Below, piece by piece: positions 1 to 64,000 of a DNA stretch of 64,000 nt. Position numbers and translations under genes: made by a program. This stretch comes from Clostridiales bacterium (lineage in GTDB: Bacteria > Bacillota > Clostridia > Christensenellales > Pumilibacteraceae), in NCBI GenBank assembly GCA_029066805.1, contig JAIEFT010000040.1, forward strand, positions 1-64,000, given 5' to 3'. Position 1 is the first letter of the stretch. Each line of letters begins with the position of its first letter. The notes under the pieces were generated by a model. It searched no databases, was not told the origin of the DNA, and saw only the letters and a program-made list of their open reading frames with translations.

Positions 1-425
1 GCTCGTGGGCTGGGTGTGGTGTATACCCTCCCAGCCTCTTCCTCTTCCTCGTCGTCGATTAGGATTTCCTGCATACCGTCGGGAACTTCCTCTTCCTCGT
101 CGTCGGCAAACGGATCCCAGCTATTTTCCTCATCGTCGGCGTCGGTGACCTCCTTGGATTCCTTCTCCTTTTCCTCGCGCTCCTTGCGGCACTCGAAGCA
201 AACGTCTTCGTCCTCGCCTAAAAGGTTAACGTGGCAAACGGGACAAATGCGATTGTCGGATTCGTCGTCTTCGTCGGGCAAAAGGATAGACGGATCGCCT
301 ATACCCATTTCGGCTTTGCACACGGCGCAAAGCTTTTCGCGTTTGTCGATGTAATTGATTTCGCAGCGCGGGCAAATGATATAGACGGGGCGTTCGTCCT
401 TGTTGTTCTTTTCGGATTTTTTCAT
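1..425 (-). CDS. Partial acidic protein with CxxC zinc-ribbon-like motifs; runs off the window edge
   Basis: Own translation of the minus strand from ATG at 425: MKKSEKNNKDERPVYIICPRCEINYIDKREKLCAVCKAEMG...ICPVCHVNLLGEDEDVCFECRKEREEKE... then Asp/Glu-rich. Not in the ORF track because it is open-ended. Confidence 0.75.
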   Translation of the reverse strand, partial: MKKSEKNNKDERPVYIICPRCEINYIDKREKLCAVCKAEMGIGDPSILLPDEDDESDNRICPVCHVNLLGEDEDVCFECRKEREEKEKESKEVTDADDEENSWDPFADDEEEEVPDGMQEILIDDEEEEEAGRVYTTPSPR

Positions 426-590
426 AAAAGTATCTCCGTAAGTTCCTATAAATCGCACATATTATATGCGTTTTAAACGAGTTTGTAAACTGTTTTTATG
501 CCATTTTTGAAAAATAATTACGCCGGATTTAAAATTTTTTCTACGTTTAATTTTTTCTTGTTTAGGTAATAATTATTCACAGCAACAAAT

Positions 591-625
591 AGCCATGGAG
601 TGCTTGAGCTCCGCACGCCATGGCT
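591..625 (+). promoter_or_regulatory. Hairpin in the veg 5' leader directly upstream of the Shine-Dalgarno
   Basis: AGCCATGGaGTGC / GCACgCCATGGCT stem with 9-nt loop, followed immediately by AGGAGGT and ATG at 638. Confidence 0.6.
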
Positions 626-637
626 TAGGAGGTACAC

Positions 638-865
638 ATGCGTCGTCAAGCGGTAAACATACAGGAAGTCAAACAGAAAATCGCAGAATTACGCGGCAAA
701 AATCTGTCGCTCGCAGTCAATAAGGGTCGGAACAAAATAACCAAAATGCACGGTCAGATAGTCGACCTTTTCCCGTCGGTGTTCACATTTCGCGCCGTCG
801 CGGGCGATCTGGTATCGTTCTCGTACTCCGACATTATATGCGGGGACATTAAGATAGGTTATTAG
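638..865 (+). CDS. veg: Veg family protein (DUF1021)
   Basis: MRRQAVNIQEVKQKIAELRGKNLSLAVNKGRNKITKMHGQIVDLFPSVFTF...VSFSYSDI resembles Bacillus Veg; strong RBS. Confidence 0.8.
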   Translation: MRRQAVNIQEVKQKIAELRGKNLSLAVNKGRNKITKMHGQIVDLFPSVFTFRAVAGDLVSFSYSDIICGDIKIGY

Positions 866-898
866 GTCGGATGCAAAACCAATAATGCCGAACACAAA

Positions 899-939
899 AA
901 AACCGATAGGACGCTTCATCGCTCATTCCTATCGGTTTT
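899..939 (+). terminator. Rho-independent terminator after veg (possibly bidirectional)
   Basis: AAAACCGATAGGA ... TCCTATCGGTTTT perfect 13-bp stem followed by a T-rich tract. Confidence 0.8.
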
Positions 940-963
940 GTCGTTATTTTATTTTGCTGCGTA

Positions 964-2406
964 TTACAAGCGGTTGTACTTAGTAATCATGTCCTTGATT
1001 TTGCCGGCAAGCGCTACCCAATCCGGATTGGAACGCCATGCCCAGTTTCCGCCCAGAGTGGACGGCGTGTTCATGCGCGCCGAAGTGGGCAGTCCCAAAA
1101 AGTCCTGCATGGGTATAATGACGGTATCGGCTTTGGACGAGAACAGCCGATCTACGATTTCTCCGACTATATCGTCGCCGTAATAGCCGAGCGTGCGGCG
1201 GACAAGGTCTTTCTCGCCATCGCCGAGCGCGTCGAACCAACCGCGCGTGGTATCGTTGTCGTGCGTGCCTGTGTACGCCACGCAGTTAGTATTGTAATTG
1301 GTGTAATAGAAGTCGTTGTTAGGGTTGCCGTCAAACGCGAATTGCATGATCTTCATGCCGGGATAGCCCGTTTCGCGGACGAGGGTTTTAACGCATTCGT
1401 GAAGCTCGCCCAAATCCTCGGCGATGATCGCGGGATTATTAAGCTTTTGGTTGATGGTGTTGAACAACGCCATGCCCGGACCGGGCTTCCACTCGCCGAC
1501 TCTTGCGTTTGTGCGATCCGCAGGGATAACGTAGTAATCGGCAAAAGCGCGGAAGTGGTCGATACGCACAATGTCGTAAAGCTTGAGCGCCATGCTCATG
1601 CGCATGACCCACCAGTCGTAATTGGTTTCGCGCATGTAGTCCCAGTCATAAATGGGATTGCCCCAAAGCTGCCCGTCGGCAGAGAAATAGTCGGGCGGAA
1701 CGCCTGCCACGACCTTTTTGGAAAGGTCTTCGTTGAGCAGGAATTGTTTGGGATTGCTCCACACTTCCACCGAATCGTGCGCGACGTAGATGGGCATGTC
1801 CCCCACGATTTTTACGCCCTTGCTGTTTGCGTAATTCTTGAGCGCAAGCCACTGACGGAAAAACTCGTATTGCAGGAACTTGTGGAACTCCGCCGCGGAA
1901 GCAAACTTAGCGACCGAACCCGTGCGGTGCATATACTTGGATTCCCAAGTATACCAAGGCTGCATGTCGTGCGACTCCTTAAGCGCCATAAACAAAGCGT
2001 AATCGTCCAGCCAGAACGCGTTTTCGGTCTTGAACGCTTCGTAGTCCGCAGGCGGCGCAGCTTTGAATCTGCGGAACGCCTTGCGCAGCGTGGCAAACCT
2101 CTCATAGTAAACCTCGGCATAGTCTATATCCTTAAGCTCGTATGTAGGAGCTTCGGCTTTTTTTAGCAGTCCCTCTTCGATAAGCGTGTCGATATCTATA
2201 AAGTACGGATTGCCCGCAATCGCACTGGGCGACTGGTACGGCGAATCGCCGTAGGACGTAGGACACAGCGGCAAAACCTGCCACAGCGACAGACCGGCAT
2301 CAGCCATAAAGTCCACAAACTCGTAAGCCGACTTGCCGAACGAACCGATTCCGCGCGCGTTGGGCAGCGACGATATGTGCATTAATACACCTGCTTTTCT
2401 TTCCAA
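964..2406 (-). CDS. malQ: 4-alpha-glucanotransferase
   Basis: LMHISSLPNARGIGSFGKSAYEFVDFMADAGLSLWQVLPLCPTSYGDSPYQSPSAIAGNPYFI is typical MalQ; likely TTG start at 2406 preceded by GAGGTG. Confidence 0.93.
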   Translation of the reverse strand: MERKAGVLMHISSLPNARGIGSFGKSAYEFVDFMADAGLSLWQVLPLCPTSYGDSPYQSPSAIAGNPYFIDIDTLIEEGLLKKAEAPTYELKDIDYAEVYYERFATLRKAFRRFKAAPPADYEAFKTENAFWLDDYALFMALKESHDMQPWYTWESKYMHRTGSVAKFASAAEFHKFLQYEFFRQWLALKNYANSKGVKIVGDMPIYVAHDSVEVWSNPKQFLLNEDLSKKVVAGVPPDYFSADGQLWGNPIYDWDYMRETNYDWWVMRMSMALKLYDIVRIDHFRAFADYYVIPADRTNARVGEWKPGPGMALFNTINQKLNNPAIIAEDLGELHECVKTLVRETGYPGMKIMQFAFDGNPNNDFYYTNYNTNCVAYTGTHDNDTTRGWFDALGDGEKDLVRRTLGYYGDDIVGEIVDRLFSSKADTVIIPMQDFLGLPTSARMNTPSTLGGNWAWRSNPDWVALAGKIKDMITKYNRL

Positions 2407-2501
2407 AATACACCTCGTTATCCAATAGTTTTTGCAATGTAAGTATAGCACATACATTTTGGGATTTCAATATATTTAGACAAAATTATTCATGCAAATT
2501 A

Positions 2502-2600
2502 AAAGGATGAGATTCCTCGCGTTGCTCGGAATGACAAAATAACTATATTTTTTGTCATTCCGAACGTTTTCTGCCCGCTGAAGAATCTCATCCTTATTTT
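2502..2600. repeat. Interspersed imperfect palindromic repeat (GGATGAGATTC...CGGAATGACA type), copy 1
   Basis: aaaggatgagattcctcgcgttgctcggaatgacaaaa ... ttttgtcattccgaacgttttctgcccgctgaagaatctcatcctt; related copies near 5.2, 14.0 and 18.0-18.14 kb. Confidence 0.75.
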
Positions 2601-2634
2601 AATGCTGCATTCTTAATTCTTAATTCTGAATTTA

Positions 2635-4212
2635 CTACGCTTTCGGACCTGCCGCGACGATAGCCGCGTCAAGGTTGTACTTTTTGATGTTCTCGGCAAA
2701 GTCGTGCGCAAGCTTTTTGGCAAGCCTATCGTACTCTGCTTTGTCCTTCCACACGTTTTTGGGATTGAGGATGTTGCTTTCCACGTTCGGGCAAGTCTTA
2801 GGGATAGCCAGACCGAAAAAGGGCTCTACCTCGTACTCTACGTTTGCGAGCGTACCGTCGAGCGCGGCGGTGACGATTGCGCGGGTTGCGGGCAGGCTCA
2901 TGCGCTTGCCTACGCCGTACGCGCCGCCCGTCCAGCCGGTGTTGATAAGGTATACGCTCGAGCCGTGTTTTTCTATCTTCTCGCCCAAAAGCTTTGCGTA
3001 CTCGGACGACGGAAGCGGCATGAACGGCGCGCCGAAGCATGTGGAGAACGTGCTGACGGGATCGGTTATTCCGCGCTCTGTGCCTGCAACCTTGCTGGTG
3101 TAGCCGGACACAAAGTAGAACATTGCCTGTTCCTTGGTGAGCTTAGCCACGGGCGGAAGCACGCCAAACGCGTCTGCGGTAAGGAATATAACCGTCTTGG
3201 GGTGCTTGCCTACCGACGGCACTACCTTGTTTGGAATAAAGTCGATCGGGTACGACACGCGCGTATTTTCCGTAAGCGAACGGTCCTTGTAGTCGGGCTT
3301 GCGCGTTTCGGGATCTATAACGACGTTTTCCACAAGCGCGCCGAATCGGATCGCGCCGTATATTTCGGGCTCGTGCTCCTTGCTGAGGTCAATGCACTTG
3401 GCGTAGCAGCCGCCCTCAATGTTGAATATCCCGTCGTCCGACCAGCCGTGCTCGTCGTCGCCGATAAGTCCGCGCTTGGGATCGGCGGAAAGCGTGGTCT
3501 TGCCTGTGCCCGAAAGACCGAAGAACAGCGCTGTATCGCCACTGCCGTCAAGCGCCATGTTGGCCGAGCAGTGCATTCCCAAAACGCCCTTTTGCGGGAG
3601 CAGGTAGTTCATAAGTGAGAACACGGATTTTTTCATCTCGCCCGCGTACTTCGAGCCGACAACAAGAATGATTTTTTTGTTAAGGCAAAGCAGTATCGCC
3701 GCCTCGCTGTTTGTGCCGCATTCCTTGGGGTCGAGCTTGAGCCCGGGCACGGCAATAAGCGTGTAGTCCTCTTTAAAGCCCTTAAGCTCTTCCTCCGTCG
3801 GACGAATGAGCATGTTGTTCATGAACAGGTTTTCGGACGCGTATTCGTTGATTACGCGCACGGCAACGCGGTACTTGGGGTCTGCGCCGGCAAAGCCGTC
3901 AAACAAGTAAACATTCTTGCCGGACAGGTACTCGCCTACCTTTTTGTAGATGAGTTCGAATTTGTCGAGCGGGAATTTCTTGTTCTCCGTGCCCCAGCCG
4001 ATTTTTTCGGACACGCCCGCCTCGTCAACGATAAAGCGGTCTTTAGGCGAACGTCCGGTGTACGCGCCCGTTTCCACAAGCAGCGCGCCGGTATCCATCA
4101 GCCTCGACGGCTCGGTGGCAAGCGCCTCTTCGGTCAATACCGCGGGCGTAAGATTGCGCTCGACCTTTTTGGGATTTACTATCCCGTGCTTTTCAATTCC
4201 GTAGGTTTGCAT
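2635..4212 (-). CDS. pckA: Phosphoenolpyruvate carboxykinase (ATP)
   Basis: GLSGTGKTTLSADPKRGLIGDDEHGWSDDGIFNIEGGCYAKCIDLS; start MQTYGIEKHGIVNPKKV at 4212 with RBS AAAGGAG. Confidence 0.96.
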   Translation of the reverse strand: MQTYGIEKHGIVNPKKVERNLTPAVLTEEALATEPSRLMDTGALLVETGAYTGRSPKDRFIVDEAGVSEKIGWGTENKKFPLDKFELIYKKVGEYLSGKNVYLFDGFAGADPKYRVAVRVINEYASENLFMNNMLIRPTEEELKGFKEDYTLIAVPGLKLDPKECGTNSEAAILLCLNKKIILVVGSKYAGEMKKSVFSLMNYLLPQKGVLGMHCSANMALDGSGDTALFFGLSGTGKTTLSADPKRGLIGDDEHGWSDDGIFNIEGGCYAKCIDLSKEHEPEIYGAIRFGALVENVVIDPETRKPDYKDRSLTENTRVSYPIDFIPNKVVPSVGKHPKTVIFLTADAFGVLPPVAKLTKEQAMFYFVSGYTSKVAGTERGITDPVSTFSTCFGAPFMPLPSSEYAKLLGEKIEKHGSSVYLINTGWTGGAYGVGKRMSLPATRAIVTAALDGTLANVEYEVEPFFGLAIPKTCPNVESNILNPKNVWKDKAEYDRLAKKLAHDFAENIKKYNLDAAIVAAGPKA

Positions 4213-4261
4213 ATATACTCCTTTGCGCTTATTGCGCATATATTGTTGACTGTGTTGTGTC

Positions 4262-5089
4262 CTACTCGGCTTTTGTTGCGGGCACGCACCCGAGCGATTC
4301 GCCGAGCAGCCTGATGTTTACCGCGCCAAGCTCCTCCGCGCGCGAGTTAGCGGCAAAGCCCAGCTTTGCCAAAGCGTCTGTAACGTCTTGTTTATTTATG
4401 CCCGCTGTAGTAAGATTGTTTACAAGCGTTTTTCGCTTTTGCGCAAAGCATTTTTTGATAAACTCGTCAAGCTCTGCGGAAAGCACAGCGCCCTCTATGC
4501 GGTCGAGCCGAATGAGCGTGCTGTCCACTTCGGGCATGGGCGTAAAATCCCACGACTTGATGTCGCGGATCTTTTGGGGCACGGCAACCGCCTGAACCGA
4601 CGCGGAAAGTGCGCCGAAGTCGCTGCCGCTAGTCGCACAAATCCTGTCCGCGACTTCCTTCTGCACAAGGCATGTTATCGAACCGCACGCGGCAGACTTT
4701 AAAAACAAAAATATCAGCGGAGTGGTAATATAGTATGGAAGGTTGGCTATAACAATATACGGCTCGCCTATCAGCATATCTACCGTTTCTATACCCAGCT
4801 CGAGCACGTTGTTGCTGAACAGCCTGACGTTGTCCAAGCCTTCCAGCGTTTCGCCGAGTATGGGAAAGAGCGTTTCGTCTATCTCGAACGCGCAAAGCGC
4901 CGCGGCACGCTTGGCTATGGCGCGCGAAAGACTGCCCGCGCCAGCGCCGATTTCCACTACGCATTTTCCGTCTGCGCCGCCCGCCTCGGCAATATCGTCA
5001 AGCAGGTCGTCGTCGAATATAAAATTCTGCCCGAACGCCTTTTTGTACTTGAACTTATATTTTGTTAAAATTTGCTCTATATCGACCAT
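4262..5089 (-). CDS. rsmA: 16S rRNA (adenine(1518)-N(6)/adenine(1519)-N(6))-dimethyltransferase
   Basis: KKAFGQNFIFDDDLLDDIAEAGG...VVEIGAGAGSLSRAI...VIANLPYYITTPLIF, RsmA/KsgA motifs. Confidence 0.93.
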   Translation of the reverse strand: MVDIEQILTKYKFKYKKAFGQNFIFDDDLLDDIAEAGGADGKCVVEIGAGAGSLSRAIAKRAAALCAFEIDETLFPILGETLEGLDNVRLFSNNVLELGIETVDMLIGEPYIVIANLPYYITTPLIFLFLKSAACGSITCLVQKEVADRICATSGSDFGALSASVQAVAVPQKIRDIKSWDFTPMPEVDSTLIRLDRIEGAVLSAELDEFIKKCFAQKRKTLVNNLTTAGINKQDVTDALAKLGFAANSRAEELGAVNIRLLGESLGCVPATKAE

Positions 5090-5366
5090 AATTCCACAGC
5101 TACATTATAGCACAAGGCACACAAAAAGGCAAGTATCTCTTGCTTCTTTTGATAAAAGAAGTGCGAAAGAAAACTTTAATTCGATTTCTTGCATGTTCGT
5201 TTTGCGACTTTTATTTTGTCATGCAAAGCGTAGCGAAGCATCTCATCCTTATTATTGATTCCGCATTAAGCTTGCTTTGTCATATACTAAAATTAAATAA
5301 GATTAGAATTACATTAAATCTTAAATTAGACGCTACATTCAAAATTGTTTGTGCTATAATGCGAAT

Positions 5367-6182
5367 ATGAACAAAAAGAGCTTGTTATCACTATGCTTGT
5401 TCGCAGCGTCAACGGTATTGAGCTTTATAACAATACACATAATGTCGCTGTTCGATATATCCGAATGGGTGGGCGTGTCGGTGGCGCTATCACTGTTTGT
5501 GATAATGGCGATACTGCTTTTGGCGGCGTCAAGCAAGAAAAAGATCAAAAAGCGTGTAAAAGCGTTGCGCTGCGTTGTGCTTACCGTAAACGCAATTGCC
5601 GACGGCTTGGCTATAAGCAGCTTGTTCACATACTTAGGCTACTTCCCCGAAATTTGGCAGACGGCGGCTGTTGCCGTCGGACTGATAGCCGTATTCGCGC
5701 TGTACTTGGCTGTTACATACATTCCGTTTGCACGCAATCATTACATAATAAGTATGCTGGTATACGCGCTGATAATTTTAGGCTTATGTATAGCTTGGTG
5801 CGTGACCGCAAGTCAAGCGACAAAAGCGGAGTCATTTCTTACAATACTGCAACTGATAATATTTATCGCCTTTTTTGTAACGCTTGCCACAGGCGCATAC
5901 AACGCAGAGGAACATATAAAAAATATCACCTACGCTTCGTTTGCGGGGATAGTCGTAGCAATAATAGTATTGGCAATTATATCCGACGGCGGCGACCTTC
6001 CTATTGACGGAATTGGCGGTGTTGATTCGGCAAGTGCAAAAAAGAAACGCAACCCGTACTCTTATATTGCAGTCACTCATGCCGCCACTAATTCACTTAT
6101 CCGTGTTAATTCCAAAAAGCGTAGCAAACAAGAAAACGAACCGCTCGAAAATTTAGAACCAACCGACGATACCGAGCAATAA
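5367..6182 (+). CDS. Multi-pass membrane protein of unknown function
   Basis: MNKKSLLSLCLFAASTVLSFITIHIMSLFDISEWVGVSVALSLFVIMAILLLAA... several hydrophobic segments. Confidence 0.6.
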   Translation: MNKKSLLSLCLFAASTVLSFITIHIMSLFDISEWVGVSVALSLFVIMAILLLAASSKKKIKKRVKALRCVVLTVNAIADGLAISSLFTYLGYFPEIWQTAAVAVGLIAVFALYLAVTYIPFARNHYIISMLVYALIILGLCIAWCVTASQATKAESFLTILQLIIFIAFFVTLATGAYNAEEHIKNITYASFAGIVVAIIVLAIISDGGDLPIDGIGGVDSASAKKKRNPYSYIAVTHAATNSLIRVNSKKRSKQENEPLENLEPTDDTEQ

Positions 6183-6201
6183 CAAAAGACTTTCGGCACA
6201 C

Positions 6202-6699
6202 TGCCGCCCGGTAAGCTAAACCCCCCATCGGCGTTGCCGCACAATAACCATGGGCGGACTGCCCGCGAAAATCGCGGGCGGGCTTTGCGTTATATATTTC
6301 TTCTGTATATTTATTATTCAATAGACCGCATTTTCTGCTTTTATCGTATCGGTCGGCGCAAGCGCCTAGCGAACCGTGCGCCGATTATGCCTACACTTTC
6401 TATAATAGCTTTTTCTCGCGGCGCACGGTCTTGCCGCCCGGTAAGCTAAACCCCCCATCGGCGTTGCCGCACAATAACCATGGGCGGACTGCCCGCGAAA
6501 ATCGCGGGCGGGCTTTGCGTTATATATTTCTTCTGTATATTTATTATTCAATAGACCGCATTTTCTGCTTTTATCGTATCGGTCGGCGCAAGCGCCTAGC
6601 GAACCGTGCGCCGATTATGCCTACACTTTCTATAATAGCTTTTTCTCGCGGCGCACGGTCTTGCCGCCCGGTAAGCTAAACCCCCCATCGGCGTTGCCG
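6202..6699. repeat. 230-bp tandem direct repeat, 2 full copies plus a ~38-bp partial third
   Basis: tgccgcccggtaagctaaaccccccatcggcgttgccg... starts at 6202, 6432 and 6662; copies appear identical by eye. Confidence 0.92.
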
Positions 6700-6710
6700 A
6701 TGGGGGGTTT
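6678..6710 (-). terminator. Strong terminator hairpin downstream of tRNA-Thr
   Basis: AAACCCCCCATCGGC GTT GCCGATGGGGGGTTT perfect 15-bp inverted repeat. Confidence 0.75.
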
Positions 6711-6785
6711 GGAGCTACTGGGCGGACTCGAACCGCCGACCTGCTGATTACGAATCAGCTGCTCTACCAACTGAGCCACAGTAGC
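6710..6785 (-). tRNA. tRNA-Thr (anticodon CGT), CCA encoded
   Basis: GCTACTGTGGCTCAGTTGGTAGAGCAGCTGATTCGTAATCAGCAGGTCGGCGGTTCGAGTCCGCCCAGTAGCTCCA: 7-bp acceptor, D-, anticodon (loop TTCGTAA) and T-arms intact. Confidence 0.95.
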
Positions 6786-6882
6786 AAGTATGAACATTTT
6801 ATTATCTTAAATTGATAACGAAAAGATTATATCACACTTAATTTAATTTTGCAAATGTTTGAGCGCGATTTTACTATGTAAA

Positions 6883-7467
6883 TTACAACGCCGTTCTTCT
6901 GCCTAACGCCTGTGACAGCGTTACGCTGTCCGCATACTCGAGCTCCGAGCCCATAGATATGCCCTGCGCTATTCTTGTTACCTTTACGCCCAACGGCTTG
7001 ATCAGCCTTGCTAAGTATACCGCGGTCGCTTCGCCTTCCACGTCGGGATTAGTCGCGATTATCACCTCGTCCACGCCGTTCAGTCTTGCTATCAAACTTT
7101 TGATATTAAGATCGTCGGGCGTGCGGTTGTTCATGGGGCTTAACGTGCCGTGCAGTACGTGATAAACGCCGTCGAACGCGCCCGTGTTTTCCACCGCTAT
7201 CACGTCCTTGGGGTACGCCACCACACAGATTTGTTTAGCCGACCTCGCCTTACAGATATCGCAAACGTCGTCCTCGGTAAAGTTCCCGCACACCGAGCAC
7301 AACTTGACATTCTGCTTGACTTCTCTCAGTGCGTCGCAAAACGCGTCAACGTCGCTCTCCTGCATATCTATAACCGCGTAAGCATACCTAAGCGCGGTCT
7401 TTTTGCCGACGCCCGGCAGCATGGAAAACCTGCTTGCCAGTGCGGCTACGCACTTAATGTCGCGCAT
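6883..7467 (-). CDS. recR: Recombination protein RecR
   Basis: LPGVGKKTALRYAY, CSVCGNFTEDDVCDIC zinc finger and Toprim region. Confidence 0.94.
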   Translation of the reverse strand: MRDIKCVAALASRFSMLPGVGKKTALRYAYAVIDMQESDVDAFCDALREVKQNVKLCSVCGNFTEDDVCDICKARSAKQICVVAYPKDVIAVENTGAFDGVYHVLHGTLSPMNNRTPDDLNIKSLIARLNGVDEVIIATNPDVEGEATAVYLARLIKPLGVKVTRIAQGISMGSELEYADSVTLSQALGRRTAL

Positions 7468-7802
7468 TAAAGTCCGCCAAGGTTGCCGAGCGCGCTATTC
7501 TTGTACATCTCGTCGGCTTCCGCATACGCCTCGTTAGCCGCGGCAGTAATCAGATCCTCTAACATTTCCACGTCGTCGGGGTCGACCACCTCGGGTTTAA
7601 TCGATATCGAAATAAAACGCTTTGTGCCTGAAACGGTAACCGATACCGCGCCGCCGCCGGCTGTGCCTGTTAAGCGCGCCTCTTCCAGTTCTTCCTTGGC
7701 TTGAGCCATTTGCTCTTGCAGCTGTTGCGCCTGGCGCATCATCTGCTGCATATTCATTCCGCCGCCGCCCATACCGCGGCCGTATCCGCCGAACTTAGCC
7801 AT
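7467..7802 (-). CDS. ybaB: YbaB/EbfC family nucleoid-associated protein
   Basis: [71 protein letters not shown]; next to recR. Confidence 0.92.
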
Positions 7803-7852
7803 TATATATTAACTCCTTGTAGCTCACGCCGAAAAAATTATCGTCCTGCGAT

Positions 7853-9640
7853 TTAGGCTTCCCACAAATCGGAGAAATTATCTTCGTACTGCTTGCTGTA
7901 CTTGTTGTAGTTGTAAATGAGAATGTTGCTTTGCCAATCGGCGAAAGCCGCATTTTCGCGCGCCGTCCTGATTGGCTCTTCAAGCACGTCGTAGTAGGTC
8001 TGTTCGCCATTGGGCGTGGTTTTATCGTAAAGCGCGACTGCGCCCTTTTGCGGCACGGACGACAAGTACATGATGTGTACGCCGTAGTCGGTTATTACCG
8101 GCTCGCCGTAAACCTGACCTACCGCAAGGTTCTTGCGCATTTCGCGCGCGGCGTCGGCAAACTCCTGCATATACGTTTCGCTCTCGCCGTCGGCAATCTC
8201 GTACTTAACTACATAACCCTTGTCGTTACCGAACGCGCCGGGGTCGGTGTTGTACAAATAGATAAGGTCGTTGAACTTTTCGTTAGCGAGCGTTACATTG
8301 CTCGCAAGCGGGGTCATTACGGAGCGCACGTGCGCAAGCACTTGATCCACGGACATGGGACGCGTAGTGTCGTTTTCGCCGTCCACGTGCGGATAGCACA
8401 CAATTGAATCGGCAAGCCAAGCGCGGTAGTCCTCGATTCTGGCTTTCTGCTCTTTTTCGTGCAAATTCTTTATGTCGGCGCGGTTCTTAAACGCCGTGAG
8501 TGCGGCGGTCTGCTCGTCGGAGAACGGGAGCAGAATGTGCTTGACATAGAAGTAATTGTTGTTAGCGTGATAGAGCACGGTAGTAGAGCCGTCGGTCATA
8601 GCGGTGTCGTAAGCCGAAATATCGGCGTCGTACGCGCTGCGCTGCTCGTTAAGAAGCGTGGAATAGCTCTGCGCGACCTCGTCGTACTTGACAGAAACTC
8701 TGTCGTTAAGATAGGTCTGCATAGCGGTAATCTTTTGCGAACGCTCGAGACTTTCGCCGCTAAGGTAGTACATTATATAGCCGAACTCGCTATTGCTATC
8801 GCTCATGGGATAGCTGTACTCGGCAATCTTGGGATATACCGCCTCAATGCCCTGCGTGTCGATAAGCTTGTCTATAGCCTTAATCTCGTTATCGATCTTG
8901 TCCTTTAGCCACTTGCGGTCGGGCTTGTCCAAACGGAAATCGCCGTCAATACGCGACTTGATAAGCGCGATAAATCTGGTCATTGCCTCGCGGTCGAGAC
9001 TGCGCTCGTCGCTGTTGCCGTTTATGCCCGGCCACGAAACACGATCGGGCGTCCAAATCTCGGTTTCCGTATTTTCAGCGTCGTCATCCGCGTCGCCCTC
9101 TGCTTCGGGCTTGACGGGATAAGTCGTACTCGCCGAGGAAGTGTCCTCGTCGATCGAGGTGATCTGTTGCTGTCCGCGTTCGTCGAGTATGTTGTTTTTA
9201 AGAGAAAGCAGAGTGTTGTCTACTATAGAGTACAGGTTGCTGCGAATAACATTTTGCTGAATTACGCCCCACTCCATCTGCTCGTTTTCGATTAGAGCGT
9301 CAACCTCGTTGGTGACAAGCTCGGCTGTTATGAGCATGCGCACGCAGTACTTGTACAGTCCCTCGGGATCGCCCGAAAACGACGAGGAAAGCGAGCTCGC
9401 GTTGTTGTTTACATACTCCAGCAAATCGCGCTTGTAGATGATTTTCTCAGGCGTGGTATATTCGTAATCCTTGCCGTTTCCGTCGTCGTCGAGCACTGTG
9501 CCGGCAATCCGGTACGACTGAACGACAGCGACTTCCTGTTGCATGTCGCGCTCGTTGTCGTGACTGAAGAACGAACAGCCCAACAGCATGCACGCCGTAA
9601 GGGCAAAAGTCAATATTACTACAAAAATGCGCTTTAACAC
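7853..9640 (-). CDS. Lipoprotein with parvulin (PpiC/PrsA-like) peptidyl-prolyl isomerase region
   Basis: Lipobox LLGCS; FYVKHILLPFSDEQ ... GEPVITDYGVHIMYL rotamase-type motifs. Confidence 0.7.
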   Translation of the reverse strand: MLKRIFVVILTFALTACMLLGCSFFSHDNERDMQQEVAVVQSYRIAGTVLDDDGNGKDYEYTTPEKIIYKRDLLEYVNNNASSLSSSFSGDPEGLYKYCVRMLITAELVTNEVDALIENEQMEWGVIQQNVIRSNLYSIVDNTLLSLKNNILDERGQQQITSIDEDTSSASTTYPVKPEAEGDADDDAENTETEIWTPDRVSWPGINGNSDERSLDREAMTRFIALIKSRIDGDFRLDKPDRKWLKDKIDNEIKAIDKLIDTQGIEAVYPKIAEYSYPMSDSNSEFGYIMYYLSGESLERSQKITAMQTYLNDRVSVKYDEVAQSYSTLLNEQRSAYDADISAYDTAMTDGSTTVLYHANNNYFYVKHILLPFSDEQTAALTAFKNRADIKNLHEKEQKARIEDYRAWLADSIVCYPHVDGENDTTRPMSVDQVLAHVRSVMTPLASNVTLANEKFNDLIYLYNTDPGAFGNDKGYVVKYEIADGESETYMQEFADAAREMRKNLAVGQVYGEPVITDYGVHIMYLSSVPQKGAVALYDKTTPNGEQTYYDVLEEPIRTARENAAFADWQSNILIYNYNKYSKQYEDNFSDLWEA

Positions 9641-9728
9641 TTTTTTACACCTATACCGATTAGAGTACTTAATATTATACTAAATCGAAATTAAAAAATC
9701 AAACGATTTACTATGTTTTTTGCCAACA

Positions 9729-9870
9729 AACTTACTTCTTTTTGGAAAGAAGTAAGCAAGAAAACCTAACTTCCATTTCTAAGCCGTTAATTTGGCTGTA
9801 TATTCTTGCTTAACTCATAACAATAAGCAATATTATTATGTCCTTCTTTTTTGGAAAGAAGTAAGGTCAT
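9729..9870. repeat. Two copies of a short hairpin repeat (CTTACTTCTTT-TTGG-AAAGAAGTAAG type)
   Basis: acttacttctttttggaaagaagtaagcaag near 9729 and ccttcttttttggaaagaagtaagg near 9842; a related ttgcttcttttgataaaagaag near 5140. Confidence 0.55.
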
Positions 9871-9909
9871 TCGATTGCTTTACTACAATTACAATCTTAT
9901 CCTTAAGTA

Positions 9910-10428
9910 TTATTGCTTAATAGTAATCGTTTTAATCACAATCGGGTTGAGCGGAATGTCCGAATAATATTGCCACCTGCCGGTTTTGACCTTGCCGTAA
10001 GCTACAGCGGTCTTTATGCTTTGCTCGTCCGCGCAACGTCCGAACGCGGCATACTCGCCGTTGAGGTGCGGCGTGTCGGCTACACAAATAAAGAACTGAC
10101 TGGACGCGCTGTCCTTTACGGAAGTGCGCGCCATGGATATCGTGCCCTTAGTGTGGCTGATAGGATTGTTAACGCCGTTGCTTTTAAACTCGCCCTTTAT
10201 TGTAGGCGCTTCCTTTTGCACAAGCCCGCGGCGTTCGTCAAACACGAATCCTCCGCCCTGTATCATAAACTTGTCGATAACGCGGTGAAAGCACAGTCCG
10301 TCGTAGAAATGCGCGTTACACAGCTTGACGAAGTTGGCGACTGTTATGGGCGCGGCGTCGGGATAAAGCTCGAGGTTGATAGCGTTGCCGTCCGTAAACT
10401 CGATGGTTGCGTAGATTTTGTTTTCCAT
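9910..10428 (-). CDS. Cyclophilin-type peptidyl-prolyl cis-trans isomerase
   Basis: YPDAAPITVANFVKLCNAHFYDGLCFHRVIDKFMIQGGGF; RBS AGGAG upstream of MENKIYATIEF. Confidence 0.93.
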   Translation of the reverse strand: MENKIYATIEFTDGNAINLELYPDAAPITVANFVKLCNAHFYDGLCFHRVIDKFMIQGGGFVFDERRGLVQKEAPTIKGEFKSNGVNNPISHTKGTISMARTSVKDSASSQFFICVADTPHLNGEYAAFGRCADEQSIKTAVAYGKVKTGRWQYYSDIPLNPIVIKTITIKQ

Positions 10429-10452
10429 GATCATCTCCTATTGATTGTTTAT

Positions 10453-11349
10453 TTAGTTGAGCTTCTCGCACTCGTCGAGAGCTTTGATTACTTGCGAAAC
10501 GGTTTCGGCATAATTCACTGCGGTGCGCAGCGCCTTGCCTCCGGTCACTCCGCGAAAGTAGTGCACAAAAAACTTTCGCGCCTGAATGATCGTATACCTA
10601 TCGTCAAAATACTGCAAAAGCAATTCTATATGCCTCCGCGCCACTACGAACGGATTAAACCCCTCTCCGTCAAACACGTGCGGATTAGCGAGCGCCCGCC
10701 GCCCTATCATGTACGCGGCTATGGGCGGCTTCGGTTCGGAACAGTCGCATAGGTCGCCGTTCATTACGATAGGGATTGACGAGCGCTTCGCTATCCTTAT
10801 TATAGCGTCGCTGTCGGAAGTCCCCGCATATCGCTGTTCGGCGTATCTGCCGTGTACGGTAACAGCCGCCGCGCCGGCTTTGGCTACGCTTTCTATAAGC
10901 GCCTCGGCTTGATTTTTTCCCATTCGATAGCCTAACCTGGTCTTGACCGTTACGGGCTTGTCGGTAGCGCTCTTTATGGCGCTGACAATCTCGCCCGCTC
11001 GCAAAGGATCGTTAAGCAGCGCCGAGCCGTCGCCGTTCTTTACTATCTTGGGCATGGGACAGCCCATGTTTACGTCTATTACATCGCAGTCGAGCGTTTT
11101 GACCGCAACGGCAAAGTCCCTCGGGTCGTTTCCGAATAGCTGAATGCACGACGGGCGTTCTATCTCCGACAATCGCATGAGCGCATTGGTCTTTTGGCTG
11201 TCGTGAACAAGTCCGCGCACCGAAACCATTTCGGTTACGGTCAGCCCTGCTCCGCACTCCTTGCACAGCGTGCGAAACGCTATATCTGTGTATCCCGCCA
11301 TGGGCGCGAGTATTCCGCCCGATATTGTGTACTTGCCGATTTTCAACAA
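10453..11349 (-). CDS. dus: tRNA-dihydrouridine synthase
   Basis: APMAGYTDIAFRTLCKECGAGLTVTEMVS...CDVIDVNMGCPMPKIVKNGDGSALL...VTVHGRYAEQRYAG. Confidence 0.93.
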   Translation of the reverse strand: MLKIGKYTISGGILAPMAGYTDIAFRTLCKECGAGLTVTEMVSVRGLVHDSQKTNALMRLSEIERPSCIQLFGNDPRDFAVAVKTLDCDVIDVNMGCPMPKIVKNGDGSALLNDPLRAGEIVSAIKSATDKPVTVKTRLGYRMGKNQAEALIESVAKAGAAAVTVHGRYAEQRYAGTSDSDAIIRIAKRSSIPIVMNGDLCDCSEPKPPIAAYMIGRRALANPHVFDGEGFNPFVVARRHIELLLQYFDDRYTIIQARKFFVHYFRGVTGGKALRTAVNYAETVSQVIKALDECEKLN

Positions 11350-11361
11350 TTGTTTATCCTA

Positions 11362-12189
11362 TTAGATTTCCGATATTTTCGCTTTTACGCGCTTGTTGAG
11401 CTCGACTTCCACATCCATGCCGCTATCGGCAAGCAGAGCTACGCACGCGTCGATAGCGGCGGTGTAATCGCCGTTAGCGACTGCATTATCAAGCTCGGAT
11501 TTCGGGTCGGACTTATGCCCCGCTTTTTTGAGCTTTTTGTACGTCTTTTGCGCGTACAGCAACGCGGGGAAATTATCGGGCAGCTTGGATAATTGTGTCT
11601 TGACCGTGTCGTAGTTCTTTTCTATGCCTTTGGCTTTTTCCCAAAGCGTGAGCGCCTCGTCGGGACTGCCCGCGCTGTCGTCGCCGAAAATGAACGTGTG
11701 TCTGCCTATCAGCTTTTTGCACAGCTCGTCGCAAACGTCGTTAAAGTCAAACTCGCCCGCACGCCGCGCTATATCCGATTGCAATAACGACTGCAAAAAC
11801 ACGTCGCCGAACTCCTCGCGCATGTTGGGAATATCGCGCTTATCGATAGCGTCGACCGCCTCGTACGCTTCCTCTATCATGTTGATGCGAATACTCTCGT
11901 GAGTCTGCGCCCGATCCCACGGGCAACCGTCGCCGTCGCGAGTAAGCCTTGCCGTCACGCGCAATGCGTCGGCGGCGTTGTATCGCTCCTTGTTAAACTC
12001 GCGCTCGGGCGGCACGGAAATTTCCGTAGCTCCGTCCGCAATCAACTCTCTGCCGTACAAGCTGTAGAGTTTGGTCTTTATCTGCGAAAATATATCCGGC
12101 GTTATGTCATAAACGTACAGATTCAGTGAAGTGTCGATGATAGGCAGTCGCAAAAACGTTGTGCCGTCCACCGTAAGCGTGTTTTTCAT
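11362..12189 (-). CDS. mazG: MazG family nucleotide pyrophosphohydrolase
   Basis: DGCPWDRAQTHESIRINMIEEAYEAVDAI...EEFGDVFLQSLLQSDIARRAGEFDFNDV. Confidence 0.9.
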   Translation of the reverse strand: MKNTLTVDGTTFLRLPIIDTSLNLYVYDITPDIFSQIKTKLYSLYGRELIADGATEISVPPEREFNKERYNAADALRVTARLTRDGDGCPWDRAQTHESIRINMIEEAYEAVDAIDKRDIPNMREEFGDVFLQSLLQSDIARRAGEFDFNDVCDELCKKLIGRHTFIFGDDSAGSPDEALTLWEKAKGIEKNYDTVKTQLSKLPDNFPALLYAQKTYKKLKKAGHKSDPKSELDNAVANGDYTAAIDACVALLADSGMDVEVELNKRVKAKISEI

Positions 12190-13892
12190 TATTTAATTTC
12201 CTCTTGTAACGCGGTAAGATGCTTTTCTATTTTTTTACAGACTTCCTTAAGCGCACCGTCGTCAAACGGGCTTTTCAGTCCCGCCTCGTGCGCCAAATCG
12301 ACAATCGATTTAGTGCCGCCCGCTTCAACCAAATTCAAGTACCGCTTTAGCGCGTCCTTAAAGTCGACGGCGGCAAGCTCTCCGAACTGCAACGCCAAGC
12401 ACGTCGAAAGGCAGTAGTCTATATAATAGAACGGCGATTCGTAGATGTGCTTTTGGTACTGCCATCTTCCGCCGACGTTGATGAACGGGATATCGCACAT
12501 ATCCACGTACGGGCGGAACTCGCTCTCTAATTTTAGCCACAGCTCGCGCCGCCCTTTGGGCGTCAAGTCGGGATTTTCGTATACAAGCTGTTGGAAGTAA
12601 TCCACAGTAACGCCGTAAGGCAAAAAGTTGAAGGCGTCGAATATCTGCTGATAGGTCGCTTCTACCGCACGGTCGCCGTAGAAGTATCGGTTGTAACTGT
12701 TGCACAACGCCTCCATGCTCATGGAATGAGTTTCGGCTGTTTCCATACCGCCCACAAACAAATCGATATCTACATTATTGGCTGCGGCGCGGCTAAACGC
12801 ATATGCGTGTCCGAACTCGTGAGTGAGCACGCCCACGTCGTCCATTGTTCCGTTGAAGTTGGCGAATATAAAAGGCTGAGAAAAATCGAACAGCATTTCG
12901 GCATAACCGCCGCCCATCTTGCCCTCGCGCGCCACGTAGTCTATTGCCTGCGCGGAACACATATCGCGGAAAAAAGCGCCGAGTTTGCTGTCCATATCGT
13001 CGTAAATCTCTTGCGCGGCGGCGAACAGCTGCTCCGCATTGCCTTGGGGATCGATGTTGCCGCCGGGAATGTAATTGTCGTTATCGTACAGATGTACTTT
13101 GTCAAGCCCCAGTCTAACGCTAAGCTCTGATTTCAGCTTGGTAAGCGCGGGCACTACGTCGCGTAGCACTGACTCGCGAAAAACCGCAATATCATTCCTG
13201 CCGTAGCCTATGTGACCTATGCGCAGATCGCCCATTTCGACGAAGTTTTTAAAGCCCATTTTTTTCGCCATCGAATCGCGCACCTTGACCATTCTGTCGT
13301 AAATATCGTCAAGCTTATCGCCCACGGTAGCGAGCGTTTCACCTATAACAGAGAACGCCTCTTTACGCACGGCACGGTCTGCGTCCTTGCAAAACCCGTG
13401 CATCTGGCTGAGCGTTACATTTTTTCCTTTCCACGGGTAAGTAAGCGAGGCAAGCAGCTTGTCATATTCGGTGATCAGCTTATTCTCCTCGATGCAATCG
13501 TCAACGATTCGCTCGTCCATCACGCGCAAGTTCGCTTTTATGTTATCAACGATTATAGAATTTATTATGTCGCTAAGCCCGTCCGCGTACGGGGATGACA
13601 TGAGCGCGCGGTTAAACTCTGTGCTCTTAGCCGATAACGCGGGCAGGTTTTCGTCGTAATAGTCCTGCTCGGCGGAATAGAATTCGTCCTTTACGTCAAG
13701 CGAGTGGCGTATCATAGCGAGGTTTATTTGCGTGACAAACTTGACAAAATACGCGTTCACGTCCTCGCGAATATCGGCAAGCTCTTTAGCGCTTTTCGCA
13801 TTTTTGACCTTAGCTATCGCGCCGTCGTAGTACTCCGCCGCTTTTTTTAGGTCTACGCGCTCATACTTGTAATCGGAAATCTTTTTAACCAT
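12189..13892 (-). CDS. M3 family oligoendopeptidase (PepF-like)
   Basis: LTHEFGHAYAFSRAA ... GGMETAETHSMSMEALC (HExxH and downstream E); probable start MVKKISDYKYERV. Confidence 0.88.
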   Translation of the reverse strand: MVKKISDYKYERVDLKKAAEYYDGAIAKVKNAKSAKELADIREDVNAYFVKFVTQINLAMIRHSLDVKDEFYSAEQDYYDENLPALSAKSTEFNRALMSSPYADGLSDIINSIIVDNIKANLRVMDERIVDDCIEENKLITEYDKLLASLTYPWKGKNVTLSQMHGFCKDADRAVRKEAFSVIGETLATVGDKLDDIYDRMVKVRDSMAKKMGFKNFVEMGDLRIGHIGYGRNDIAVFRESVLRDVVPALTKLKSELSVRLGLDKVHLYDNDNYIPGGNIDPQGNAEQLFAAAQEIYDDMDSKLGAFFRDMCSAQAIDYVAREGKMGGGYAEMLFDFSQPFIFANFNGTMDDVGVLTHEFGHAYAFSRAAANNVDIDLFVGGMETAETHSMSMEALCNSYNRYFYGDRAVEATYQQIFDAFNFLPYGVTVDYFQQLVYENPDLTPKGRRELWLKLESEFRPYVDMCDIPFINVGGRWQYQKHIYESPFYYIDYCLSTCLALQFGELAAVDFKDALKRYLNLVEAGGTKSIVDLAHEAGLKSPFDDGALKEVCKKIEKHLTALQEEIK

Positions 13893-13956
13893 GACAATAC
13901 CTTTTACCTTTTTCATTATTATATATAACAAAGCAATATTTGTCAAGCACAGAAAA

Positions 13957-14075
13957 AAGGATGAGACTCCTCGCCTACGGCTCGGAGTGACAATATACTT
14001 TTGTCATCCCGAACGAACAGTGAGGGCTCTCATCCTCTTTCTAATTCTGCATTCTTAATTCTTAATTCCGAATTA
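13957..14075. repeat. Interspersed palindromic repeat (GGATGAGACTC...CGGAGTGACA), with aattctgcattcttaattc tail
   Basis: aaaaggatgagactcctcgcctacggctcggagtgacaa...tttgtcatcccgaacgaacagtgagggctctcatcctctttctaattctgcattcttaattc. Confidence 0.75.
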
Positions 14076-15611
14076 ATCCTCAAACACCGTGACCGATATG
14101 GGCGGAACGGCGACAGTGCCGTTTTTGTTGGGCTTGGCTTCCTTACCCGCCGCAAACACAACCTTTGCCTTTGCGGGAATTTCCACCGCTACTGTTTGCT
14201 TAACGGCGAGCGGGTTGACCACTACGGTAAGTCCGCCGCGCTTGTAAACAAGCGGCTCAGCACCCACGGCGTGCACTATCTCGAAGTCATCGGAGATTAG
14301 CTCTTTGCGCGACTTGCGGAATTCAAACAGCGACTTTACAAAGTTAAGTAATGATTTTTTATCCTTGAGCTGCGCTTCCACATTGACGATTTTGTCATTC
14401 TCGGTGGGAAGGAACGTATTATCGGCGGCAGAGAACCCTGCGTTCTTGCCAATACTCCATTGCATAGGCGTGCGCGAGCCCGTACGCGCAAAACCGCATT
14501 CCACCGACGGCAAGTCCTTTTGGTACTTCATGCCTATTTCGTCGCCGTAGTACATAAACGGTACGCCGGGCAGTGTGAATAGGGTTGTGTATATTGCCTT
14601 AAGCTGTTCGTGAGTATAATTAGGCGCAAGCCTCGGAGTATCGTGATTACACGATATTATTGCTATACTGCCGTTATCCTTGACCGCGTCGAACCATTCG
14701 GTAAAGCTCTTTGCAAATGCCGCCGCGTCGCCGCGACCGTCCTTATCGAAGTAGCTGTGCTCGCCCGCTTCCTCGTACCTGACAAGCCTGTTATACGGAT
14801 TGCCGTGGTGATCGAGCATAAAGTCGGCATGGAATCCCGCGCGGATGGCCTGCGGATTTGACCACTCGGACACAAGCACTGCGTCGGGATATTCTTTGTC
14901 GAGCATAGCGCGGATGTCGCGCCAAATTTCGGTAGTGGCGGGTTTTTCGCTCTGGCTTTTATCATTCTTGACAAGCGAGTCCGCCATATCGACGCGAAAC
15001 CCGTCCGCACCCCTATCAAGCCAGAACCGCATAACCGACTTAAGCCACTCGCGTGTAGCCAAAGCAGCTTCCGAGGTGTAAGGCATTTGCCAGTCGGGCT
15101 CGGTTATTTCGTTAAAACCGTAGTTGAGCGACGGCTGTGTGGAATAGAAATTCACCACGTAATTGCCCTTGCGGTTGTGTCTGCCAGAAATAGCCTTAAA
15201 GCCTTCGGGGAACTGCCACTCGTGCGTCGTCCAGATAAAGCGGTCGTACATGTCGTTGCGAACAGACTCCGCGCTTTTGAGGAAGTCGGCGTTTTGCTCG
15301 GACGTGTGCCCGGGCACAAGATCAAGAATCACGCGAATGCCTTTGGCGTGCGCCGCGGCGATAAACTCGTCAAAGTCCGCTTCCGTGCCGAACCGCGACG
15401 AAACCTTAAAGTAATCGCGAACGTCATAGCCGCCGTCCATGAACGGTGAATCGTAATGCGGATTGAGCCATATCGCGTTTGCGCCCAGCTCCTTGATGTA
15501 GTCTAGCTTGCTCGTAATGCCCTTTAGGTCGCCGTAACCGTCGCCGTTAGAATCCATGTAGGAATTGGGATATATCTCGTAGAATATAGCCGATTTTAAC
15601 CAGTTGCTCAT
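14073..15611 (-). CDS. Glycoside hydrolase family 13 (alpha-glucosidase/alpha-amylase type)
   Basis: IFYEIYPNSYMDSNGDGYGDLKGITSKLDYIKELGANAIWLNPHYDSPFMDGGYDVRDY ... GFRVDMADSLV ... SCNHDTPR. Confidence 0.92.
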   Translation of the reverse strand: MSNWLKSAIFYEIYPNSYMDSNGDGYGDLKGITSKLDYIKELGANAIWLNPHYDSPFMDGGYDVRDYFKVSSRFGTEADFDEFIAAAHAKGIRVILDLVPGHTSEQNADFLKSAESVRNDMYDRFIWTTHEWQFPEGFKAISGRHNRKGNYVVNFYSTQPSLNYGFNEITEPDWQMPYTSEAALATREWLKSVMRFWLDRGADGFRVDMADSLVKNDKSQSEKPATTEIWRDIRAMLDKEYPDAVLVSEWSNPQAIRAGFHADFMLDHHGNPYNRLVRYEEAGEHSYFDKDGRGDAAAFAKSFTEWFDAVKDNGSIAIISCNHDTPRLAPNYTHEQLKAIYTTLFTLPGVPFMYYGDEIGMKYQKDLPSVECGFARTGSRTPMQWSIGKNAGFSAADNTFLPTENDKIVNVEAQLKDKKSLLNFVKSLFEFRKSRKELISDDFEIVHAVGAEPLVYKRGGLTVVVNPLAVKQTVAVEIPAKAKVVFAAGKEAKPNKNGTVAVPPISVTVFED

Positions 15612-15635
15612 AAAAAACTCCGTTTTATAGTGTGT

Positions 15636-17069
15636 TTATTCCTTAGCTTCTTCCTTTTTGTCTTCGACTTTTTCAGTCGTGGGCTTGGCTCTGCTCATCT
15701 TGACAGCCGTCACTATTCCGGCAGCGAGAACTGCGACTATAACCGTCACAGCGTACACCACAAGCAAGCTGAAGCTGATGCCCCTACGCGTCACTACGGG
15801 CGCTTGAGTCTGGCGCACGGACGACGACACAAACGTAGTATCGTAGTAATCGGCGACAGTTGCGTTAACCTTTTTGATGACCTCTACGGTCTGCTTTTCT
15901 ATTCCCGCAAGGTTTTCCACCGCCTTGGCCTTTAGCGCGTCGTCGGTCGGTTTTTCGTCGTCGAGGTTGTTCAGTCTTGTTGCTATATTTTTAAGCTGGA
16001 CCTCGTAGTCGCGCACTTGGCGGTTTGCTTCGTCCAAACGCTCCTGATACGTAAAGTATTGAGGCGGATAGGATATTATAGTCGTGGTTGGATTACTGTC
16101 AGTTCCCGCGCCCGTGGTGGTGGTGTTGGGATGAATATTCTTTATCTGCTCGGTCAAGACCTTAATGTATTCTCTGAGCGGCTCAAGTCTGTTGTTGATA
16201 TCCATCTCGCTAGCCAAAAGCGCGTTACGCGCCGTTTCCCTGTTGCGCCAAATATTGTTGGACAGAATGTACGCGTTAAACTGATTATAGCTGCTGCTGA
16301 GCACGTTTATGTCGCTCGCAAGCTGAGCAAACGTCGTGTCGTTTGCGGCGGAAATAAAGCCGGCGGCTTCCGTCTCCATGCGCGCAAGGAAGGCTTTGAC
16401 CGATTCGAGCGACTGCAAGTATATGTCGTAAACGTCGGTAAACTCGAGCTGATCGTTCTCCGACAGGTTGTACGAATTTTCCGCAAACATGGTCGTCACC
16501 GAAAAGCGCGCTTGGAACTCCGCATAGTAGCAGTTGACCACCTTGTTGAGAAGCAGCTTGGCTTGATCGTCCGAAAGACCGATTGCCGACGGGTTGGAAA
16601 TGATTATGTTAAAGCGCGTAGGATACATGTTGTAATTGCGCAGAGTATTGGCGGCGTTTGTATCGCCGTTTGCCGCGGCTTCGGTAAGCCTCACATACTC
16701 GTCGGTGAGCACGCTCTCTATGCGCATAGCGTCGCGCAGCGTGGAAATATCCTTGATCTTGCCGCCGAGGTTAGCCTCGTCCACCGCTTTTGCAAGCACG
16801 GTCGTGCTTATGATATTATCGGTGTTAAGCGGCGCGCCGCTCGGATCTTCGCCCACCTCGATACCGCTGTAAATGTATTCGATAGTCGTCTGCGCAATAG
16901 GCTCGGACTTATAATACATCCTGATCGGCACGGCAACCGCCGTAGCAAGCAGCACCGCAATGGCAATATAAATCAACATGCGCAGCCAGGCCTTTTGCAA
17001 AAAGCGCCCGATCTTTTTAAAGGTCAAGCCTTCTTCCTGCTCGTCCTCGTAAACGTTTTCCTGATTCAT
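15636..17069 (-). CDS. Two-TM Wzz-like/chain-length-determinant-type membrane protein
   Basis: N-terminal TM (LRMLIYIAIAVLLATAVAVPI), long extracytoplasmic coiled region, C-terminal TM (GISFSLLVVYAVTVIVAVLAAGIV) and charged tail. Confidence 0.5.
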   Translation of the reverse strand: MNQENVYEDEQEEGLTFKKIGRFLQKAWLRMLIYIAIAVLLATAVAVPIRMYYKSEPIAQTTIEYIYSGIEVGEDPSGAPLNTDNIISTTVLAKAVDEANLGGKIKDISTLRDAMRIESVLTDEYVRLTEAAANGDTNAANTLRNYNMYPTRFNIIISNPSAIGLSDDQAKLLLNKVVNCYYAEFQARFSVTTMFAENSYNLSENDQLEFTDVYDIYLQSLESVKAFLARMETEAAGFISAANDTTFAQLASDINVLSSSYNQFNAYILSNNIWRNRETARNALLASEMDINNRLEPLREYIKVLTEQIKNIHPNTTTTGAGTDSNPTTTIISYPPQYFTYQERLDEANRQVRDYEVQLKNIATRLNNLDDEKPTDDALKAKAVENLAGIEKQTVEVIKKVNATVADYYDTTFVSSSVRQTQAPVVTRRGISFSLLVVYAVTVIVAVLAAGIVTAVKMSRAKPTTEKVEDKKEEAKE

Positions 17070-17218
17070 TACTTTCTCCTTAGCTTTTAGTTCAAACTAT
17101 AGATAGTATATCACCCAAAGACATTAAAATCAACAAAATTCGGATAATTTTAAAATAGTATTTACAATTGTACGCTTATAGAGTGTATCTATTTGAATTA
17201 AACACAAATACTATCTGT

Positions 17219-17989
17219 ATGAAAAGTATAGTAATCGTGGGCGGCTCGTCGGGCATCGGGCTGGCAACCGCACAGAATCTTTTGGATAGCGACTGCGTCC
17301 TCACCAACATATCCAGAACGCCGTGCGCTATGGCGGGCGTCACAAATATCACCGCGGACGTCACGGACGCAAAAGAGCTTTGCGCCGCGATAAACGCCGT
17401 GGATAGGATCGACGCGATAGTCTATTGCGCGGGCGCGTCGCTCGCCGCGCCGATCGAATACGTTGAGCACGACGACGTAGACTACGTGTTTAACGTGAAT
17501 ATGATCGGCGCGATAGAATGCATAAAAGCCGCCATCCCCAGACTGAACAAAAGCGACAATCCCAAGGTGGTACTGCTGTCGTCGGCAGGCGGCATTGCGC
17601 CCATTGCATTCGACAGCTTTTATTCGGCTGCCAAAGCCGGTCTTTTCGCGCTCGCCCTATCCGTTAGGCTAGAGTGTCCAAAAATAAAATGCACGGCAGT
17701 GGCTGTGCCTGCGACTCAGACAGAATTTTCATTCGAGCGCAAAATATACACCGATTGCGGTGAGTACAACAAACAATTGAAGTCGGCGTCTGACGCGCTG
17801 ATAAAAATGGAACAGACGGGCTACTCCGCCGAATATGTGGGCAAACGCGTAGCGGCAATACTAAAAAAACGCAATCCTCCGCCCAAAGTTACTATAGGCA
17901 CAAAAAATAAGCTCATGCTGTTTGCGTACAACCTGCTGCCGTGGCGGCTTAAGCTGTACGCGCTCAGAAAAATTTATGATTTAAAATAA
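17219..17989 (+). CDS. Short-chain dehydrogenase/reductase
   Basis: MKSIVIVGGSSGIGLATAQNLL ... VVLLSSAGGIAPIAFDSFYSAAKAGLFAL (GxxxGIG, YxxxK). Confidence 0.88.
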   Translation: MKSIVIVGGSSGIGLATAQNLLDSDCVLTNISRTPCAMAGVTNITADVTDAKELCAAINAVDRIDAIVYCAGASLAAPIEYVEHDDVDYVFNVNMIGAIECIKAAIPRLNKSDNPKVVLLSSAGGIAPIAFDSFYSAAKAGLFALALSVRLECPKIKCTAVAVPATQTEFSFERKIYTDCGEYNKQLKSASDALIKMEQTGYSAEYVGKRVAAILKKRNPPPKVTIGTKNKLMLFAYNLLPWRLKLYALRKIYDLK

Positions 17990-17992
17990 ATG

Positions 17993-18175
17993 GCTGAGAT
18001 TCTTCACTGCGCTACGCTTGTTCGGAATGACAAAAACGAATTAAAGAAAGAGGATGAGATTCTTCGGCGGGCAGAAAATGCTCGGAATGACAAAAAAAAT
18101 TTAAATTTGTCACTCCGAGTGCAGCAAGAAGTCTCATCCTTATTTCATTCGCATTCTTAATTCTGCATTAAATCA
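17993..18175. repeat. Two abutting copies of the interspersed GGATGAGATTCTTC...CGGAATGACA repeat
   Basis: tggctgagattcttcactgcgctacgcttgttcggaatgacaaaa ... gaggatgagattcttcggcgggcagaaaatgctcggaatgacaaaa ... tttgtcactccgagtgcagcaagaagtctcatcctt. Confidence 0.8.
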
Positions 18176-19228
18176 GATTTCTATTATATTGACGCTTTCG
18201 TCAAAGTCGGTCTTGTCTGTTGTCGTAATAATCGACTGAAATCCGTCCAACGCATCTATAAGCTTTTTGCGGCGGTTCTCGTCCAACTCGCTGAACACGT
18301 CGTCCAGCAGCAGTATGGGCGAAGTGCCAAGCACCCTGGTAAGTAACTGCATTTCCGCCAGCTTCATTGCGAGCGCGGCGGTGCGCTGTTGCCCCTGCGA
18401 GCCGTAGGCGCGCACGTCCACACCGTCCACCGATATAATAATATCGTCCTTATGCGGACCTGTGTGCGTGTACTTTAGTCTGTAATCGCTTTCTCGGTCG
18501 CGCACAAAGCCTGCCAAAAGCTCGCGCTTGATATCTTCTATACCGTCCCCTGCCACGCCGTCGTAGTCAAGACCGAGCGCCTCCTTGCCGTCCGTCAAGA
18601 ACGCGTGCCTGTCTGCGGCAAACGGCGTAAGCTCGCGAACAAAGCCTCTGCGGCTCTTTATTATCTTAGCTCCCACATCGGCGAGAAGCTCGTCCCACGG
18701 CGCGAGCGTGTTATCGTTTGCACCGCCGCTTTTTAGCAGTTTATTCCGGCTCGCCAAAATCTTGCCGTACTGCGACAGCGCGGCAAAGTACGCCTTGGAA
18801 ATCTGGCACAGCGAAATGTCCATAAACCGCCTGCGGTCGGCGGGCGCGTCCTTAATAATCTTAAGTCCGTCGGGACAAAACAGCACTACGGGGCACACGC
18901 CCATCAGCTCGCTCATTCGCGTAATCGGCAGGTTGTTCACGGAAACGCTCTTGTTCACGGTGCGGTCGATTATGATTTTTACCGTTTCGGTAATGCCGTC
19001 CTTTTCCGCCGCGACAAATATAAACGCGCGCTCTTTGTCGCTCTTTATAAGCTCGCGGTCGCGCGGTGTGCGAAACGACTTTCCTACGCCCGCAAAGTAC
19101 ACGGCCTCCAATAGATTGGTTTTGCCTCGCGCGTTTGCGCCCACAAACGCATTTCGGTACGGCGCAAGACTAATCGTGCGTTCTGCGGCGTTGCGGTAAT
19201 CCTTGACTTGTAATTGCTTGACCGTCAC
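18173..19228 (-). CDS. recF: DNA replication and repair protein RecF
   Basis: NAFVGANARGKTNLLEAVYFAGVGKSFRTPRDRELI ... GPHKDDIIISVDG ... GQQRTAALAMKLAEMQLL ... LLLDDVFSELDENRR. Confidence 0.95.
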   Translation of the reverse strand: MTVKQLQVKDYRNAAERTISLAPYRNAFVGANARGKTNLLEAVYFAGVGKSFRTPRDRELIKSDKERAFIFVAAEKDGITETVKIIIDRTVNKSVSVNNLPITRMSELMGVCPVVLFCPDGLKIIKDAPADRRRFMDISLCQISKAYFAALSQYGKILASRNKLLKSGGANDNTLAPWDELLADVGAKIIKSRRGFVRELTPFAADRHAFLTDGKEALGLDYDGVAGDGIEDIKRELLAGFVRDRESDYRLKYTHTGPHKDDIIISVDGVDVRAYGSQGQQRTAALAMKLAEMQLLTRVLGTSPILLLDDVFSELDENRRKKLIDALDGFQSIITTTDKTDFDESVNIIEI

Positions 19229-20661
19229 TTTCTTTTCCCGCCGCCGCTTTTGCTCTTATTGCTTACAGCCGAATTTGCTTTTTTATTGCCGGACTTTTTG
19301 CCTGTGCTCCCGCTGTTTTTGCCGGAGCTCGAACCATTCATATCCGTATTGCCGACGATTGCAATATGCACAACCGCCGCAACAACAATCGCGGCGTAAA
19401 CCACCCAAGCAACCACGCCCCAAGTGAGCTTGATACTGCCTACTTTGCGATAAACCAAAACCTGCTCTTTCTTTTCGGTTTCCGGTTTGTCGGCGGGGTC
19501 TGTTGTTACCGGCGCGTCGGTCGCCTTGTCGCCGTAGTACAAATTGTAAACGCCGTTCCCGTCCGCACGCACGGAAAGCGTAATGTCGCCCAAAACGTCT
19601 GTGCGCAAAATATTATCCTCGGGCACGCCCATATTTCTAAGTCTGTCCAGCGTTTCGCTGTGCGGATGTTTATAGGAATTGCCCTCGCCGCACGAGATAA
19701 TGTAGTACGCGTATTTTGCGCCGTCGGGCGTGGTTATTGCGTCAATATATCCCTGCGACGTGGAGGTGCGCGAACCGTGGTGTCCGCACTTGATAGCATT
19801 AACGGTATAGCTGTCCGTAAAAATATCGTACTTATCGGCAACGCCGTCGGTGGGCGCGGCTTGCACTTTTGCCACAAACTCCGCCTCGTTGGCTTTTTCG
19901 GCGTCGCCCGAAAGCGCGAAGTTGAACCCATTATAGCTGAGTATCATTATCGGCGAGTAGTCGTTCCAATCGGTATACTTTTCGGACAACGGCGAATAGA
20001 ACGTAAATGAATACATATTGTCTTTGCCGATTATGGTCTGATTTTCGTCCGCAGGGTCTGTCACATAAACCACTGTAGGCTGCCCGTCGATTTCCGTATA
20101 CATCGACTCGATAGCCGTGCGGTACGTCGCAGTATCTTTGTCTTTGGGCAAATCGCCCGCAGGGTCAACGTAACTTCCATTGGTCGCCTGTACGTTCGGA
20201 CGGTAGGACACGCGCGCGGGATATTTATTAAGCACAAAGTCCATGCTGCCGCAATGGTCGGAATCGGGATGCGTCAGTATCGCGTAATCGAAGTATCTGA
20301 ATTCCGCGCCTAACGTATTGCTTATAAACCCGTCAATCGCAGTTTCGACGTTCTTTTTGTTCTCGCCGGCGTCGATTATCATGGTCTTGCCGTCGGGCAG
20401 CTCTATTATCGTACAGTCGCCCTGCCCCACGTCAACATAATGTATGTACAGCCCCGCGCCGCCGTCTGCGGCGGAAGCATACACGCCGTCGGACAATGTT
20501 ACAATATCGTTTTTTTGCACGCTGTCCGCGTCAACATAGTACAACAGCCCCAGCTTGAGCTCGATATCGCGCGACCACACCATAGACACACCAAGCACAA
20601 TCGCCAAAATTATAAGCGCTATAATATCAATAATAAGTATTTTCTTTTTTGCGTCAGTCAT
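19225..20661 (-). CDS. ComEC/Rec2-like metallo-beta-lactamase-fold protein with TM segments
   Basis: YIHYVDVGQGDCTIIELPDGKTMIIDAGE ... AILTHPDSDHCGSMDFV ... IKCGHHGSRTSTSQGYI. Confidence 0.82.
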   Translation of the reverse strand: MTDAKKKILIIDIIALIILAIVLGVSMVWSRDIELKLGLLYYVDADSVQKNDIVTLSDGVYASAADGGAGLYIHYVDVGQGDCTIIELPDGKTMIIDAGENKKNVETAIDGFISNTLGAEFRYFDYAILTHPDSDHCGSMDFVLNKYPARVSYRPNVQATNGSYVDPAGDLPKDKDTATYRTAIESMYTEIDGQPTVVYVTDPADENQTIIGKDNMYSFTFYSPLSEKYTDWNDYSPIMILSYNGFNFALSGDAEKANEAEFVAKVQAAPTDGVADKYDIFTDSYTVNAIKCGHHGSRTSTSQGYIDAITTPDGAKYAYYIISCGEGNSYKHPHSETLDRLRNMGVPEDNILRTDVLGDITLSVRADGNGVYNLYYGDKATDAPVTTDPADKPETEKKEQVLVYRKVGSIKLTWGVVAWVVYAAIVVAAVVHIAIVGNTDMNGSSSGKNSGSTGKKSGNKKANSAVSNKSKSGGGKRK

Positions 20662-20795
20662 AATATCTTGTCCTCCTTATCTCAAAAGCTTTTGAAAGCA
20701 CAGTCGCGCGTCAGGCGGGCAACAGGCGGCGATCCGACCGAAGGGAGTGTAGACACACCTACATGACCGAGGCGGGTTGCCGCGCGTAGCCCGCA

Positions 20796-21587
20796 TCACG
20801 CGATGAATGCGCTTTCAATTTCGTCCATTTTTTCCATAGTCGCCTTGTAGCCTAACTCTATCATGTCCAAATATCCCGCCTTGCTCGTCGCCCTGTACGC
20901 CGAAGTATCGGGGGCTATAACAACGTCGGAATGCATAAGCCCGACTACGGAAGCGTTTGCGCTCATAATGGAAAACATCGCTTTGAGCACGTCAAACATA
21001 CCCGTTCCGTCTGTTCCGCTGCCGCGCGTAGAGTGCACGTCCACCGTTACGACTCTGTCCGCGCCCAGCATTTTGCACACATCGGCAGGAATGTTGTTGG
21101 TAAGCCCGCCGTCACAAAGATTTTTTCCGTCCATAGATAGCGGCGAGTACACTATGGGGAATGCCGACGACGCGGAAACCGCGTCGATGACCGACCCGTT
21201 AGAGAGTATTACTTGCTTGCCCGTTTTTAGGTCTGTCGCGACCGCGGCGTACTTTTTGGGCAAGTCTTCTATTTGCACATCGCCTATAACGCGACGGAGT
21301 ACGTCGCCTATCTTGCGCGGATCGTCCGACTTAAACAGCAGCCTGCCGTGAAAATCGATACGATCGAGCGTGTCCGATATCTTTATGATATCGTCGGGCG
21401 CAACGCCTGCGCAATACAGCGCGCCGATGATGCTTCCGACCGACGTACCCACGCAAATATCAAAGTCGATATTGCGCTCTTTAAACGCTTTGAGCGCACC
21501 GACCTGTACAAATCCGCGCGCTCCGCCTCCGCCGAGCACAAGCCCGACCGATGATGATTTTGTGTTTGTTCTTTCTTGGTTCGGCAT
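20796..21587 (-). CDS. Patatin-like phospholipase family protein
   Basis: VGLVLGGGGARGFVQVGALKAFKERNIDFDICVGTSVGSIIGALYCAG ... DGGLTNNIPADV (GxSxG and DGG). Confidence 0.92.
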   Translation of the reverse strand: MPNQERTNTKSSSVGLVLGGGGARGFVQVGALKAFKERNIDFDICVGTSVGSIIGALYCAGVAPDDIIKISDTLDRIDFHGRLLFKSDDPRKIGDVLRRVIGDVQIEDLPKKYAAVATDLKTGKQVILSNGSVIDAVSASSAFPIVYSPLSMDGKNLCDGGLTNNIPADVCKMLGADRVVTVDVHSTRGSGTDGTGMFDVLKAMFSIMSANASVVGLMHSDVVIAPDTSAYRATSKAGYLDMIELGYKATMEKMDEIESAFIA

Positions 21588-21596
21588 ACGGCTGAA

Positions 21597-22166
21597 CTAA
21601 ATCTTGGCTTCAACCATATTGCAAAAATACTTATGCACTCGATTGTCGCGCGTCATTTCGGGATGGAACGCCGTTGCGAGAACGTTGCCGCTGCGCACCG
21701 CTACGGGACGCTCGTCGCATTCGGCAAGCACGGTCACATTATCGCCGACGCGCGTGATGTGCGGCGCACGAATAAATACCATGTTCACATACATGCCGTC
21801 AAAGTCGCCCTCGCCTACAAAGCTGTCGCTGTGCCGACCATAACCGTTGCGCTTGACGTCCACGTCCAAAACGGACAGGCACGGGCTTTCGCCCTCTATG
21901 CGGTCAGCCAAAAGTATCAGACCCGCGCAAGTGCCCCAAACAGGCATGCCCGCAACGATCCGCTCTTTTATGGGCGTGAAAAGACCAAACTCTTCGATCA
22001 GCCGACGAAGCGTCGTGCTCTCTCCGCCGGGGATAATAAGCCCGTCCACAGCGGCAAGATCGTCAATCGTCCGCACCATGACCGTGTCGATCTTTTTGTT
22101 GACCGACTTGATCATCTTTATATGCTCGGCAACCGAGCCCTGCAATGCCAATACTCCTATAGTCAT
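21597..22166 (-). CDS. pdxT: Pyridoxal 5'-phosphate synthase glutaminase subunit
   Basis: IGVLALQGSVAEHI ... DGLIIPGGESTTLRRL ... PVWGTCAGLILLA ... TAFHPEMTRD. Confidence 0.95.
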   Translation of the reverse strand: MTIGVLALQGSVAEHIKMIKSVNKKIDTVMVRTIDDLAAVDGLIIPGGESTTLRRLIEEFGLFTPIKERIVAGMPVWGTCAGLILLADRIEGESPCLSVLDVDVKRNGYGRHSDSFVGEGDFDGMYVNMVFIRAPHITRVGDNVTVLAECDERPVAVRSGNVLATAFHPEMTRDNRVHKYFCNMVEAKI

Positions 22167-22281
22167 GATTACTCCAATTGAGAATTCAGAATTATTGATT
22201 ACTCGCTTCGCTCGTTCATCATTTTAGCAAATAGCTACGGCAAAACTCCACTAATTCTTAATTCATAATTCTGAATTATTT

Positions 22282-23184
22282 TTACCAGCCACGCTTGGCA
22301 AGACGCTCGGCATCCGTCATGCTCTCAACGTCAACGCCGGTCATAGCCGCGCCAAGCCCGTAGCTGACTCCCGCGAGAATGGCGGGATCGCCGTAGTACG
22401 CAACCGCCTTGACAATCGCTTCGGCGCGGCGTTTGGGGTCGCTCGACTTGAATATACCGCTACCCACAAACACGCCGTCCGCGCCTAACTGCATCATGAG
22501 CGCGGCGTCGGCGGGAGTCGCTATGCCGCCCGCGGCAAAGTTGACGACGGGGAGCGCCTTGTTTTTTGCTACGTACCTGACAAGGTCGAGCGGTGCGCCG
22601 ATGTCTTTGGCATAAGTCGCAAGCTGTTCGCTTTGGAGCGCCGCTACTTCGGCTATCTGCGTGCGCATTTTACGCATGTGCTTGACGGCTTCGACGACGT
22701 TGCCTGTGCCCGCCTCGCCCTTTGTGCGGATCATGGACGCACCTTCTGCTATGCGGCGGAGCGCCTCGCCAAGATCGCGCGCGCCGCACACAAACGGCGT
22801 TTCAAACTTGGTCTTGTCAATATGATAAGCGTCGTCGGCGGGAGTGAGGACCTCGCTCTCGTCTATGTAGTCGATTTTTATCGCTTCCAAAATCTGCGCT
22901 TCCACAAAATGCCCGATGCGCACCTTGGCCATGACGGGAATGGAAACCGCCTTTTGGATTTCGGAAATCATTTTGGGATCGGACATGCGCGCAACGCCGC
23001 CTTCCTTTCTGATGTCCGCGGGAACGCGCTCAAGCGCCATAACCGCGACCGCGCCGGCAGCTTCCGCTATCTGTGCCTGCTCGGCGTTGGTTACGTCCAT
23101 AATTACGCCGCCCTTCAGCATCTGTGCGAGGTTGCGATTCAAAAGCTTTCTGTTAGCCGCTTTGGTATCTTCTTTGCTTGCCAT
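22282..23184 (-). CDS. pdxS: Pyridoxal 5'-phosphate synthase lyase subunit
   Basis: [52 protein letters not shown]; adjacent to pdxT. Confidence 0.96.
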
Positions 23185-23260
23185 AGTATACTCCTTGTCC
23201 GACGAAAAGTCGGTCATAAATTTTCAGTGATATTTCCGCTTGCGCGGAAGTGTTGACAGC

Positions 23261-23707
23261 TTATTCTGCCGCAACGACGTTGACGTTGAGCTTGCCCGAA
23301 ACTTCGGCAAACGGCTTGATCGTCACAACGTACCGCCCGAGCGACTTGATGGGTTCGGATATAACGATCTTCTTTTTGTCGAGCTCGATGCCCATAGCAT
23401 TAAGCGCGTCGGAAACCGCCGCAGTGTTGAGCGCGCCGAACAGCTTGCCGTTTGCGCCCGTTTTGATTTTGACTGTAACGGTAATGCCCGCCAGTTTTTT
23501 GCACAGCGCGACCGCCTCGTCATGCTCTATTTTGCGCCGACGCTCTTCCGCTTCCTTGGAAATCTTTATGCTGTTCAGCGCCGACGACGTGGCGGGCTGA
23601 GCAAGATTGTTCGGGAACAAATAGTTGCGCGCGTAGCCGTCCGAAACGTCTATCACCTCACCCTTCTTCCCCTGAGCTTTTACATCCTTTGTCAGTATAA
23701 CTTTCAT
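23261..23707 (-). CDS. rplI: 50S ribosomal protein L9
   Basis: MKVILTKDVKAQGKKGEVIDVSDGYARNYLFPNNLAQPAT. Confidence 0.96.
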   Translation of the reverse strand: MKVILTKDVKAQGKKGEVIDVSDGYARNYLFPNNLAQPATSSALNSIKISKEAEERRRKIEHDEAVALCKKLAGITVTVKIKTGANGKLFGALNTAAVSDALNAMGIELDKKKIVISEPIKSLGRYVVTIKPFAEVSGKLNVNVVAAE

Positions 23708-23859
23708 CGTCTCGTTCTCCTATATGTGTGCAATCTAATATCTGTATTATTCTATCAAAAGCCTTCGCCTTTGTCAAGCTAATAATAAAGGCAATTATTG
23801 TCATAAAAAAGAGTTATTAATAATGGCGCGAAGCGCAGTCCGACACTATTCACTCTTAT

Positions 23860-24924
23860 CTATTCACTTTTGATATACTCAACCCAAAATCTGATGTTTA
23901 GTATGCAGTCGCACACGCCTAATACGGACAGCAAAAACAGCGCAAACGGAAACAGCACTGCCGCTATCCCGATCACGGCAAGAACGATATACGCCGCGAC
24001 CCTCGCCTTGCCGCCGAACATCGCCGCAAAGTAGCCCAGTAGCGTGAAACACCCGAACGCGGCGGGAATGGAAGTGAATGTGTGCATGACGGTTGCCGAT
24101 AGCGCGCCGTACCCGCCGACAAAGCTTAACACTACGCCGGTCACCGTCGCCGGCAACGCCATAGTCCAAAGGTATGCACGCGGCAGCTTCATGTCGCCCA
24201 GCCGCGAGTCGAACCGCGCATTGCCATACCCCTTGACTTTACAGTTCAATCCCGTAGCGACGACAAACCCGACAAGCGCGAGCACCGCACCGTAGTGAAT
24301 GCAGTAGTACCAAATATAAGCGTCGTATTCGTCCTTTGCCCATTCGGAAAGGCTTTTCTGCGCCTCGTCGGCATAGCCTAAGTCGCCTGGCTTGAGCTTA
24401 TCCTTGCCCGGCGTCGGCTTCTTTTGCGCGTCGTAGTAGTCGCGTGCAAAGAATGATATGACAGGATCGGACTGCTCTTGCAAAACGTACTTAGCGGCTA
24501 TATCGCCTATGGGGATACCCTCCGCGCCGCGCACAATGCCCACGCCCGCGAACGCACCGACTACGGCAAAGCACACCGCAACGGTTGCGCAAAGCAGGTA
24601 CTGCGAATTACTAAACTGCATGCTTATTACCAAGCCGCAAAACGCAAAAAACAGCGCGACAAAAAATATAACCGATAAAATATCGTAATTGAATGTAAGC
24701 GACAGTATACCGTAAAATACGACACAGCATAAAGGCAAATACGGTCCGAACCGCCTATATAATAGGTAAAGCAGCGGGAGCACAACAGGCAGAAGCGGCA
24801 ACGCAACCGACGGCATAGCGCCCGCAAGCGCCAGAATGAGCGGAACGGCAAAATACAGCAAAGCCTCGCCCGCTTTGCGCGCGCGTTTAGCGTGGATATT
24901 CGTTTGCCTTTTGCCGGTTTGCAT
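23860..24924 (-). CDS. Membrane protein, YybS/DUF2232-like
   Basis: Multi-TM protein immediately upstream of rplI, with YybS-like N-terminal hydrophobic pattern (LYFAVPLILALAGAMPSVALPLLPVVLPLLYLLYRRFG). Confidence 0.55.
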   Translation of the reverse strand: MQTGKRQTNIHAKRARKAGEALLYFAVPLILALAGAMPSVALPLLPVVLPLLYLLYRRFGPYLPLCCVVFYGILSLTFNYDILSVIFFVALFFAFCGLVISMQFSNSQYLLCATVAVCFAVVGAFAGVGIVRGAEGIPIGDIAAKYVLQEQSDPVISFFARDYYDAQKKPTPGKDKLKPGDLGYADEAQKSLSEWAKDEYDAYIWYYCIHYGAVLALVGFVVATGLNCKVKGYGNARFDSRLGDMKLPRAYLWTMALPATVTGVVLSFVGGYGALSATVMHTFTSIPAAFGCFTLLGYFAAMFGGKARVAAYIVLAVIGIAAVLFPFALFLLSVLGVCDCILNIRFWVEYIKSE

Positions 24925-24947
24925 GCGGTAATTATATCACAAAACAA

Positions 24948-25232
24948 TGCGGATGTTCAACCCCGATAGATACATTTTTACGGGCAAATCGCGGGCTATA
25001 CATGCGAAGCGTCGCTTGACGTACCGCAGAGAGTACAACTGCGCTCCGTTTCGCACATCTATCCTCGCGATTTGCCTCGTAAAAACGCTGTGCGCTTGAA
25101 GCGAGGCTGTTTTTAGGCTATATCAAGGCAAACGAGCGAAGTTGTAGTGGTGCTACTACGAGCGACTTTAACGCGGATAGAGCCAAAAACAGCCCGCTAT
25201 CAAGTGTGTCCATTGGGAGTTGAACATCCGCA
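24948..25232. mobile_element. MITE-like element: 285 bp with 14-bp perfect terminal inverted repeats and two large internal palindromes
   Basis: TIRs TGCGGATGTTCAAC (24948-24961) / GTTGAACATCCGCA (25219-25232); internal arms TTTTTACGgGCAAATCGCG / CGCGATTTGCctCGTAAAAA and AGCGaGGCTGTTTTTaGGCTAT / ATAGaGCCaAAAACAGCCCGCT. No ORF. Confidence 0.7.
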
Positions 25233-25304
25233 CGCAAAGCAACATGAATAATAAGGCGCGAATTGACAATAATATATATTACCTTTATATCATAGGAGTA
25301 AATC

Positions 25305-25607
25305 ATGTACGATCTTAAATGCGGACAGAAAAATTGCAAACACAACCACGGATATTGCTGCTGCGCAAAAGACATTGCGGTGTCGGGCGGAACGCAGTGC
25401 ACAACTTATGAAGCATGCGAAACCAAAGGCGACTACAAAACGGAAGCCGCCGCGGACTTTAGCAAGCCCGATTTTTCGATTGACACTTGCGTGGCGTGCA
25501 ACGCGCCCTGTCTGTTCAACCGCGCGGCAAAGTGTATAGCCAACGGCATAACCGTTTCCACCGCCGAGGACGGCACGGCCGAATGCCTCACCTTCATCAA
25601 AAAGTAA
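25305..25607 (+). CDS. DUF1540-type cysteine-rich protein (two modules)
   Basis: CGQKNCKHNHGYCCCAKDIAVSGGTQCTTYEAC ... CVACNAPCLFNRAAKCIANGITVSTAEDGTAECLTF. Confidence 0.75.
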   Translation: MYDLKCGQKNCKHNHGYCCCAKDIAVSGGTQCTTYEACETKGDYKTEAAADFSKPDFSIDTCVACNAPCLFNRAAKCIANGITVSTAEDGTAECLTFIKK

Positions 25608-25637
25608 CGCAAATAATAGAATACTAAGGCTACAAAC

Positions 25638-25670
25638 AAGAGGGCTGTCGCTTTGCGCGACAGCCCTCTT
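25638..25670. terminator. Bidirectional rho-independent terminator
   Basis: AAGAGGGCTGTCGC-TTTGC-GCGACAGCCCTCTT perfect 14-bp stem between convergent genes. Confidence 0.85.
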
Positions 25671-25679
25671 GCAATATAA

Positions 25680-26573
25680 TTAATCTAAAATATCGCCGCT
25701 TGGATATAATATTATATGAGTTTTTGATTCATACTTAGAGCTGTCCGACACTTTGATTCTTACCACAGCCGACACCATTCCTTCCACAAAAATAGCTACC
25801 GTTATTTCATTGTTTTCCGATATTACTTGAATTATATGGACTACATCGTTCCCTGTTTCTTGCTTGAGCGCGGATTTACTCTGATTGAATTCTTCATCCA
25901 CTCCCGATTGATTTGACGGAATCGCTATCTTGCCCTTAATTAATTCTTTATTATATTTATCCTCATACAAGTATTCGTATAAAATACTCCTAAGCTCTTC
26001 CATCGAGCTTTCGGATAATATATCTTCGCCGAATTGCTTATACAGAGTTTCATACGCAATTTTTATCCACTCCAAATTGATCTTATGCAAATCAAAAGAC
26101 GTTTCATAAGATATTTTAGGTTGATATTTAGTGGGCTTTTTCGATCTGATCGTTTGTTTTTGTTCTTCCGTAAGAGCGGGCTGCCCCATGCGCTTTAGTT
26201 TTTTATCCGCCATAGCGATGGCTTCCTCAGCCGAAGACGCGGTAACATGAAAACCGTTTTCATCCTCCTCTATTCTCGGCACAATACTGGGCTTCATATC
26301 CGCAGACAATCGTATTTCTTCCCCGTTTTCTCCTATTCCACGCTCGAACGGATTGGGAACTTTATTGGAATTGCCCTTTATTCCATGCTGCTGACGGAAT
26401 AATTTTGCTCCTATGTTGTTTGTACTGCCGCAGTCGATTTTTTCGCCTAATAGCGAATTGCATTGCTTGCAAACCGCATGAATTACAAATTTTTTATTCC
26501 CGAGCGCCTTAGGAATAATGTGCTCGACAGAGCTTTCGGTAATAGGATTACCGCAAATAATACAGTTACTCAT
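25680..26573 (-). CDS. HNH endonuclease family protein
   Basis: CIICGNPITESSVEHIIPKALGNKKFVIHAVCKQCNSLLGEKID: CxxC...EHIIP...CxxCN. Confidence 0.8.
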   Translation of the reverse strand: MSNCIICGNPITESSVEHIIPKALGNKKFVIHAVCKQCNSLLGEKIDCGSTNNIGAKLFRQQHGIKGNSNKVPNPFERGIGENGEEIRLSADMKPSIVPRIEEDENGFHVTASSAEEAIAMADKKLKRMGQPALTEEQKQTIRSKKPTKYQPKISYETSFDLHKINLEWIKIAYETLYKQFGEDILSESSMEELRSILYEYLYEDKYNKELIKGKIAIPSNQSGVDEEFNQSKSALKQETGNDVVHIIQVISENNEITVAIFVEGMVSAVVRIKVSDSSKYESKTHIILYPSGDILD

Positions 26574-26642
26574 TATGTATCCTCCCTCCTATTGTTACTA
26601 TTTTAGGTTTTTATCTTTGCTATGACCGAAAATCGCAGAATA

Positions 26643-27617
26643 TCAGAATTCGTTTTGGATCTTTTCCATTACGCCGTTGTTTGCGAGCGAGTATGCGATA
26701 TCGATTATATTGTATACCGTTTCGGCGGTAGCAGCGCCGTGTCCCTTAACTATCGGCGTTTTAAATCCAAGCAGCATTGCGCCGCCCTGCGTGGTATAAT
26801 CGTATTCTCTGTAGACGGCGTCGACAATCTCATCCAGCTCGCTATAGTCGCCCATTTTTGCTTTTATCGATTCTTTAAGCTCGGACACTACGGCTTTTGC
26901 ACTGCCCTCTATCGTCTTTAACAAAACATTGCCCCCAAAGCCTTCGCTGACTATCACGTCCGCATTTCCGCTCAAAACGTCCGAGCCCTCGATATTACCG
27001 ATAAAGTTCAAATCGCTTGCGCGCAAAATATCGTGTGCCTGTTTTGTGAACTTATTGCCCTTAGCATCCTCCGCGCCGTTGGACAGCAATGCAATACGCG
27101 GCAATTGCACTCCGACCGTTTTCATATACGCCACGCCTATGCGCGCAAAGTCCTCTGTACGTTCGGGTCTGCAATCGACGTTTGCACCGCAATCGACAAT
27201 ACAAAACTGCGCGCCGTTCGGCTTTTTCAGCGCACAAAGCAGCGCCGGACTTTTTACTATCTTTTCGAGCAGCATCATTGCCGCGACGAACATAGCGCCC
27301 GTTGCTCCGCACGTTACAAACGCGCCCACGTCGCTTTTTGATTTGCACAGCTCCAAGCCCTTTACGAGTGAAGAATTCTTTTTAGCCATAACGGCGGCGA
27401 GCGGTTTTTCGTCGTTGGTTATTACTTGCGGTGCGTCGATTATTTGCAGCCGCTCTGTATCGTAGCGTTTGCCGGAAAGCTCGGCCTCGAGCTCTGCTTT
27501 GTCGCCGCACAAATAAACGAACAGCTCGGCGTTTTTTTCGAGCGCGTTTATCACACCGTCTATAAGCGTAGGCGCGGCACTATCCGCGCCCTGAATATCC
27601 ACAACTATCTTAATCAT
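26643..27617 (-). CDS. plsX: Phosphate acyltransferase PlsX
   Basis: IVVDIQGADSAAPTLIDGVINAL ... GATGAMFVAAMMLL ... GNIEGSDVLSGNADVIVSEGFGGNVLLKTIEG. Confidence 0.93.
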   Translation of the reverse strand: MIKIVVDIQGADSAAPTLIDGVINALEKNAELFVYLCGDKAELEAELSGKRYDTERLQIIDAPQVITNDEKPLAAVMAKKNSSLVKGLELCKSKSDVGAFVTCGATGAMFVAAMMLLEKIVKSPALLCALKKPNGAQFCIVDCGANVDCRPERTEDFARIGVAYMKTVGVQLPRIALLSNGAEDAKGNKFTKQAHDILRASDLNFIGNIEGSDVLSGNADVIVSEGFGGNVLLKTIEGSAKAVVSELKESIKAKMGDYSELDEIVDAVYREYDYTTQGGAMLLGFKTPIVKGHGAATAETVYNIIDIAYSLANNGVMEKIQNEF

Positions 27618-28365
27618 TGTCTATACCGTTTTTTTGATTTTCCCAAAACTTGTCCAAAAGCATTCTGTATGTTTCGTCGGAAAACGGCGGCTGCGCCAGC
27701 GCCTGCAATTGCTCTTTCGTAAGCTCGCCGTTTTGGGCAAACAGTCTGCCCGCGTCCTCGAACTTCTTTAAATATCGCGCCATGCGCGACGGCGTGCCCA
27801 GCTTAGCTACGGTAAGCAGCTGCGGACACAGTATCGCCGTGTAATTGCCGTTGCCGCAAATAAAGTCGTACTGCTTGATAAGCGAGTCGTAAACAAACTC
27901 GGTGTCCGAATACGCACAGCTCGAAACAACCACAAGCTTTTGCCCGTCACGGTGATTCCTTATGCCGTGGAGCGACGTGCCGTTTGCGGGCGGGCGACCG
28001 TTGTACGCGCTCATCATGCCGAGCATTCTGTCCGTAAAAACCTTCATAATGCCGGGCATGCCGAAAAAGTAAAGCGGATAGCTTTCTATAACGTAGTCGG
28101 CGGTAAGAATTTTATTCTTAATGTTTTCGACGTCGTCGTCCTTGATCACGCACGAACCCTCCGTCCTGCCCCAGCAGGAAAGACAGCCGCGGCACGGACT
28201 TATATTCATGTCGGATATGTTAACGTACTCGCACTCTGTTTCTGCGCCGTCGCACAACCCGTTTACAAACGCGCGAGTCACACGCAGCGTCGTGCTATTC
28301 TCTTTTTTGGGACTGCCGTTAATAACGATAGCCCGCTTTATGTTTTTGCCGTCGGCAGCGCACAT
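27610..28365 (-). CDS. Flavodoxin-fold NAD(P)H-dependent oxidoreductase
   Basis: AIVINGSPKKENSTTLRVTRAFVNGL ... CRGCLSCWGRTEGSCVIKDD ... DYVIESYPLYFFGMPGIMKVFTDRM. Confidence 0.82.
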   Translation of the reverse strand: MCAADGKNIKRAIVINGSPKKENSTTLRVTRAFVNGLCDGAETECEYVNISDMNISPCRGCLSCWGRTEGSCVIKDDDVENIKNKILTADYVIESYPLYFFGMPGIMKVFTDRMLGMMSAYNGRPPANGTSLHGIRNHRDGQKLVVVSSCAYSDTEFVYDSLIKQYDFICGNGNYTAILCPQLLTVAKLGTPSRMARYLKKFEDAGRLFAQNGELTKEQLQALAQPPFSDETYRMLLDKFWENQKNGIDND

Positions 28366-28376
28366 ACGCTCTCCTT

Positions 28377-29198
28377 TTACCGTCGCCCAAACTCGGCGTA
28401 ACGCCCGATCTTTCTGAATTTTTCGTATCTGTTGCGAACAAGCTTTTTGGCATTGACCTTTTTGAGTGCGATAAGCTTTGCAAACACGTCGGCTTTAAGC
28501 GCGGTCATAAACGCCGATTTTTGCGCTGCGTCGGAAAAGTCCTGCGGCTCGCGTACGATTCTTTCCACAACGCCGAAAGAATGCAGGTCGTCTGCGGTGA
28601 GCTTTAGCTGCTCCGCGACCTCCGCGGCACGCGACGGCTCTTTATACAGTATGCTCGCGCAAGATTCGGGAGTAATGACCGAATAGTACGCGTTTTCGAG
28701 CATCCAAATCTCGTCGGCTACGGACAGCGCGAGCGCGCCGCCGCTTCCGCCCTCGCCTATTACTACGGTGAGTATGGGCGTTTTTACCGAGCCGAGCTCG
28801 TACAGATTTTCGGCAATCGCTTCGCCTATGCCGCGCTCCTCCGCGCCCGTGCCGCAGTTTGCGCCCTGAATATCCACAAAGGTTATTACCGGTCTATTAA
28901 ACTTTTCGGCTTGCTTTATTAGGCGCAACGCCTTTCTGTAGCCCTCCGGTAGCGCGCAACCGAAATTACGGTCGATCCGTTCCTTAAGATTATGCCCTTT
29001 TTCCGTGCCCACCACGGTAACGGGCATTCCGCAGAGATTTGCGATGCCGCCGATTACGGCAGGGTCGTCGCCGAACCGCCTATCGCCGTGGAGCTCGATA
29101 AAATCATCGAACAAGCCCTCGATATAATCGACTACGGTCGCTCTGCCCGAGTGCCTTGTAAGTCGAACTTTTTCGTATGCAGTCAATTTATTTTCCAT
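28377..29198 (-). CDS. accA: Acetyl-CoA carboxylase carboxyltransferase subunit alpha
   Basis: FIELHGDRRFGDDPAVIGGIA ... PEGYRKALRLIKQAEKFNRPVITFVDIQGANCGTGAEERGIGEAIAENL. Confidence 0.93.
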   Translation of the reverse strand: MENKLTAYEKVRLTRHSGRATVVDYIEGLFDDFIELHGDRRFGDDPAVIGGIANLCGMPVTVVGTEKGHNLKERIDRNFGCALPEGYRKALRLIKQAEKFNRPVITFVDIQGANCGTGAEERGIGEAIAENLYELGSVKTPILTVVIGEGGSGGALALSVADEIWMLENAYYSVITPESCASILYKEPSRAAEVAEQLKLTADDLHSFGVVERIVREPQDFSDAAQKSAFMTALKADVFAKLIALKKVNAKKLVRNRYEKFRKIGRYAEFGRR

Positions 29199-29213
29199 AG
29201 TCAATTAACAATC

Positions 29214-29996
29214 CTACTTGCTCTTACGGCTGTGCAAAGCGAGCATCTTGGTAAGATAATCCCTTTGGTCTTTACGCTCGACAATTCCGTCGACAAACCC
29301 GCTTTTCAGCTGGAACTCCGCGCTCTGGAAATCGTCGGGCAATTTTGCGCCCGTGTTTTGCTCTATTACGCGTTTTCCCGCAAAACCGACCTGAGCGCTC
29401 GGTTCGGCTATGATCACGTCGCCTAGCATAGCAAAGCTCGCCGTAACGCCGCCCATTGTCGGGTCGGTAAGACAAACAAGATACAGCAGTCCGGCGTCGC
29501 TGTGCTTTTTGACCGCGAGCGAAACCTTTGCCATTTGCATGAGCGACAAAACGCCCTCCTGCATGCGCGCGCCGCCCGAAGCGGTATAACCGATAACGGG
29601 CAGTTTATGTAAAAGCGCATACTCGAACAGCGCCGCCAGCCTATCGCCTACGACCGTACCCATGGACGCCATCATAAACTCGGGATTCATTACAAACATG
29701 CACGTCTCGTATCCGCCTATACTTGCACGACCGCACAGCACAGCCTCGTTCTCGCCGCTCTTCTGCTTGGCGGAAGAAATTTTATTGCCGTATTCGGGAA
29801 AAGCTATCGGGTCGGCGGTAATTTCGTTGCCGTACAGCTCGCAAAACGTGTCTTTGTCCGTCAAATATTCAATACGCGCACGCGGCGGTATTCTGTTGTA
29901 CTTGCCGCAGATCGGACAAATGTAGTAATTGCTATCCATCTCCGATCGGGCAACAGTCTGTTTACACTTGCCGCAAACAACGCAATCGTTACTCAT
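29214..29996 (-). CDS. accD: Acetyl-CoA carboxylase carboxyltransferase subunit beta
   Basis: CxxC...CxxC zinc ribbon; GYTASGGARMQEGVLSLMQMAKVSLAV ... DPTMGGVTASFAMLGDVIIAEP. Confidence 0.93.
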   Translation of the reverse strand: MSNDCVVCGKCKQTVARSEMDSNYYICPICGKYNRIPPRARIEYLTDKDTFCELYGNEITADPIAFPEYGNKISSAKQKSGENEAVLCGRASIGGYETCMFVMNPEFMMASMGTVVGDRLAALFEYALLHKLPVIGYTASGGARMQEGVLSLMQMAKVSLAVKKHSDAGLLYLVCLTDPTMGGVTASFAMLGDVIIAEPSAQVGFAGKRVIEQNTGAKLPDDFQSAEFQLKSGFVDGIVERKDQRDYLTKMLALHSRKSK

Positions 29997-29998
29997 AG

Positions 29999-30928
29999 TT
30001 ATTCCTCGCACAAAGCCGAAACCGTTGCATTAAGCGACGCAACGTCGGTCACCGTAAACGTTTTGACGTCGGGCAGCGTGCGTTTGACAAAGCCCGTAAG
30101 GGTACTGCCCGCGCCCACTTCTATAAACGTGTCCACACCGTCCGCATGCATCGTTTGTATAATATCCTGCCACCTTACGGGCGAGCAAACCTGATTGGCT
30201 ATATTCTCGATTATCTGCGTTTTGTCGCTACCGTACTTGCCGCCCGTCAAATTAGAATAAAGCGGAACGGTCGGCGCGCTTATATGCATGCGGGAGAGAA
30301 CGCTCCTCAGCGTTTGCGCGGCGTCCGCCATGTACGGCGTATGGAACGCACCGCTCACCTGCAGCTTGACGGCCCTGCCGCCGTTTTCCTTGATCCGCTC
30401 GCAAAGCTTGTCCAACTGTTCGGGCGCACCAGAGCACGAGATTTGCCCGGGGCAATTATAATTGACAGCCCACACTTCCGCAAGCTCGGCACAAAGGCTT
30501 TCCACCGTTGCGGCGTCCAGCTTGAGCGCCGCGACCATGCCGCCGCTGTGCGCCTCCGAAAGCTCCGCCATTTTGCGCGACCGCTCTATAACAAGCCGAT
30601 ACGCGTCCTCGACGGACAGCACGCCGCTAAATGCAAGCGCGGGGATCTCGCCCAACGAAAATCCCGCGACCGCGGCAGTTTTTATGCCGCTGCTCTTTAA
30701 CTCGTTAGCAAACGCAAGGCCTGTAAGGAATAGGCACGGCTGAGCGTATTCGGTACGCTTGAGCTGCTCGGCTTCGCCTTTGAAGCACACGTCTTTAACG
30801 CCTGCGCTTATGCCGTCGGCAAAGTCGTACAGTTGTTTGGCCGCAGCCGAAGCGTCGTACAGATCCTTGCCCATGCCGACTGCTTGCGCGCCCTGACCGG
30901 AAAAATGAATCGCTGTTTTATTACCCAT
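29999..30928 (-). CDS. fabD: [acyl-carrier-protein] S-malonyltransferase
   Basis: FSGQGAQAVGMGKDLY ... VAGFSLGEIPALAFSGVLSVEDAYRLVIERSRKMAE ... VSGAFHTPYM. Confidence 0.92.
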   Translation of the reverse strand: MGNKTAIHFSGQGAQAVGMGKDLYDASAAAKQLYDFADGISAGVKDVCFKGEAEQLKRTEYAQPCLFLTGLAFANELKSSGIKTAAVAGFSLGEIPALAFSGVLSVEDAYRLVIERSRKMAELSEAHSGGMVAALKLDAATVESLCAELAEVWAVNYNCPGQISCSGAPEQLDKLCERIKENGGRAVKLQVSGAFHTPYMADAAQTLRSVLSRMHISAPTVPLYSNLTGGKYGSDKTQIIENIANQVCSPVRWQDIIQTMHADGVDTFIEVGAGSTLTGFVKRTLPDVKTFTVTDVASLNATVSALCEE

Positions 30929-30939
30929 GATACTCCGTA

Positions 30940-31389
30940 TTACTTGTCCGCATAAATCGAGTTTTTATCGACCGCGGTAAACGTCATGCTGCCCTTGGCG
31001 CAAACGACGTCGCCTACGCAGACAGTCGCGTCAAAGCTGACAATCGATCCGCCCGCGCGCGTCTTTTTGACCGCCACGGCAAGCGTGTCGCCGGGGATGA
31101 TCGGTTTGACAAACTTAAAGCTGTCCACCTTTAAAAGCACATACAATACGCCGTCGTCGGCTTGCTCGTCCACGTTCATCACAATCGAGCAAAGCTGCGC
31201 GCAGCTTTCTATTATAAGAACGCCCGGCATGATCGGCGCGTCGGGGAAATGCCCGATAAAATAAGGCTCGTTTACCGATACGTTTTTTATTCCGCACGCA
31301 CTTTCGCCGGGAACGATCTCCGTTACCCGCTCTATCATCTGGAACGGCGGGCGTTGCTTTATTTTGCGATTGACCCAATCTATGTTCAT
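30940..31389 (-). CDS. fabZ: 3-hydroxyacyl-[ACP] dehydratase FabZ
   Basis: RPPFQMIERVTEIVPGESACGIKNVSVNEPYFIGHFPDAPIMPGVLIIESCAQ; ATG start overlaps the fabG stop. Confidence 0.92.
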   Translation of the reverse strand: MNIDWVNRKIKQRPPFQMIERVTEIVPGESACGIKNVSVNEPYFIGHFPDAPIMPGVLIIESCAQLCSIVMNVDEQADDGVLYVLLKVDSFKFVKPIIPGDTLAVAVKKTRAGGSIVSFDATVCVGDVVCAKGSMTFTAVDKNSIYADK

Positions 31390-32120
31390 CACAACGACAA
31401 TCCTCCGTCCATTGTAATAACCTGCCCCGTCATGTACGAACACGCGTCGGACGCGAGCACGGCAACCGTTGCGGCAACTTCTTCCGCCGTGCCGAACCTG
31501 CGCATGGGAATGGCGTTAAGATACTCGTCCACCTTTTCCTTGGGCAGAGCGTCTATCATTTCGGTAACGATAAATCCGGGCGCGACGGCGTTTACGCGTA
31601 TGCCCTTTACGGCAAGCTCTTTTGCGAGCACGCGCGTCATGGAATTTATCGCGCCCTTGGTCGCGCTGTACACGCTTTGTCCGGCAAGCGCGATCTCGCC
31701 GCTTACCGACGACATATTGATGATCGTGCCGGTCTTGCGCCTAAACATTTTTAGCGCAACCTGCTGCGCGCAATAAAAATATCCCTTTATATTAAGGTCG
31801 AAGCACTTATCGAGCGTCGATTTTTGGAGCATGAGCAAATACTCGTCCTTGACCATGCCCGCATTGTTTACCAGCAAATCGATCTGCCCGTATGCCTTGT
31901 CCACGTCGCGAACCATTGCCTTAACCTGTTCGAGATTGGTAACGTCCGCTTGGTAAATCATGCCGTCGCCGCCGTTCGCCCTGATTTCGGCGAGCACCGC
32001 CTCCGCCTCGTCGCGGCTTCTGCTGTAATTGACTGCAACGGTGTAGCCTTCCTTGGCAAGCCGTATCGCGCAGGCTTTGCCTATGCCGCGCGACGCGCCC
32101 GTAACTATCGCTGTTTTCAT
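31389..32120 (-). CDS. fabG: 3-oxoacyl-[ACP] reductase FabG
   Basis: AIVTGASRGIGKACAIRLAKEGY ... NNAGMVKDEYLLMLQ ... YSATKGAINSMTRVLAKELAVKGIRVNAVAPGFI. Confidence 0.95.
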   Translation of the reverse strand: MKTAIVTGASRGIGKACAIRLAKEGYTVAVNYSRSRDEAEAVLAEIRANGGDGMIYQADVTNLEQVKAMVRDVDKAYGQIDLLVNNAGMVKDEYLLMLQKSTLDKCFDLNIKGYFYCAQQVALKMFRRKTGTIINMSSVSGEIALAGQSVYSATKGAINSMTRVLAKELAVKGIRVNAVAPGFIVTEMIDALPKEKVDEYLNAIPMRRFGTAEEVAATVAVLASDACSYMTGQVITMDGGLSL

Positions 32121-32130
32121 GGTGTCGCTC

Positions 32131-34530
32131 CTAATCTTTTGTCAGTATCACCGCGCAGTACGACCCGCCCGCGCCGAAGGATGTAACAAGTATGTTCTTA
32201 AGCCCGTCGCAAGATATTGCCTTGCGCGCAGCTTTTCCGTCTTTACCTATAACAAACGCGCTGGTTTCGGTTTTTATATCGCCGTGCAGGATAAGCGCAC
32301 CGTGCGCAACCGCGAGCGCCGCCGCCGAAGCGCGTCCCTCGCCCATGCGCTCCTTTACGGATATGACGGGTATGCGTTGCGCAGCTGCACCGAAAACACG
32401 CCCGTACGAATCAAGCTCGATACGGTCTATCGCCTTGTGACCGTTTGCAAAGCCTATTACGGCGTCGATATCGCCGAGCGCAAGCCCCGCATCTTTAACA
32501 GCATCGGTAATAGCTATATCCAACGCCTTTTCAGAGCCGATGAGCGTTCCGAATTGGACTCCGCTGTGCGCCGAGCCCGTACCCGCGATGCGGCAATATT
32601 TTTTAGCATTACGCGCGGTCGCACTCTCGTCGCTTTCCAGCATAACGGACACGCTTCCGTCCGACAGCGCAAACGCCTGCGAATTAAACGCGTACGGCAA
32701 GACCTGCTCGCCCGCTACCAAACCGAGTCCGCGGTACAGCTCGTCCATAATATCGCTGTTTTCGTCCGTGCCGCTCGCAAGCATAGCTTTTTCCTCGCCG
32801 GAGCGGATAACATCCGCCGCATATGCTATGCTGAACAAGCCCGATTGTGCGCCGTTGGTCACCGTCACGTTGTAGCCTTTTATGCCCGAGCAAATAGATA
32901 AGTATCCGCCCGCGGCGTTGTACACCGTGTTAGGGAATTTAAACGCACTGCCTGCGGCATTTCCGCGATCGGCTATTTGTATCTCGAAGTCGCAGCCCGG
33001 TCCGAGCGCACCCTCCGACGTTCCCACAATAATGCCGATGTCCGCGGCATTATCGGCAGTAACGGCATACTCGGCGTTAATAAGCGCCTGCATTCCCGAC
33101 ACTGCCTGCAGCTGACTGAATCTGTCGAGCTTGCGGTAAAACGCCATTTTAAGTCCCACCGCGTCGTAATCGCAGCTCGATACCGAGGAGCGCGCGCTTT
33201 GCCCTTCTATCTTTTCGCCGTTTGCGCAGGCTTCGAGATAGCGCGGAACTCCGTTGCCGAGCGGCGTGACCGCGCCGATACCCGTGACGTACACATTAGG
33301 CTTGCTCTCCTGCACGCGCACGTCGCCGTTATCCTTGCCGAACACTATGCTCGCATTGTTGCCGCCAAAGGCAAACGAATTGCTCATAACGGTGTTTAAT
33401 TGCTTGGCGTGCGGCTTGTTCGGGCAAAAGTCCATATCGCCCGCTTTGTCGGCAAGCGCTTTTATATCCTCGTCGCTGTACCCGACAGTGGGCGGAATGG
33501 TGTTTTGCGTAAGCGCCTTTATGGCGAAAACCGCCTCTATCGCGCCTGCCGCACCCAGACAGTGCCCGGTCATAGCCTTGGTCGAGCTGACGCTTAAATT
33601 TTTGTTTTTTCCGTCAAAAATAGTGTGCAACGACAAGAACTCCGCTTCGTCGTTTTTGGACGTGCCCGTGCCGTGAGCGTTGACGTAGCCTATATCCGAT
33701 TCATTCACGCCCGAATTGCGGAGCGCTCTGCGAATAGCGCTCATCTGCCCCTCGCCGTCCGGACGAGGCGCGGTTATATGGTGCGCGTCGCTGCTGATTC
33801 CGCTGCCGAGCACCTCGCAGTACATTTTTGCACCGCGGGCTTTGGCGTGTTCGTACGACTCGACTATAACAATACCCGAGCCCTCGCCGAGGGTCAAGCC
33901 CGACGAATGATTGAACGGCGAGCACGGGTCTGAAGCAAGCGCATGCAGCGATATAAACCCCGCATACGGCACGGACGCAAAAGCGTCAGCACCGCCTGCC
34001 ACTACAATGTCGGCTTTGCCGTTGCGAATAAGGTCGGACGCGTATGCTATGCTTATAGTCCCCGCCGCACACGCATTGGCAACGTTGGTAACAACGCCGC
34101 CCGCGCCCGTCGCACCCGCGACCTGCGAGGCTATAGCCGATATGGGCATTTGCTTTATGTACTCGGGCTTTTTCGCCTCGGTATAGTATTTTTCTATGCT
34201 GACAACGCCGCCCACGCAGCTGCCGATAATGACGCTGCAACGCGGATTGCCGTCAAAGCTTTTTAATCCCGCATCAGCCATTGCCTCCGCGGTAGCTTTT
34301 ATGCACAGCTTGGACACTCTGTCCATTTCTTTGGTGTGCGGAGCGTCCAAATCGGCGCAGCGCACCTCCGCCGCGTAATCGGTATAACAATCAACCGTAT
34401 CTACCGTTTTGGTGTGCGCAATGCCGGACGTGGAATGCAAAGCGTTTGCCCAGCATTCGTCAACATTATTGCCGATTGCGCATATCATACCAAGCCCTGT
34501 TATTACACAGCGCTTATCGTCCCTTGTCAT
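32131..34530 (-). CDS. Fused beta-ketoacyl-ACP synthase: active N-terminal KAS + degenerate C-terminal KAS domain
   Basis: Domain 1: NACAAGTISIAYASDLIRNG, NAHGTGTSKND, KAMTGHCLGAAG. Domain 2: NGAQSGLFSIAYAADVIRSG, FANGHKAID, KERMGEGRASAAA, i.e. triad C/H/H replaced by A/N/E. Confidence 0.9.
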   Translation of the reverse strand: MTRDDKRCVITGLGMICAIGNNVDECWANALHSTSGIAHTKTVDTVDCYTDYAAEVRCADLDAPHTKEMDRVSKLCIKATAEAMADAGLKSFDGNPRCSVIIGSCVGGVVSIEKYYTEAKKPEYIKQMPISAIASQVAGATGAGGVVTNVANACAAGTISIAYASDLIRNGKADIVVAGGADAFASVPYAGFISLHALASDPCSPFNHSSGLTLGEGSGIVIVESYEHAKARGAKMYCEVLGSGISSDAHHITAPRPDGEGQMSAIRRALRNSGVNESDIGYVNAHGTGTSKNDEAEFLSLHTIFDGKNKNLSVSSTKAMTGHCLGAAGAIEAVFAIKALTQNTIPPTVGYSDEDIKALADKAGDMDFCPNKPHAKQLNTVMSNSFAFGGNNASIVFGKDNGDVRVQESKPNVYVTGIGAVTPLGNGVPRYLEACANGEKIEGQSARSSVSSCDYDAVGLKMAFYRKLDRFSQLQAVSGMQALINAEYAVTADNAADIGIIVGTSEGALGPGCDFEIQIADRGNAAGSAFKFPNTVYNAAGGYLSICSGIKGYNVTVTNGAQSGLFSIAYAADVIRSGEEKAMLASGTDENSDIMDELYRGLGLVAGEQVLPYAFNSQAFALSDGSVSVMLESDESATARNAKKYCRIAGTGSAHSGVQFGTLIGSEKALDIAITDAVKDAGLALGDIDAVIGFANGHKAIDRIELDSYGRVFGAAAQRIPVISVKERMGEGRASAAALAVAHGALILHGDIKTETSAFVIGKDGKAARKAISCDGLKNILVTSFGAGGSYCAVILTKD

Positions 34531-34553
34531 ATATCACCTACCGACTTGATTTT

Positions 34554-34796
34554 TTACGAGTGCGAAACAATATATGCAGCAATGCTGTCGATGTTATAGA
34601 ACGGTTCTTTGCCGACGCCCGTCATGGAAACACCGTATGTACTGTCTACAAAGGCTATTATCTCGAGCGAGTCTATCGAATCCAATCCGATACCGTCCGA
34701 AAACAACGGCGTGTCGTATTCGAGCGCGTCGGCTTCGATGCCGAGATTGTTGCAAAAGAATTCTTTCAAGCTTTTTTTGACTTCGAGTTCGTTCAT
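34554..34796 (-). CDS. Acyl carrier protein
   Basis: MNELEVKKSLKEFFCNNLGIEADALEYDTPLFSDGIGLDSIDSLEIIAFVDSTYGV: DSxxSLE phosphopantetheine motif; RBS AAGGAG. Confidence 0.9.
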   Translation of the reverse strand: MNELEVKKSLKEFFCNNLGIEADALEYDTPLFSDGIGLDSIDSLEIIAFVDSTYGVSMTGVGKEPFYNIDSIAAYIVSHS

Positions 34797-34952
34797 TATT
34801 TTTCTCCTTGGATGAAGTTGATATACAAGTTTTCCGAAACGGTAACGGCACACAAAACCGATCCGAAATTTCGGATTGCGCAAATTATATAAAATGAATC
34901 TAAACTGAATCTAAACTGACGGTATAAAAATCAAAATTTATGTATAATTTCT

Positions 34953-36002
34953 CTATTTAGTCGGCAATGCCACCGTAAAAACGGTCATATCGTCCTCGCG
35001 CGCGACGGAGACCGTGCCCTTGTGAAGATCGACAATGCGCTTGACAATAGAAAGCCCGATACCGTTGCCCGACCGCGAATGCGATTTGTCCGCCTGATAG
35101 AATTTGTTGAATATTTTTTCGCTGTCGCTTTCGGATATTTTCAATCCGGAATTGCTTATTTTTACCGACAGCGTAGCGTCCTCACCCTTTTCTATGCCTA
35201 CGCAGAGCGCGCCGCCCTCGTCCGCAAACTTAACGGCGTTGTCCAAAAGATTAAGCCAAACCTGCTTTAGCATATCCTCGTTGGCTTCGATAAAGAACTC
35301 GTCAAAGCCCATCGTAAGGTTCAATCGCTTAGTCGTCCATTGCCGTTCCAAAAGCAATACGCACATACGTATTTGTTCGGAAACGTTGTAGCAGTGCTTG
35401 TCCGCCAATATCCCCTGATTTTCCAGCTTGGTCAGGTTGAGGATATTTGTCGTCAAAAGCGTAAGTCTGTCCGTCTCTTCCTCTATTATGTTAAGGTATT
35501 CTACCTGCTTTTCCTTGGGCAGATCGTTGTTCTTCATTAACCCGATAAGCCCGTTTATAGACATGAGCGGTGTCTTTAGCTCGTGCGAAAAATTGTTGAC
35601 AAAGTCAGACTGAATTATCTCTACGTTTTGCAGCTCCTGCGCAAGCGTGTTAAAGCTCTTATATATCGGCTCGACAATACTGCCGTCGCTGTAATTAAGC
35701 CGCGCGTCGTATTTGCCGTCTGACAGCTTGGACATTCCGTCGAGTATATCGTTTATCGGTCTTAGGATTATACTGCTGGTAAAATAGAACAGCGCAATAC
35801 CCGTTATAACGCTTGTGAGCCCTATTGCGACGTATTGGAACACCTGTTCGTCGCCAAACCAACCCAGATACGACGCAAGCCATTCCAAAACGACGGTCAC
35901 GATAATAATAAACGCCATCACAATGACCGTTCCGATTATAAAGTAATTACGCAGCTTCCTTTTGGGGCGCGTATCAAATAATTCCCTTTGCGTATCGTTC
36001 AT
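34953..36002 (-). CDS. Sensor histidine kinase (two TM, HAMP, HisKA, HATPase)
   Basis: FVNNFSHELKTPLMSINGLIGLM ... DEDMLKQVWLNLLDNAVKFADEGG ... GNGIGLSIVKRIVDLHKG. Confidence 0.95.
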   Translation of the reverse strand: MNDTQRELFDTRPKRKLRNYFIIGTVIVMAFIIIVTVVLEWLASYLGWFGDEQVFQYVAIGLTSVITGIALFYFTSSIILRPINDILDGMSKLSDGKYDARLNYSDGSIVEPIYKSFNTLAQELQNVEIIQSDFVNNFSHELKTPLMSINGLIGLMKNNDLPKEKQVEYLNIIEEETDRLTLLTTNILNLTKLENQGILADKHCYNVSEQIRMCVLLLERQWTTKRLNLTMGFDEFFIEANEDMLKQVWLNLLDNAVKFADEGGALCVGIEKGEDATLSVKISNSGLKISESDSEKIFNKFYQADKSHSRSGNGIGLSIVKRIVDLHKGTVSVAREDDMTVFTVALPTK

Positions 36003-36673
36003 ACCCTTTTAACCGCCTTGTACCCGAGCCCGCGCAAGTTTTCTATCCTAAATTCGTCCCAATCCTCAAACCGCTTGCGCAGTCTGCCTATATGCACAGT
36101 TACCGTCTCCATACCCGTATTGCAATCCACACCCCAAATGTCGTCCATCAGCTGTATCTGCGTAAATATCTTGTTGGGCGACGAAAGCAGCTTGTACAAC
36201 AGCAAAAACTCCTTTTGCGGCAGCTCCATCACCTGTCCGTGTCCCGACACCGTAAACGAATCGTAGTCAAGCACTACGCCGCCGATAACAAGCTTACGTT
36301 CGCTCACGCCCTTGCCGCGGTGTAAAAGCGTTTTTACATGCAATACAAGCTCCTCCGCGTCGATGGGCTTGGACATGTAATCGTCTATACCGGCAAGAAA
36401 ACCCTTTTTTCTATCCTCGGATAGCTGCTTTGCGGAAATCATAAGAATAAGCAGATCGTTGTTTGTCAAACGCAATTGCCGCGTAAGCTCGTACCCGTCG
36501 ATATTCGGCATCATTATATCCACGATAACAAGATCGATATACTCCTTTTCCAAAACGTCAAGAGCTTCCTCGCCGTTACGCGCGCAAAAAACCTCGAAAC
36601 GCTCAAGCTCCAACGCTTCTTTAATGAAATATCTGATGTTTTTATCGTCATCCACAACGAGTATACGAAACAT
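35999..36673 (-). CDS. OmpR-family response regulator
   Basis: ILVVDDDKNIRYFIKEAL ... DLVIVDIMMPNIDGYEL ... winged-helix C-terminus TVTVHIGRLRKRFEDWDEFRIENLRGLGYK. Confidence 0.95.
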   Translation of the reverse strand: MFRILVVDDDKNIRYFIKEALELERFEVFCARNGEEALDVLEKEYIDLVIVDIMMPNIDGYELTRQLRLTNNDLLILMISAKQLSEDRKKGFLAGIDDYMSKPIDAEELVLHVKTLLHRGKGVSERKLVIGGVVLDYDSFTVSGHGQVMELPQKEFLLLYKLLSSPNKIFTQIQLMDDIWGVDCNTGMETVTVHIGRLRKRFEDWDEFRIENLRGLGYKAVKRV

Positions 36674-36813
36674 TTTTTCTCCTTAATGAACGCCGCCGCA
36701 TACAATATATAACCGACGCGTCAATCGAATTATAACACATGCCGAAAATAAAATCAATCACCGCAAAGCGGTCAATAACTTTTTGCTTTTCACTTATTAC
36801 GGTCAATAATAGA

Positions 36814-36850
36814 AAAGAACGGAACTTGTAAAATTAAGCTCCGTTCTTTT
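36814..36850 (-). terminator. Terminator downstream of the M60-like peptidase gene
   Basis: AAAGAACGGAgCTT ... AAGtTCCGTTCTTTTC hairpin. Confidence 0.7.
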
Positions 36851-36855
36851 TTGAA

Positions 36856-39800
36856 TTAATATAATGCAATCGAGTCAATATACGTATCGCCGATACACCG
36901 TATTTCCACTTTATGTTTGCCTGCCGACAGAAGCCGGGAAATATAACTGACGCCTGTGCCGCCTGTGGGTGGCTCGACCTCAATAGAATCCACTTTCTTG
37001 CCGTCTATCCAAACTTCGTAATTGCTGTCGCGCATGGTGGACGTGAGGACCGCGACGCGCGTACCGGTAAACTCGAATACTACCTTGCTGTCCTTTTTGC
37101 CATGATAGATTTGACCGAAGGTAGAAACGCCTTGCTCTGTCGTCCACTCGCCGCCGAATACAAGCGCTTCGTTGTCGGGCGAAATGTGATTAGCACCGTT
37201 GCCTGTTAGAGTGAATTGGTAGGTAAACGTAATTCCACTGAGAATGAAGTGTCCGCTGTTGTTGTTCGTGCTTTCGATAGTGAGTCTGACAAAGCGGAAT
37301 TCATAGGCGGCGTTTAAGTTCACCGTAGCGCTGTACGCCGCGCCTGTGCCGTTTGTGTATTCGCCAGCGCTCGTATAGGTTTTGCCGTCCATGCTTATTT
37401 CGAGCGAGAATTTTTTGGGAAGCCCCTGCTGTGCGGTTGTAGCCGCTTGGGGCTTTCTGCCGAAGAACGTGATTTTGTTTGCGGAAATCGTCTTGCCCAT
37501 ATCCAATTCCAAAACCATAGCGCCTTGGGAAGCGGAAGCGTTTTTCGCCGAATGGAAGAACGTCTCCTGCCCTGTCACAAGCAGATTGTCGATTTTTGTG
37601 GTATTGTCCCAAGACTGTTTATTGCAGCTGACGATGCTCACTCCCTCGTCCCACGTCGAATAATTGACGGGACTCGCGGAGTAGCTGAAATTGTATGAAC
37701 GAGTGTAGAAGTAATCGCTTTCGAAACTGCGGTTGTCGGGAAAATCGTAATCGCTTCTGTAGGCGTTAATGTAGGGCTGACTGCCGTTAATGTTGGCAGT
37801 GGTGGGAGGCGTTGACTTTGCCGCCAAAACTTCCGCTTCGGGGACTTCCTTGCCTGCGCTGTTCAAGTAATAAGTTTGGGTGAATTTTTTATCTTTTTCC
37901 TCGTCGGACAGCGCATTATAGGCATCGGCGTTGATTTCGTCTGTCATAGCGGCGTCGTTGTAATATCTGATTCCCTGCGTAAACATAGGATCGGTCCATC
38001 GGCGCATGCCTACGCCGATAAAGCTTCGGGCAACCGGGTCGACGATAAGCACTTCTTTTATGTGTAACCAATTGTCGATTTCGCCCATCTCGTTTGGCGC
38101 AATGGTATAGATGGGAGTATCCGAAAATTCTGCTGCCGAACCGCTCTTAACGTACACTTTACCGTCGTCGAACTTTACGTCGAAGTAGGTTGCGGCGGCG
38201 TCGGGACGGAATAGCGCGGAGTTGGTTTTATTTTGATATTTCGTTATGGGCGTGTCTTTGGTTATCCTTGCGCCGAGCGAGTAATTTTTGCCGTCGGGCG
38301 AATAGTACAGCGCGCAGTTGTCCCTACCTCTCAGATAAACGCGGTACGTTCCGTCTTCGTCAAAGAACAGTTTGCCGTCGATGACCTCGATATTGTTTTC
38401 GTGAAAGAAATATTTATCGGGCGCGTCGGGATATTTTTTGCGGTTTTCCTCCGTGTCGGGATAGAACCAAATATCGGTGTTGGCATTCTGCGTGGGGTTA
38501 AACTGTTCTTGCTGTAAGCCGCCGTTGGTACTGCCCGCAAAGCCCATGTTGTAAGCCTCTACCGCGTCGGTATACATATTATCGGCGTAGTAGGTGTAGG
38601 TAGTCCTATTCAGCTTCAGTTTGTTTACTTCCTGCGAGATTTGGAATTCGAGAACAAGGTCGACGTCTTCGACCTCGAACGCACCGTCGTCCTTTTTGAT
38701 TTCAAGCGTTGCCACGATCGAGCCCGAAGTCGAGCCTGTCTTTGCGCCCGCGGCGGGGGTGTATTTCAGTCTGTAATTGTCAATTACCTCGATCGAGCCG
38801 TTCTTGGGTTTGGTCACGCTCTTTACAGTGTAAGTAAAGCCGCCGGGTATAACAACGCTACCGTACGAGTATTGTCCGTCGGGCGCGGTATACGGTCTGA
38901 GATCGATATCGAAAGGCGCGTTTGCAATTATGTAAGGCTGCATTGTCTTAAAATATTTCTTTTCGCCGTCGTACATATAGCTTCTGCCCGTCTGATATAC
39001 GGAAGCAACGGGAACGAACATGGGATAATTAGCGTCTTTAACAGCTGCGGAAGGCGTGTATGCGTTACTGCCGCCGTTATAGTAAGAGTTAGTCAAGCTT
39101 GCATAATACGTAAAATCGTGATGGGTGATCGTCGCCCATTTATTAAAGTAATTATTTGCGCCCTTTGCTCCGCGCGCGCTTGTAAACGCGTCCGCACCGA
39201 AGTTGTGCAGTAGCGTTGCGTAAACGGCAAGACCGTTCGTGGAATTGAGCTGATTGTTTATTACGCGTTGCAAAGTCCAAGACCCGCTTGTGTAATTGTT
39301 CCAGCCGCCCAGGCCTTGCGCGCCGTAGCTGCCTATACCGCGTTTGGAAGAAATTTTAGTAAACAGCGCGTAGGAAACAAGGGTAAGCGCGTTGTTGGTT
39401 GTTTCGCCGTCAGCACCCGAACCCAAGCCGAAGTTTTGGAAGTTGTGGTGATACTCGTGGAAGTTGCCCCAGCTTCCCGAAGTGACAAGCGTGTTGTAAT
39501 TGAGCGATTGCGACATCCAGCCTGCGGGACAGTTGACGGAGCTTCTTCCGGGGAAGGCAACCGCCGCGCCCGCCGCAACAAACGGGTCGTAAATGAATAC
39601 TATACCCTGCTTGGAGCTTGCCGCCGTAACGGACGAAACCTTCTCCCAAAGCACTGCCGCTTTGTAAATGTTGTCGTACGAAAAACCTTCCGCGTAATAT
39701 CTCGGACCGGAATGCAGTACGCCGTAGTTCCAAACTTCCATATCGAAGTAAGGCACGACAGATTCCTTTTTAAGTCTGTTGTATTCTTCCTCGGTGGTGT

Positions 39801-41013
39801 AGCCTAAAATAAAGTGCAGATATTCCAAACCGCCGAAAATCTTTGCGGTGACGGTCTTGGCGGTATTGCGGATATATATAGGTCCGCCAAGGAACGAACC
39901 GACGTATCCCGTCCAGGTATCGGTACTCTCGTCGTAAGCACAAGTGCTCTTGTTCAATACAAGCGTAGTCAAAATCAACGGCGGGCGCTGCATTTGGTTT
40001 TTGCCCACCCAAATATTATTCGCTTGACCGTTGTAAAGCGCCTGACCGATATGTACGGTAATACCGCCAGTCGCGTCCATATCCTTGCCGCTAAGCTCTA
40101 TTTTTATTACCTCGCCGGCGGGCGCGTAAAGACCCGTTACGCTGTAGCTGCTGTATCCGCGACCACGCATGGTTACTTCTTTGACCACGGCTTTTGCTTT
40201 GTCGTCAACGGCGTACTTTACGCCGTTTTTGCTATAGCCTTCCATATACATGCCGTTTGCGGCGCTGTGTTTGTAAAGCTGTCTGTAGTTTTCCGGCGTA
40301 TATTCTTCCGCGGTTTTACCCTTTACAAGCGAGTGTATCCACTCGTTATTCTTGTATTGATAGAGATAACCGTCCTTGTCGATCCTCGTATACTTGTCGG
40401 GAGTCTGCTCGCCGCCCCTGTTTGCCCCATGCGTTCCCCAAGCGCATAAATACGCGGTTTCGTTTACAAGCGCCGACCTTGCTGCCTTTTGCTCGTCGCT
40501 CGAGCCGATTACGTGCTTCAAAGTGGAGCCGTACTTGGGATAACGCGCCTTGCCTGCCGTAAAAATGGTTTTCGTTAAATCATTGTCGAAAGCCGCGGCT
40601 TCGTTTGTGGTTTCGGCAACGGGCTTCACCCTTTCGTACGTGCCCGTGACCTCGCCGTAAAATCCTACCGCGGTGGTATTGGAATATTCTTTGTCGTAAA
40701 CGTCTTTCGGCATATCGGCCGAGCTTACGCTACTCAGCAAAAGCGATTCCTTGGAAACAGGTTTATCGCTGTAGATAATTTCTTCCTCTGTCGGATCATT
40801 ATTGTCGGGGTCTTTATTCTCCCCGTCGCCCGGATCTACGGGATCTATGATCTGCGGAGGAGCATCGGGCGTATTGTTAGGATTGCCGGTCGGTTTGGCA
40901 GCGTCGCTACACGCAATCGCGCCGAACAACATTACAAACGTCAACATAAACGCCATGATAGACGTAATTATGTTCTTTATCTTGGATTTAGGCTTATTGC
41001 CGATTCTTGCCAT
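36856..41013 (-). CDS. M60-like (enhancin-type) metallopeptidase lipoprotein with C-terminal discoidin/F5-8C-like region
   Basis: Lipobox LFGAIAC; HEYHHNFQNFGLGSGADGETTNN (HExxH...E); discoidin-like NKITFFGRKPQAATTAQQGLPKKFSLEISMDGKTYTSAGEYTNG...FRFVRLTIES. Confidence 0.8.
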   Translation of the reverse strand: MARIGNKPKSKIKNIITSIMAFMLTFVMLFGAIACSDAAKPTGNPNNTPDAPPQIIDPVDPGDGENKDPDNNDPTEEEIIYSDKPVSKESLLLSSVSSADMPKDVYDKEYSNTTAVGFYGEVTGTYERVKPVAETTNEAAAFDNDLTKTIFTAGKARYPKYGSTLKHVIGSSDEQKAARSALVNETAYLCAWGTHGANRGGEQTPDKYTRIDKDGYLYQYKNNEWIHSLVKGKTAEEYTPENYRQLYKHSAANGMYMEGYSKNGVKYAVDDKAKAVVKEVTMRGRGYSSYSVTGLYAPAGEVIKIELSGKDMDATGGITVHIGQALYNGQANNIWVGKNQMQRPPLILTTLVLNKSTCAYDESTDTWTGYVGSFLGGPIYIRNTAKTVTAKIFGGLEYLHFILGYTTEEEYNRLKKESVVPYFDMEVWNYGVLHSGPRYYAEGFSYDNIYKAAVLWEKVSSVTAASSKQGIVFIYDPFVAAGAAVAFPGRSSVNCPAGWMSQSLNYNTLVTSGSWGNFHEYHHNFQNFGLGSGADGETTNNALTLVSYALFTKISSKRGIGSYGAQGLGGWNNYTSGSWTLQRVINNQLNSTNGLAVYATLLHNFGADAFTSARGAKGANNYFNKWATITHHDFTYYASLTNSYYNGGSNAYTPSAAVKDANYPMFVPVASVYQTGRSYMYDGEKKYFKTMQPYIIANAPFDIDLRPYTAPDGQYSYGSVVIPGGFTYTVKSVTKPKNGSIEVIDNYRLKYTPAAGAKTGSTSGSIVATLEIKKDDGAFEVEDVDLVLEFQISQEVNKLKLNRTTYTYYADNMYTDAVEAYNMGFAGSTNGGLQQEQFNPTQNANTDIWFYPDTEENRKKYPDAPDKYFFHENNIEVIDGKLFFDEDGTYRVYLRGRDNCALYYSPDGKNYSLGARITKDTPITKYQNKTNSALFRPDAAATYFDVKFDDGKVYVKSGSAAEFSDTPIYTIAPNEMGEIDNWLHIKEVLIVDPVARSFIGVGMRRWTDPMFTQGIRYYNDAAMTDEINADAYNALSDEEKDKKFTQTYYLNSAGKEVPEAEVLAAKSTPPTTANINGSQPYINAYRSDYDFPDNRSFESDYFYTRSYNFSYSASPVNYSTWDEGVSIVSCNKQSWDNTTKIDNLLVTGQETFFHSAKNASASQGAMVLELDMGKTISANKITFFGRKPQAATTAQQGLPKKFSLEISMDGKTYTSAGEYTNGTGAAYSATVNLNAAYEFRFVRLTIESTNNNSGHFILSGITFTYQFTLTGNGANHISPDNEALVFGGEWTTEQGVSTFGQIYHGKKDSKVVFEFTGTRVAVLTSTMRDSNYEVWIDGKKVDSIEVEPPTGGTGVSYISRLLSAGKHKVEIRCIGDTYIDSIALY

Positions 41014-41162
41014 AAAGCTCTCCTTGATTAGCAAATATTATAGTACTTATAAGCGGGTGCAGTATAACATAAATCTATTCTCGATGTCAATTATATGTTT
41101 CATTAAACCGGCGAATAAGCCAAAACTTAACGGAAATGATTTAACGAATTTTCACGTATAAC

Positions 41163-41191
41163 TTGATTTTATCCGACAACTGTGTTACAAT
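41163..41191 (+). promoter_or_regulatory. Sigma-A-type promoter of leader RNA copy A
   Basis: TTGATT (41163-41168), 17-bp spacer, TACAAT (41186-41191). Confidence 0.75.
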
Positions 41192-41195
41192 AGCG

Positions 41196-41382
41196 TTGCA
41201 ACACCACCCTCTATATACTTTCCAAAAAATATGCCATAGGCGTATAATATTTTTATGTGTTCTGTTTGAGATTATCGGTAGTTACACCGTTCCATCTCGG
41301 ACAGGACGCAAGGAAAGTTCGGGTGATGTTGCAATCATGGAGCGGTGTGCTATGTGCCGTTCCGAAAGGAGCGGCATTTTTT
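41196..41382 (+). ncRNA. Family-1 structured leader RNA, copy A
   Basis: Closing stem TTGCAACACCACCC / GGGTGATGTTGCAA, inner ACTTTCC/GGAAAGT, TTCTGTTTGAGAT/ATCTCGGACAGGA and CGGT/ACCG; terminator GCCGTTCC-GAAA-GGAGCGGC-ATTTTTT. Confidence 0.7.
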
Positions 41383-41475
41383 ATGGCAAAAAAATCGACA
41401 ACGACAGACTTTTTCAGGCGACCGATTATCGAGTGATAGATAAAATAAACACAGCAAACTTTTATCCGATATAAC

Positions 41476-41504
41476 TTGATTTTATCCGACAACTGTGGTA
41501 CAAT
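41476..41504 (+). promoter_or_regulatory. Sigma-A-type promoter of leader RNA copy B
   Basis: TTGATT (41476-41481), 17-bp spacer, TACAAT (41499-41504). Confidence 0.75.
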
Positions 41505-41508
41505 AACA

Positions 41509-41690
41509 TTGCAACACCATTCAAATACTAAGTCTCCAAATATGCGCCTATTAGTGTATTATATTTTTTGGTCAGTCTAAAAATCGGTAGTTACCGTTTC
41601 AAATCGACTTGACCGAAATGGAGAGTTCGAATGGTGTTGCAGCCATGGAACGGTATGCTATATGCCGTTCCGCAAGGGACGGCATTTTTT
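41509..41690 (+). ncRNA. Family-1 structured leader RNA, copy B
   Basis: Closing stem TTGCAACACCATTC / GAATGGTGTTGCA with compensatory changes relative to copy A; conserved ATCGGTAGTTACCG loop; terminator GCCGTTCC-GCAA-GGGACGGC-ATTTTTT abutting ATG 41691. Confidence 0.72.
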
Positions 41691-42440
41691 ATGGCAATGG
41701 AAATCGACGGCAATAAAATTTTTCAGGCGGCCGAAGCAATTATTCTGAATATGCTTGTCAATATTTATGCGGTCGAACGCGTGGCGTTCGGTTACGAAAA
41801 GCCCGGAGAGCAAGTCCCGATCGATTTGTATCTTCAGCATTTACAGTTAGGTTTAAATTACGATCGGCATTTGCGCAAAAGTATTCCCGGCGTATACATA
41901 GACGAAAACGAGCATATAAGCACGGAATATGACTACACCGAATATGTGCACGACTTGTTTGTTTACCAAATGGAGAGCATATTCTTCCAAGCGCCTAAGG
42001 ACGTACGCTTGGAGCGTGACGGCAAAGAAATCCCGTTGCTTCCCCGTTTCCGTGATTACCTGTTCGGAACTATGCCGTTATTTACCGAGGTGTTAAACGT
42101 AAAAGTCGAGTATAACGCCTTTGACGTTATCCCGACAGACAGAGAGGCGCGCTCGACCGAATACAGCAAATGGGCGAGGTTCGTCACCGCGATTTTGCTC
42201 AAGCCGTTAAGGTCTGGCGGCAAAATCAATCGATACGTCAAAGATTTTACTTCTGCGCCGCACTATATTAGTGGGCTTATAGAAAAGAACGGCAAAAATT
42301 TCTATCTAAAGCCTGTTAATATCAATAGCTACGAATATATCTTTGCATTGTTTTCTCTAATGCAATTTAAAAATGCCGAAAACAATAAACTATTAGAACT
42401 GAAAATGCTCGAATGGCAACGCCGACACGATCAGGAATAG
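41691..42440 (+). CDS. Protein of unknown function downstream of family-1 leader RNA
   Basis: MAMEIDGNKIFQAAEAIILNMLVNIYAVERVAFGYEKPGEQVPIDLYLQHLQLGLNYDRH...; intact ORF starting directly at the terminator U-tract; no family recognised. Confidence 0.7.
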   Translation: MAMEIDGNKIFQAAEAIILNMLVNIYAVERVAFGYEKPGEQVPIDLYLQHLQLGLNYDRHLRKSIPGVYIDENEHISTEYDYTEYVHDLFVYQMESIFFQAPKDVRLERDGKEIPLLPRFRDYLFGTMPLFTEVLNVKVEYNAFDVIPTDREARSTEYSKWARFVTAILLKPLRSGGKINRYVKDFTSAPHYISGLIEKNGKNFYLKPVNINSYEYIFALFSLMQFKNAENNKLLELKMLEWQRRHDQE

Positions 42441-42548
42441 CGGTTATTCCATTGCTACGGCGGCGCGCTTCAATTGCCATATCCTCTCTCCGCCACGCAA
42501 AACGTATTATTATAGCGTTTTATTGCAGGCGCAACCGTCATTTATTCT

Positions 42549-44018
42549 TTAGGATGTCTTGCCTTCGGCGTCCGCCGCTATGAGCTGCGCCGCAAACTTG
42601 CCGCTTATTACGGCAATCGGCGTACCGCCGGGCGACATAAGCCATTGATTGGCGAGATAGAGCTTGTCTATTCCGTTCACCGTGCGTGCATACAACTGTT
42701 GCGGCATTTTTGCGCCGAGCGGAAAGCTCATAAAACTGCCCTGATATGAATTGAGGTATCGTTCATACGTGCGCGGCGTGACAACGTCGATAAGCTCGAC
42801 GTCGCCGTTTACCGCATAATATTTTTCGAGCTGACGCTTCAACGTCTCGCCCGTACGGCGTTTAAACTCTGTATACTCGCTACGGCTCATCGCGCTTATT
42901 CTTTCGTAATCATCCGCGTTTGTATCTACAAAAACCTGCAAAACGGTACAACCGTCGTTTGTAAACGACTCGTCGTAAGCATAGTGTCTGACGGACAACA
43001 CGTTGCATTCTTTGCCCGACAAATCGAATTTTTCGGTCTTGTATATTTGCGAGACCTTGCGGTCATTCAAATCCATATTGGTCTTGAACGCGGCAACGAT
43101 ATAGCTGTAGGTGCTGTATTTTTCTTTGTCTGCGTCGCCGTCGAAAAATGCGTTCGGCGGATATTTATTCATGAGCAGCTTCTCGTATGTGTGGTGCACG
43201 TCGCAGGCGGCAATCGTATAATCGCCGTAAACGATTTGCCCGCTCTCCAGCTTTACGCCCTTAGCCGTGCCGTTTTCTATAATTATCTCCGATACGGGCG
43301 AACTCGTCATCAGTTTGCCGCCCAACGCTTTAAACCTTTCCGACACGTTGCGCATGATAGCGGAGCTGCCGCCGCGCGGAAGATCGGCATTGCCCGAGCA
43401 CAGATTGCTGAGCGTTTCCGCAAAGTACAGCACACAAAACCGCTTATTCACGGGCGCATTTTCCAGCGCATACCGTATGATAGGAGTTTCAAACTTTTGC
43501 GCATACTCGCCTAAGGTGCGAGTCATAAAGCTGATCGTTTTGCGCGCAAACGCCATATTGGGCTTGATAGGTTGAGTAATAAGCTCTGGCGGAATATCGC
43601 TTGGTATCTCGAACATACCGAGATACCGCAGTAATTCCATAAAACGCGCTATCTCGGCTCTATCGTTATCGCAAACACATACGCGGTAAAGCTCGCGCTC
43701 CAGCTTGTCGAAGTCGTTGTAAAATGTAAGCGTTTCATTTTCGTAAAACACTTTATAAAAGCTGTCGAGCTTGACAATATCGCCGTCTCTTATTCCGCCG
43801 ATCTCCCGCCAGATACGACCTAAACCGCTGTCGCCGTGTGTGCCTATAAGCCAATGCAAACAGCCGTCTATAATAACGCCGCCTCGTTGCCACGACGTGC
43901 AGAACCCGCCTGCAACGCTGTTCTTTTCGTAGATATTCACGTTGAATCCGCTCTTAAGCAGATATACGCCGGCAGTTAAGCCCGAAATACCTCCACCTAC
44001 AATATTAACCGTTTTTAT
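42549..44018 (-). CDS. FAD-dependent oxidoreductase (phytoene-desaturase/CrtI-like), apparent ATA start
   Basis: In-frame N-terminal extension IKTVNIVGGGISGLTAGVYLLKSGFN-VNIYEKNSVAGGFCTSWQRGG restores the Rossmann GGGxSG motif upstream of the tracked GTG (43940). Confidence 0.82.
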   Translation of the reverse strand: MKTVNIVGGGISGLTAGVYLLKSGFNVNIYEKNSVAGGFCTSWQRGGVIIDGCLHWLIGTHGDSGLGRIWREIGGIRDGDIVKLDSFYKVFYENETLTFYNDFDKLERELYRVCVCDNDRAEIARFMELLRYLGMFEIPSDIPPELITQPIKPNMAFARKTISFMTRTLGEYAQKFETPIIRYALENAPVNKRFCVLYFAETLSNLCSGNADLPRGGSSAIMRNVSERFKALGGKLMTSSPVSEIIIENGTAKGVKLESGQIVYGDYTIAACDVHHTYEKLLMNKYPPNAFFDGDADKEKYSTYSYIVAAFKTNMDLNDRKVSQIYKTEKFDLSGKECNVLSVRHYAYDESFTNDGCTVLQVFVDTNADDYERISAMSRSEYTEFKRRTGETLKRQLEKYYAVNGDVELIDVVTPRTYERYLNSYQGSFMSFPLGAKMPQQLYARTVNGIDKLYLANQWLMSPGGTPIAVISGKFAAQLIAADAEGKTS

Positions 44019-44060
44019 GCTATCACCTCAATGATGTTATAGTTAAACAAAAATATAAAA

Positions 44061-44107
44061 AAGAACCTAAAACTGCTTCGCTTAACGTATATTCGTTTTA
44101 GGTTCTT
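44061..44107. terminator. Intergenic terminator hairpin
   Basis: AAGAACCTAAAAC ... GTTTTAGGTTCTT perfect 13-bp stem. Confidence 0.6.
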
Positions 44108-44365
44108 ATTGTGTGTCGGACAAAATATATCGCACGACCTAATACTCACATACTTGCTTTGTTAATATTGTATCATACAATACACCAAAAGTCAAATGCT
44201 CCAAAGTCGTGGGTGTTTTTCATTGATATACCGTTAGCCGCTTTATTATGTTCGACGCGTTGTTTTACCCACTGCACCCATCTCTCGGCGATTCCAATAC
44301 AGTCAACTATTATGCTCTTTTCCACATGAAATCGATCAACTTAATTAATTGTAGTATTAAAGTTC

Positions 44366-45103
44366 TTATTCATTTTCCAAGCAGTAATATTGCTCGTCGG
44401 TTACGGCTTCGAGCCATTCATTTGACGTATTCACGCCCGGACATTCTACTGCGATATGACAAAACCAACTGTCGGCAGACGCACCGTGCCAATGCTTTAC
44501 ACCTGCGGGGATATAAACAACGTCGCCCGGCTTTAAGGCTTGCGCGGGTTTACCCCATTCCTGATACCATCCGTTTCCGTCGGTACATAATAAAATTTGT
44601 CCGCCGCCTTGTTCGGCTTTGTGGATATGCCAATTATTACGGCACTTCGGCTCGAAGGTCACGTTCGCCATAAACACCGTTTCTTTGGGGTTTGTAAGCG
44701 GCTTCAAGTAAGAGTTGCCGATAAAATATTTTGCGTACGCAGTATTCGGCTCTCCCAGTCCGAACAGACCGCCGAACTTTCCGTCGTCCTTGTAAACCTC
44801 TTTCGCCATACGGAAGGCTGCCCAAGCATTTGGCCATCCTGCGTAAAACGCAACGTGAGTTAAAAGCTCCGCCATTTCTGCTTTGGTTACACCGTTGGTC
44901 TTTGCGGTTTGCAAATGGTATTGAAAAGAACTGTCAATAAGCCCTTTCGATACGAGCGTAGTTACCGTAAGCATAGAGCGTGTTTTAAGAGAGAGCGCGT
45001 CGCTCGACCACACTTCACCGAATAACACGTCGTCATTGAGCTCTGCAAATTTCGGGGCAAATCCCCCAAGCGAATCGCGTCCTGCCGTTTGTTTGACTTT
45101 CAT
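44366..45103 (-). CDS. Carboxymuconolactone decarboxylase-like domain fused to cupin domain
   Basis: SLKTRSMLTVTTLVSKGLIDSSFQYHLQTAKTNGVTKAEMAELLTHVAFYAGWPNAWAAF; cupin WHIHKAEQGGGQILLCTDGNGWYQEWGKPAQALKPGDVVYIPAGVKHWHGA. Confidence 0.9.
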   Translation of the reverse strand: MKVKQTAGRDSLGGFAPKFAELNDDVLFGEVWSSDALSLKTRSMLTVTTLVSKGLIDSSFQYHLQTAKTNGVTKAEMAELLTHVAFYAGWPNAWAAFRMAKEVYKDDGKFGGLFGLGEPNTAYAKYFIGNSYLKPLTNPKETVFMANVTFEPKCRNNWHIHKAEQGGGQILLCTDGNGWYQEWGKPAQALKPGDVVYIPAGVKHWHGASADSWFCHIAVECPGVNTSNEWLEAVTDEQYYCLENE

Positions 45104-45121
45104 AATATATCTCCTTAATTT

Positions 45122-46780
45122 CTAATTCATTTTGCTGATAAGAGAGCTGACGCTGCCGCCGACGGCTATTCGCTCTCCGGCTTTCCAATTTGCTTTTGGA
45201 GCTATGCTGTGCAAGGAAGTGGCGCTCGAACCGATATCGCTACTTCCAGAAGTGCAGAATGGAATGATTGTAACATTATCAAAGTCGTATTCATAGCTTT
45301 CAAAGAAAGTATAAATGATTTTAGGCGCTTGCCCCCACCAAATAGGATAACCGATAAAAATAACGTCGTACTGTTCTATGTTTTCCACACTTCCGCTGAT
45401 TGCGGGACGAGCGGTAGGATCGTTCTGCTCACGGTTTGCGCGGCAATCGGTGTTATAATTCAAGTCGGCATTCGTATACGGAACGACAGGCGTTATTTGG
45501 TAAAGATACGAATTGCTCACTTGACTGTATATCGATTCCGCAACGCCTTTTGTCGTATTTGTACAAGAGAAATACGCAACGAGAACTTTTGGTTCGCTTG
45601 CAGGCGGTTCGGGTTCGCCCGAATACACTAGCTGCACATCACGATTGCCGTAATTCCACATGGACGAGCTTTTTTCGATTGCGTTCCACTCGGCTTCCGT
45701 TCCTGCGTAGTAAATTTTCGTAATCGTGCTGTCCTGAATAAAGGAATTGCCTATCGCCGTAACGGTTTTCGGAATATAAAGCTCGGTGATTCCGCTCGTT
45801 CTGCGGAACGCGCCCTGCGCTATTTTCGTCGCGCTTTCGGGAACGTTTTTATTGGCAACGCCGCGAATGAGCGTATTTGTTGAACGTTCTATCAAGTGTC
45901 CGTTTTCGGCACGATAAACGGTATTACCGTTTGCAACAGTAAAGCTTTCAATCGATGCGCAGTTGTTGAATGCACCGTCGCCGATAGTTGTTACACCTTG
46001 CGGTATAGTAATATTTTTCAACGAAGAACAAGCCGAAAACGCATTGTTGCCAATAGTGGTCAAGCTACTGTGCGCACCGATATTTACCGTTACTAACTGT
46101 CTGCAACCGTAAAATGTATTCTGACCGATTTCCGTGATCGTATCGGGAATAGTGACCGAAGTAAACGCTTTTTGTGCAAATGCGCCCGTACCGTGATGCC
46201 CTTGTATTTTTGTTACGGGCAAACCTTCGTATTCGGCGGGAATAACTACGATTGTTTCTTCGCCCACGCCCGTTACCGTATAGGCGTTACCTTCCTTAAC
46301 AAAGGTAAGACTTGACGTACTGTCCGGCAACTGTGCTTCCGCTTCCCAACTTGCATAAAGCGTGATATTGTCGTTTACTCTGTCGGTGTCGAAGTTCCAC
46401 TCGGTATCGTCCTTTTTAAACCAACCTGTCAGATAATATCCGTCATAGGTAGGTGTTTGGGGACGAACTGCGGGATTGCCTTCGCGTACTCTTTGGCTTT
46501 CGACTGCACTGCCGCCGCGACTGTCAAATGTTACGGTATAGTATGTTCCCTTGTCTTCTGTTTCGTCGCCACCGGGCTTTTTGCCCTCATCACCGCTCGG
46601 CTTTTTATCTTCGTCGCCGCCGGGCTTTTTGTCTTCGTCGCCGTCGACACCGCCGATGCCTATATCGCCGTTATCGGCAGGATCACTTCCGTCAGTCCCG
46701 TTGCCGCCGCAGCCTGTAAGCGCAAACATCAAGCACAATATACAAGCCAAAACAATACAAATCAATTTTTTCGTTTTCAT
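45122..46780 (-). CDS. Surface lipoprotein: acidic KKPGGDED repeats + InlB/Listeria-Bacteroides-type repeat + BspA-like LRR_5 + C-terminal flavodoxin domain
   Basis: Lipobox LMFALTGCGG; DEDKKPGGDEDKKPSGDEGKKPGGDE; VTFDSRGGSAVESQRVREGNPAVRPQTPTYDGYYLTGWFKKDDTEWNFDT; IPDTITEIGQNTFYGC; VLVAYFSCTNTTKGVAESI...GYPIWWGQAPKII. Confidence 0.85.
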   Translation of the reverse strand: MKTKKLICIVLACILCLMFALTGCGGNGTDGSDPADNGDIGIGGVDGDEDKKPGGDEDKKPSGDEGKKPGGDETEDKGTYYTVTFDSRGGSAVESQRVREGNPAVRPQTPTYDGYYLTGWFKKDDTEWNFDTDRVNDNITLYASWEAEAQLPDSTSSLTFVKEGNAYTVTGVGEETIVVIPAEYEGLPVTKIQGHHGTGAFAQKAFTSVTIPDTITEIGQNTFYGCRQLVTVNIGAHSSLTTIGNNAFSACSSLKNITIPQGVTTIGDGAFNNCASIESFTVANGNTVYRAENGHLIERSTNTLIRGVANKNVPESATKIAQGAFRRTSGITELYIPKTVTAIGNSFIQDSTITKIYYAGTEAEWNAIEKSSSMWNYGNRDVQLVYSGEPEPPASEPKVLVAYFSCTNTTKGVAESIYSQVSNSYLYQITPVVPYTNADLNYNTDCRANREQNDPTARPAISGSVENIEQYDVIFIGYPIWWGQAPKIIYTFFESYEYDFDNVTIIPFCTSGSSDIGSSATSLHSIAPKANWKAGERIAVGGSVSSLISKMN

Positions 46781-46799
46781 ATAAGCCTCCTAAACTCTT

Positions 46800-47342
46800 T
46801 TACTTCTTTCCGAACGACATACATTTGCCGATAATCGCGCCTGTTTTCAAATACTGATAGGTGGGCATCTCGAATAAAACAGGTTTCAGTTTGTTGTAGT
46901 CGATTTTTCCGTCATCGCGCAGTATCTATTCATTTGCATACGTATTTGCAATCGTCAAGATGAAGTTGTCAAAGCCTTTCGTTTCGTAATTGTCCTCAAC
47001 AACGCACTCCATAGCGAGCGGCGACTTTGTGATGATGGGCGCACCCTTGCCGCCCACTTCAAAATCAAAAACTTTCGATTTGTCAACTTTGCTACCGCTT
47101 ACGCAACCGACGTAATCGGCTTTGTCCAAGAGCATTTCGTCAACAATATTTACCGAAAGCACTTTGTTTTTTATGATACCCGCATTGATGAAATGGGGCT
47201 TTGCAAGGCTGACCATAATATGATCGTGTCCCATAATGCCCAAGTGCCCTACAAGCGTCCAAGTGGGTTTGCCGTCCGCAAACGTTCCGACTACTGCGAG
47301 CGGTGTGGGATACAGCGCCAAAACCGAACCTAAGTTTTTCAT
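46800..47342 (-). pseudogene. Flavin reductase-like protein interrupted by one in-frame TAG
   Basis: Reading through the TAG after ...ILTIANTYANE gives ILRDDGKIDYNKLKPVLFEMPTYQYLKTGAIIGKCMSFGKK*, a typical C-terminus of this family, ending in TAA at 46800. Confidence 0.8.
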
Positions 47343-47468
47343 ATTTATCTCCTTAATTCTTTTTGATTTCGAGGAGCAAATTTGCTTGCTTGCAAGGGCA
47401 AACTTGCGACAACGACAAATGGTATTTGTTCCGTAGCTTGCTGCGGAACGGCGTGCGTAGCGCGCCGC

Positions 47469-47696
47469 TCAGGGCTTGCCCTGAGGTTTAATACTTTTTA
47501 TTTCGTGTATCAGGTAATCAATTTGCTGTATTGATTTTTCCTGTGCGTGAACGGCGTCCAATATACGGTATCTGCTTTTTTTCAAAACGTCGATTTGTCT
47601 TTCTATGTTCCCGCCGCTCGCGTTAAACTTTTTTGCTTCGCTTTCCGTCAAGCCTATTTCCGTCAAATATTGTGTCAAACTCTCTCCGTATTGCAT
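47469..47696 (-). CDS. Small coiled-coil protein, possibly a MerR-type C-terminal fragment
   Basis: ASGGNIERQIDVLKKSRYRILDAVHAQEKSIQQIDYLIHEIK; C-terminus encoded by a hairpin repeat. Confidence 0.4.
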   Translation of the reverse strand: MQYGESLTQYLTEIGLTESEAKKFNASGGNIERQIDVLKKSRYRILDAVHAQEKSIQQIDYLIHEIKSIKPQGKP

Positions 47697-48103
47697 AGTT
47701 CACCTGCTAAAGATAAATCTTTTATTGCTCCTGTTTTTTTCTTCTTTCTCGATAAGAGAATGACCTTGTTTGAGTAATATTCTACCGCGCAAATCAAGCA
47801 AATCACACAAACATAGTCGAATAAAAACTTTATTACCGATTCGCCGTACTCTAAGAATTTGAATGAGAAATGAATCCCCAAGTGCAACGACGCAAACACA
47901 AAAGTCCACATTGTCGCAAACAAATGCAGCCGTCTGCCCGTCATTATGTCGCCGTTAATATTCAACGGCGAATTAGGCGCGAGTTTTGCTATCGCCGTTT
48001 TTGTCCGCAAGCCGCAAAACAGAATATACACAACAAAAACGTTAAAACTATACCGACTATTTTTTATCGGTTTACTCCTTGTTAAAACCAAGTCCCGCAA
48101 CAT
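47675..48103 (-). CDS. Short membrane protein, DUF4405-like, possibly degraded
   Basis: GRRLHLFATMWTFVFASLHLGIHFSFKF...; overlaps the 3' end of the flavodoxin pseudogene. Confidence 0.4.
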   Translation of the reverse strand: MLRDLVLTRSKPIKNSRYSFNVFVVYILFCGLRTKTAIAKLAPNSPLNINGDIMTGRRLHLFATMWTFVFASLHLGIHFSFKFLEYGESVIKFLFDYVCVICLICAVEYYSNKVILLSRKKKKTGAIKDLSLAGELCNTERV

Positions 48104-48663
48104 AGCTGTCTATAGCGCTTTGAGACGCACTACCCGACAGTTTTGTGCCGTTCAGCCAAGTGGCTTTGCTCGCCGAGCCGTGCAAGTTCTTTGCGCTGCT
48201 GCCTACGCCGCTGCCGCCCGAAGTGCAAAACGGAATGATCGTCTTGCCCTCAAAGTCATAGCTTTCAAGGAAGGTATATATGATCTTCGGCGCTTCCGCC
48301 CACCAAATAGGATAACCGAGAAATACTATATCGTACTCGTCCATGTTTTCCACTCTGCCGCTGATCTCGGGACGCGCTTTGATGTCGTTTTGTTCTTTTG
48401 TCGAACGGCTGTTTCTGTCGCTGTAATTGAGATCTGCCGAAGTGTAGGTCTGCAACGGAGTAATGCTATACAGCGTGCCGCCCGTAGAAACCGCTATTTT
48501 TTCGGCAACACTCTTTGTTGTGTTCGTGCAAGAGAAGTATGCACGTCCGTGCCCTCGGGAATTTTATCGGTAGTTCCATCGTCGTCCGTGCAACCGACAA
48601 ATCCAAAGCACACACAAAGTATTATGAGAACTACCGGAAGAACCGAAATAAAGACCTTTTTCA
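48072..48663 (-). pseudogene. Frameshifted flavodoxin lipoprotein (paralogue of the flavodoxin domain at 45.1 kb)
   Basis: Start frame: MKKVFISVLPVVLIILCVCFGFVGCTDDDGTTDKIPEGTDV then stop; another frame continues AYFSCTNTTKSVAEKIAVSTGGTLYSITPLQTYTSADLNYSD...; residues like KVLV are missing at the junction. Confidence 0.78.
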
Positions 48664-48951
48664 TAATGGACTCCTTTTACAAAAAATAAGTGTGCAAAAA
48701 CCTTTTCGGTTCTTACACACTAATTATACTTGATTTGTATTGCTATGTAAAATACTTATTTTTTATCGTTTATCATAACTGATTTGCATTTTATAAATTA
48801 GGTGTGTCCCGGGACAAGCTCCAGACCCGCGCACTTCGTGCGCCTCGCCCCACAAGTGGCGCGACCACCTAATTTGTCGTCGTCGGCAGCCAAATGCTGC
48901 GCGATGCTTTGCTTTCGTACTCACATCGATGGAAAACGCAACAAAAGCAAA

Positions 48952-49851
48952 TCAATCTGTGATTGCGCAAGCGGGAGAATTTACTCCTCGAATAAAATCT
49001 ATGAACTTTAACACGCAACCCGATACGATTTGGTTTTTCTTCCATACAAGCACGCTTGTTTGTTCTATTTTCGGATAGAGCGGACGGAAGTTTAAGTCGG
49101 GATGATTATAAAGCTGTGTAGCCCCGTCTAACGTTACGGCACAACCCATTCCTTTGGATACAAACATGGCGGCATTGTACAAAAGGTTTACGGTAAGATA
49201 GATATTTTTCGGGTTATAATACTCGCCGAACCAAGACGAGAACAACGAATGATTAACGGCTCGGTTGCTCATAAATATTTTACGGTCTTTCAAGTCCTCC
49301 GCCGTAACGTATTCCTTTTTACACAAAGGGCATTTCGACGGAACAACTGCTCCCCACGTGTCTTTGACAGGCAAACGGATAAATTCGTATTTTGAAAAAT
49401 CGGTAGGCTCGAGCAAAATGCCTATATCTAGCAGGCCTTTATCGAGCTGCTCCTTCGTTCCGTCCACATTGCCCGAAATGATTTCAAAACGAACGTCGGG
49501 ATATTCTTCACGGAATTCATATATCAGATCGGCTAAATATGAGCTTGCCGCGGTTTCGCCCATGCCGATCGAGATCACGCCGCTTAAAGAAGTAAGTCCT
49601 CTTGCAAATTCCTGTTCGGTCTTTTCGGTCAAATCGATAATTTCCTGCGCCTTTTGGCGAAGATATAAACCCTCGTCCGTAAGCGTTATATTGCGTTTTC
49701 CGCGAATAAACAGTTTTGCACCGAGCTCTTCTTCGAGCTGCATAAGCTGACGGGACAAAGCCGGTTGCGAAACATGCAAAATCTCCGCAGCCTTTGTAAT
49801 GTTTTGCTCCCTTGCGACAATGAGAAAGTATTTCAATACTCTGTTTTCCAT
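48952..49851 (-). CDS. LysR family transcriptional regulator
   Basis: MENRVLKYFLIVAREQNITKAAEILHVSQPALSRQLMQLEEELGAKLFIRGKRNITLTDEG. Confidence 0.95.
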   Translation of the reverse strand: MENRVLKYFLIVAREQNITKAAEILHVSQPALSRQLMQLEEELGAKLFIRGKRNITLTDEGLYLRQKAQEIIDLTEKTEQEFARGLTSLSGVISIGMGETAASSYLADLIYEFREEYPDVRFEIISGNVDGTKEQLDKGLLDIGILLEPTDFSKYEFIRLPVKDTWGAVVPSKCPLCKKEYVTAEDLKDRKIFMSNRAVNHSLFSSWFGEYYNPKNIYLTVNLLYNAAMFVSKGMGCAVTLDGATQLYNHPDLNFRPLYPKIEQTSVLVWKKNQIVSGCVLKFIDFIRGVNSPACAITD

Positions 49852-50036
49852 AAATACCCCTATCGTATGATACTGCCGTTATTATGCAATTTGATTATAA
49901 CATAAAACCCCGTCAAAAGCAAGCTTTTGTCTTCGGCTACCGCCGACTGCGTTTTCCTGCGGCAAACGCGCTTTTTGTTGAAACACATAAAAAGTGCGGA
50001 ATGACAACCACTCCGCACATATAGATATTAAAAATG

Positions 50037-51026
50037 TTATTTGTGATTAAACTGCATCACTCCGACGAGCTTATGGGGGACGTAAGATTCTTCCAAGTAC
50101 GCTATTTCTTCCGCTGTAAGTTTAACTCCAACCGCCGCAACCGCGTCTTCTATATGCTTGACTTTGGTAGCACCTACTATAGGCGAAGCTACCTTCGTAA
50201 GCAACCACCCGAGCGCGATTTGAGTTCTTGTCAATCCCTTATTTTCGGCAAGCTCGGCAACACGCGCAATAATTATACCGTCTTGTTCTTTCGTTAAGTC
50301 GTACTTGCTTTTCGCAACGTTGTCCGTTTCAAGCCGTTTCGTGACTTCGTCTGCCGGCTTTACAAGTCTACCAGAAGCAAGCGGACTGTACGGCGTAAGC
50401 GCTATTCCGTTTTCTTCACAGCACGGGAACATTTCACGTTCTTCTTCTCTGAATAAAAGATTGTAATGCCCCTGCACCGACACGAACTTTGCAAAGCCGT
50501 TACGTTCCGCAAGAGCATTTGCTTTTTCAAGCTGCCATGCGTAACAATTCGATATTCCGATCGCCCTTGCCTTGCCTTGCTTAACTGCGGTGTTTAAGCC
50601 CTCCATAATTTCTTCTATGGGCGTGTGGTAGTCCCACATGTGGCAAATGTATAAATCAACGTAGTCCGTGCCCAATCTTCTTAAGCTATTATCAAGACAG
50701 ATCGCAACGTGCTTTTGCCCGCTTATGCCGCTTGCAATTTCATCTTCCGTTCTCGGCAAGAATTTTGTTGCGATTATCGCGTTTTGTCTGGCGGTTAAAT
50801 CCTTGATAATTCTACCAAGATATTCCTCGCTCGTGCCGCCCGCATAGCCCATTGCCGTATCGAAAAAATTGATACCGTTATTAAGCGCCGCTTTTATGAT
50901 TTCTTTTGAACGTTCCGCGTCGAGCGTCCAAGAGTGATGCCCGAGATTCGCATCTCCAAACCCCATACACCCCAAACAAATGCGCGACACGTTCAAATCG
51001 GAATTCCCGAGCTTAATATATTCCAT
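50037..51026 (-). CDS. Aldo/keto reductase
   Basis: YIKLGNSDLNVSRICLGCMGFGD ... INFFDTAMGYAGGTSEEYLGRII ... YVDLYICHMWDYHTPIEEIMEGLNTAVKQGKARAIGISN. Confidence 0.95.
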   Translation of the reverse strand: MEYIKLGNSDLNVSRICLGCMGFGDANLGHHSWTLDAERSKEIIKAALNNGINFFDTAMGYAGGTSEEYLGRIIKDLTARQNAIIATKFLPRTEDEIASGISGQKHVAICLDNSLRRLGTDYVDLYICHMWDYHTPIEEIMEGLNTAVKQGKARAIGISNCYAWQLEKANALAERNGFAKFVSVQGHYNLLFREEEREMFPCCEENGIALTPYSPLASGRLVKPADEVTKRLETDNVAKSKYDLTKEQDGIIIARVAELAENKGLTRTQIALGWLLTKVASPIVGATKVKHIEDAVAAVGVKLTAEEIAYLEESYVPHKLVGVMQFNHK

Positions 51027-51132
51027 AAAATACTCCTACACTTTTCTTTCATTATACCATTTTACTGTTTCAATGTCTAATACCAATTTTATATGATTTA
51101 TCATAACCTCGGCGCATTGAACAATTATAAAT

Positions 51133-51189
51133 AAACATAAGAAAATCGGTCCAAAAGCCGCAAGACTTTTAGACCGATTGACTTGGCGG
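51133..51189. repeat. 57-bp direct repeat, left copy (hairpin-forming)
   Basis: aaacataagaaaatcggtccaaaagccgcaagacttttagaccgattgacttggcgg; 52/57 identical to 54330-54386 by manual count. Confidence 0.8.
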
Positions 51190-51224
51190 AGTAATCGTAA
51201 CCTAAAACGAATACTCGACTTATA

Positions 51225-51668
51225 TTATTTTACGGTAAATGAAGTCCATTCAACATGGTTAAACTGCATTACGTCAGTCGCTTTTTCCATGCCTATGCTC
51301 TCGTAGAACGGCATGGCTTTGTCATTCGCGATGAGATATACTGCTATATCTTTTTCACCTCCGGCGAGCTCGTGTGCCGCTTTCATCAGCCGCCTACCTA
51401 TTCCTTGCCTTGCATAATTCCTATCAACGCCCAAATCGGTTATATAAAGCCAATAAGCGAAATCCGTTAAACCGAAAAGAACCCCGACAATTAGGTTGTC
51501 TTTACTTCTCGCAACAAGACTAATCGATGCGTTTTTAACTAGCTTCGATATCCTTTCGTTAAATCGCTCTTGTGGATATTGCGTACCCAAATCCGTGCGT
51601 TTAAGAAAATCAATATACTCGTCCGCCGAAATAAATTCATTTTTAATAGTTATGTTATCCGAAGTCAT
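51225..51668 (-). CDS. GNAT family N-acetyltransferase
   Basis: LYITDLGVDRNYARQGIGRRLMKAAHELAGGEKDIAVYLIANDKAMPFYESIGMEKATD. Confidence 0.9.
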   Translation of the reverse strand: MTSDNITIKNEFISADEYIDFLKRTDLGTQYPQERFNERISKLVKNASISLVARSKDNLIVGVLFGLTDFAYWLYITDLGVDRNYARQGIGRRLMKAAHELAGGEKDIAVYLIANDKAMPFYESIGMEKATDVMQFNHVEWTSFTVK

Positions 51669-52064
51669 AATTTCCTCTAATTATAATTTAATTAAGTATA
51701 TTATACTACTATCATATATATTTTGCAAGCGTTTTAACAAAAATTAAACTTTGGCACTTTTGAATGCACTTCTCGTTACCCTATCTCTCTGCGCTAACGC
51801 AAAAGCGCGCCCATTAGGACGCGCCATGCGTTTGTGTACGACGAAATCTCGCGTTTTCGAAGTGTGTAAGACTAAATCTATTGTGCGATTCAAACCGCCC
51901 AACCCTAATTATTTCACATTGCGTCATGCAACGCCCCCAAAAAGTCAAATATCTTAACAAAATATATTCTTATAGACCGTTTGCCTTAGCGAAACTGTAG
52001 TAATCTAAAACGAATTTTATCACTATTTAACATAAAATATCTATGAAAAAACTCTAACGAACAG

Positions 52065-53345
52065 CTACTGTTTAATAGCAATATAGAAAAATACCCCCAA
52101 AGCAATGAAGTATTTCCCTTGTAAATAGCATTCTTTCATTTCACTATGCTTTTGCGAAACCACTTTTAAGAGATCAAACGCCTCATAATTATCAAAATAT
52201 GATGCGCTATCTGCTGCCCATAATTCCGGGTTGAAATATAAGTCCCATAATTCCTCTTTGTATTGTTCATCAAAATCAATTGAGGATATTGTAGGCGATA
52301 ATAATTTAATATTATTAAACCCTGCGTTTTTCAAAATTAATGGTAATTTTCTAGCCATTTTGCGATCGCCTGATTCCTTTGAATGTTCCCAAATATAAAA
52401 GCAGTCCTCAAAATATTTGGAGTGCGGATAAGCTATATTGACGCCGTCATCCTCATCCTGAATAAAAATTGTTCCATTGGGATTCAAAAGCATATATAAA
52501 TTTTTTATCAAATCATCAATTTGTCCTATATGTAACAATACAGCGGAAATATGAATTATGTCAAATCCCATAACTCTAAACCTTTGCATTTGAAAAAAAA
52601 TATCTCGAAAAAAATTACTTGATGTCACATCACACTGAATAAAGGCATGATTATCATGCGAATGTAATTTATTAGCTTCTTCAATTGCATTTTGATTATT
52701 ATCAACACCTAATAAAAAGCTGTATTTACGGCCATCTAAACGCATAATAATATTATCGCCATTATCGCAGCCCACATCTAAAACCGAAGGATTATCATAA
52801 TTTGAAAATATTTCGTCTAAATATTTTTTTGCATATTCATTAAAGAATTTATTTTGCGATTTTAAACGAATTCTTTCCGCTTCTTTTTCAGTTGAATAAG
52901 TGCTTTTACTATTCTCATCATAAGTCGGCATCAAATTTGCTTGCTCAAAAATTGCAAGCACCAAACTTTCATAATCATCAAATTTATCTTCATAAAGCCA
53001 ATTAAGACTCCCTAAAAACAATTCAATAATTTCTTGATTACTTTCATTTAATTCTTCTATCACAACTGGAATAATAGCATAATCGCTATTTTTTTTCTGT
53101 TGAGAAATCGCTCTTGCTATCTCATTTCTAACCATAAGAGAAGAAACGCTTGCATTAGATAAAAAAACAACAAAATTTTTCGAATTATTTATTCCATTAT
53201 TAATTTCTTCTATGAAGTGTTGCTTACTATCTCTAAGCTGAAACCAACATGTAGGTCCAAAAAATTTAATCGTAGAAACAATCTTTTCTACTTTATCTTT
53301 ATTTGCATTAGAAAACGAAATAAAAATATCTCTAATATCGTCCAT
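52065..53345 (-). CDS. TIR domain fused to class I SAM-dependent methyltransferase
   Basis: TIR: IFISFSNANKDKVEKIVSTIKFFGPTCWFQLRDSKQHFIEEINNGINNSKNFVVFLSNASVSSLMVRNEIARAI; MTase: PSVLDVGCDNGDNIIMRLDGRKYSFLLGVDNNQNAIEEA...GFDIIHISAVLLHIGQIDDLIKNLYMLLNPNGTIFIQDED. Confidence 0.85.
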   Translation of the reverse strand: MDDIRDIFISFSNANKDKVEKIVSTIKFFGPTCWFQLRDSKQHFIEEINNGINNSKNFVVFLSNASVSSLMVRNEIARAISQQKKNSDYAIIPVVIEELNESNQEIIELFLGSLNWLYEDKFDDYESLVLAIFEQANLMPTYDENSKSTYSTEKEAERIRLKSQNKFFNEYAKKYLDEIFSNYDNPSVLDVGCDNGDNIIMRLDGRKYSFLLGVDNNQNAIEEANKLHSHDNHAFIQCDVTSSNFFRDIFFQMQRFRVMGFDIIHISAVLLHIGQIDDLIKNLYMLLNPNGTIFIQDEDDGVNIAYPHSKYFEDCFYIWEHSKESGDRKMARKLPLILKNAGFNNIKLLSPTISSIDFDEQYKEELWDLYFNPELWAADSASYFDNYEAFDLLKVVSQKHSEMKECYLQGKYFIALGVFFYIAIKQ

Positions 53346-53356
53346 CTTTTATTCCT

Positions 53357-53815
53357 TTAAGCATAATAGTATATTATATCCTCATATGGTAATACATCAT
53401 TCACAAATTCTTCGTCATATTCCATACATAACTCACCATATATCTTCTTAAGTTTTTCATTAGAGCCTTTCATAGCCTCTTTTACTGAAACAATCAATTC
53501 TGATAACGATTTGAACTTAACAATTTTACCTTCCTTAACTTCCATTACGTATGGTTGGTCACAGTCTAAAATAAACGGATAAGGGAATTTTTTTGATAAT
53601 TTATCAAATTTACCTATAACAAATAGCCCTGATATTGATACAATTTTTTCCGAAAAAAATCTTCCACTATCAATATAAAAGCTATGCGTTTCACTTGTGG
53701 GAGTCATCTTATCGACTTCTTTTTTTATTGAATCACAATTATAAAAACAAAAGACGTATTCTTCGTTTTCATATGATATAGGAAAACTTTTCACTAGATG
53801 ATTGGGTATTTTCAT
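53357..53815 (-). CDS. Hypothetical protein, first gene of the TIR-methyltransferase operon
   Basis: MKIPNHLVKSFPISYENEEYVFCFYNCDSIKKEVDKMTPTSETHSFYIDSGRFF...; GGAG RBS; 11 bp from the TIR ORF. Confidence 0.7.
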   Translation of the reverse strand: MKIPNHLVKSFPISYENEEYVFCFYNCDSIKKEVDKMTPTSETHSFYIDSGRFFSEKIVSISGLFVIGKFDKLSKKFPYPFILDCDQPYVMEVKEGKIVKFKSLSELIVSVKEAMKGSNEKLKKIYGELCMEYDEEFVNDVLPYEDIIYYYA

Positions 53816-53835
53816 TTTGATTATCTCCATAAAAT

Positions 53836-54046
53836 AAAAAATGCGCTAGCCAGAGCTAACGCACGAAAAACGCAAACTCCGACTGTCGCCAAACAAGTTT
53901 ATATGCAGTACGGGTAATATCGTCCACATAAATGGATTTGCATTTTTACCAAATTCAAAATATGGACGAGACGAAAAAAGGATATACCTATTTTGTTGAA
54001 ATAAAAAAGCCCGTACTCCTATTTAGGGCATATAACTTGTTTGGCA
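53836..54046 (-). ncRNA. Family-2 structured leader RNA, copy C
   Basis: Closing stem GCCAAACAAGTTATATGC / GCATATaAACTTGTTTGGC, P2 AGTACGGG/CCCGTACT, mini-hairpin CCTAAATAGG, conserved GACAGTCGGAGTTTGCGTTTTTCGTGCGTTAGC, terminator TGCGTTAGC-TCTG-GCTAGCGCA-TTTTTT. Confidence 0.75.
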
Positions 54047-54051
54047 TAATT

Positions 54052-54080
54052 AGTATAGCATAATGCAAAAGAAAAATCAA
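54052..54080 (-). promoter_or_regulatory. Promoter of leader RNA copy C
   Basis: TTGATT-N17-TATACT on the minus strand (-35 54080-54075, -10 54057-54052). Confidence 0.75.
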
Positions 54081-54329
54081 CGCTTTTAGAAAGACAAATA
54101 ACAAAAGGGCATTATTATTTGTCATTCAAATCATTTACTCGAAAAGCCGTCAACAATTTCCCGTTCAAGCCCCATTCTCTTGTATATTTTCGTCTTACAC
54201 ACTTGAAGTGTGTGCTACACCTTAATCTCTCTTTTTGGTGGATTTGAACCACATACAAATCGACCACCGAACACATTTTTAGCGTTCAATAGTCCGCGTG
54301 ATTCCGCGAATATTGGCAAAAACGCCCCA

Positions 54330-54386
54330 AAACATAAGAAAATCGGCCTAAACGTCGCAAGACTTTTAGACCGGTTGACTTGGCGG
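54330..54386. repeat. 57-bp direct repeat, right copy
   Basis: aaacataagaaaatcggcctaaacgtcgcaagacttttagaccggttgacttggcgg; see 51133-51189. Confidence 0.8.
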
Positions 54387-54454
54387 CACGCCATCACCCG
54401 AATTTGAACTTTTTATGTATAAAGAACATTTCGGGATGAACATGCCGCTTTAAA

Positions 54455-54916
54455 TCACTCGTCATCAATATCGTGATGGCGGATATAGCGGTCTAGCACC
54501 CAATCCTCGGCTGTAAACAACACGTCCAACAGTTGATCTTGAAGCTCCTTTTTGCTCAACTTGCGCACATAAGCTTCCACGCGGTCGGGCAAGCCTTCTT
54601 CCCACGCCTCATATTCGGCTTGCTCTTTATCTATTTGCGTTTTATACGTTTTAGCATCATCGGGAAATATGGCAAAATAGAGCGCTACGGCATGCTTACA
54701 TACGACTCGTCTGCCATTAGCAAACGGACAATCGCACGCAGTATTGCGTACTTTATTCAAGTTTAATGTAACATTATATATGGCATTATCCGAACCTTTG
54801 ACTTTGCCCGTATATATTCCTTCTTCTACCAGCTCATACGATAGGACTTTACCATTTTTATAGTATTCGTATCCACGCCAAGCGGAATCACTACTTGCAA
54901 GATTAACTAATCTCAT
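54455..54916 (-). CDS. SWIM zinc-finger protein
   Basis: YNVTLNLNKVRNTACDCPFANGRRVVCKHAVALYFAIF (CxC...CxH). Confidence 0.85.
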   Translation of the reverse strand: MRLVNLASSDSAWRGYEYYKNGKVLSYELVEEGIYTGKVKGSDNAIYNVTLNLNKVRNTACDCPFANGRRVVCKHAVALYFAIFPDDAKTYKTQIDKEQAEYEAWEEGLPDRVEAYVRKLSKKELQDQLLDVLFTAEDWVLDRYIRHHDIDDE

Positions 54917-54935
54917 GATTACTCCTTATCGTAAT

Positions 54936-55727
54936 TTATATCCGAACAATATATTCGTCGGGATTTTTCTCCTCCTTGGTAAGCTCAACATCCGGCGCAA
55001 GCTTGCGTAAGCAAAACTTATAATAAACCTCTTTATTCGCCGGCCGCAAGAGCGAAACACAGTCTATAAGGTATTTCCGCCAGTCTTGCCATTTGTCCGC
55101 ATCACGATAGTGATTAATTTTACCTATCTTATAATGGTCGACACTGTTGTCTTTAAGTGTACGCTCAATAAGCTTGATGCTCTCACTTGGCTCGATTGTA
55201 GGCTCAAAGCTTGCAAAGGTTTTTATTCCTGCACCGTGCAATGCTTTTAGCGCTTCCAATCTTTCTTCCGGTCGACTTGCAAACGGCTCCCACTCCGCGC
55301 TTTTTTGTTCGTCTATGAATGTAAGCGTAGTGCCGACGGCTATACGACTGCCAAACGCTTTAAACATGTCTATATCGCGCAACATTTTATTGCCGCCCTT
55401 ACTGAGAACGGCGACGGGCGCTTTGTATGTATTAAGTAATTTCAACATTTCGCGCGTAGTTGCGCCGTTATCCGAGCTATCGCAATATACGTCACCCACA
55501 AACGACAGTAAAATTTGCTCAGTATATATGTTGCGCATTAAGTCGGCTTCAGCTAAGCTCAAGATATTCTTTCGCGGCGATGGCGTACCAAAATAGCTCT
55601 GCGCGCTCCGCTGTAATGTTCCGGGCGCATAGCAATACTTACAGCGATGACTGCATCCAATATAAATATTTAAGGCATATGGACTGTACTCTCGCGCCAT
55701 GCCCGTAGGTCTATATATAACACTCAT
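54936..55727 (-). CDS. Radical SAM protein (spore photoproduct lyase/Rv2578c-like)
   Basis: PTGMAREYSPYALNIYIGCSHRCKYCYAPGTLQRSAQSYFGTPSPRKNI (CxxxCxxC). Confidence 0.88.
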   Translation of the reverse strand: MSVIYRPTGMAREYSPYALNIYIGCSHRCKYCYAPGTLQRSAQSYFGTPSPRKNILSLAEADLMRNIYTEQILLSFVGDVYCDSSDNGATTREMLKLLNTYKAPVAVLSKGGNKMLRDIDMFKAFGSRIAVGTTLTFIDEQKSAEWEPFASRPEERLEALKALHGAGIKTFASFEPTIEPSESIKLIERTLKDNSVDHYKIGKINHYRDADKWQDWRKYLIDCVSLLRPANKEVYYKFCLRKLAPDVELTKEEKNPDEYIVRI

Positions 55728-55768
55728 ATAAAAATTATAGCACATCGGCGCATCAAACGCAAGTTCTG

Positions 55769-56320
55769 TTATTTGTTAATTCTAAAATAACCATAATGCT
55801 TAGTGAAATTATCTCTCACTTCATAATATGTTACTCTGTCAATTCCATGCTTTGCCAAAAATTCATAGAAGAACTCTATCGCTCGCGCGTTAAATAACGA
55901 CGGGGCTTTATTATAAAATGAACGAAAACCGAACTCGTCCTTGGCTTCATTTTGGATTTTGGTAAATTGATTAGTAATGGCTGTATAAATAATAACTGTC
56001 CCATTGCGTATGCTTTTACTTGTCAAAATTTTCTTGTAAATATCAAAAGATATGCCGTAGCTGTCAACATCAATGACATTAAATTTGCTCAAATCTAATG
56101 AGTCGAATATTCGGCGTGAATCAGCAACAAGATTATTCCCCTTGTCCTTTTGTTTTTCGACCCCGAAATATCGGTCGGTGTATATGTTTTTCCATAAAAC
56201 ATTATTGCCGCCGAACAAATCCAATACGTTGATTTCGGGTAAGTTGGATATTGCCTTTTTTCTTATGAATATTTTATTGCCAATGGACTTATTATCCGTT
56301 TTAGTTGGTTGTTGACTCAA
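55769..56320 (-). CDS. Hypothetical protein with methyltransferase-like LDLFGGNNVLW motif
   Basis: INVLDLFGGNNVLWKNIYTDRYFGVEKQKDKGNNLVADSRRIFDSLDLSKFNVIDVDSYGISF. Confidence 0.5.
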   Translation of the reverse strand: MSQQPTKTDNKSIGNKIFIRKKAISNLPEINVLDLFGGNNVLWKNIYTDRYFGVEKQKDKGNNLVADSRRIFDSLDLSKFNVIDVDSYGISFDIYKKILTSKSIRNGTVIIYTAITNQFTKIQNEAKDEFGFRSFYNKAPSLFNARAIEFFYEFLAKHGIDRVTYYEVRDNFTKHYGYFRINK

Positions 56321-56372
56321 TTTCCACCCCTTTTATTTGTTTCATTTTGTTGATAAGTGGCAATAGTTTATC

Positions 56373-56723
56373 ATGGAAAATGTCAATACGACAAACAAAG
56401 ATATATCACCGTCTGCTGTAGCAACGCAATTCGATCCGGCTAAACATTACAACGAAGTTTTCGGTATGTTTACGGGCGAAACCGAACAAGTAACATTTGA
56501 AATAAACGCAAAGCTGCTCGACGCTATGATAGATCGTTTCGGTGAAGATATAAAGTTTACAACAAAAGAGAACGGCAAACTTACGTTTATCGCTCAAGTT
56601 CAAATCAGCCCGCAGTTTTTCGGCTGGTGTTGTTCATTTGGGGATTTGTTAAAGATAATTGAACCAAATAATGTTATGTGCTTTATGAAACAAATTCTAT
56701 CTCGAATAATATCACTATACTAG
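56373..56723 (+). pseudogene. C-terminal fragment of a WYL-domain transcriptional regulator
   Basis: ATQFDPAKHYNEVFGMFTGETEQVTFEINAKLLDAMIDRFGEDIKFTTKENGKLTFIAQVQISPQFFGWCCSFGDLLKIIEP; no N-terminal HTH upstream. Confidence 0.7.
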
Positions 56724-56821
56724 TTTTTGCAAAGTATAAAAGCATATTAAATTTATGAGTAACAATTATATCAGATTGTGAAGCCATATAATATTCTCTC
56801 AAATAAAAAATAAAAGCCGCG

Positions 56822-56855
56822 AACATGATTCACGGCTTTTTATGTTGGTCTTTTA
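56822..56855 (-). terminator. Terminator of the giant LRR lipoprotein gene
   Basis: AAAAAGCCGTGAATCATGTTCGCGGCTTTTA hairpin just past the stop codon. Confidence 0.7.
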
Positions 56856-56864
56856 TAAGTTCTA

Positions 56865-59800
56865 TTAATTTTCGATTACATCACCATCATCGCAATGAAC
56901 TGTATAATGGTAAAGACCTGCGTCCCAATCAAGCTCCTTTGATATAGCGTTCCATTGCGCCTTAGTTCCCTTGAAAGTTATGCTTGTAATACTGCTACTC
57001 CAAAACGCATGGCTCTTAATACTAGTTACACTACTAGGAATTGTGATGTTCGTTAGTCCATTACAATCATCGAAAGTGCCACTCTCAATGCTCGTTATGC
57101 CGTTCTGGAGTACGATGCTTGTAAGTCCAGAGCAACCAGAGAATGCATATTCGGCGATTGAAGTCACGCTGCTTGGAATTATTAGACTTGTAAGTCCAGT
57201 ACAATTAAAGAATGCATATTCGGCGATTGAAGTCACGCTGCCGTCATTAGGTATTATACTCGTTTTACAGCCTTTTATCATTTTTCTTGCTTCCGTTTCT
57301 ATAATACAATTCCCATCACTATGATATTTACTATTTTCATTTGATATTGTTATTTCTGAAATTTCACCACAGTCTCGAAATGCTAATCTATCAATACTTG
57401 TCACACCACTACCGATTGTTATATTTGAAAGCCCTGTACACCCAGAGAATTGATTTTCTCTAATATTCTTAAGACCGTTACCGATTATTATATTCTTAAG
57501 CCCTGTGCAATCATCAAATGCCCAAGCGGAAATATACGTCACACTATCAGGAATCACTATACTTGTAAGTCCAGTGCAGCCAGAGAATGCCCAGCTATTT
57601 ATGTCCGTCACGCTTCCATCTGTAGGTATTATACTTGTTTTACATCCTGCTATCAATGTCTTAGTTTTTGTTTCAATTAAACAATTCTTATCGCTATGAT
57701 ACTTACTATTTCCACTTTGTACTATTATTTCTGAAAGTCCTATGCATTTGCGAAACGCATTGTCAATACTTGTCGCTCCAGTGCCAATTTTAACACTAGT
57801 AAGTTTAGCGCAATTATAGAATGCATTATGACCAATACTTTTTACATTGTTTGGAATTATGATACTTGTAAGTTCAACACAATTATAGAATGCCCATTTT
57901 TCTATGCTTGTTACGCCACTACCGATTGTTATATTCTTTAGTTTAGAACAATCGTAGAATGTAAATGGAGCAATACTTGTTACGCTGTTCGGAATCGTTA
58001 TATTCGTCAGCTCAGAACAACCCCAAAACGCGCTCTGTTTAATGTTAACTATGCTATTGGGGATTGCGATACTTGTAAGCCCAGTGCAACCGGAAAACGC
58101 AGACTCGCCGATGCTTGTCACGCTTCCATCTGTGGGAATTATACTCGTTTTACAACCAAATACCAATGTTTTGCTTTGCTTATCCACTAAACAGTTGCCT
58201 TGACTCTTATACTTGCTATTCCCACTTGATACCGTTATGCTCGTAAGACCACTGCACTTCTCGAATGCCAAAGCGGAAATACTCGTCACACTGTCGGGTA
58301 TTGTGATACTTGTTAAAGCTTGACAATTACTAAATGTATAATTGCCTATGCTCGTGCCGCTTGTTATAACAACTTTTTTTAAATTTGAGTTTGTTATATA
58401 TCGTGCCGCCATTATGGGTATTGTTGCTTCTTCAATAGCGCAACCGTTGAATGCATAGTCTCCTATACTCGTCACACTATCAGGTATTGTGATGCTTATT
58501 AATCCAGTACATTCGTAGAATGCATAAGAACCGATACTCGTCATATTACCTGAAAGTATAACCCTTTGTAGCGAACTCGGTATAACTTCTCTATTAGCCC
58601 AATAAACACTTGTACTAAATATATAGCCAAAGATTGTGTTTTCAGTGCCGTCTACATTCGCACCCACGAATGGTAATGTTATGCTTTCAAGAGAATTACA
58701 ACTACCGACCGCGCATATCCCGATACTCGTCACGCTGTTTGGTATCGTTATGCTTGTAAGTCTAGCACAACCATAAAACGCATAAGACCCGATTGAAGTT
58801 ACGCCATCAGGAATTGTTATGTTTGTAAGATTAGCACAACCATAGAATGTATATGATTCGATTGAGTTCAATTTATTGGATATCATTATGCTTGTAATTT
58901 CAGTACAACCATAAAATGCATAAGAGCCTATTGAAGTTACGCTATTCGGGATAGTTACATTTGTAAGTCCAGCGCAACCATAAAATGCATAAGAGCCTAT
59001 TGAAGTTACGCTATTCGGGATAATAAGATTATTTATTACAGATTTACCGTTAATCACCAAGTCTTTGTTTGTTATGCCACAGCGCATAAGACTATTTAAT
59101 CCATCTATTGCGCACCAATTCGCTATATTCCCTGTATAAATTATGCGCGTAATATCATTACAACCGGAAAATGCAGACTCGCCGATATTTGTCACACTGC
59201 TGGGAATTGTTATGCTCGTAAGTGCACGGCACCCGTAAAAAGCACTATTTTCAATACTTGTTATACTGTCGGAAATTGTTATATTATTTAGGTTAGTACA
59301 ATATTCAAAAGCCCCGTAACCTATATTTGTGCCGCTTGTTATTGTTACTGTTTTTAGAGCTGAATTCCTTATATATCTTGCCGCGATTGCGGGTATAGAT
59401 GCCGTTTCAATAGGGCAGTCATCGAACGCATAATCTCCAATGCTTGTCACGCTATCTGGAATATCTATGCTCGATAAGCTACGACAATGATGGAATGCAT
59501 CTTGTCCAATACTCGTCAAATTACTTGGGATTGTTATACTTGTAAGTCCATCACAATAATAGAATGCACCATATAGAATATTCCCACCCGTAATCGTTAC
59601 ATGTTTTAAAGATGTCGGTATATAATAATAGCTATATGTAGTATAGCTCGTACTACTACCGTAATAGTATTGACATGTTGACTTGGCATTTACAAATTGA
59701 TTTGTTCCGAATATATAACCAAACGGATACTGATAGGTATCACGTGAGGTTTTATATGACCCACCTACAAAAGGCAGTGTAATGGTTGTAAGAGAGCGGC

Positions 59801-62800
59801 AACCGTTAAACGCACCTTCGTTGATTTTTGTGACATATGAAGGCACATTTAGCTGCGTAACTAGTTGATTTTTTACGCCGGTTATAGTTAGCGTTGTTTG
59901 CGTAGCAATATAAGTAAATGCAGATAACTGTGTGTCAACTTGGAATTTCGCCGTATAAGTAATATTTTCATGTGGCATTAAAAAAGTAAATTCAATATTC
60001 TCAGAAACTTTTTGAGATCCGTTATACCAACCAACAAAGTTCGAACCTAAGTTCGATGTTGCCTTAATGGTAGTACTTTGACCAACTATATATGTATCTT
60101 GTAAAGATGTAACAGTGCCTGCGGTATCGTCGCTACTTTCAATTACAACTTTACACCATCTTGCCGTATAAGTAGCATCTTTGTTCGGCATAGCGAACAT
60201 ATAGTTCATATTTTTTGTTAGTTCGTATTCACCATCATACCAACCAACCCATGTGTATCCGGGCTTTGTCGTTGCTATCAATGTGACATTTCTTCCTGCC
60301 GTAATTCCTCCGCTAGCAGGCAAATACAGATTCCCACCATCGAGTGGTTTTTTGCAACTTAGGTTTAGAGTTGTCCAACGTATCGCTGTAGAACTTGTTT
60401 GCGTTAGTCCAACGTAATACAAATTACCTGCTGTTACATTATATTTTATGTCAAACTCATAGTGTGAGAAACTCCCCCCATAATACATTGATGGTCCACT
60501 TGCAAGGCGATTTTTAAAACTATCAAATAAATATCCGCTTACAGAATATTGACCTATACCACTTATTGTTATCGTTTCATCAATTAAAGGCACGAACGCA
60601 TAATATTCATATATTCCATACCCATTATATTCATAGTCAGCATACCCTGTAATACTTGTTCCATCCAACGGCAGTACGCTTCCAGAATAAGTGAGCCATT
60701 TTGCGTATAATGTAATATTACTTTCTACCCCTTGTGAAAAGTCATATGGGATTCCTACGCATCCGGCGTTATCGTACCAACCGCCAAATAAATAGCCAGA
60801 ACGCGAAGGAGTTGCAGGATATTTTAAGCTAATATCTTTCGTTATCGTTTGCGACGCTATTGTACCAATTCCGCCGTTGAGATCAAAGTTAACAGTATAA
60901 GAAGATACGCCGTAATCGCGAGTAACTGTTCCGCCTTCTTCACTGTTTACAGTAAGAGTGTACATATTCCATTTCGCAGTATAGGTTATGCTATTACTCG
61001 GCATTATAAATGTGTAGTTTAAATCACTTGTAAGTTTTTGTTCTCCATTATACCAGCCAAGCCATGTATATCCTCTACTAGTACTTGCTGAAATAGTAAC
61101 ACTCTCTCCGACTTTATAGCTCTGTTTAGTTGTAGATACCGCGCCTGCGGAATTGTTATTACATGCAAGCGTAAGAGAGTACATTTTCTTAACTATATTA
61201 TTTTCGCATTCGTTCGAAATAAAGAAATCGGCGTTGCTATCATACGCACAAACGGTAAATTGTCCTATTCCGTTATTGTCGTAAATTGGACTATCGTTAT
61301 TTATTACATAGCTTGTATCCGTTACGGTTATGTAAGTGTTATGATGTTTTATTCTATATGTGTTTGCATGTGCGACAGCTAACCAAGATACAGTATATGT
61401 ACAGTCAGAAATATTTTCCGTAATCGCAATTGTAGGAGTTTTAAGCCTTTTTTTGCTTACTTCTAAATTTAATGCCGAAGAAGAGCTCCATCCATCTCGT
61501 GTAGGAGTTACTGAAACGGTATAATCTCCAGCCTCGATATCGGATATGTCATAAGACGTATTTTCAATCGTTGCTTTAAGAGTACCGTTAATTCGCACAT
61601 CGTACGCAGTTGCATTTTTTACTGCATCCCAAGAGAGAATGGATGTAGATGTATTGAAATACGGGTTTACAGGCGTTAGCATATGATGTGAATAATTTTT
61701 TTCAGTCCACATTGAATTTAACGTTGTTTCGCCATCACCGTTGGCACGAATTTTAACGGTGTAATACCCCGCGGCTATATCATTTGGGAAAGACCAGCTT
61801 GTTGTCATAAGGTTTTCTTCGGATTGCTTTGTAGTATCCGAATAAACTTCAATTTTATAACCTTGTGCACCAGTTATAATATCCCAACTGAATATACCAT
61901 TTTGAGAAATGCTAACAATCGGCGAATATAGCTGAGAATCGTCTGTGCGCTTTTGTACCCATTCCGCATAAAGAAACAGTCCAGATTGCGTTATGCGTTG
62001 TGATGTATCGAACTTCTCAGACAGTATGTAACTTCCGTCCGCAGTCTGTCCGTCGCTTAAATACCAACCATTGAACACATATCCCGAACGTGACGGAATA
62101 TATGTTATCAAACCATTTTGGGTAGTCTTTATAATGTTTGTTGAGCCTGGATAATTATGAATAAAAGTAACATCGTATTCGGTTACGACTATTCTCGGTA
62201 TTTCAGTTATATCTGTTTTCTCGGAACAGCGGGTGCAATGGTGAGATTTGCTTCCGGAGTGCTCCGTTGTGGCTTCTATATCAATCGACCATTCGGTTCT
62301 CCAATCGTGATTTAGCGCATTTATAATGATGCTGTTTTTATCTGTAATCTCATGTTTTGCTTCGGAATCGGAAAACCATTTGCCGCAACCGCAAGTGTAG
62401 TATGCGTTGTTGCCAGCTTCCGTGCAACTTGCCGATTTTGCTGACACGGGTGTCGTAGAATGCGTGTGACCGATAGGCTCTGCTAATACATAATTACATA
62501 CGGTACAAACTTGCGGAGAGATAGTAGTTGCAGCCGCGCCGGGGATATGGTTTGCTTCGTCTTTCTTCTCATTGCATACAGTACAGACGTGCCAATGCTT
62601 TGTGGCGTTGTTGCTCCATTTAGTGGACCAAATATGCGCATGACCATCCGTGGATTTTACGGCAGAGCATTTTGTGCAGTTATTATTTGCTCCCCAAATG
62701 TGCGTTTCATTGATCACGTCGGGTTTATCACAACCTTCCACAGAGCAATGACCGTCATGCGTACCATTGCCGTTATCTATCCATTGATAATTATGAGTAT

Positions 62801-62903
62801 GCGATGTTGCCTCAGGAGCTTTACTCGCGCAAGCTGAAAGCCCGAATGCAAGCATCAAGCAACTTGCAATCGCCAATAGAACAACAAGAATCTTCTTTTT
62901 CAT
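56865..62903 (-). CDS. Giant (~2012 aa) BspA-like leucine-rich-repeat (LRR_5) lipoprotein with CxxC repeat modules, Fn3-like regions and InlB/Listeria-Bacteroides repeats
   Basis: MKKKILVVLLAIASCLMLAFGLSACASKAPE lipobox; CxxC modules near N-terminus; YTVNFDLNGGIGTIASQTITKDISLKYPATPSRSGYLFGGWYDNAG; >15 copies of the LTSITIPNSVTSIGSYAFYGCAG type. Confidence 0.92.
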   Translation of the reverse strand: MKKKILVVLLAIASCLMLAFGLSACASKAPEATSHTHNYQWIDNGNGTHDGHCSVEGCDKPDVINETHIWGANNNCTKCSAVKSTDGHAHIWSTKWSNNATKHWHVCTVCNEKKDEANHIPGAAATTISPQVCTVCNYVLAEPIGHTHSTTPVSAKSASCTEAGNNAYYTCGCGKWFSDSEAKHEITDKNSIIINALNHDWRTEWSIDIEATTEHSGSKSHHCTRCSEKTDITEIPRIVVTEYDVTFIHNYPGSTNIIKTTQNGLITYIPSRSGYVFNGWYLSDGQTADGSYILSEKFDTSQRITQSGLFLYAEWVQKRTDDSQLYSPIVSISQNGIFSWDIITGAQGYKIEVYSDTTKQSEENLMTTSWSFPNDIAAGYYTVKIRANGDGETTLNSMWTEKNYSHHMLTPVNPYFNTSTSILSWDAVKNATAYDVRINGTLKATIENTSYDISDIEAGDYTVSVTPTRDGWSSSSALNLEVSKKRLKTPTIAITENISDCTYTVSWLAVAHANTYRIKHHNTYITVTDTSYVINNDSPIYDNNGIGQFTVCAYDSNADFFISNECENNIVKKMYSLTLACNNNSAGAVSTTKQSYKVGESVTISASTSRGYTWLGWYNGEQKLTSDLNYTFIMPSNSITYTAKWNMYTLTVNSEEGGTVTRDYGVSSYTVNFDLNGGIGTIASQTITKDISLKYPATPSRSGYLFGGWYDNAGCVGIPYDFSQGVESNITLYAKWLTYSGSVLPLDGTSITGYADYEYNGYGIYEYYAFVPLIDETITISGIGQYSVSGYLFDSFKNRLASGPSMYYGGSFSHYEFDIKYNVTAGNLYYVGLTQTSSTAIRWTTLNLSCKKPLDGGNLYLPASGGITAGRNVTLIATTKPGYTWVGWYDGEYELTKNMNYMFAMPNKDATYTARWCKVVIESSDDTAGTVTSLQDTYIVGQSTTIKATSNLGSNFVGWYNGSQKVSENIEFTFLMPHENITYTAKFQVDTQLSAFTYIATQTTLTITGVKNQLVTQLNVPSYVTKINEGAFNGCRSLTTITLPFVGGSYKTSRDTYQYPFGYIFGTNQFVNAKSTCQYYYGSSTSYTTYSYYYIPTSLKHVTITGGNILYGAFYYCDGLTSITIPSNLTSIGQDAFHHCRSLSSIDIPDSVTSIGDYAFDDCPIETASIPAIAARYIRNSALKTVTITSGTNIGYGAFEYCTNLNNITISDSITSIENSAFYGCRALTSITIPSSVTNIGESAFSGCNDITRIIYTGNIANWCAIDGLNSLMRCGITNKDLVINGKSVINNLIIPNSVTSIGSYAFYGCAGLTNVTIPNSVTSIGSYAFYGCTEITSIMISNKLNSIESYTFYGCANLTNITIPDGVTSIGSYAFYGCARLTSITIPNSVTSIGICAVGSCNSLESITLPFVGANVDGTENTIFGYIFSTSVYWANREVIPSSLQRVILSGNMTSIGSYAFYECTGLISITIPDSVTSIGDYAFNGCAIEEATIPIMAARYITNSNLKKVVITSGTSIGNYTFSNCQALTSITIPDSVTSISALAFEKCSGLTSITVSSGNSKYKSQGNCLVDKQSKTLVFGCKTSIIPTDGSVTSIGESAFSGCTGLTSIAIPNSIVNIKQSAFWGCSELTNITIPNSVTSIAPFTFYDCSKLKNITIGSGVTSIEKWAFYNCVELTSIIIPNNVKSIGHNAFYNCAKLTSVKIGTGATSIDNAFRKCIGLSEIIVQSGNSKYHSDKNCLIETKTKTLIAGCKTSIIPTDGSVTDINSWAFSGCTGLTSIVIPDSVTYISAWAFDDCTGLKNIIIGNGLKNIRENQFSGCTGLSNITIGSGVTSIDRLAFRDCGEISEITISNENSKYHSDGNCIIETEARKMIKGCKTSIIPNDGSVTSIAEYAFFNCTGLTSLIIPSSVTSIAEYAFSGCSGLTSIVLQNGITSIESGTFDDCNGLTNITIPSSVTSIKSHAFWSSSITSITFKGTKAQWNAISKELDWDAGLYHYTVHCDDGDVIEN

Positions 62904-62919
62904 AAAATCCTCCGCAAAC

Positions 62920-63122
62920 AAAAAAGTGCGCCAGCCGAGGCTAACGCACGAAAAACGCAAACTCCGACTGTCGCCAAACATTCACTATGCAGTACAGGAC
63001 ACATTCCAATACACACATATGGAATTTGCATTTTTACCAAATTCTATTTGTGATATATTGAAATGCTATGAAAAAACAAAAAGCCCCGTACTCCTAATTA
63101 GGGGATATAGTGAATGTTTGGC
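62920..63122 (-). ncRNA. Family-2 structured leader RNA, copy D
   Basis: Closing stem GCCAAACATTCACTAT / ATAGTGAATGTTTGGC perfect 16 bp (covaries with copy C), P2 AGTACGGG/TCCTGTACT, mini-hairpin CCTAATTAGG, identical 33-nt GACAGTCGGAGTTTGCGTTTTTCGTGCGTTAGC, terminator before the LRR ORF. Confidence 0.78.
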
Positions 63123-63128
63123 ATAATC

Positions 63129-63157
63129 AATATAACACATTTGCGAAAAGAAATCAA
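63129..63157 (-). promoter_or_regulatory. Promoter of leader RNA copy D
   Basis: TTGATT-N17-TATATT on the minus strand (-35 63157-63152, -10 63134-63129). Confidence 0.75.
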
Positions 63158-63198
63158 TAATATCTAACAAACATTTTCTCTTATCTTTTCAGGCTTAG

Positions 63199-63229
63199 GT
63201 GTCCACATTCATGGACACCTTTATTTTTT
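63199..63229 (+). terminator. Rho-independent terminator (plus orientation)
   Basis: AGGTGTCCA-CATTCA-TGGACACCT-TTATTTTTT. Confidence 0.65.
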
Positions 63230-63446
63230 CCATAAAATAATCTTGACAAACCTAATCGAATAGACTATACCGCGCTTATTCTGACATCTAACACAACCCT
63301 TGTCAAAATCGGGTTTCCCGATTGTTTCCCGTCGAAGGTGTGGCACGAAGTACCACCTTCCTTATCCTGCTTAGGCATCGAAAGATGCCACAATTTTGGG
63401 ACGCTAACAAATTGAAATCCAAACGGTTCTATGGTATACTATCTCT

Positions 63447-64000
63447 ATGGATAAATTAGTATATCATTTAAATAAAAAGAAACAGCCGGCAAAAACCGAA
63501 GGGAAATACTTGTATTACTATCCTTGCAAAAAGGGCGCACCCGACATACATATCGGGGACAAAGGCTATGTCGTTATAGAAGTAACCGAAACCGAATGGG
63601 AAGCATTATTTGAGCTGGATAGATTCGAGTATAACAACACACATAAATTTCAGCGCCACACCGTTATCGTAGTAGACCGTGACGAAAACTTTCTTACACC
63701 AAAGGAAGAAGAAAAGCGTATAGACAAAGGTATTCATTTCACTCATACTCTAAACGACCAAGTAGATAAAGAACGACTCATTAGCAAACTCACAAAAAAG
63801 GAGCAAGAGATTTATCTGTCATGCATCGAAGATGAAATACCGCAAGCGCAAGTAGCGGGAGAACTTGGCGTTACGCAAGGCTACATATCCGCCGTGCTCA
63901 AAAAGATAGAGACAAAGCTGTTTACATACGAGATGAAATGTAGAACACCCAACGACGTCGTATGGAAATGCTGGAATATGTTTGTGCGCAAGGGAGAAAT
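63447..64000 (+). CDS. Sigma-70-like/HTH DNA-binding protein, partial (runs off window end)
   Basis: Own translation: MDKLVYHLNKKKQPAKTEGKYLYYYPCKKGAPDIHIGDKGYVVIEVTETEWEALFELDRFEYNNTHKFQRH...LTKKEQEIYLSCIEDEIPQAQVAGELGVTQGYISAVLKKIETKLF; not in ORF track because open-ended. Confidence 0.7.
   Translation, partial: MDKLVYHLNKKKQPAKTEGKYLYYYPCKKGAPDIHIGDKGYVVIEVTETEWEALFELDRFEYNNTHKFQRHTVIVVDRDENFLTPKEEEKRIDKGIHFTHTLNDQVDKERLISKLTKKEQEIYLSCIEDEIPQAQVAGELGVTQGYISAVLKKIETKLFTYEMKCRTPNDVVWKCWNMFVRKGE

Follow-up and report, generated by a model that had tools for sequence, protein, structure and literature searches.

A class of leader RNAs in Clostridia with an apical loop complementary to the antiterminator arm: a putative transcription attenuator

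The stretch of DNA analysed here (the window, 64,000 nt) carries two diverged tandem units, at 41163-41389 and 41476-41697, and the locus raises the question of what a duplicated promoter, rod-like RNA and terminator do next to an ORF of no recognised family. A first-pass annotation had described this duplication, each unit with a TTGATT-N17-TACAAT promoter, and both units were found with that organization. The features are listed below.

41163 to 41191, plus strand: promoter of leader copy 1, TTGATT-N17-TACAAT, extended -10
41195 to 41382, plus strand: leader RNA copy 1 (w1), 172.4 bits to covariance model R1
41196 to 41209 (5' strand) and 41321 to 41334 (3' strand), plus strand: closing stem P1 of copy 1, from the fold and the P1 covariation of 86 members
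41276 to 41293, plus strand: conserved loop of copy 1 (segment 2), CGGTAGTTACACCGTTCC, complementary to the antiterminator 5' arm (duplex -26.2 kcal/mol; swap tests)
41339 to 41353, plus strand: antiterminator 5' arm and loop of copy 1 (segment 3), GGAGCGGTGTGCTAT
41354 to 41363, plus strand: antiterminator 3' arm of copy 1, the same as the terminator 5' arm (segment 4)
41354 to 41382, plus strand: intrinsic terminator of copy 1; its 3' arm (segment 5) holds AAGGAG at 41366-41371
41383 to 41425, plus strand: frameshifted remnant of the P0001 ORF start, 3' of copy 1, from direct repeat D3 and reading of the sequence
41476 to 41504, plus strand: promoter of leader copy 2, TTGATT-N17-TACAAT, extended -10
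41508 to 41690, plus strand: leader RNA copy 2 (w2), 162.9 bits to model R1
41509 to 41522 with 41629 to 41641, plus strand: closing stem P1 of copy 2
41585 to 41600, plus strand: conserved loop of copy 2 (segment 2), CGGTAGTTACCGTTTC
41647 to 41661, plus strand: antiterminator 5' arm and loop of copy 2 (segment 3), GGAACGGTATGCTAT
41662 to 41690, plus strand: antiterminator 3' arm and terminator of copy 2, with SD-like AAGGGA at 41674-41679 in the 3' arm
41691 to 42440, plus strand: ORF P0001, 249 aa, its ATG directly after the copy 2 terminator U-run

The two units share direct repeats of 78 nt (85%), 50 nt (94%) and 34 nt (79%) at an offset of 308-313 nt. Alignment of the w1 and w2 RNAs gives 139 identities, 38 mismatches and 17 gapped positions, a considerable drift, and the structure has therefore outlasted the divergence. 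Each RNA folds closed from its first bases and is followed by the terminator, called at 41354-41377 in copy 1 and at 41662-41685 in copy 2; the single-strand fold energy is -79.2 kcal/mol for copy 1 (z -8.5) and -66.2 kcal/mol for copy 2 (z -6.5), with 0 of 200 shuffles as good in either case. The compensatory differences that had been claimed for the closing stems are present (CACCACCC:GGGTGATG versus CACCATTC:GAATGGTG), as is, in both copies, the proposed 10-bp hairpin GGARCGGURU/RUGCCGUUCC, which overlaps the terminator and would compete with it. The only SD-like sequence near the ATG (AAGGAG or AAGGGA) lies inside the terminator 3' arm, again as described earlier. A match of R1 to the minus strand at 41502-41643 was rejected as a third unit, being the mirror of the nearly palindromic P1.

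The description of the duplicate as standing in front of an ORF holds for copy 2, which abuts the ORF at 41691; copy 1 retains all leader elements, yet it is followed only by the frameshifted remnant and has no intact ORF of its own. P0001 matched no Pfam, PHROG, NCBIfam or credible PADLOC family, and its single-sequence AlphaFold model (pLDDT 35.7) was useless. Among 61 related genomes its relatives occur within the genus only, and a scan of named genomes returned none.

Homologues of the RNA were sought with two covariance models, R1, built from seven members, and R2, built from a shorter branch. Within the genus, 13 of 20 genomes gave an R1 match. R2 detected leaders in 34 of 74 genomes of the family, in 48 of 248 of the order and in 49 of 342 sampled across the class Clostridia; it also recovered window copies 1 and 2 at 46.0 and 31.5 bits. 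Strong R1 matches precede P0001-type ORFs or an unrelated SLOG-like ORF (TCSCFGHSDVDI...), and weaker ones led to the shorter branch, whose leaders measure about 137 nt and stand in front of genes for secreted proteins and lipoproteins. The same genome holds a third copy on another contig (G000:C46, L005), preceding a P0001 paralogue that is 67% identical; this copy adjoins, divergently, a purE-purC-purM-purN-like cluster named from translations. At L050, three tRNA genes are clustered beside the leader on the opposite strand. Six viral contigs (L222-L227) carry the leader before unassigned proteins of about 345 aa. A pattern scan of named records gave 24 matches, 20 of which contain the full RNA by the model and are labelled Clostridia, Bacillota or uncultured bacteria, including Pumilibacter intestinalis; the four matches that do not (Pseudoxanthomonas, a micrarchaeon, Chitinophagaceae and Terriglobia) are probably due to chance.

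Searching the whole window against Rfam 15 at the gathering threshold gave one tRNA and no leader match, a search around the locus at E<=10 gave nothing credible, and the leaders had no match either at 9 loci drawn from other branches or at 11 loci of class-level or viral origin. Searches of open-access literature returned no description of the class, which may still exist elsewhere, and lipoproteins did not come up when the text of two large ncRNA surveys was searched. These leaders thus appear to be a large undescribed RNA class in Clostridia; what the first-pass annotation called Family 1 is one branch of an RNA family that spans the class. That annotation had proposed a covariance-model search for homologues; the search returned a large family with covariation, and Rfam 15 holds no assignment for it, so that no refuting result named in advance has appeared.

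Inspection of about 150 members revealed a common anatomy, consisting of a sigma-70 promoter, the stem P1 from the 5' end of the RNA, and an antiterminator hairpin overlapping the terminator, with the ORF typically 0-60 nt beyond. The upstream consensus in 122 members, TTGAC - 17 nt - TGnTATAAT, lies at a fixed distance and outside all RNA models; 106 of the 122 passed a 9-of-12 promoter test, against 13 expected from shuffles. P1 has the consensus UGC[N]ACACAA:UUGUGU[N]GCA, then ACAAU, and position N covaries (GC 39, CG 22, UA 21, AU 2, of 86) beside conserved neighbours, which hints that the sequence of P1 may be recognised by something. Across 86 aligned members, 35 of the 36 pairs of P1, P1b and the antiterminator show double-sided changes (0 of 500 shuffles), with 732 double-change cells versus 219 when shuffled; the covariation score of 0.652, versus 0.066-0.096 with slid partners, is biased upwards in size, as the alignment was fitted to the tested structure. 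In 15 close members, 18 of 31 pairs changed on both sides. The motif UUUCGCAU(U)AC, 3' of the loop and outside the described pairings, is common to several branches. A leader peptide starting from the AUG in P1 was considered and dropped, many members having UUG, UUAC or UCG instead.

The conserved apical loop (GGUAGUnAYACCGUUCC at this locus) had been recognised in both copies, whereas its complementarity to the antiterminator 5' arm had been overlooked. In w1, GGUAGUUACACCGUUCC faces GGAGCGGUGUGCUAU; the corresponding loop and arm are GGUAAAAAUGCAAAUUCC and GGAGUUUGCGUUUUUCG in branch C, GCCAAUUAGUACUUC and GGAGUGUACUGUUGG in branch B, and GGUAGAGAUGCAUCUAUUUCGC and GCGGAAUUGAGUAUUUUUAC in branch D. 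This pairing is absent from both R1 and R2. Because the MAFFT/CM alignment misregisters loop against arm across branches, swap tests were used in place of a column-wise pseudoknot count. The duplex of each loop with its own segment 3 averaged -18.4 in 93 members versus -13.7 ± 0.3 with swapped partners, and -18.6 kcal/mol versus -13.0 ± 0.4 in 57 non-redundant members, energies computed without pseudoknot geometry, so that a long loop:segment-3 helix could be partly impossible beside P3. The same held within branch A (-21.2 versus -17.6), branch B (-17.1 versus -14.2) and branch D (-20.6 versus -15.8), each with 0 of 5000 permutations; the within-branch and non-redundant versions control in part for shared ancestry, and in branches C and B' the nearly invariant loops leave the test uninformative. 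Reversed or shuffled loop regions gave about -12.5, and 50 members collected after the rule had been noticed gave a mean of -18.6 kcal/mol. The loop duplex covers the antiterminator 5' arm, with the antiterminator 3' arm serving as the terminator 5' arm, in 84 of 90 members; mean energies are -18.4 for the loop duplex, -16.8 for the terminator and -13.2 for the antiterminator. In many members the loop is itself partly paired in a small hairpin (segment 1:2). The predicted loop:antiterminator pairing gives segment 3 a second, exclusive partner, and this changes the earlier interpretation.

As in transcription attenuators, promoter, leader, intrinsic terminator and gene follow one another on one strand, and a conserved alternative structure excludes the terminator. 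The attenuator logic proposed earlier, apart from its putative sensing of a ligand or protein, is strongly supported by the covariation, the fixed promoter and the antiterminator/terminator overlap of the homologues. Building on the promoter, P1, this overlap, the loop:segment-3 complementarity, the covariation and the distribution, all documented at the level of sequence, we consider that the leader is probably a cis-acting transcription attenuator working as a relay of alternative pairings. RNA polymerase would start at the P1 5' strand, and the RNA would close into a rod presenting the loop (segment 2). Segment 3 could then pair back to the loop as a pseudoknot or forward to segment 4. Pairing with the loop would leave segment 4 free for segment 5, forming the intrinsic terminator (OFF) and, at this locus, also hiding the Shine-Dalgarno sequence; 3:4 pairing would destroy the terminator and free the Shine-Dalgarno sequence (ON). 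A protein, small molecule or other RNA that bound or held the loop would switch the gene on. The summed stabilities favour OFF, so that transcription would probably end short of the gene by default; this default state, the trigger as such and the way it acts are what we infer, and a default-OFF switch with a postulated trigger is only half a mechanism. Where the start codon touches or overlaps the terminator U-run and the SD lies in the 3' arm, as is the case for P0001 and a number of SLOG-like genes, the switch would gate transcription together with translation. In other families of the order, SLOG-like genes at L191, L194, L180 and L196 have a TTG start in or right after the terminator U-run and AAGGAG inside the terminator arm, like the window's family.

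Several known systems resemble this arrangement in part. The trp-type attenuators likewise have neighbouring segments with exclusive pairings (1:2, 2:3, 3:4) and an intrinsic terminator at the end, whereas the present leaders have no conserved leader peptide (an ATG occurs in the P1 5' strand of some members only), their segment 2 is the loop of a closed rod, making 2:3 a pseudoknot, and the genes 3' of them are not biosynthetic. In pT181-type antisense attenuators, which act in copy-number control, a loop situated upstream in the leader can base-pair with the stretches on which terminator formation depends, as it can here; in contrast, no antisense transcript or plasmid replication gene was seen at these leaders, which are chromosomal, with many loci per genome and differing loop sequences. 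Antisense attenuators are the subject of PMC3753616. T-box riboswitches share the long leader with an antiterminator/terminator end before Firmicutes genes, whereas our leaders have no Rfam match, no conserved T-box UGGN and genes unrelated to amino acids; the T-box was rejected for lack of a covariance-model match and because TGGAACGG of w2 becomes CCACGCGG in the C46 copy and AAAGGGACGG in G013. Cobalamin-type riboswitches with kissing loops also control a terminator by pairing a loop to the expression platform, whereas the loop of these leaders pairs over 10-15 bp, more than a short kissing contact would, and no Rfam match, ligand or pathway accompanies it. 6S RNA was set aside on structure, genes and the lack of a covariance-model match.

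To the earlier question of whether homologues always precede the same protein family, the answer is no, the leaders being found before P0001-type, SLOG-like, BspA-type lipoprotein, TIR and other genes. When the ORFs downstream of 121 leaders were assigned by a simple rule, 46 encoded lipobox proteins, 23 had another N-terminal hydrophobic segment, 8 had a zinc ribbon and the remainder were mixed; about half of the downstream genes encode lipoproteins or secreted proteins, and phage genes also occur. Pfam searches on examples gave BspA-type LRR, TIR plus methyltransferase, GIY-YIG (T5orf172) and phosphotransferase-like kinase domains, among others. The SLOG label derives from sub-threshold Pfam YpsA/SLOG matches of three relatives (best E 0.00057), and these proteins have no credible PADLOC match. 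The downstream genes follow no common pathway and look like accessory genes. Within the window, two further leaders belong to branch C.

53836 to 54048, minus strand: branch C leader, before a 157-aa ORF and then a TIR plus methyltransferase gene
62921 to 63125, minus strand: branch C leader, before the gene for a BspA-type LRR lipoprotein (about 2010 aa)

The first is followed by a TIR and methyltransferase fusion at 52065-53345 on the minus strand (TIR_2 4.8e-19, ThsB_TIR 2.7e-6), which with the 157-aa ORF possibly forms a defence-type operon; the very large lipoprotein gene behind the second occupies 56865-62981 on the minus strand.

This diversity bears on the reading of the leader as a metabolite riboswitch, in which the P1-P2-P3 rod would be the aptamer and a small molecule would steer the loop:segment-3 pairing. 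We regard it as unlikely. In its favour are the modular build of rod and expression platform, unpaired segments that individual branches conserve (UAUUUUU 3' of P2 in branch A, for example) and a P1 kept in sequence as well as pairing. Against it, genes for BspA lipoproteins, SLOG-like, TIR-methyltransferase, GIY-YIG and kinase-like proteins and phage genes share no pathway, the interior between P1b and the loop differs in length and sequence between branches, and most of the strong conservation is explained by pairings.

The terminated leaders might instead be the product, stable trans-acting RNAs or decoys of about 140-190 nt, with readthrough incidental and copy 1 regulating copy 2. The intact, ORF-less copy 1 fits this, two further lineages (L196, G224:C8; L197, G171:C2) likewise have tandem pairs in which no intact ORF follows the upstream unit, and the copy 1 loop pairs better with copy 2 segment 3 than copy 2's own loop does (-22.6 versus -18.5), so that action in trans is possible. 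However, in 86 of 90 members the terminator arm is complementary to the antiterminator arm, which a free RNA would not need, and in genes of two unrelated protein families the start codon directly adjoins the terminator; as the principal function we find it improbable.

Equally doubtful is an attenuator lacking a sensor, in which kinetic competition alone would set a low or cell-to-cell variable readthrough of surface proteins, as in bet-hedging. The many BspA-type surface lipoproteins downstream, the lack of a common pathway and the fact that no trigger was found agree with it, whereas the conservation of P1 sequence beyond pairing suggests recognition. A type III toxin-antitoxin-like system, with repeated RNA antitoxins upstream of a toxin such as a ToxN-like endoribonuclease and a terminator setting the RNA:mRNA ratio, would account for the tandem arrangement of RNAs and for a terminator in front of a small protein of no known family, and is very improbable given units about 310 nt apart with their own promoter and terminator instead of short head-to-tail repeats, the same RNA before lipoproteins, SLOG-like and TIR genes, and the lack of a credible PADLOC match for P0001 and the SLOG-like proteins.

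The attenuator reading may extend, tentatively, to a Clostridia-wide class of switches. A portable promoter-leader cassette would hold accessory genes (surface BspA lipoproteins, SLOG, TIR, phage) off through the loop:antiterminator pseudoknot, one trans factor, a protein or RNA reading P1 or the loop, would activate the regulon, and leaders released at the terminator might act on one another in trans by way of their loops. With a strict cut-off, about one in seven of the sampled Clostridia genomes has one or more of these leaders, and many of those genomes have several, yet Rfam 15 lacks the family. The hosts are mostly uncultured gut and termite bacteria, which are hard to study; the anatomy of the leader offers a directly testable mechanism, and a handle on the control of surface proteins and some defence-like genes.
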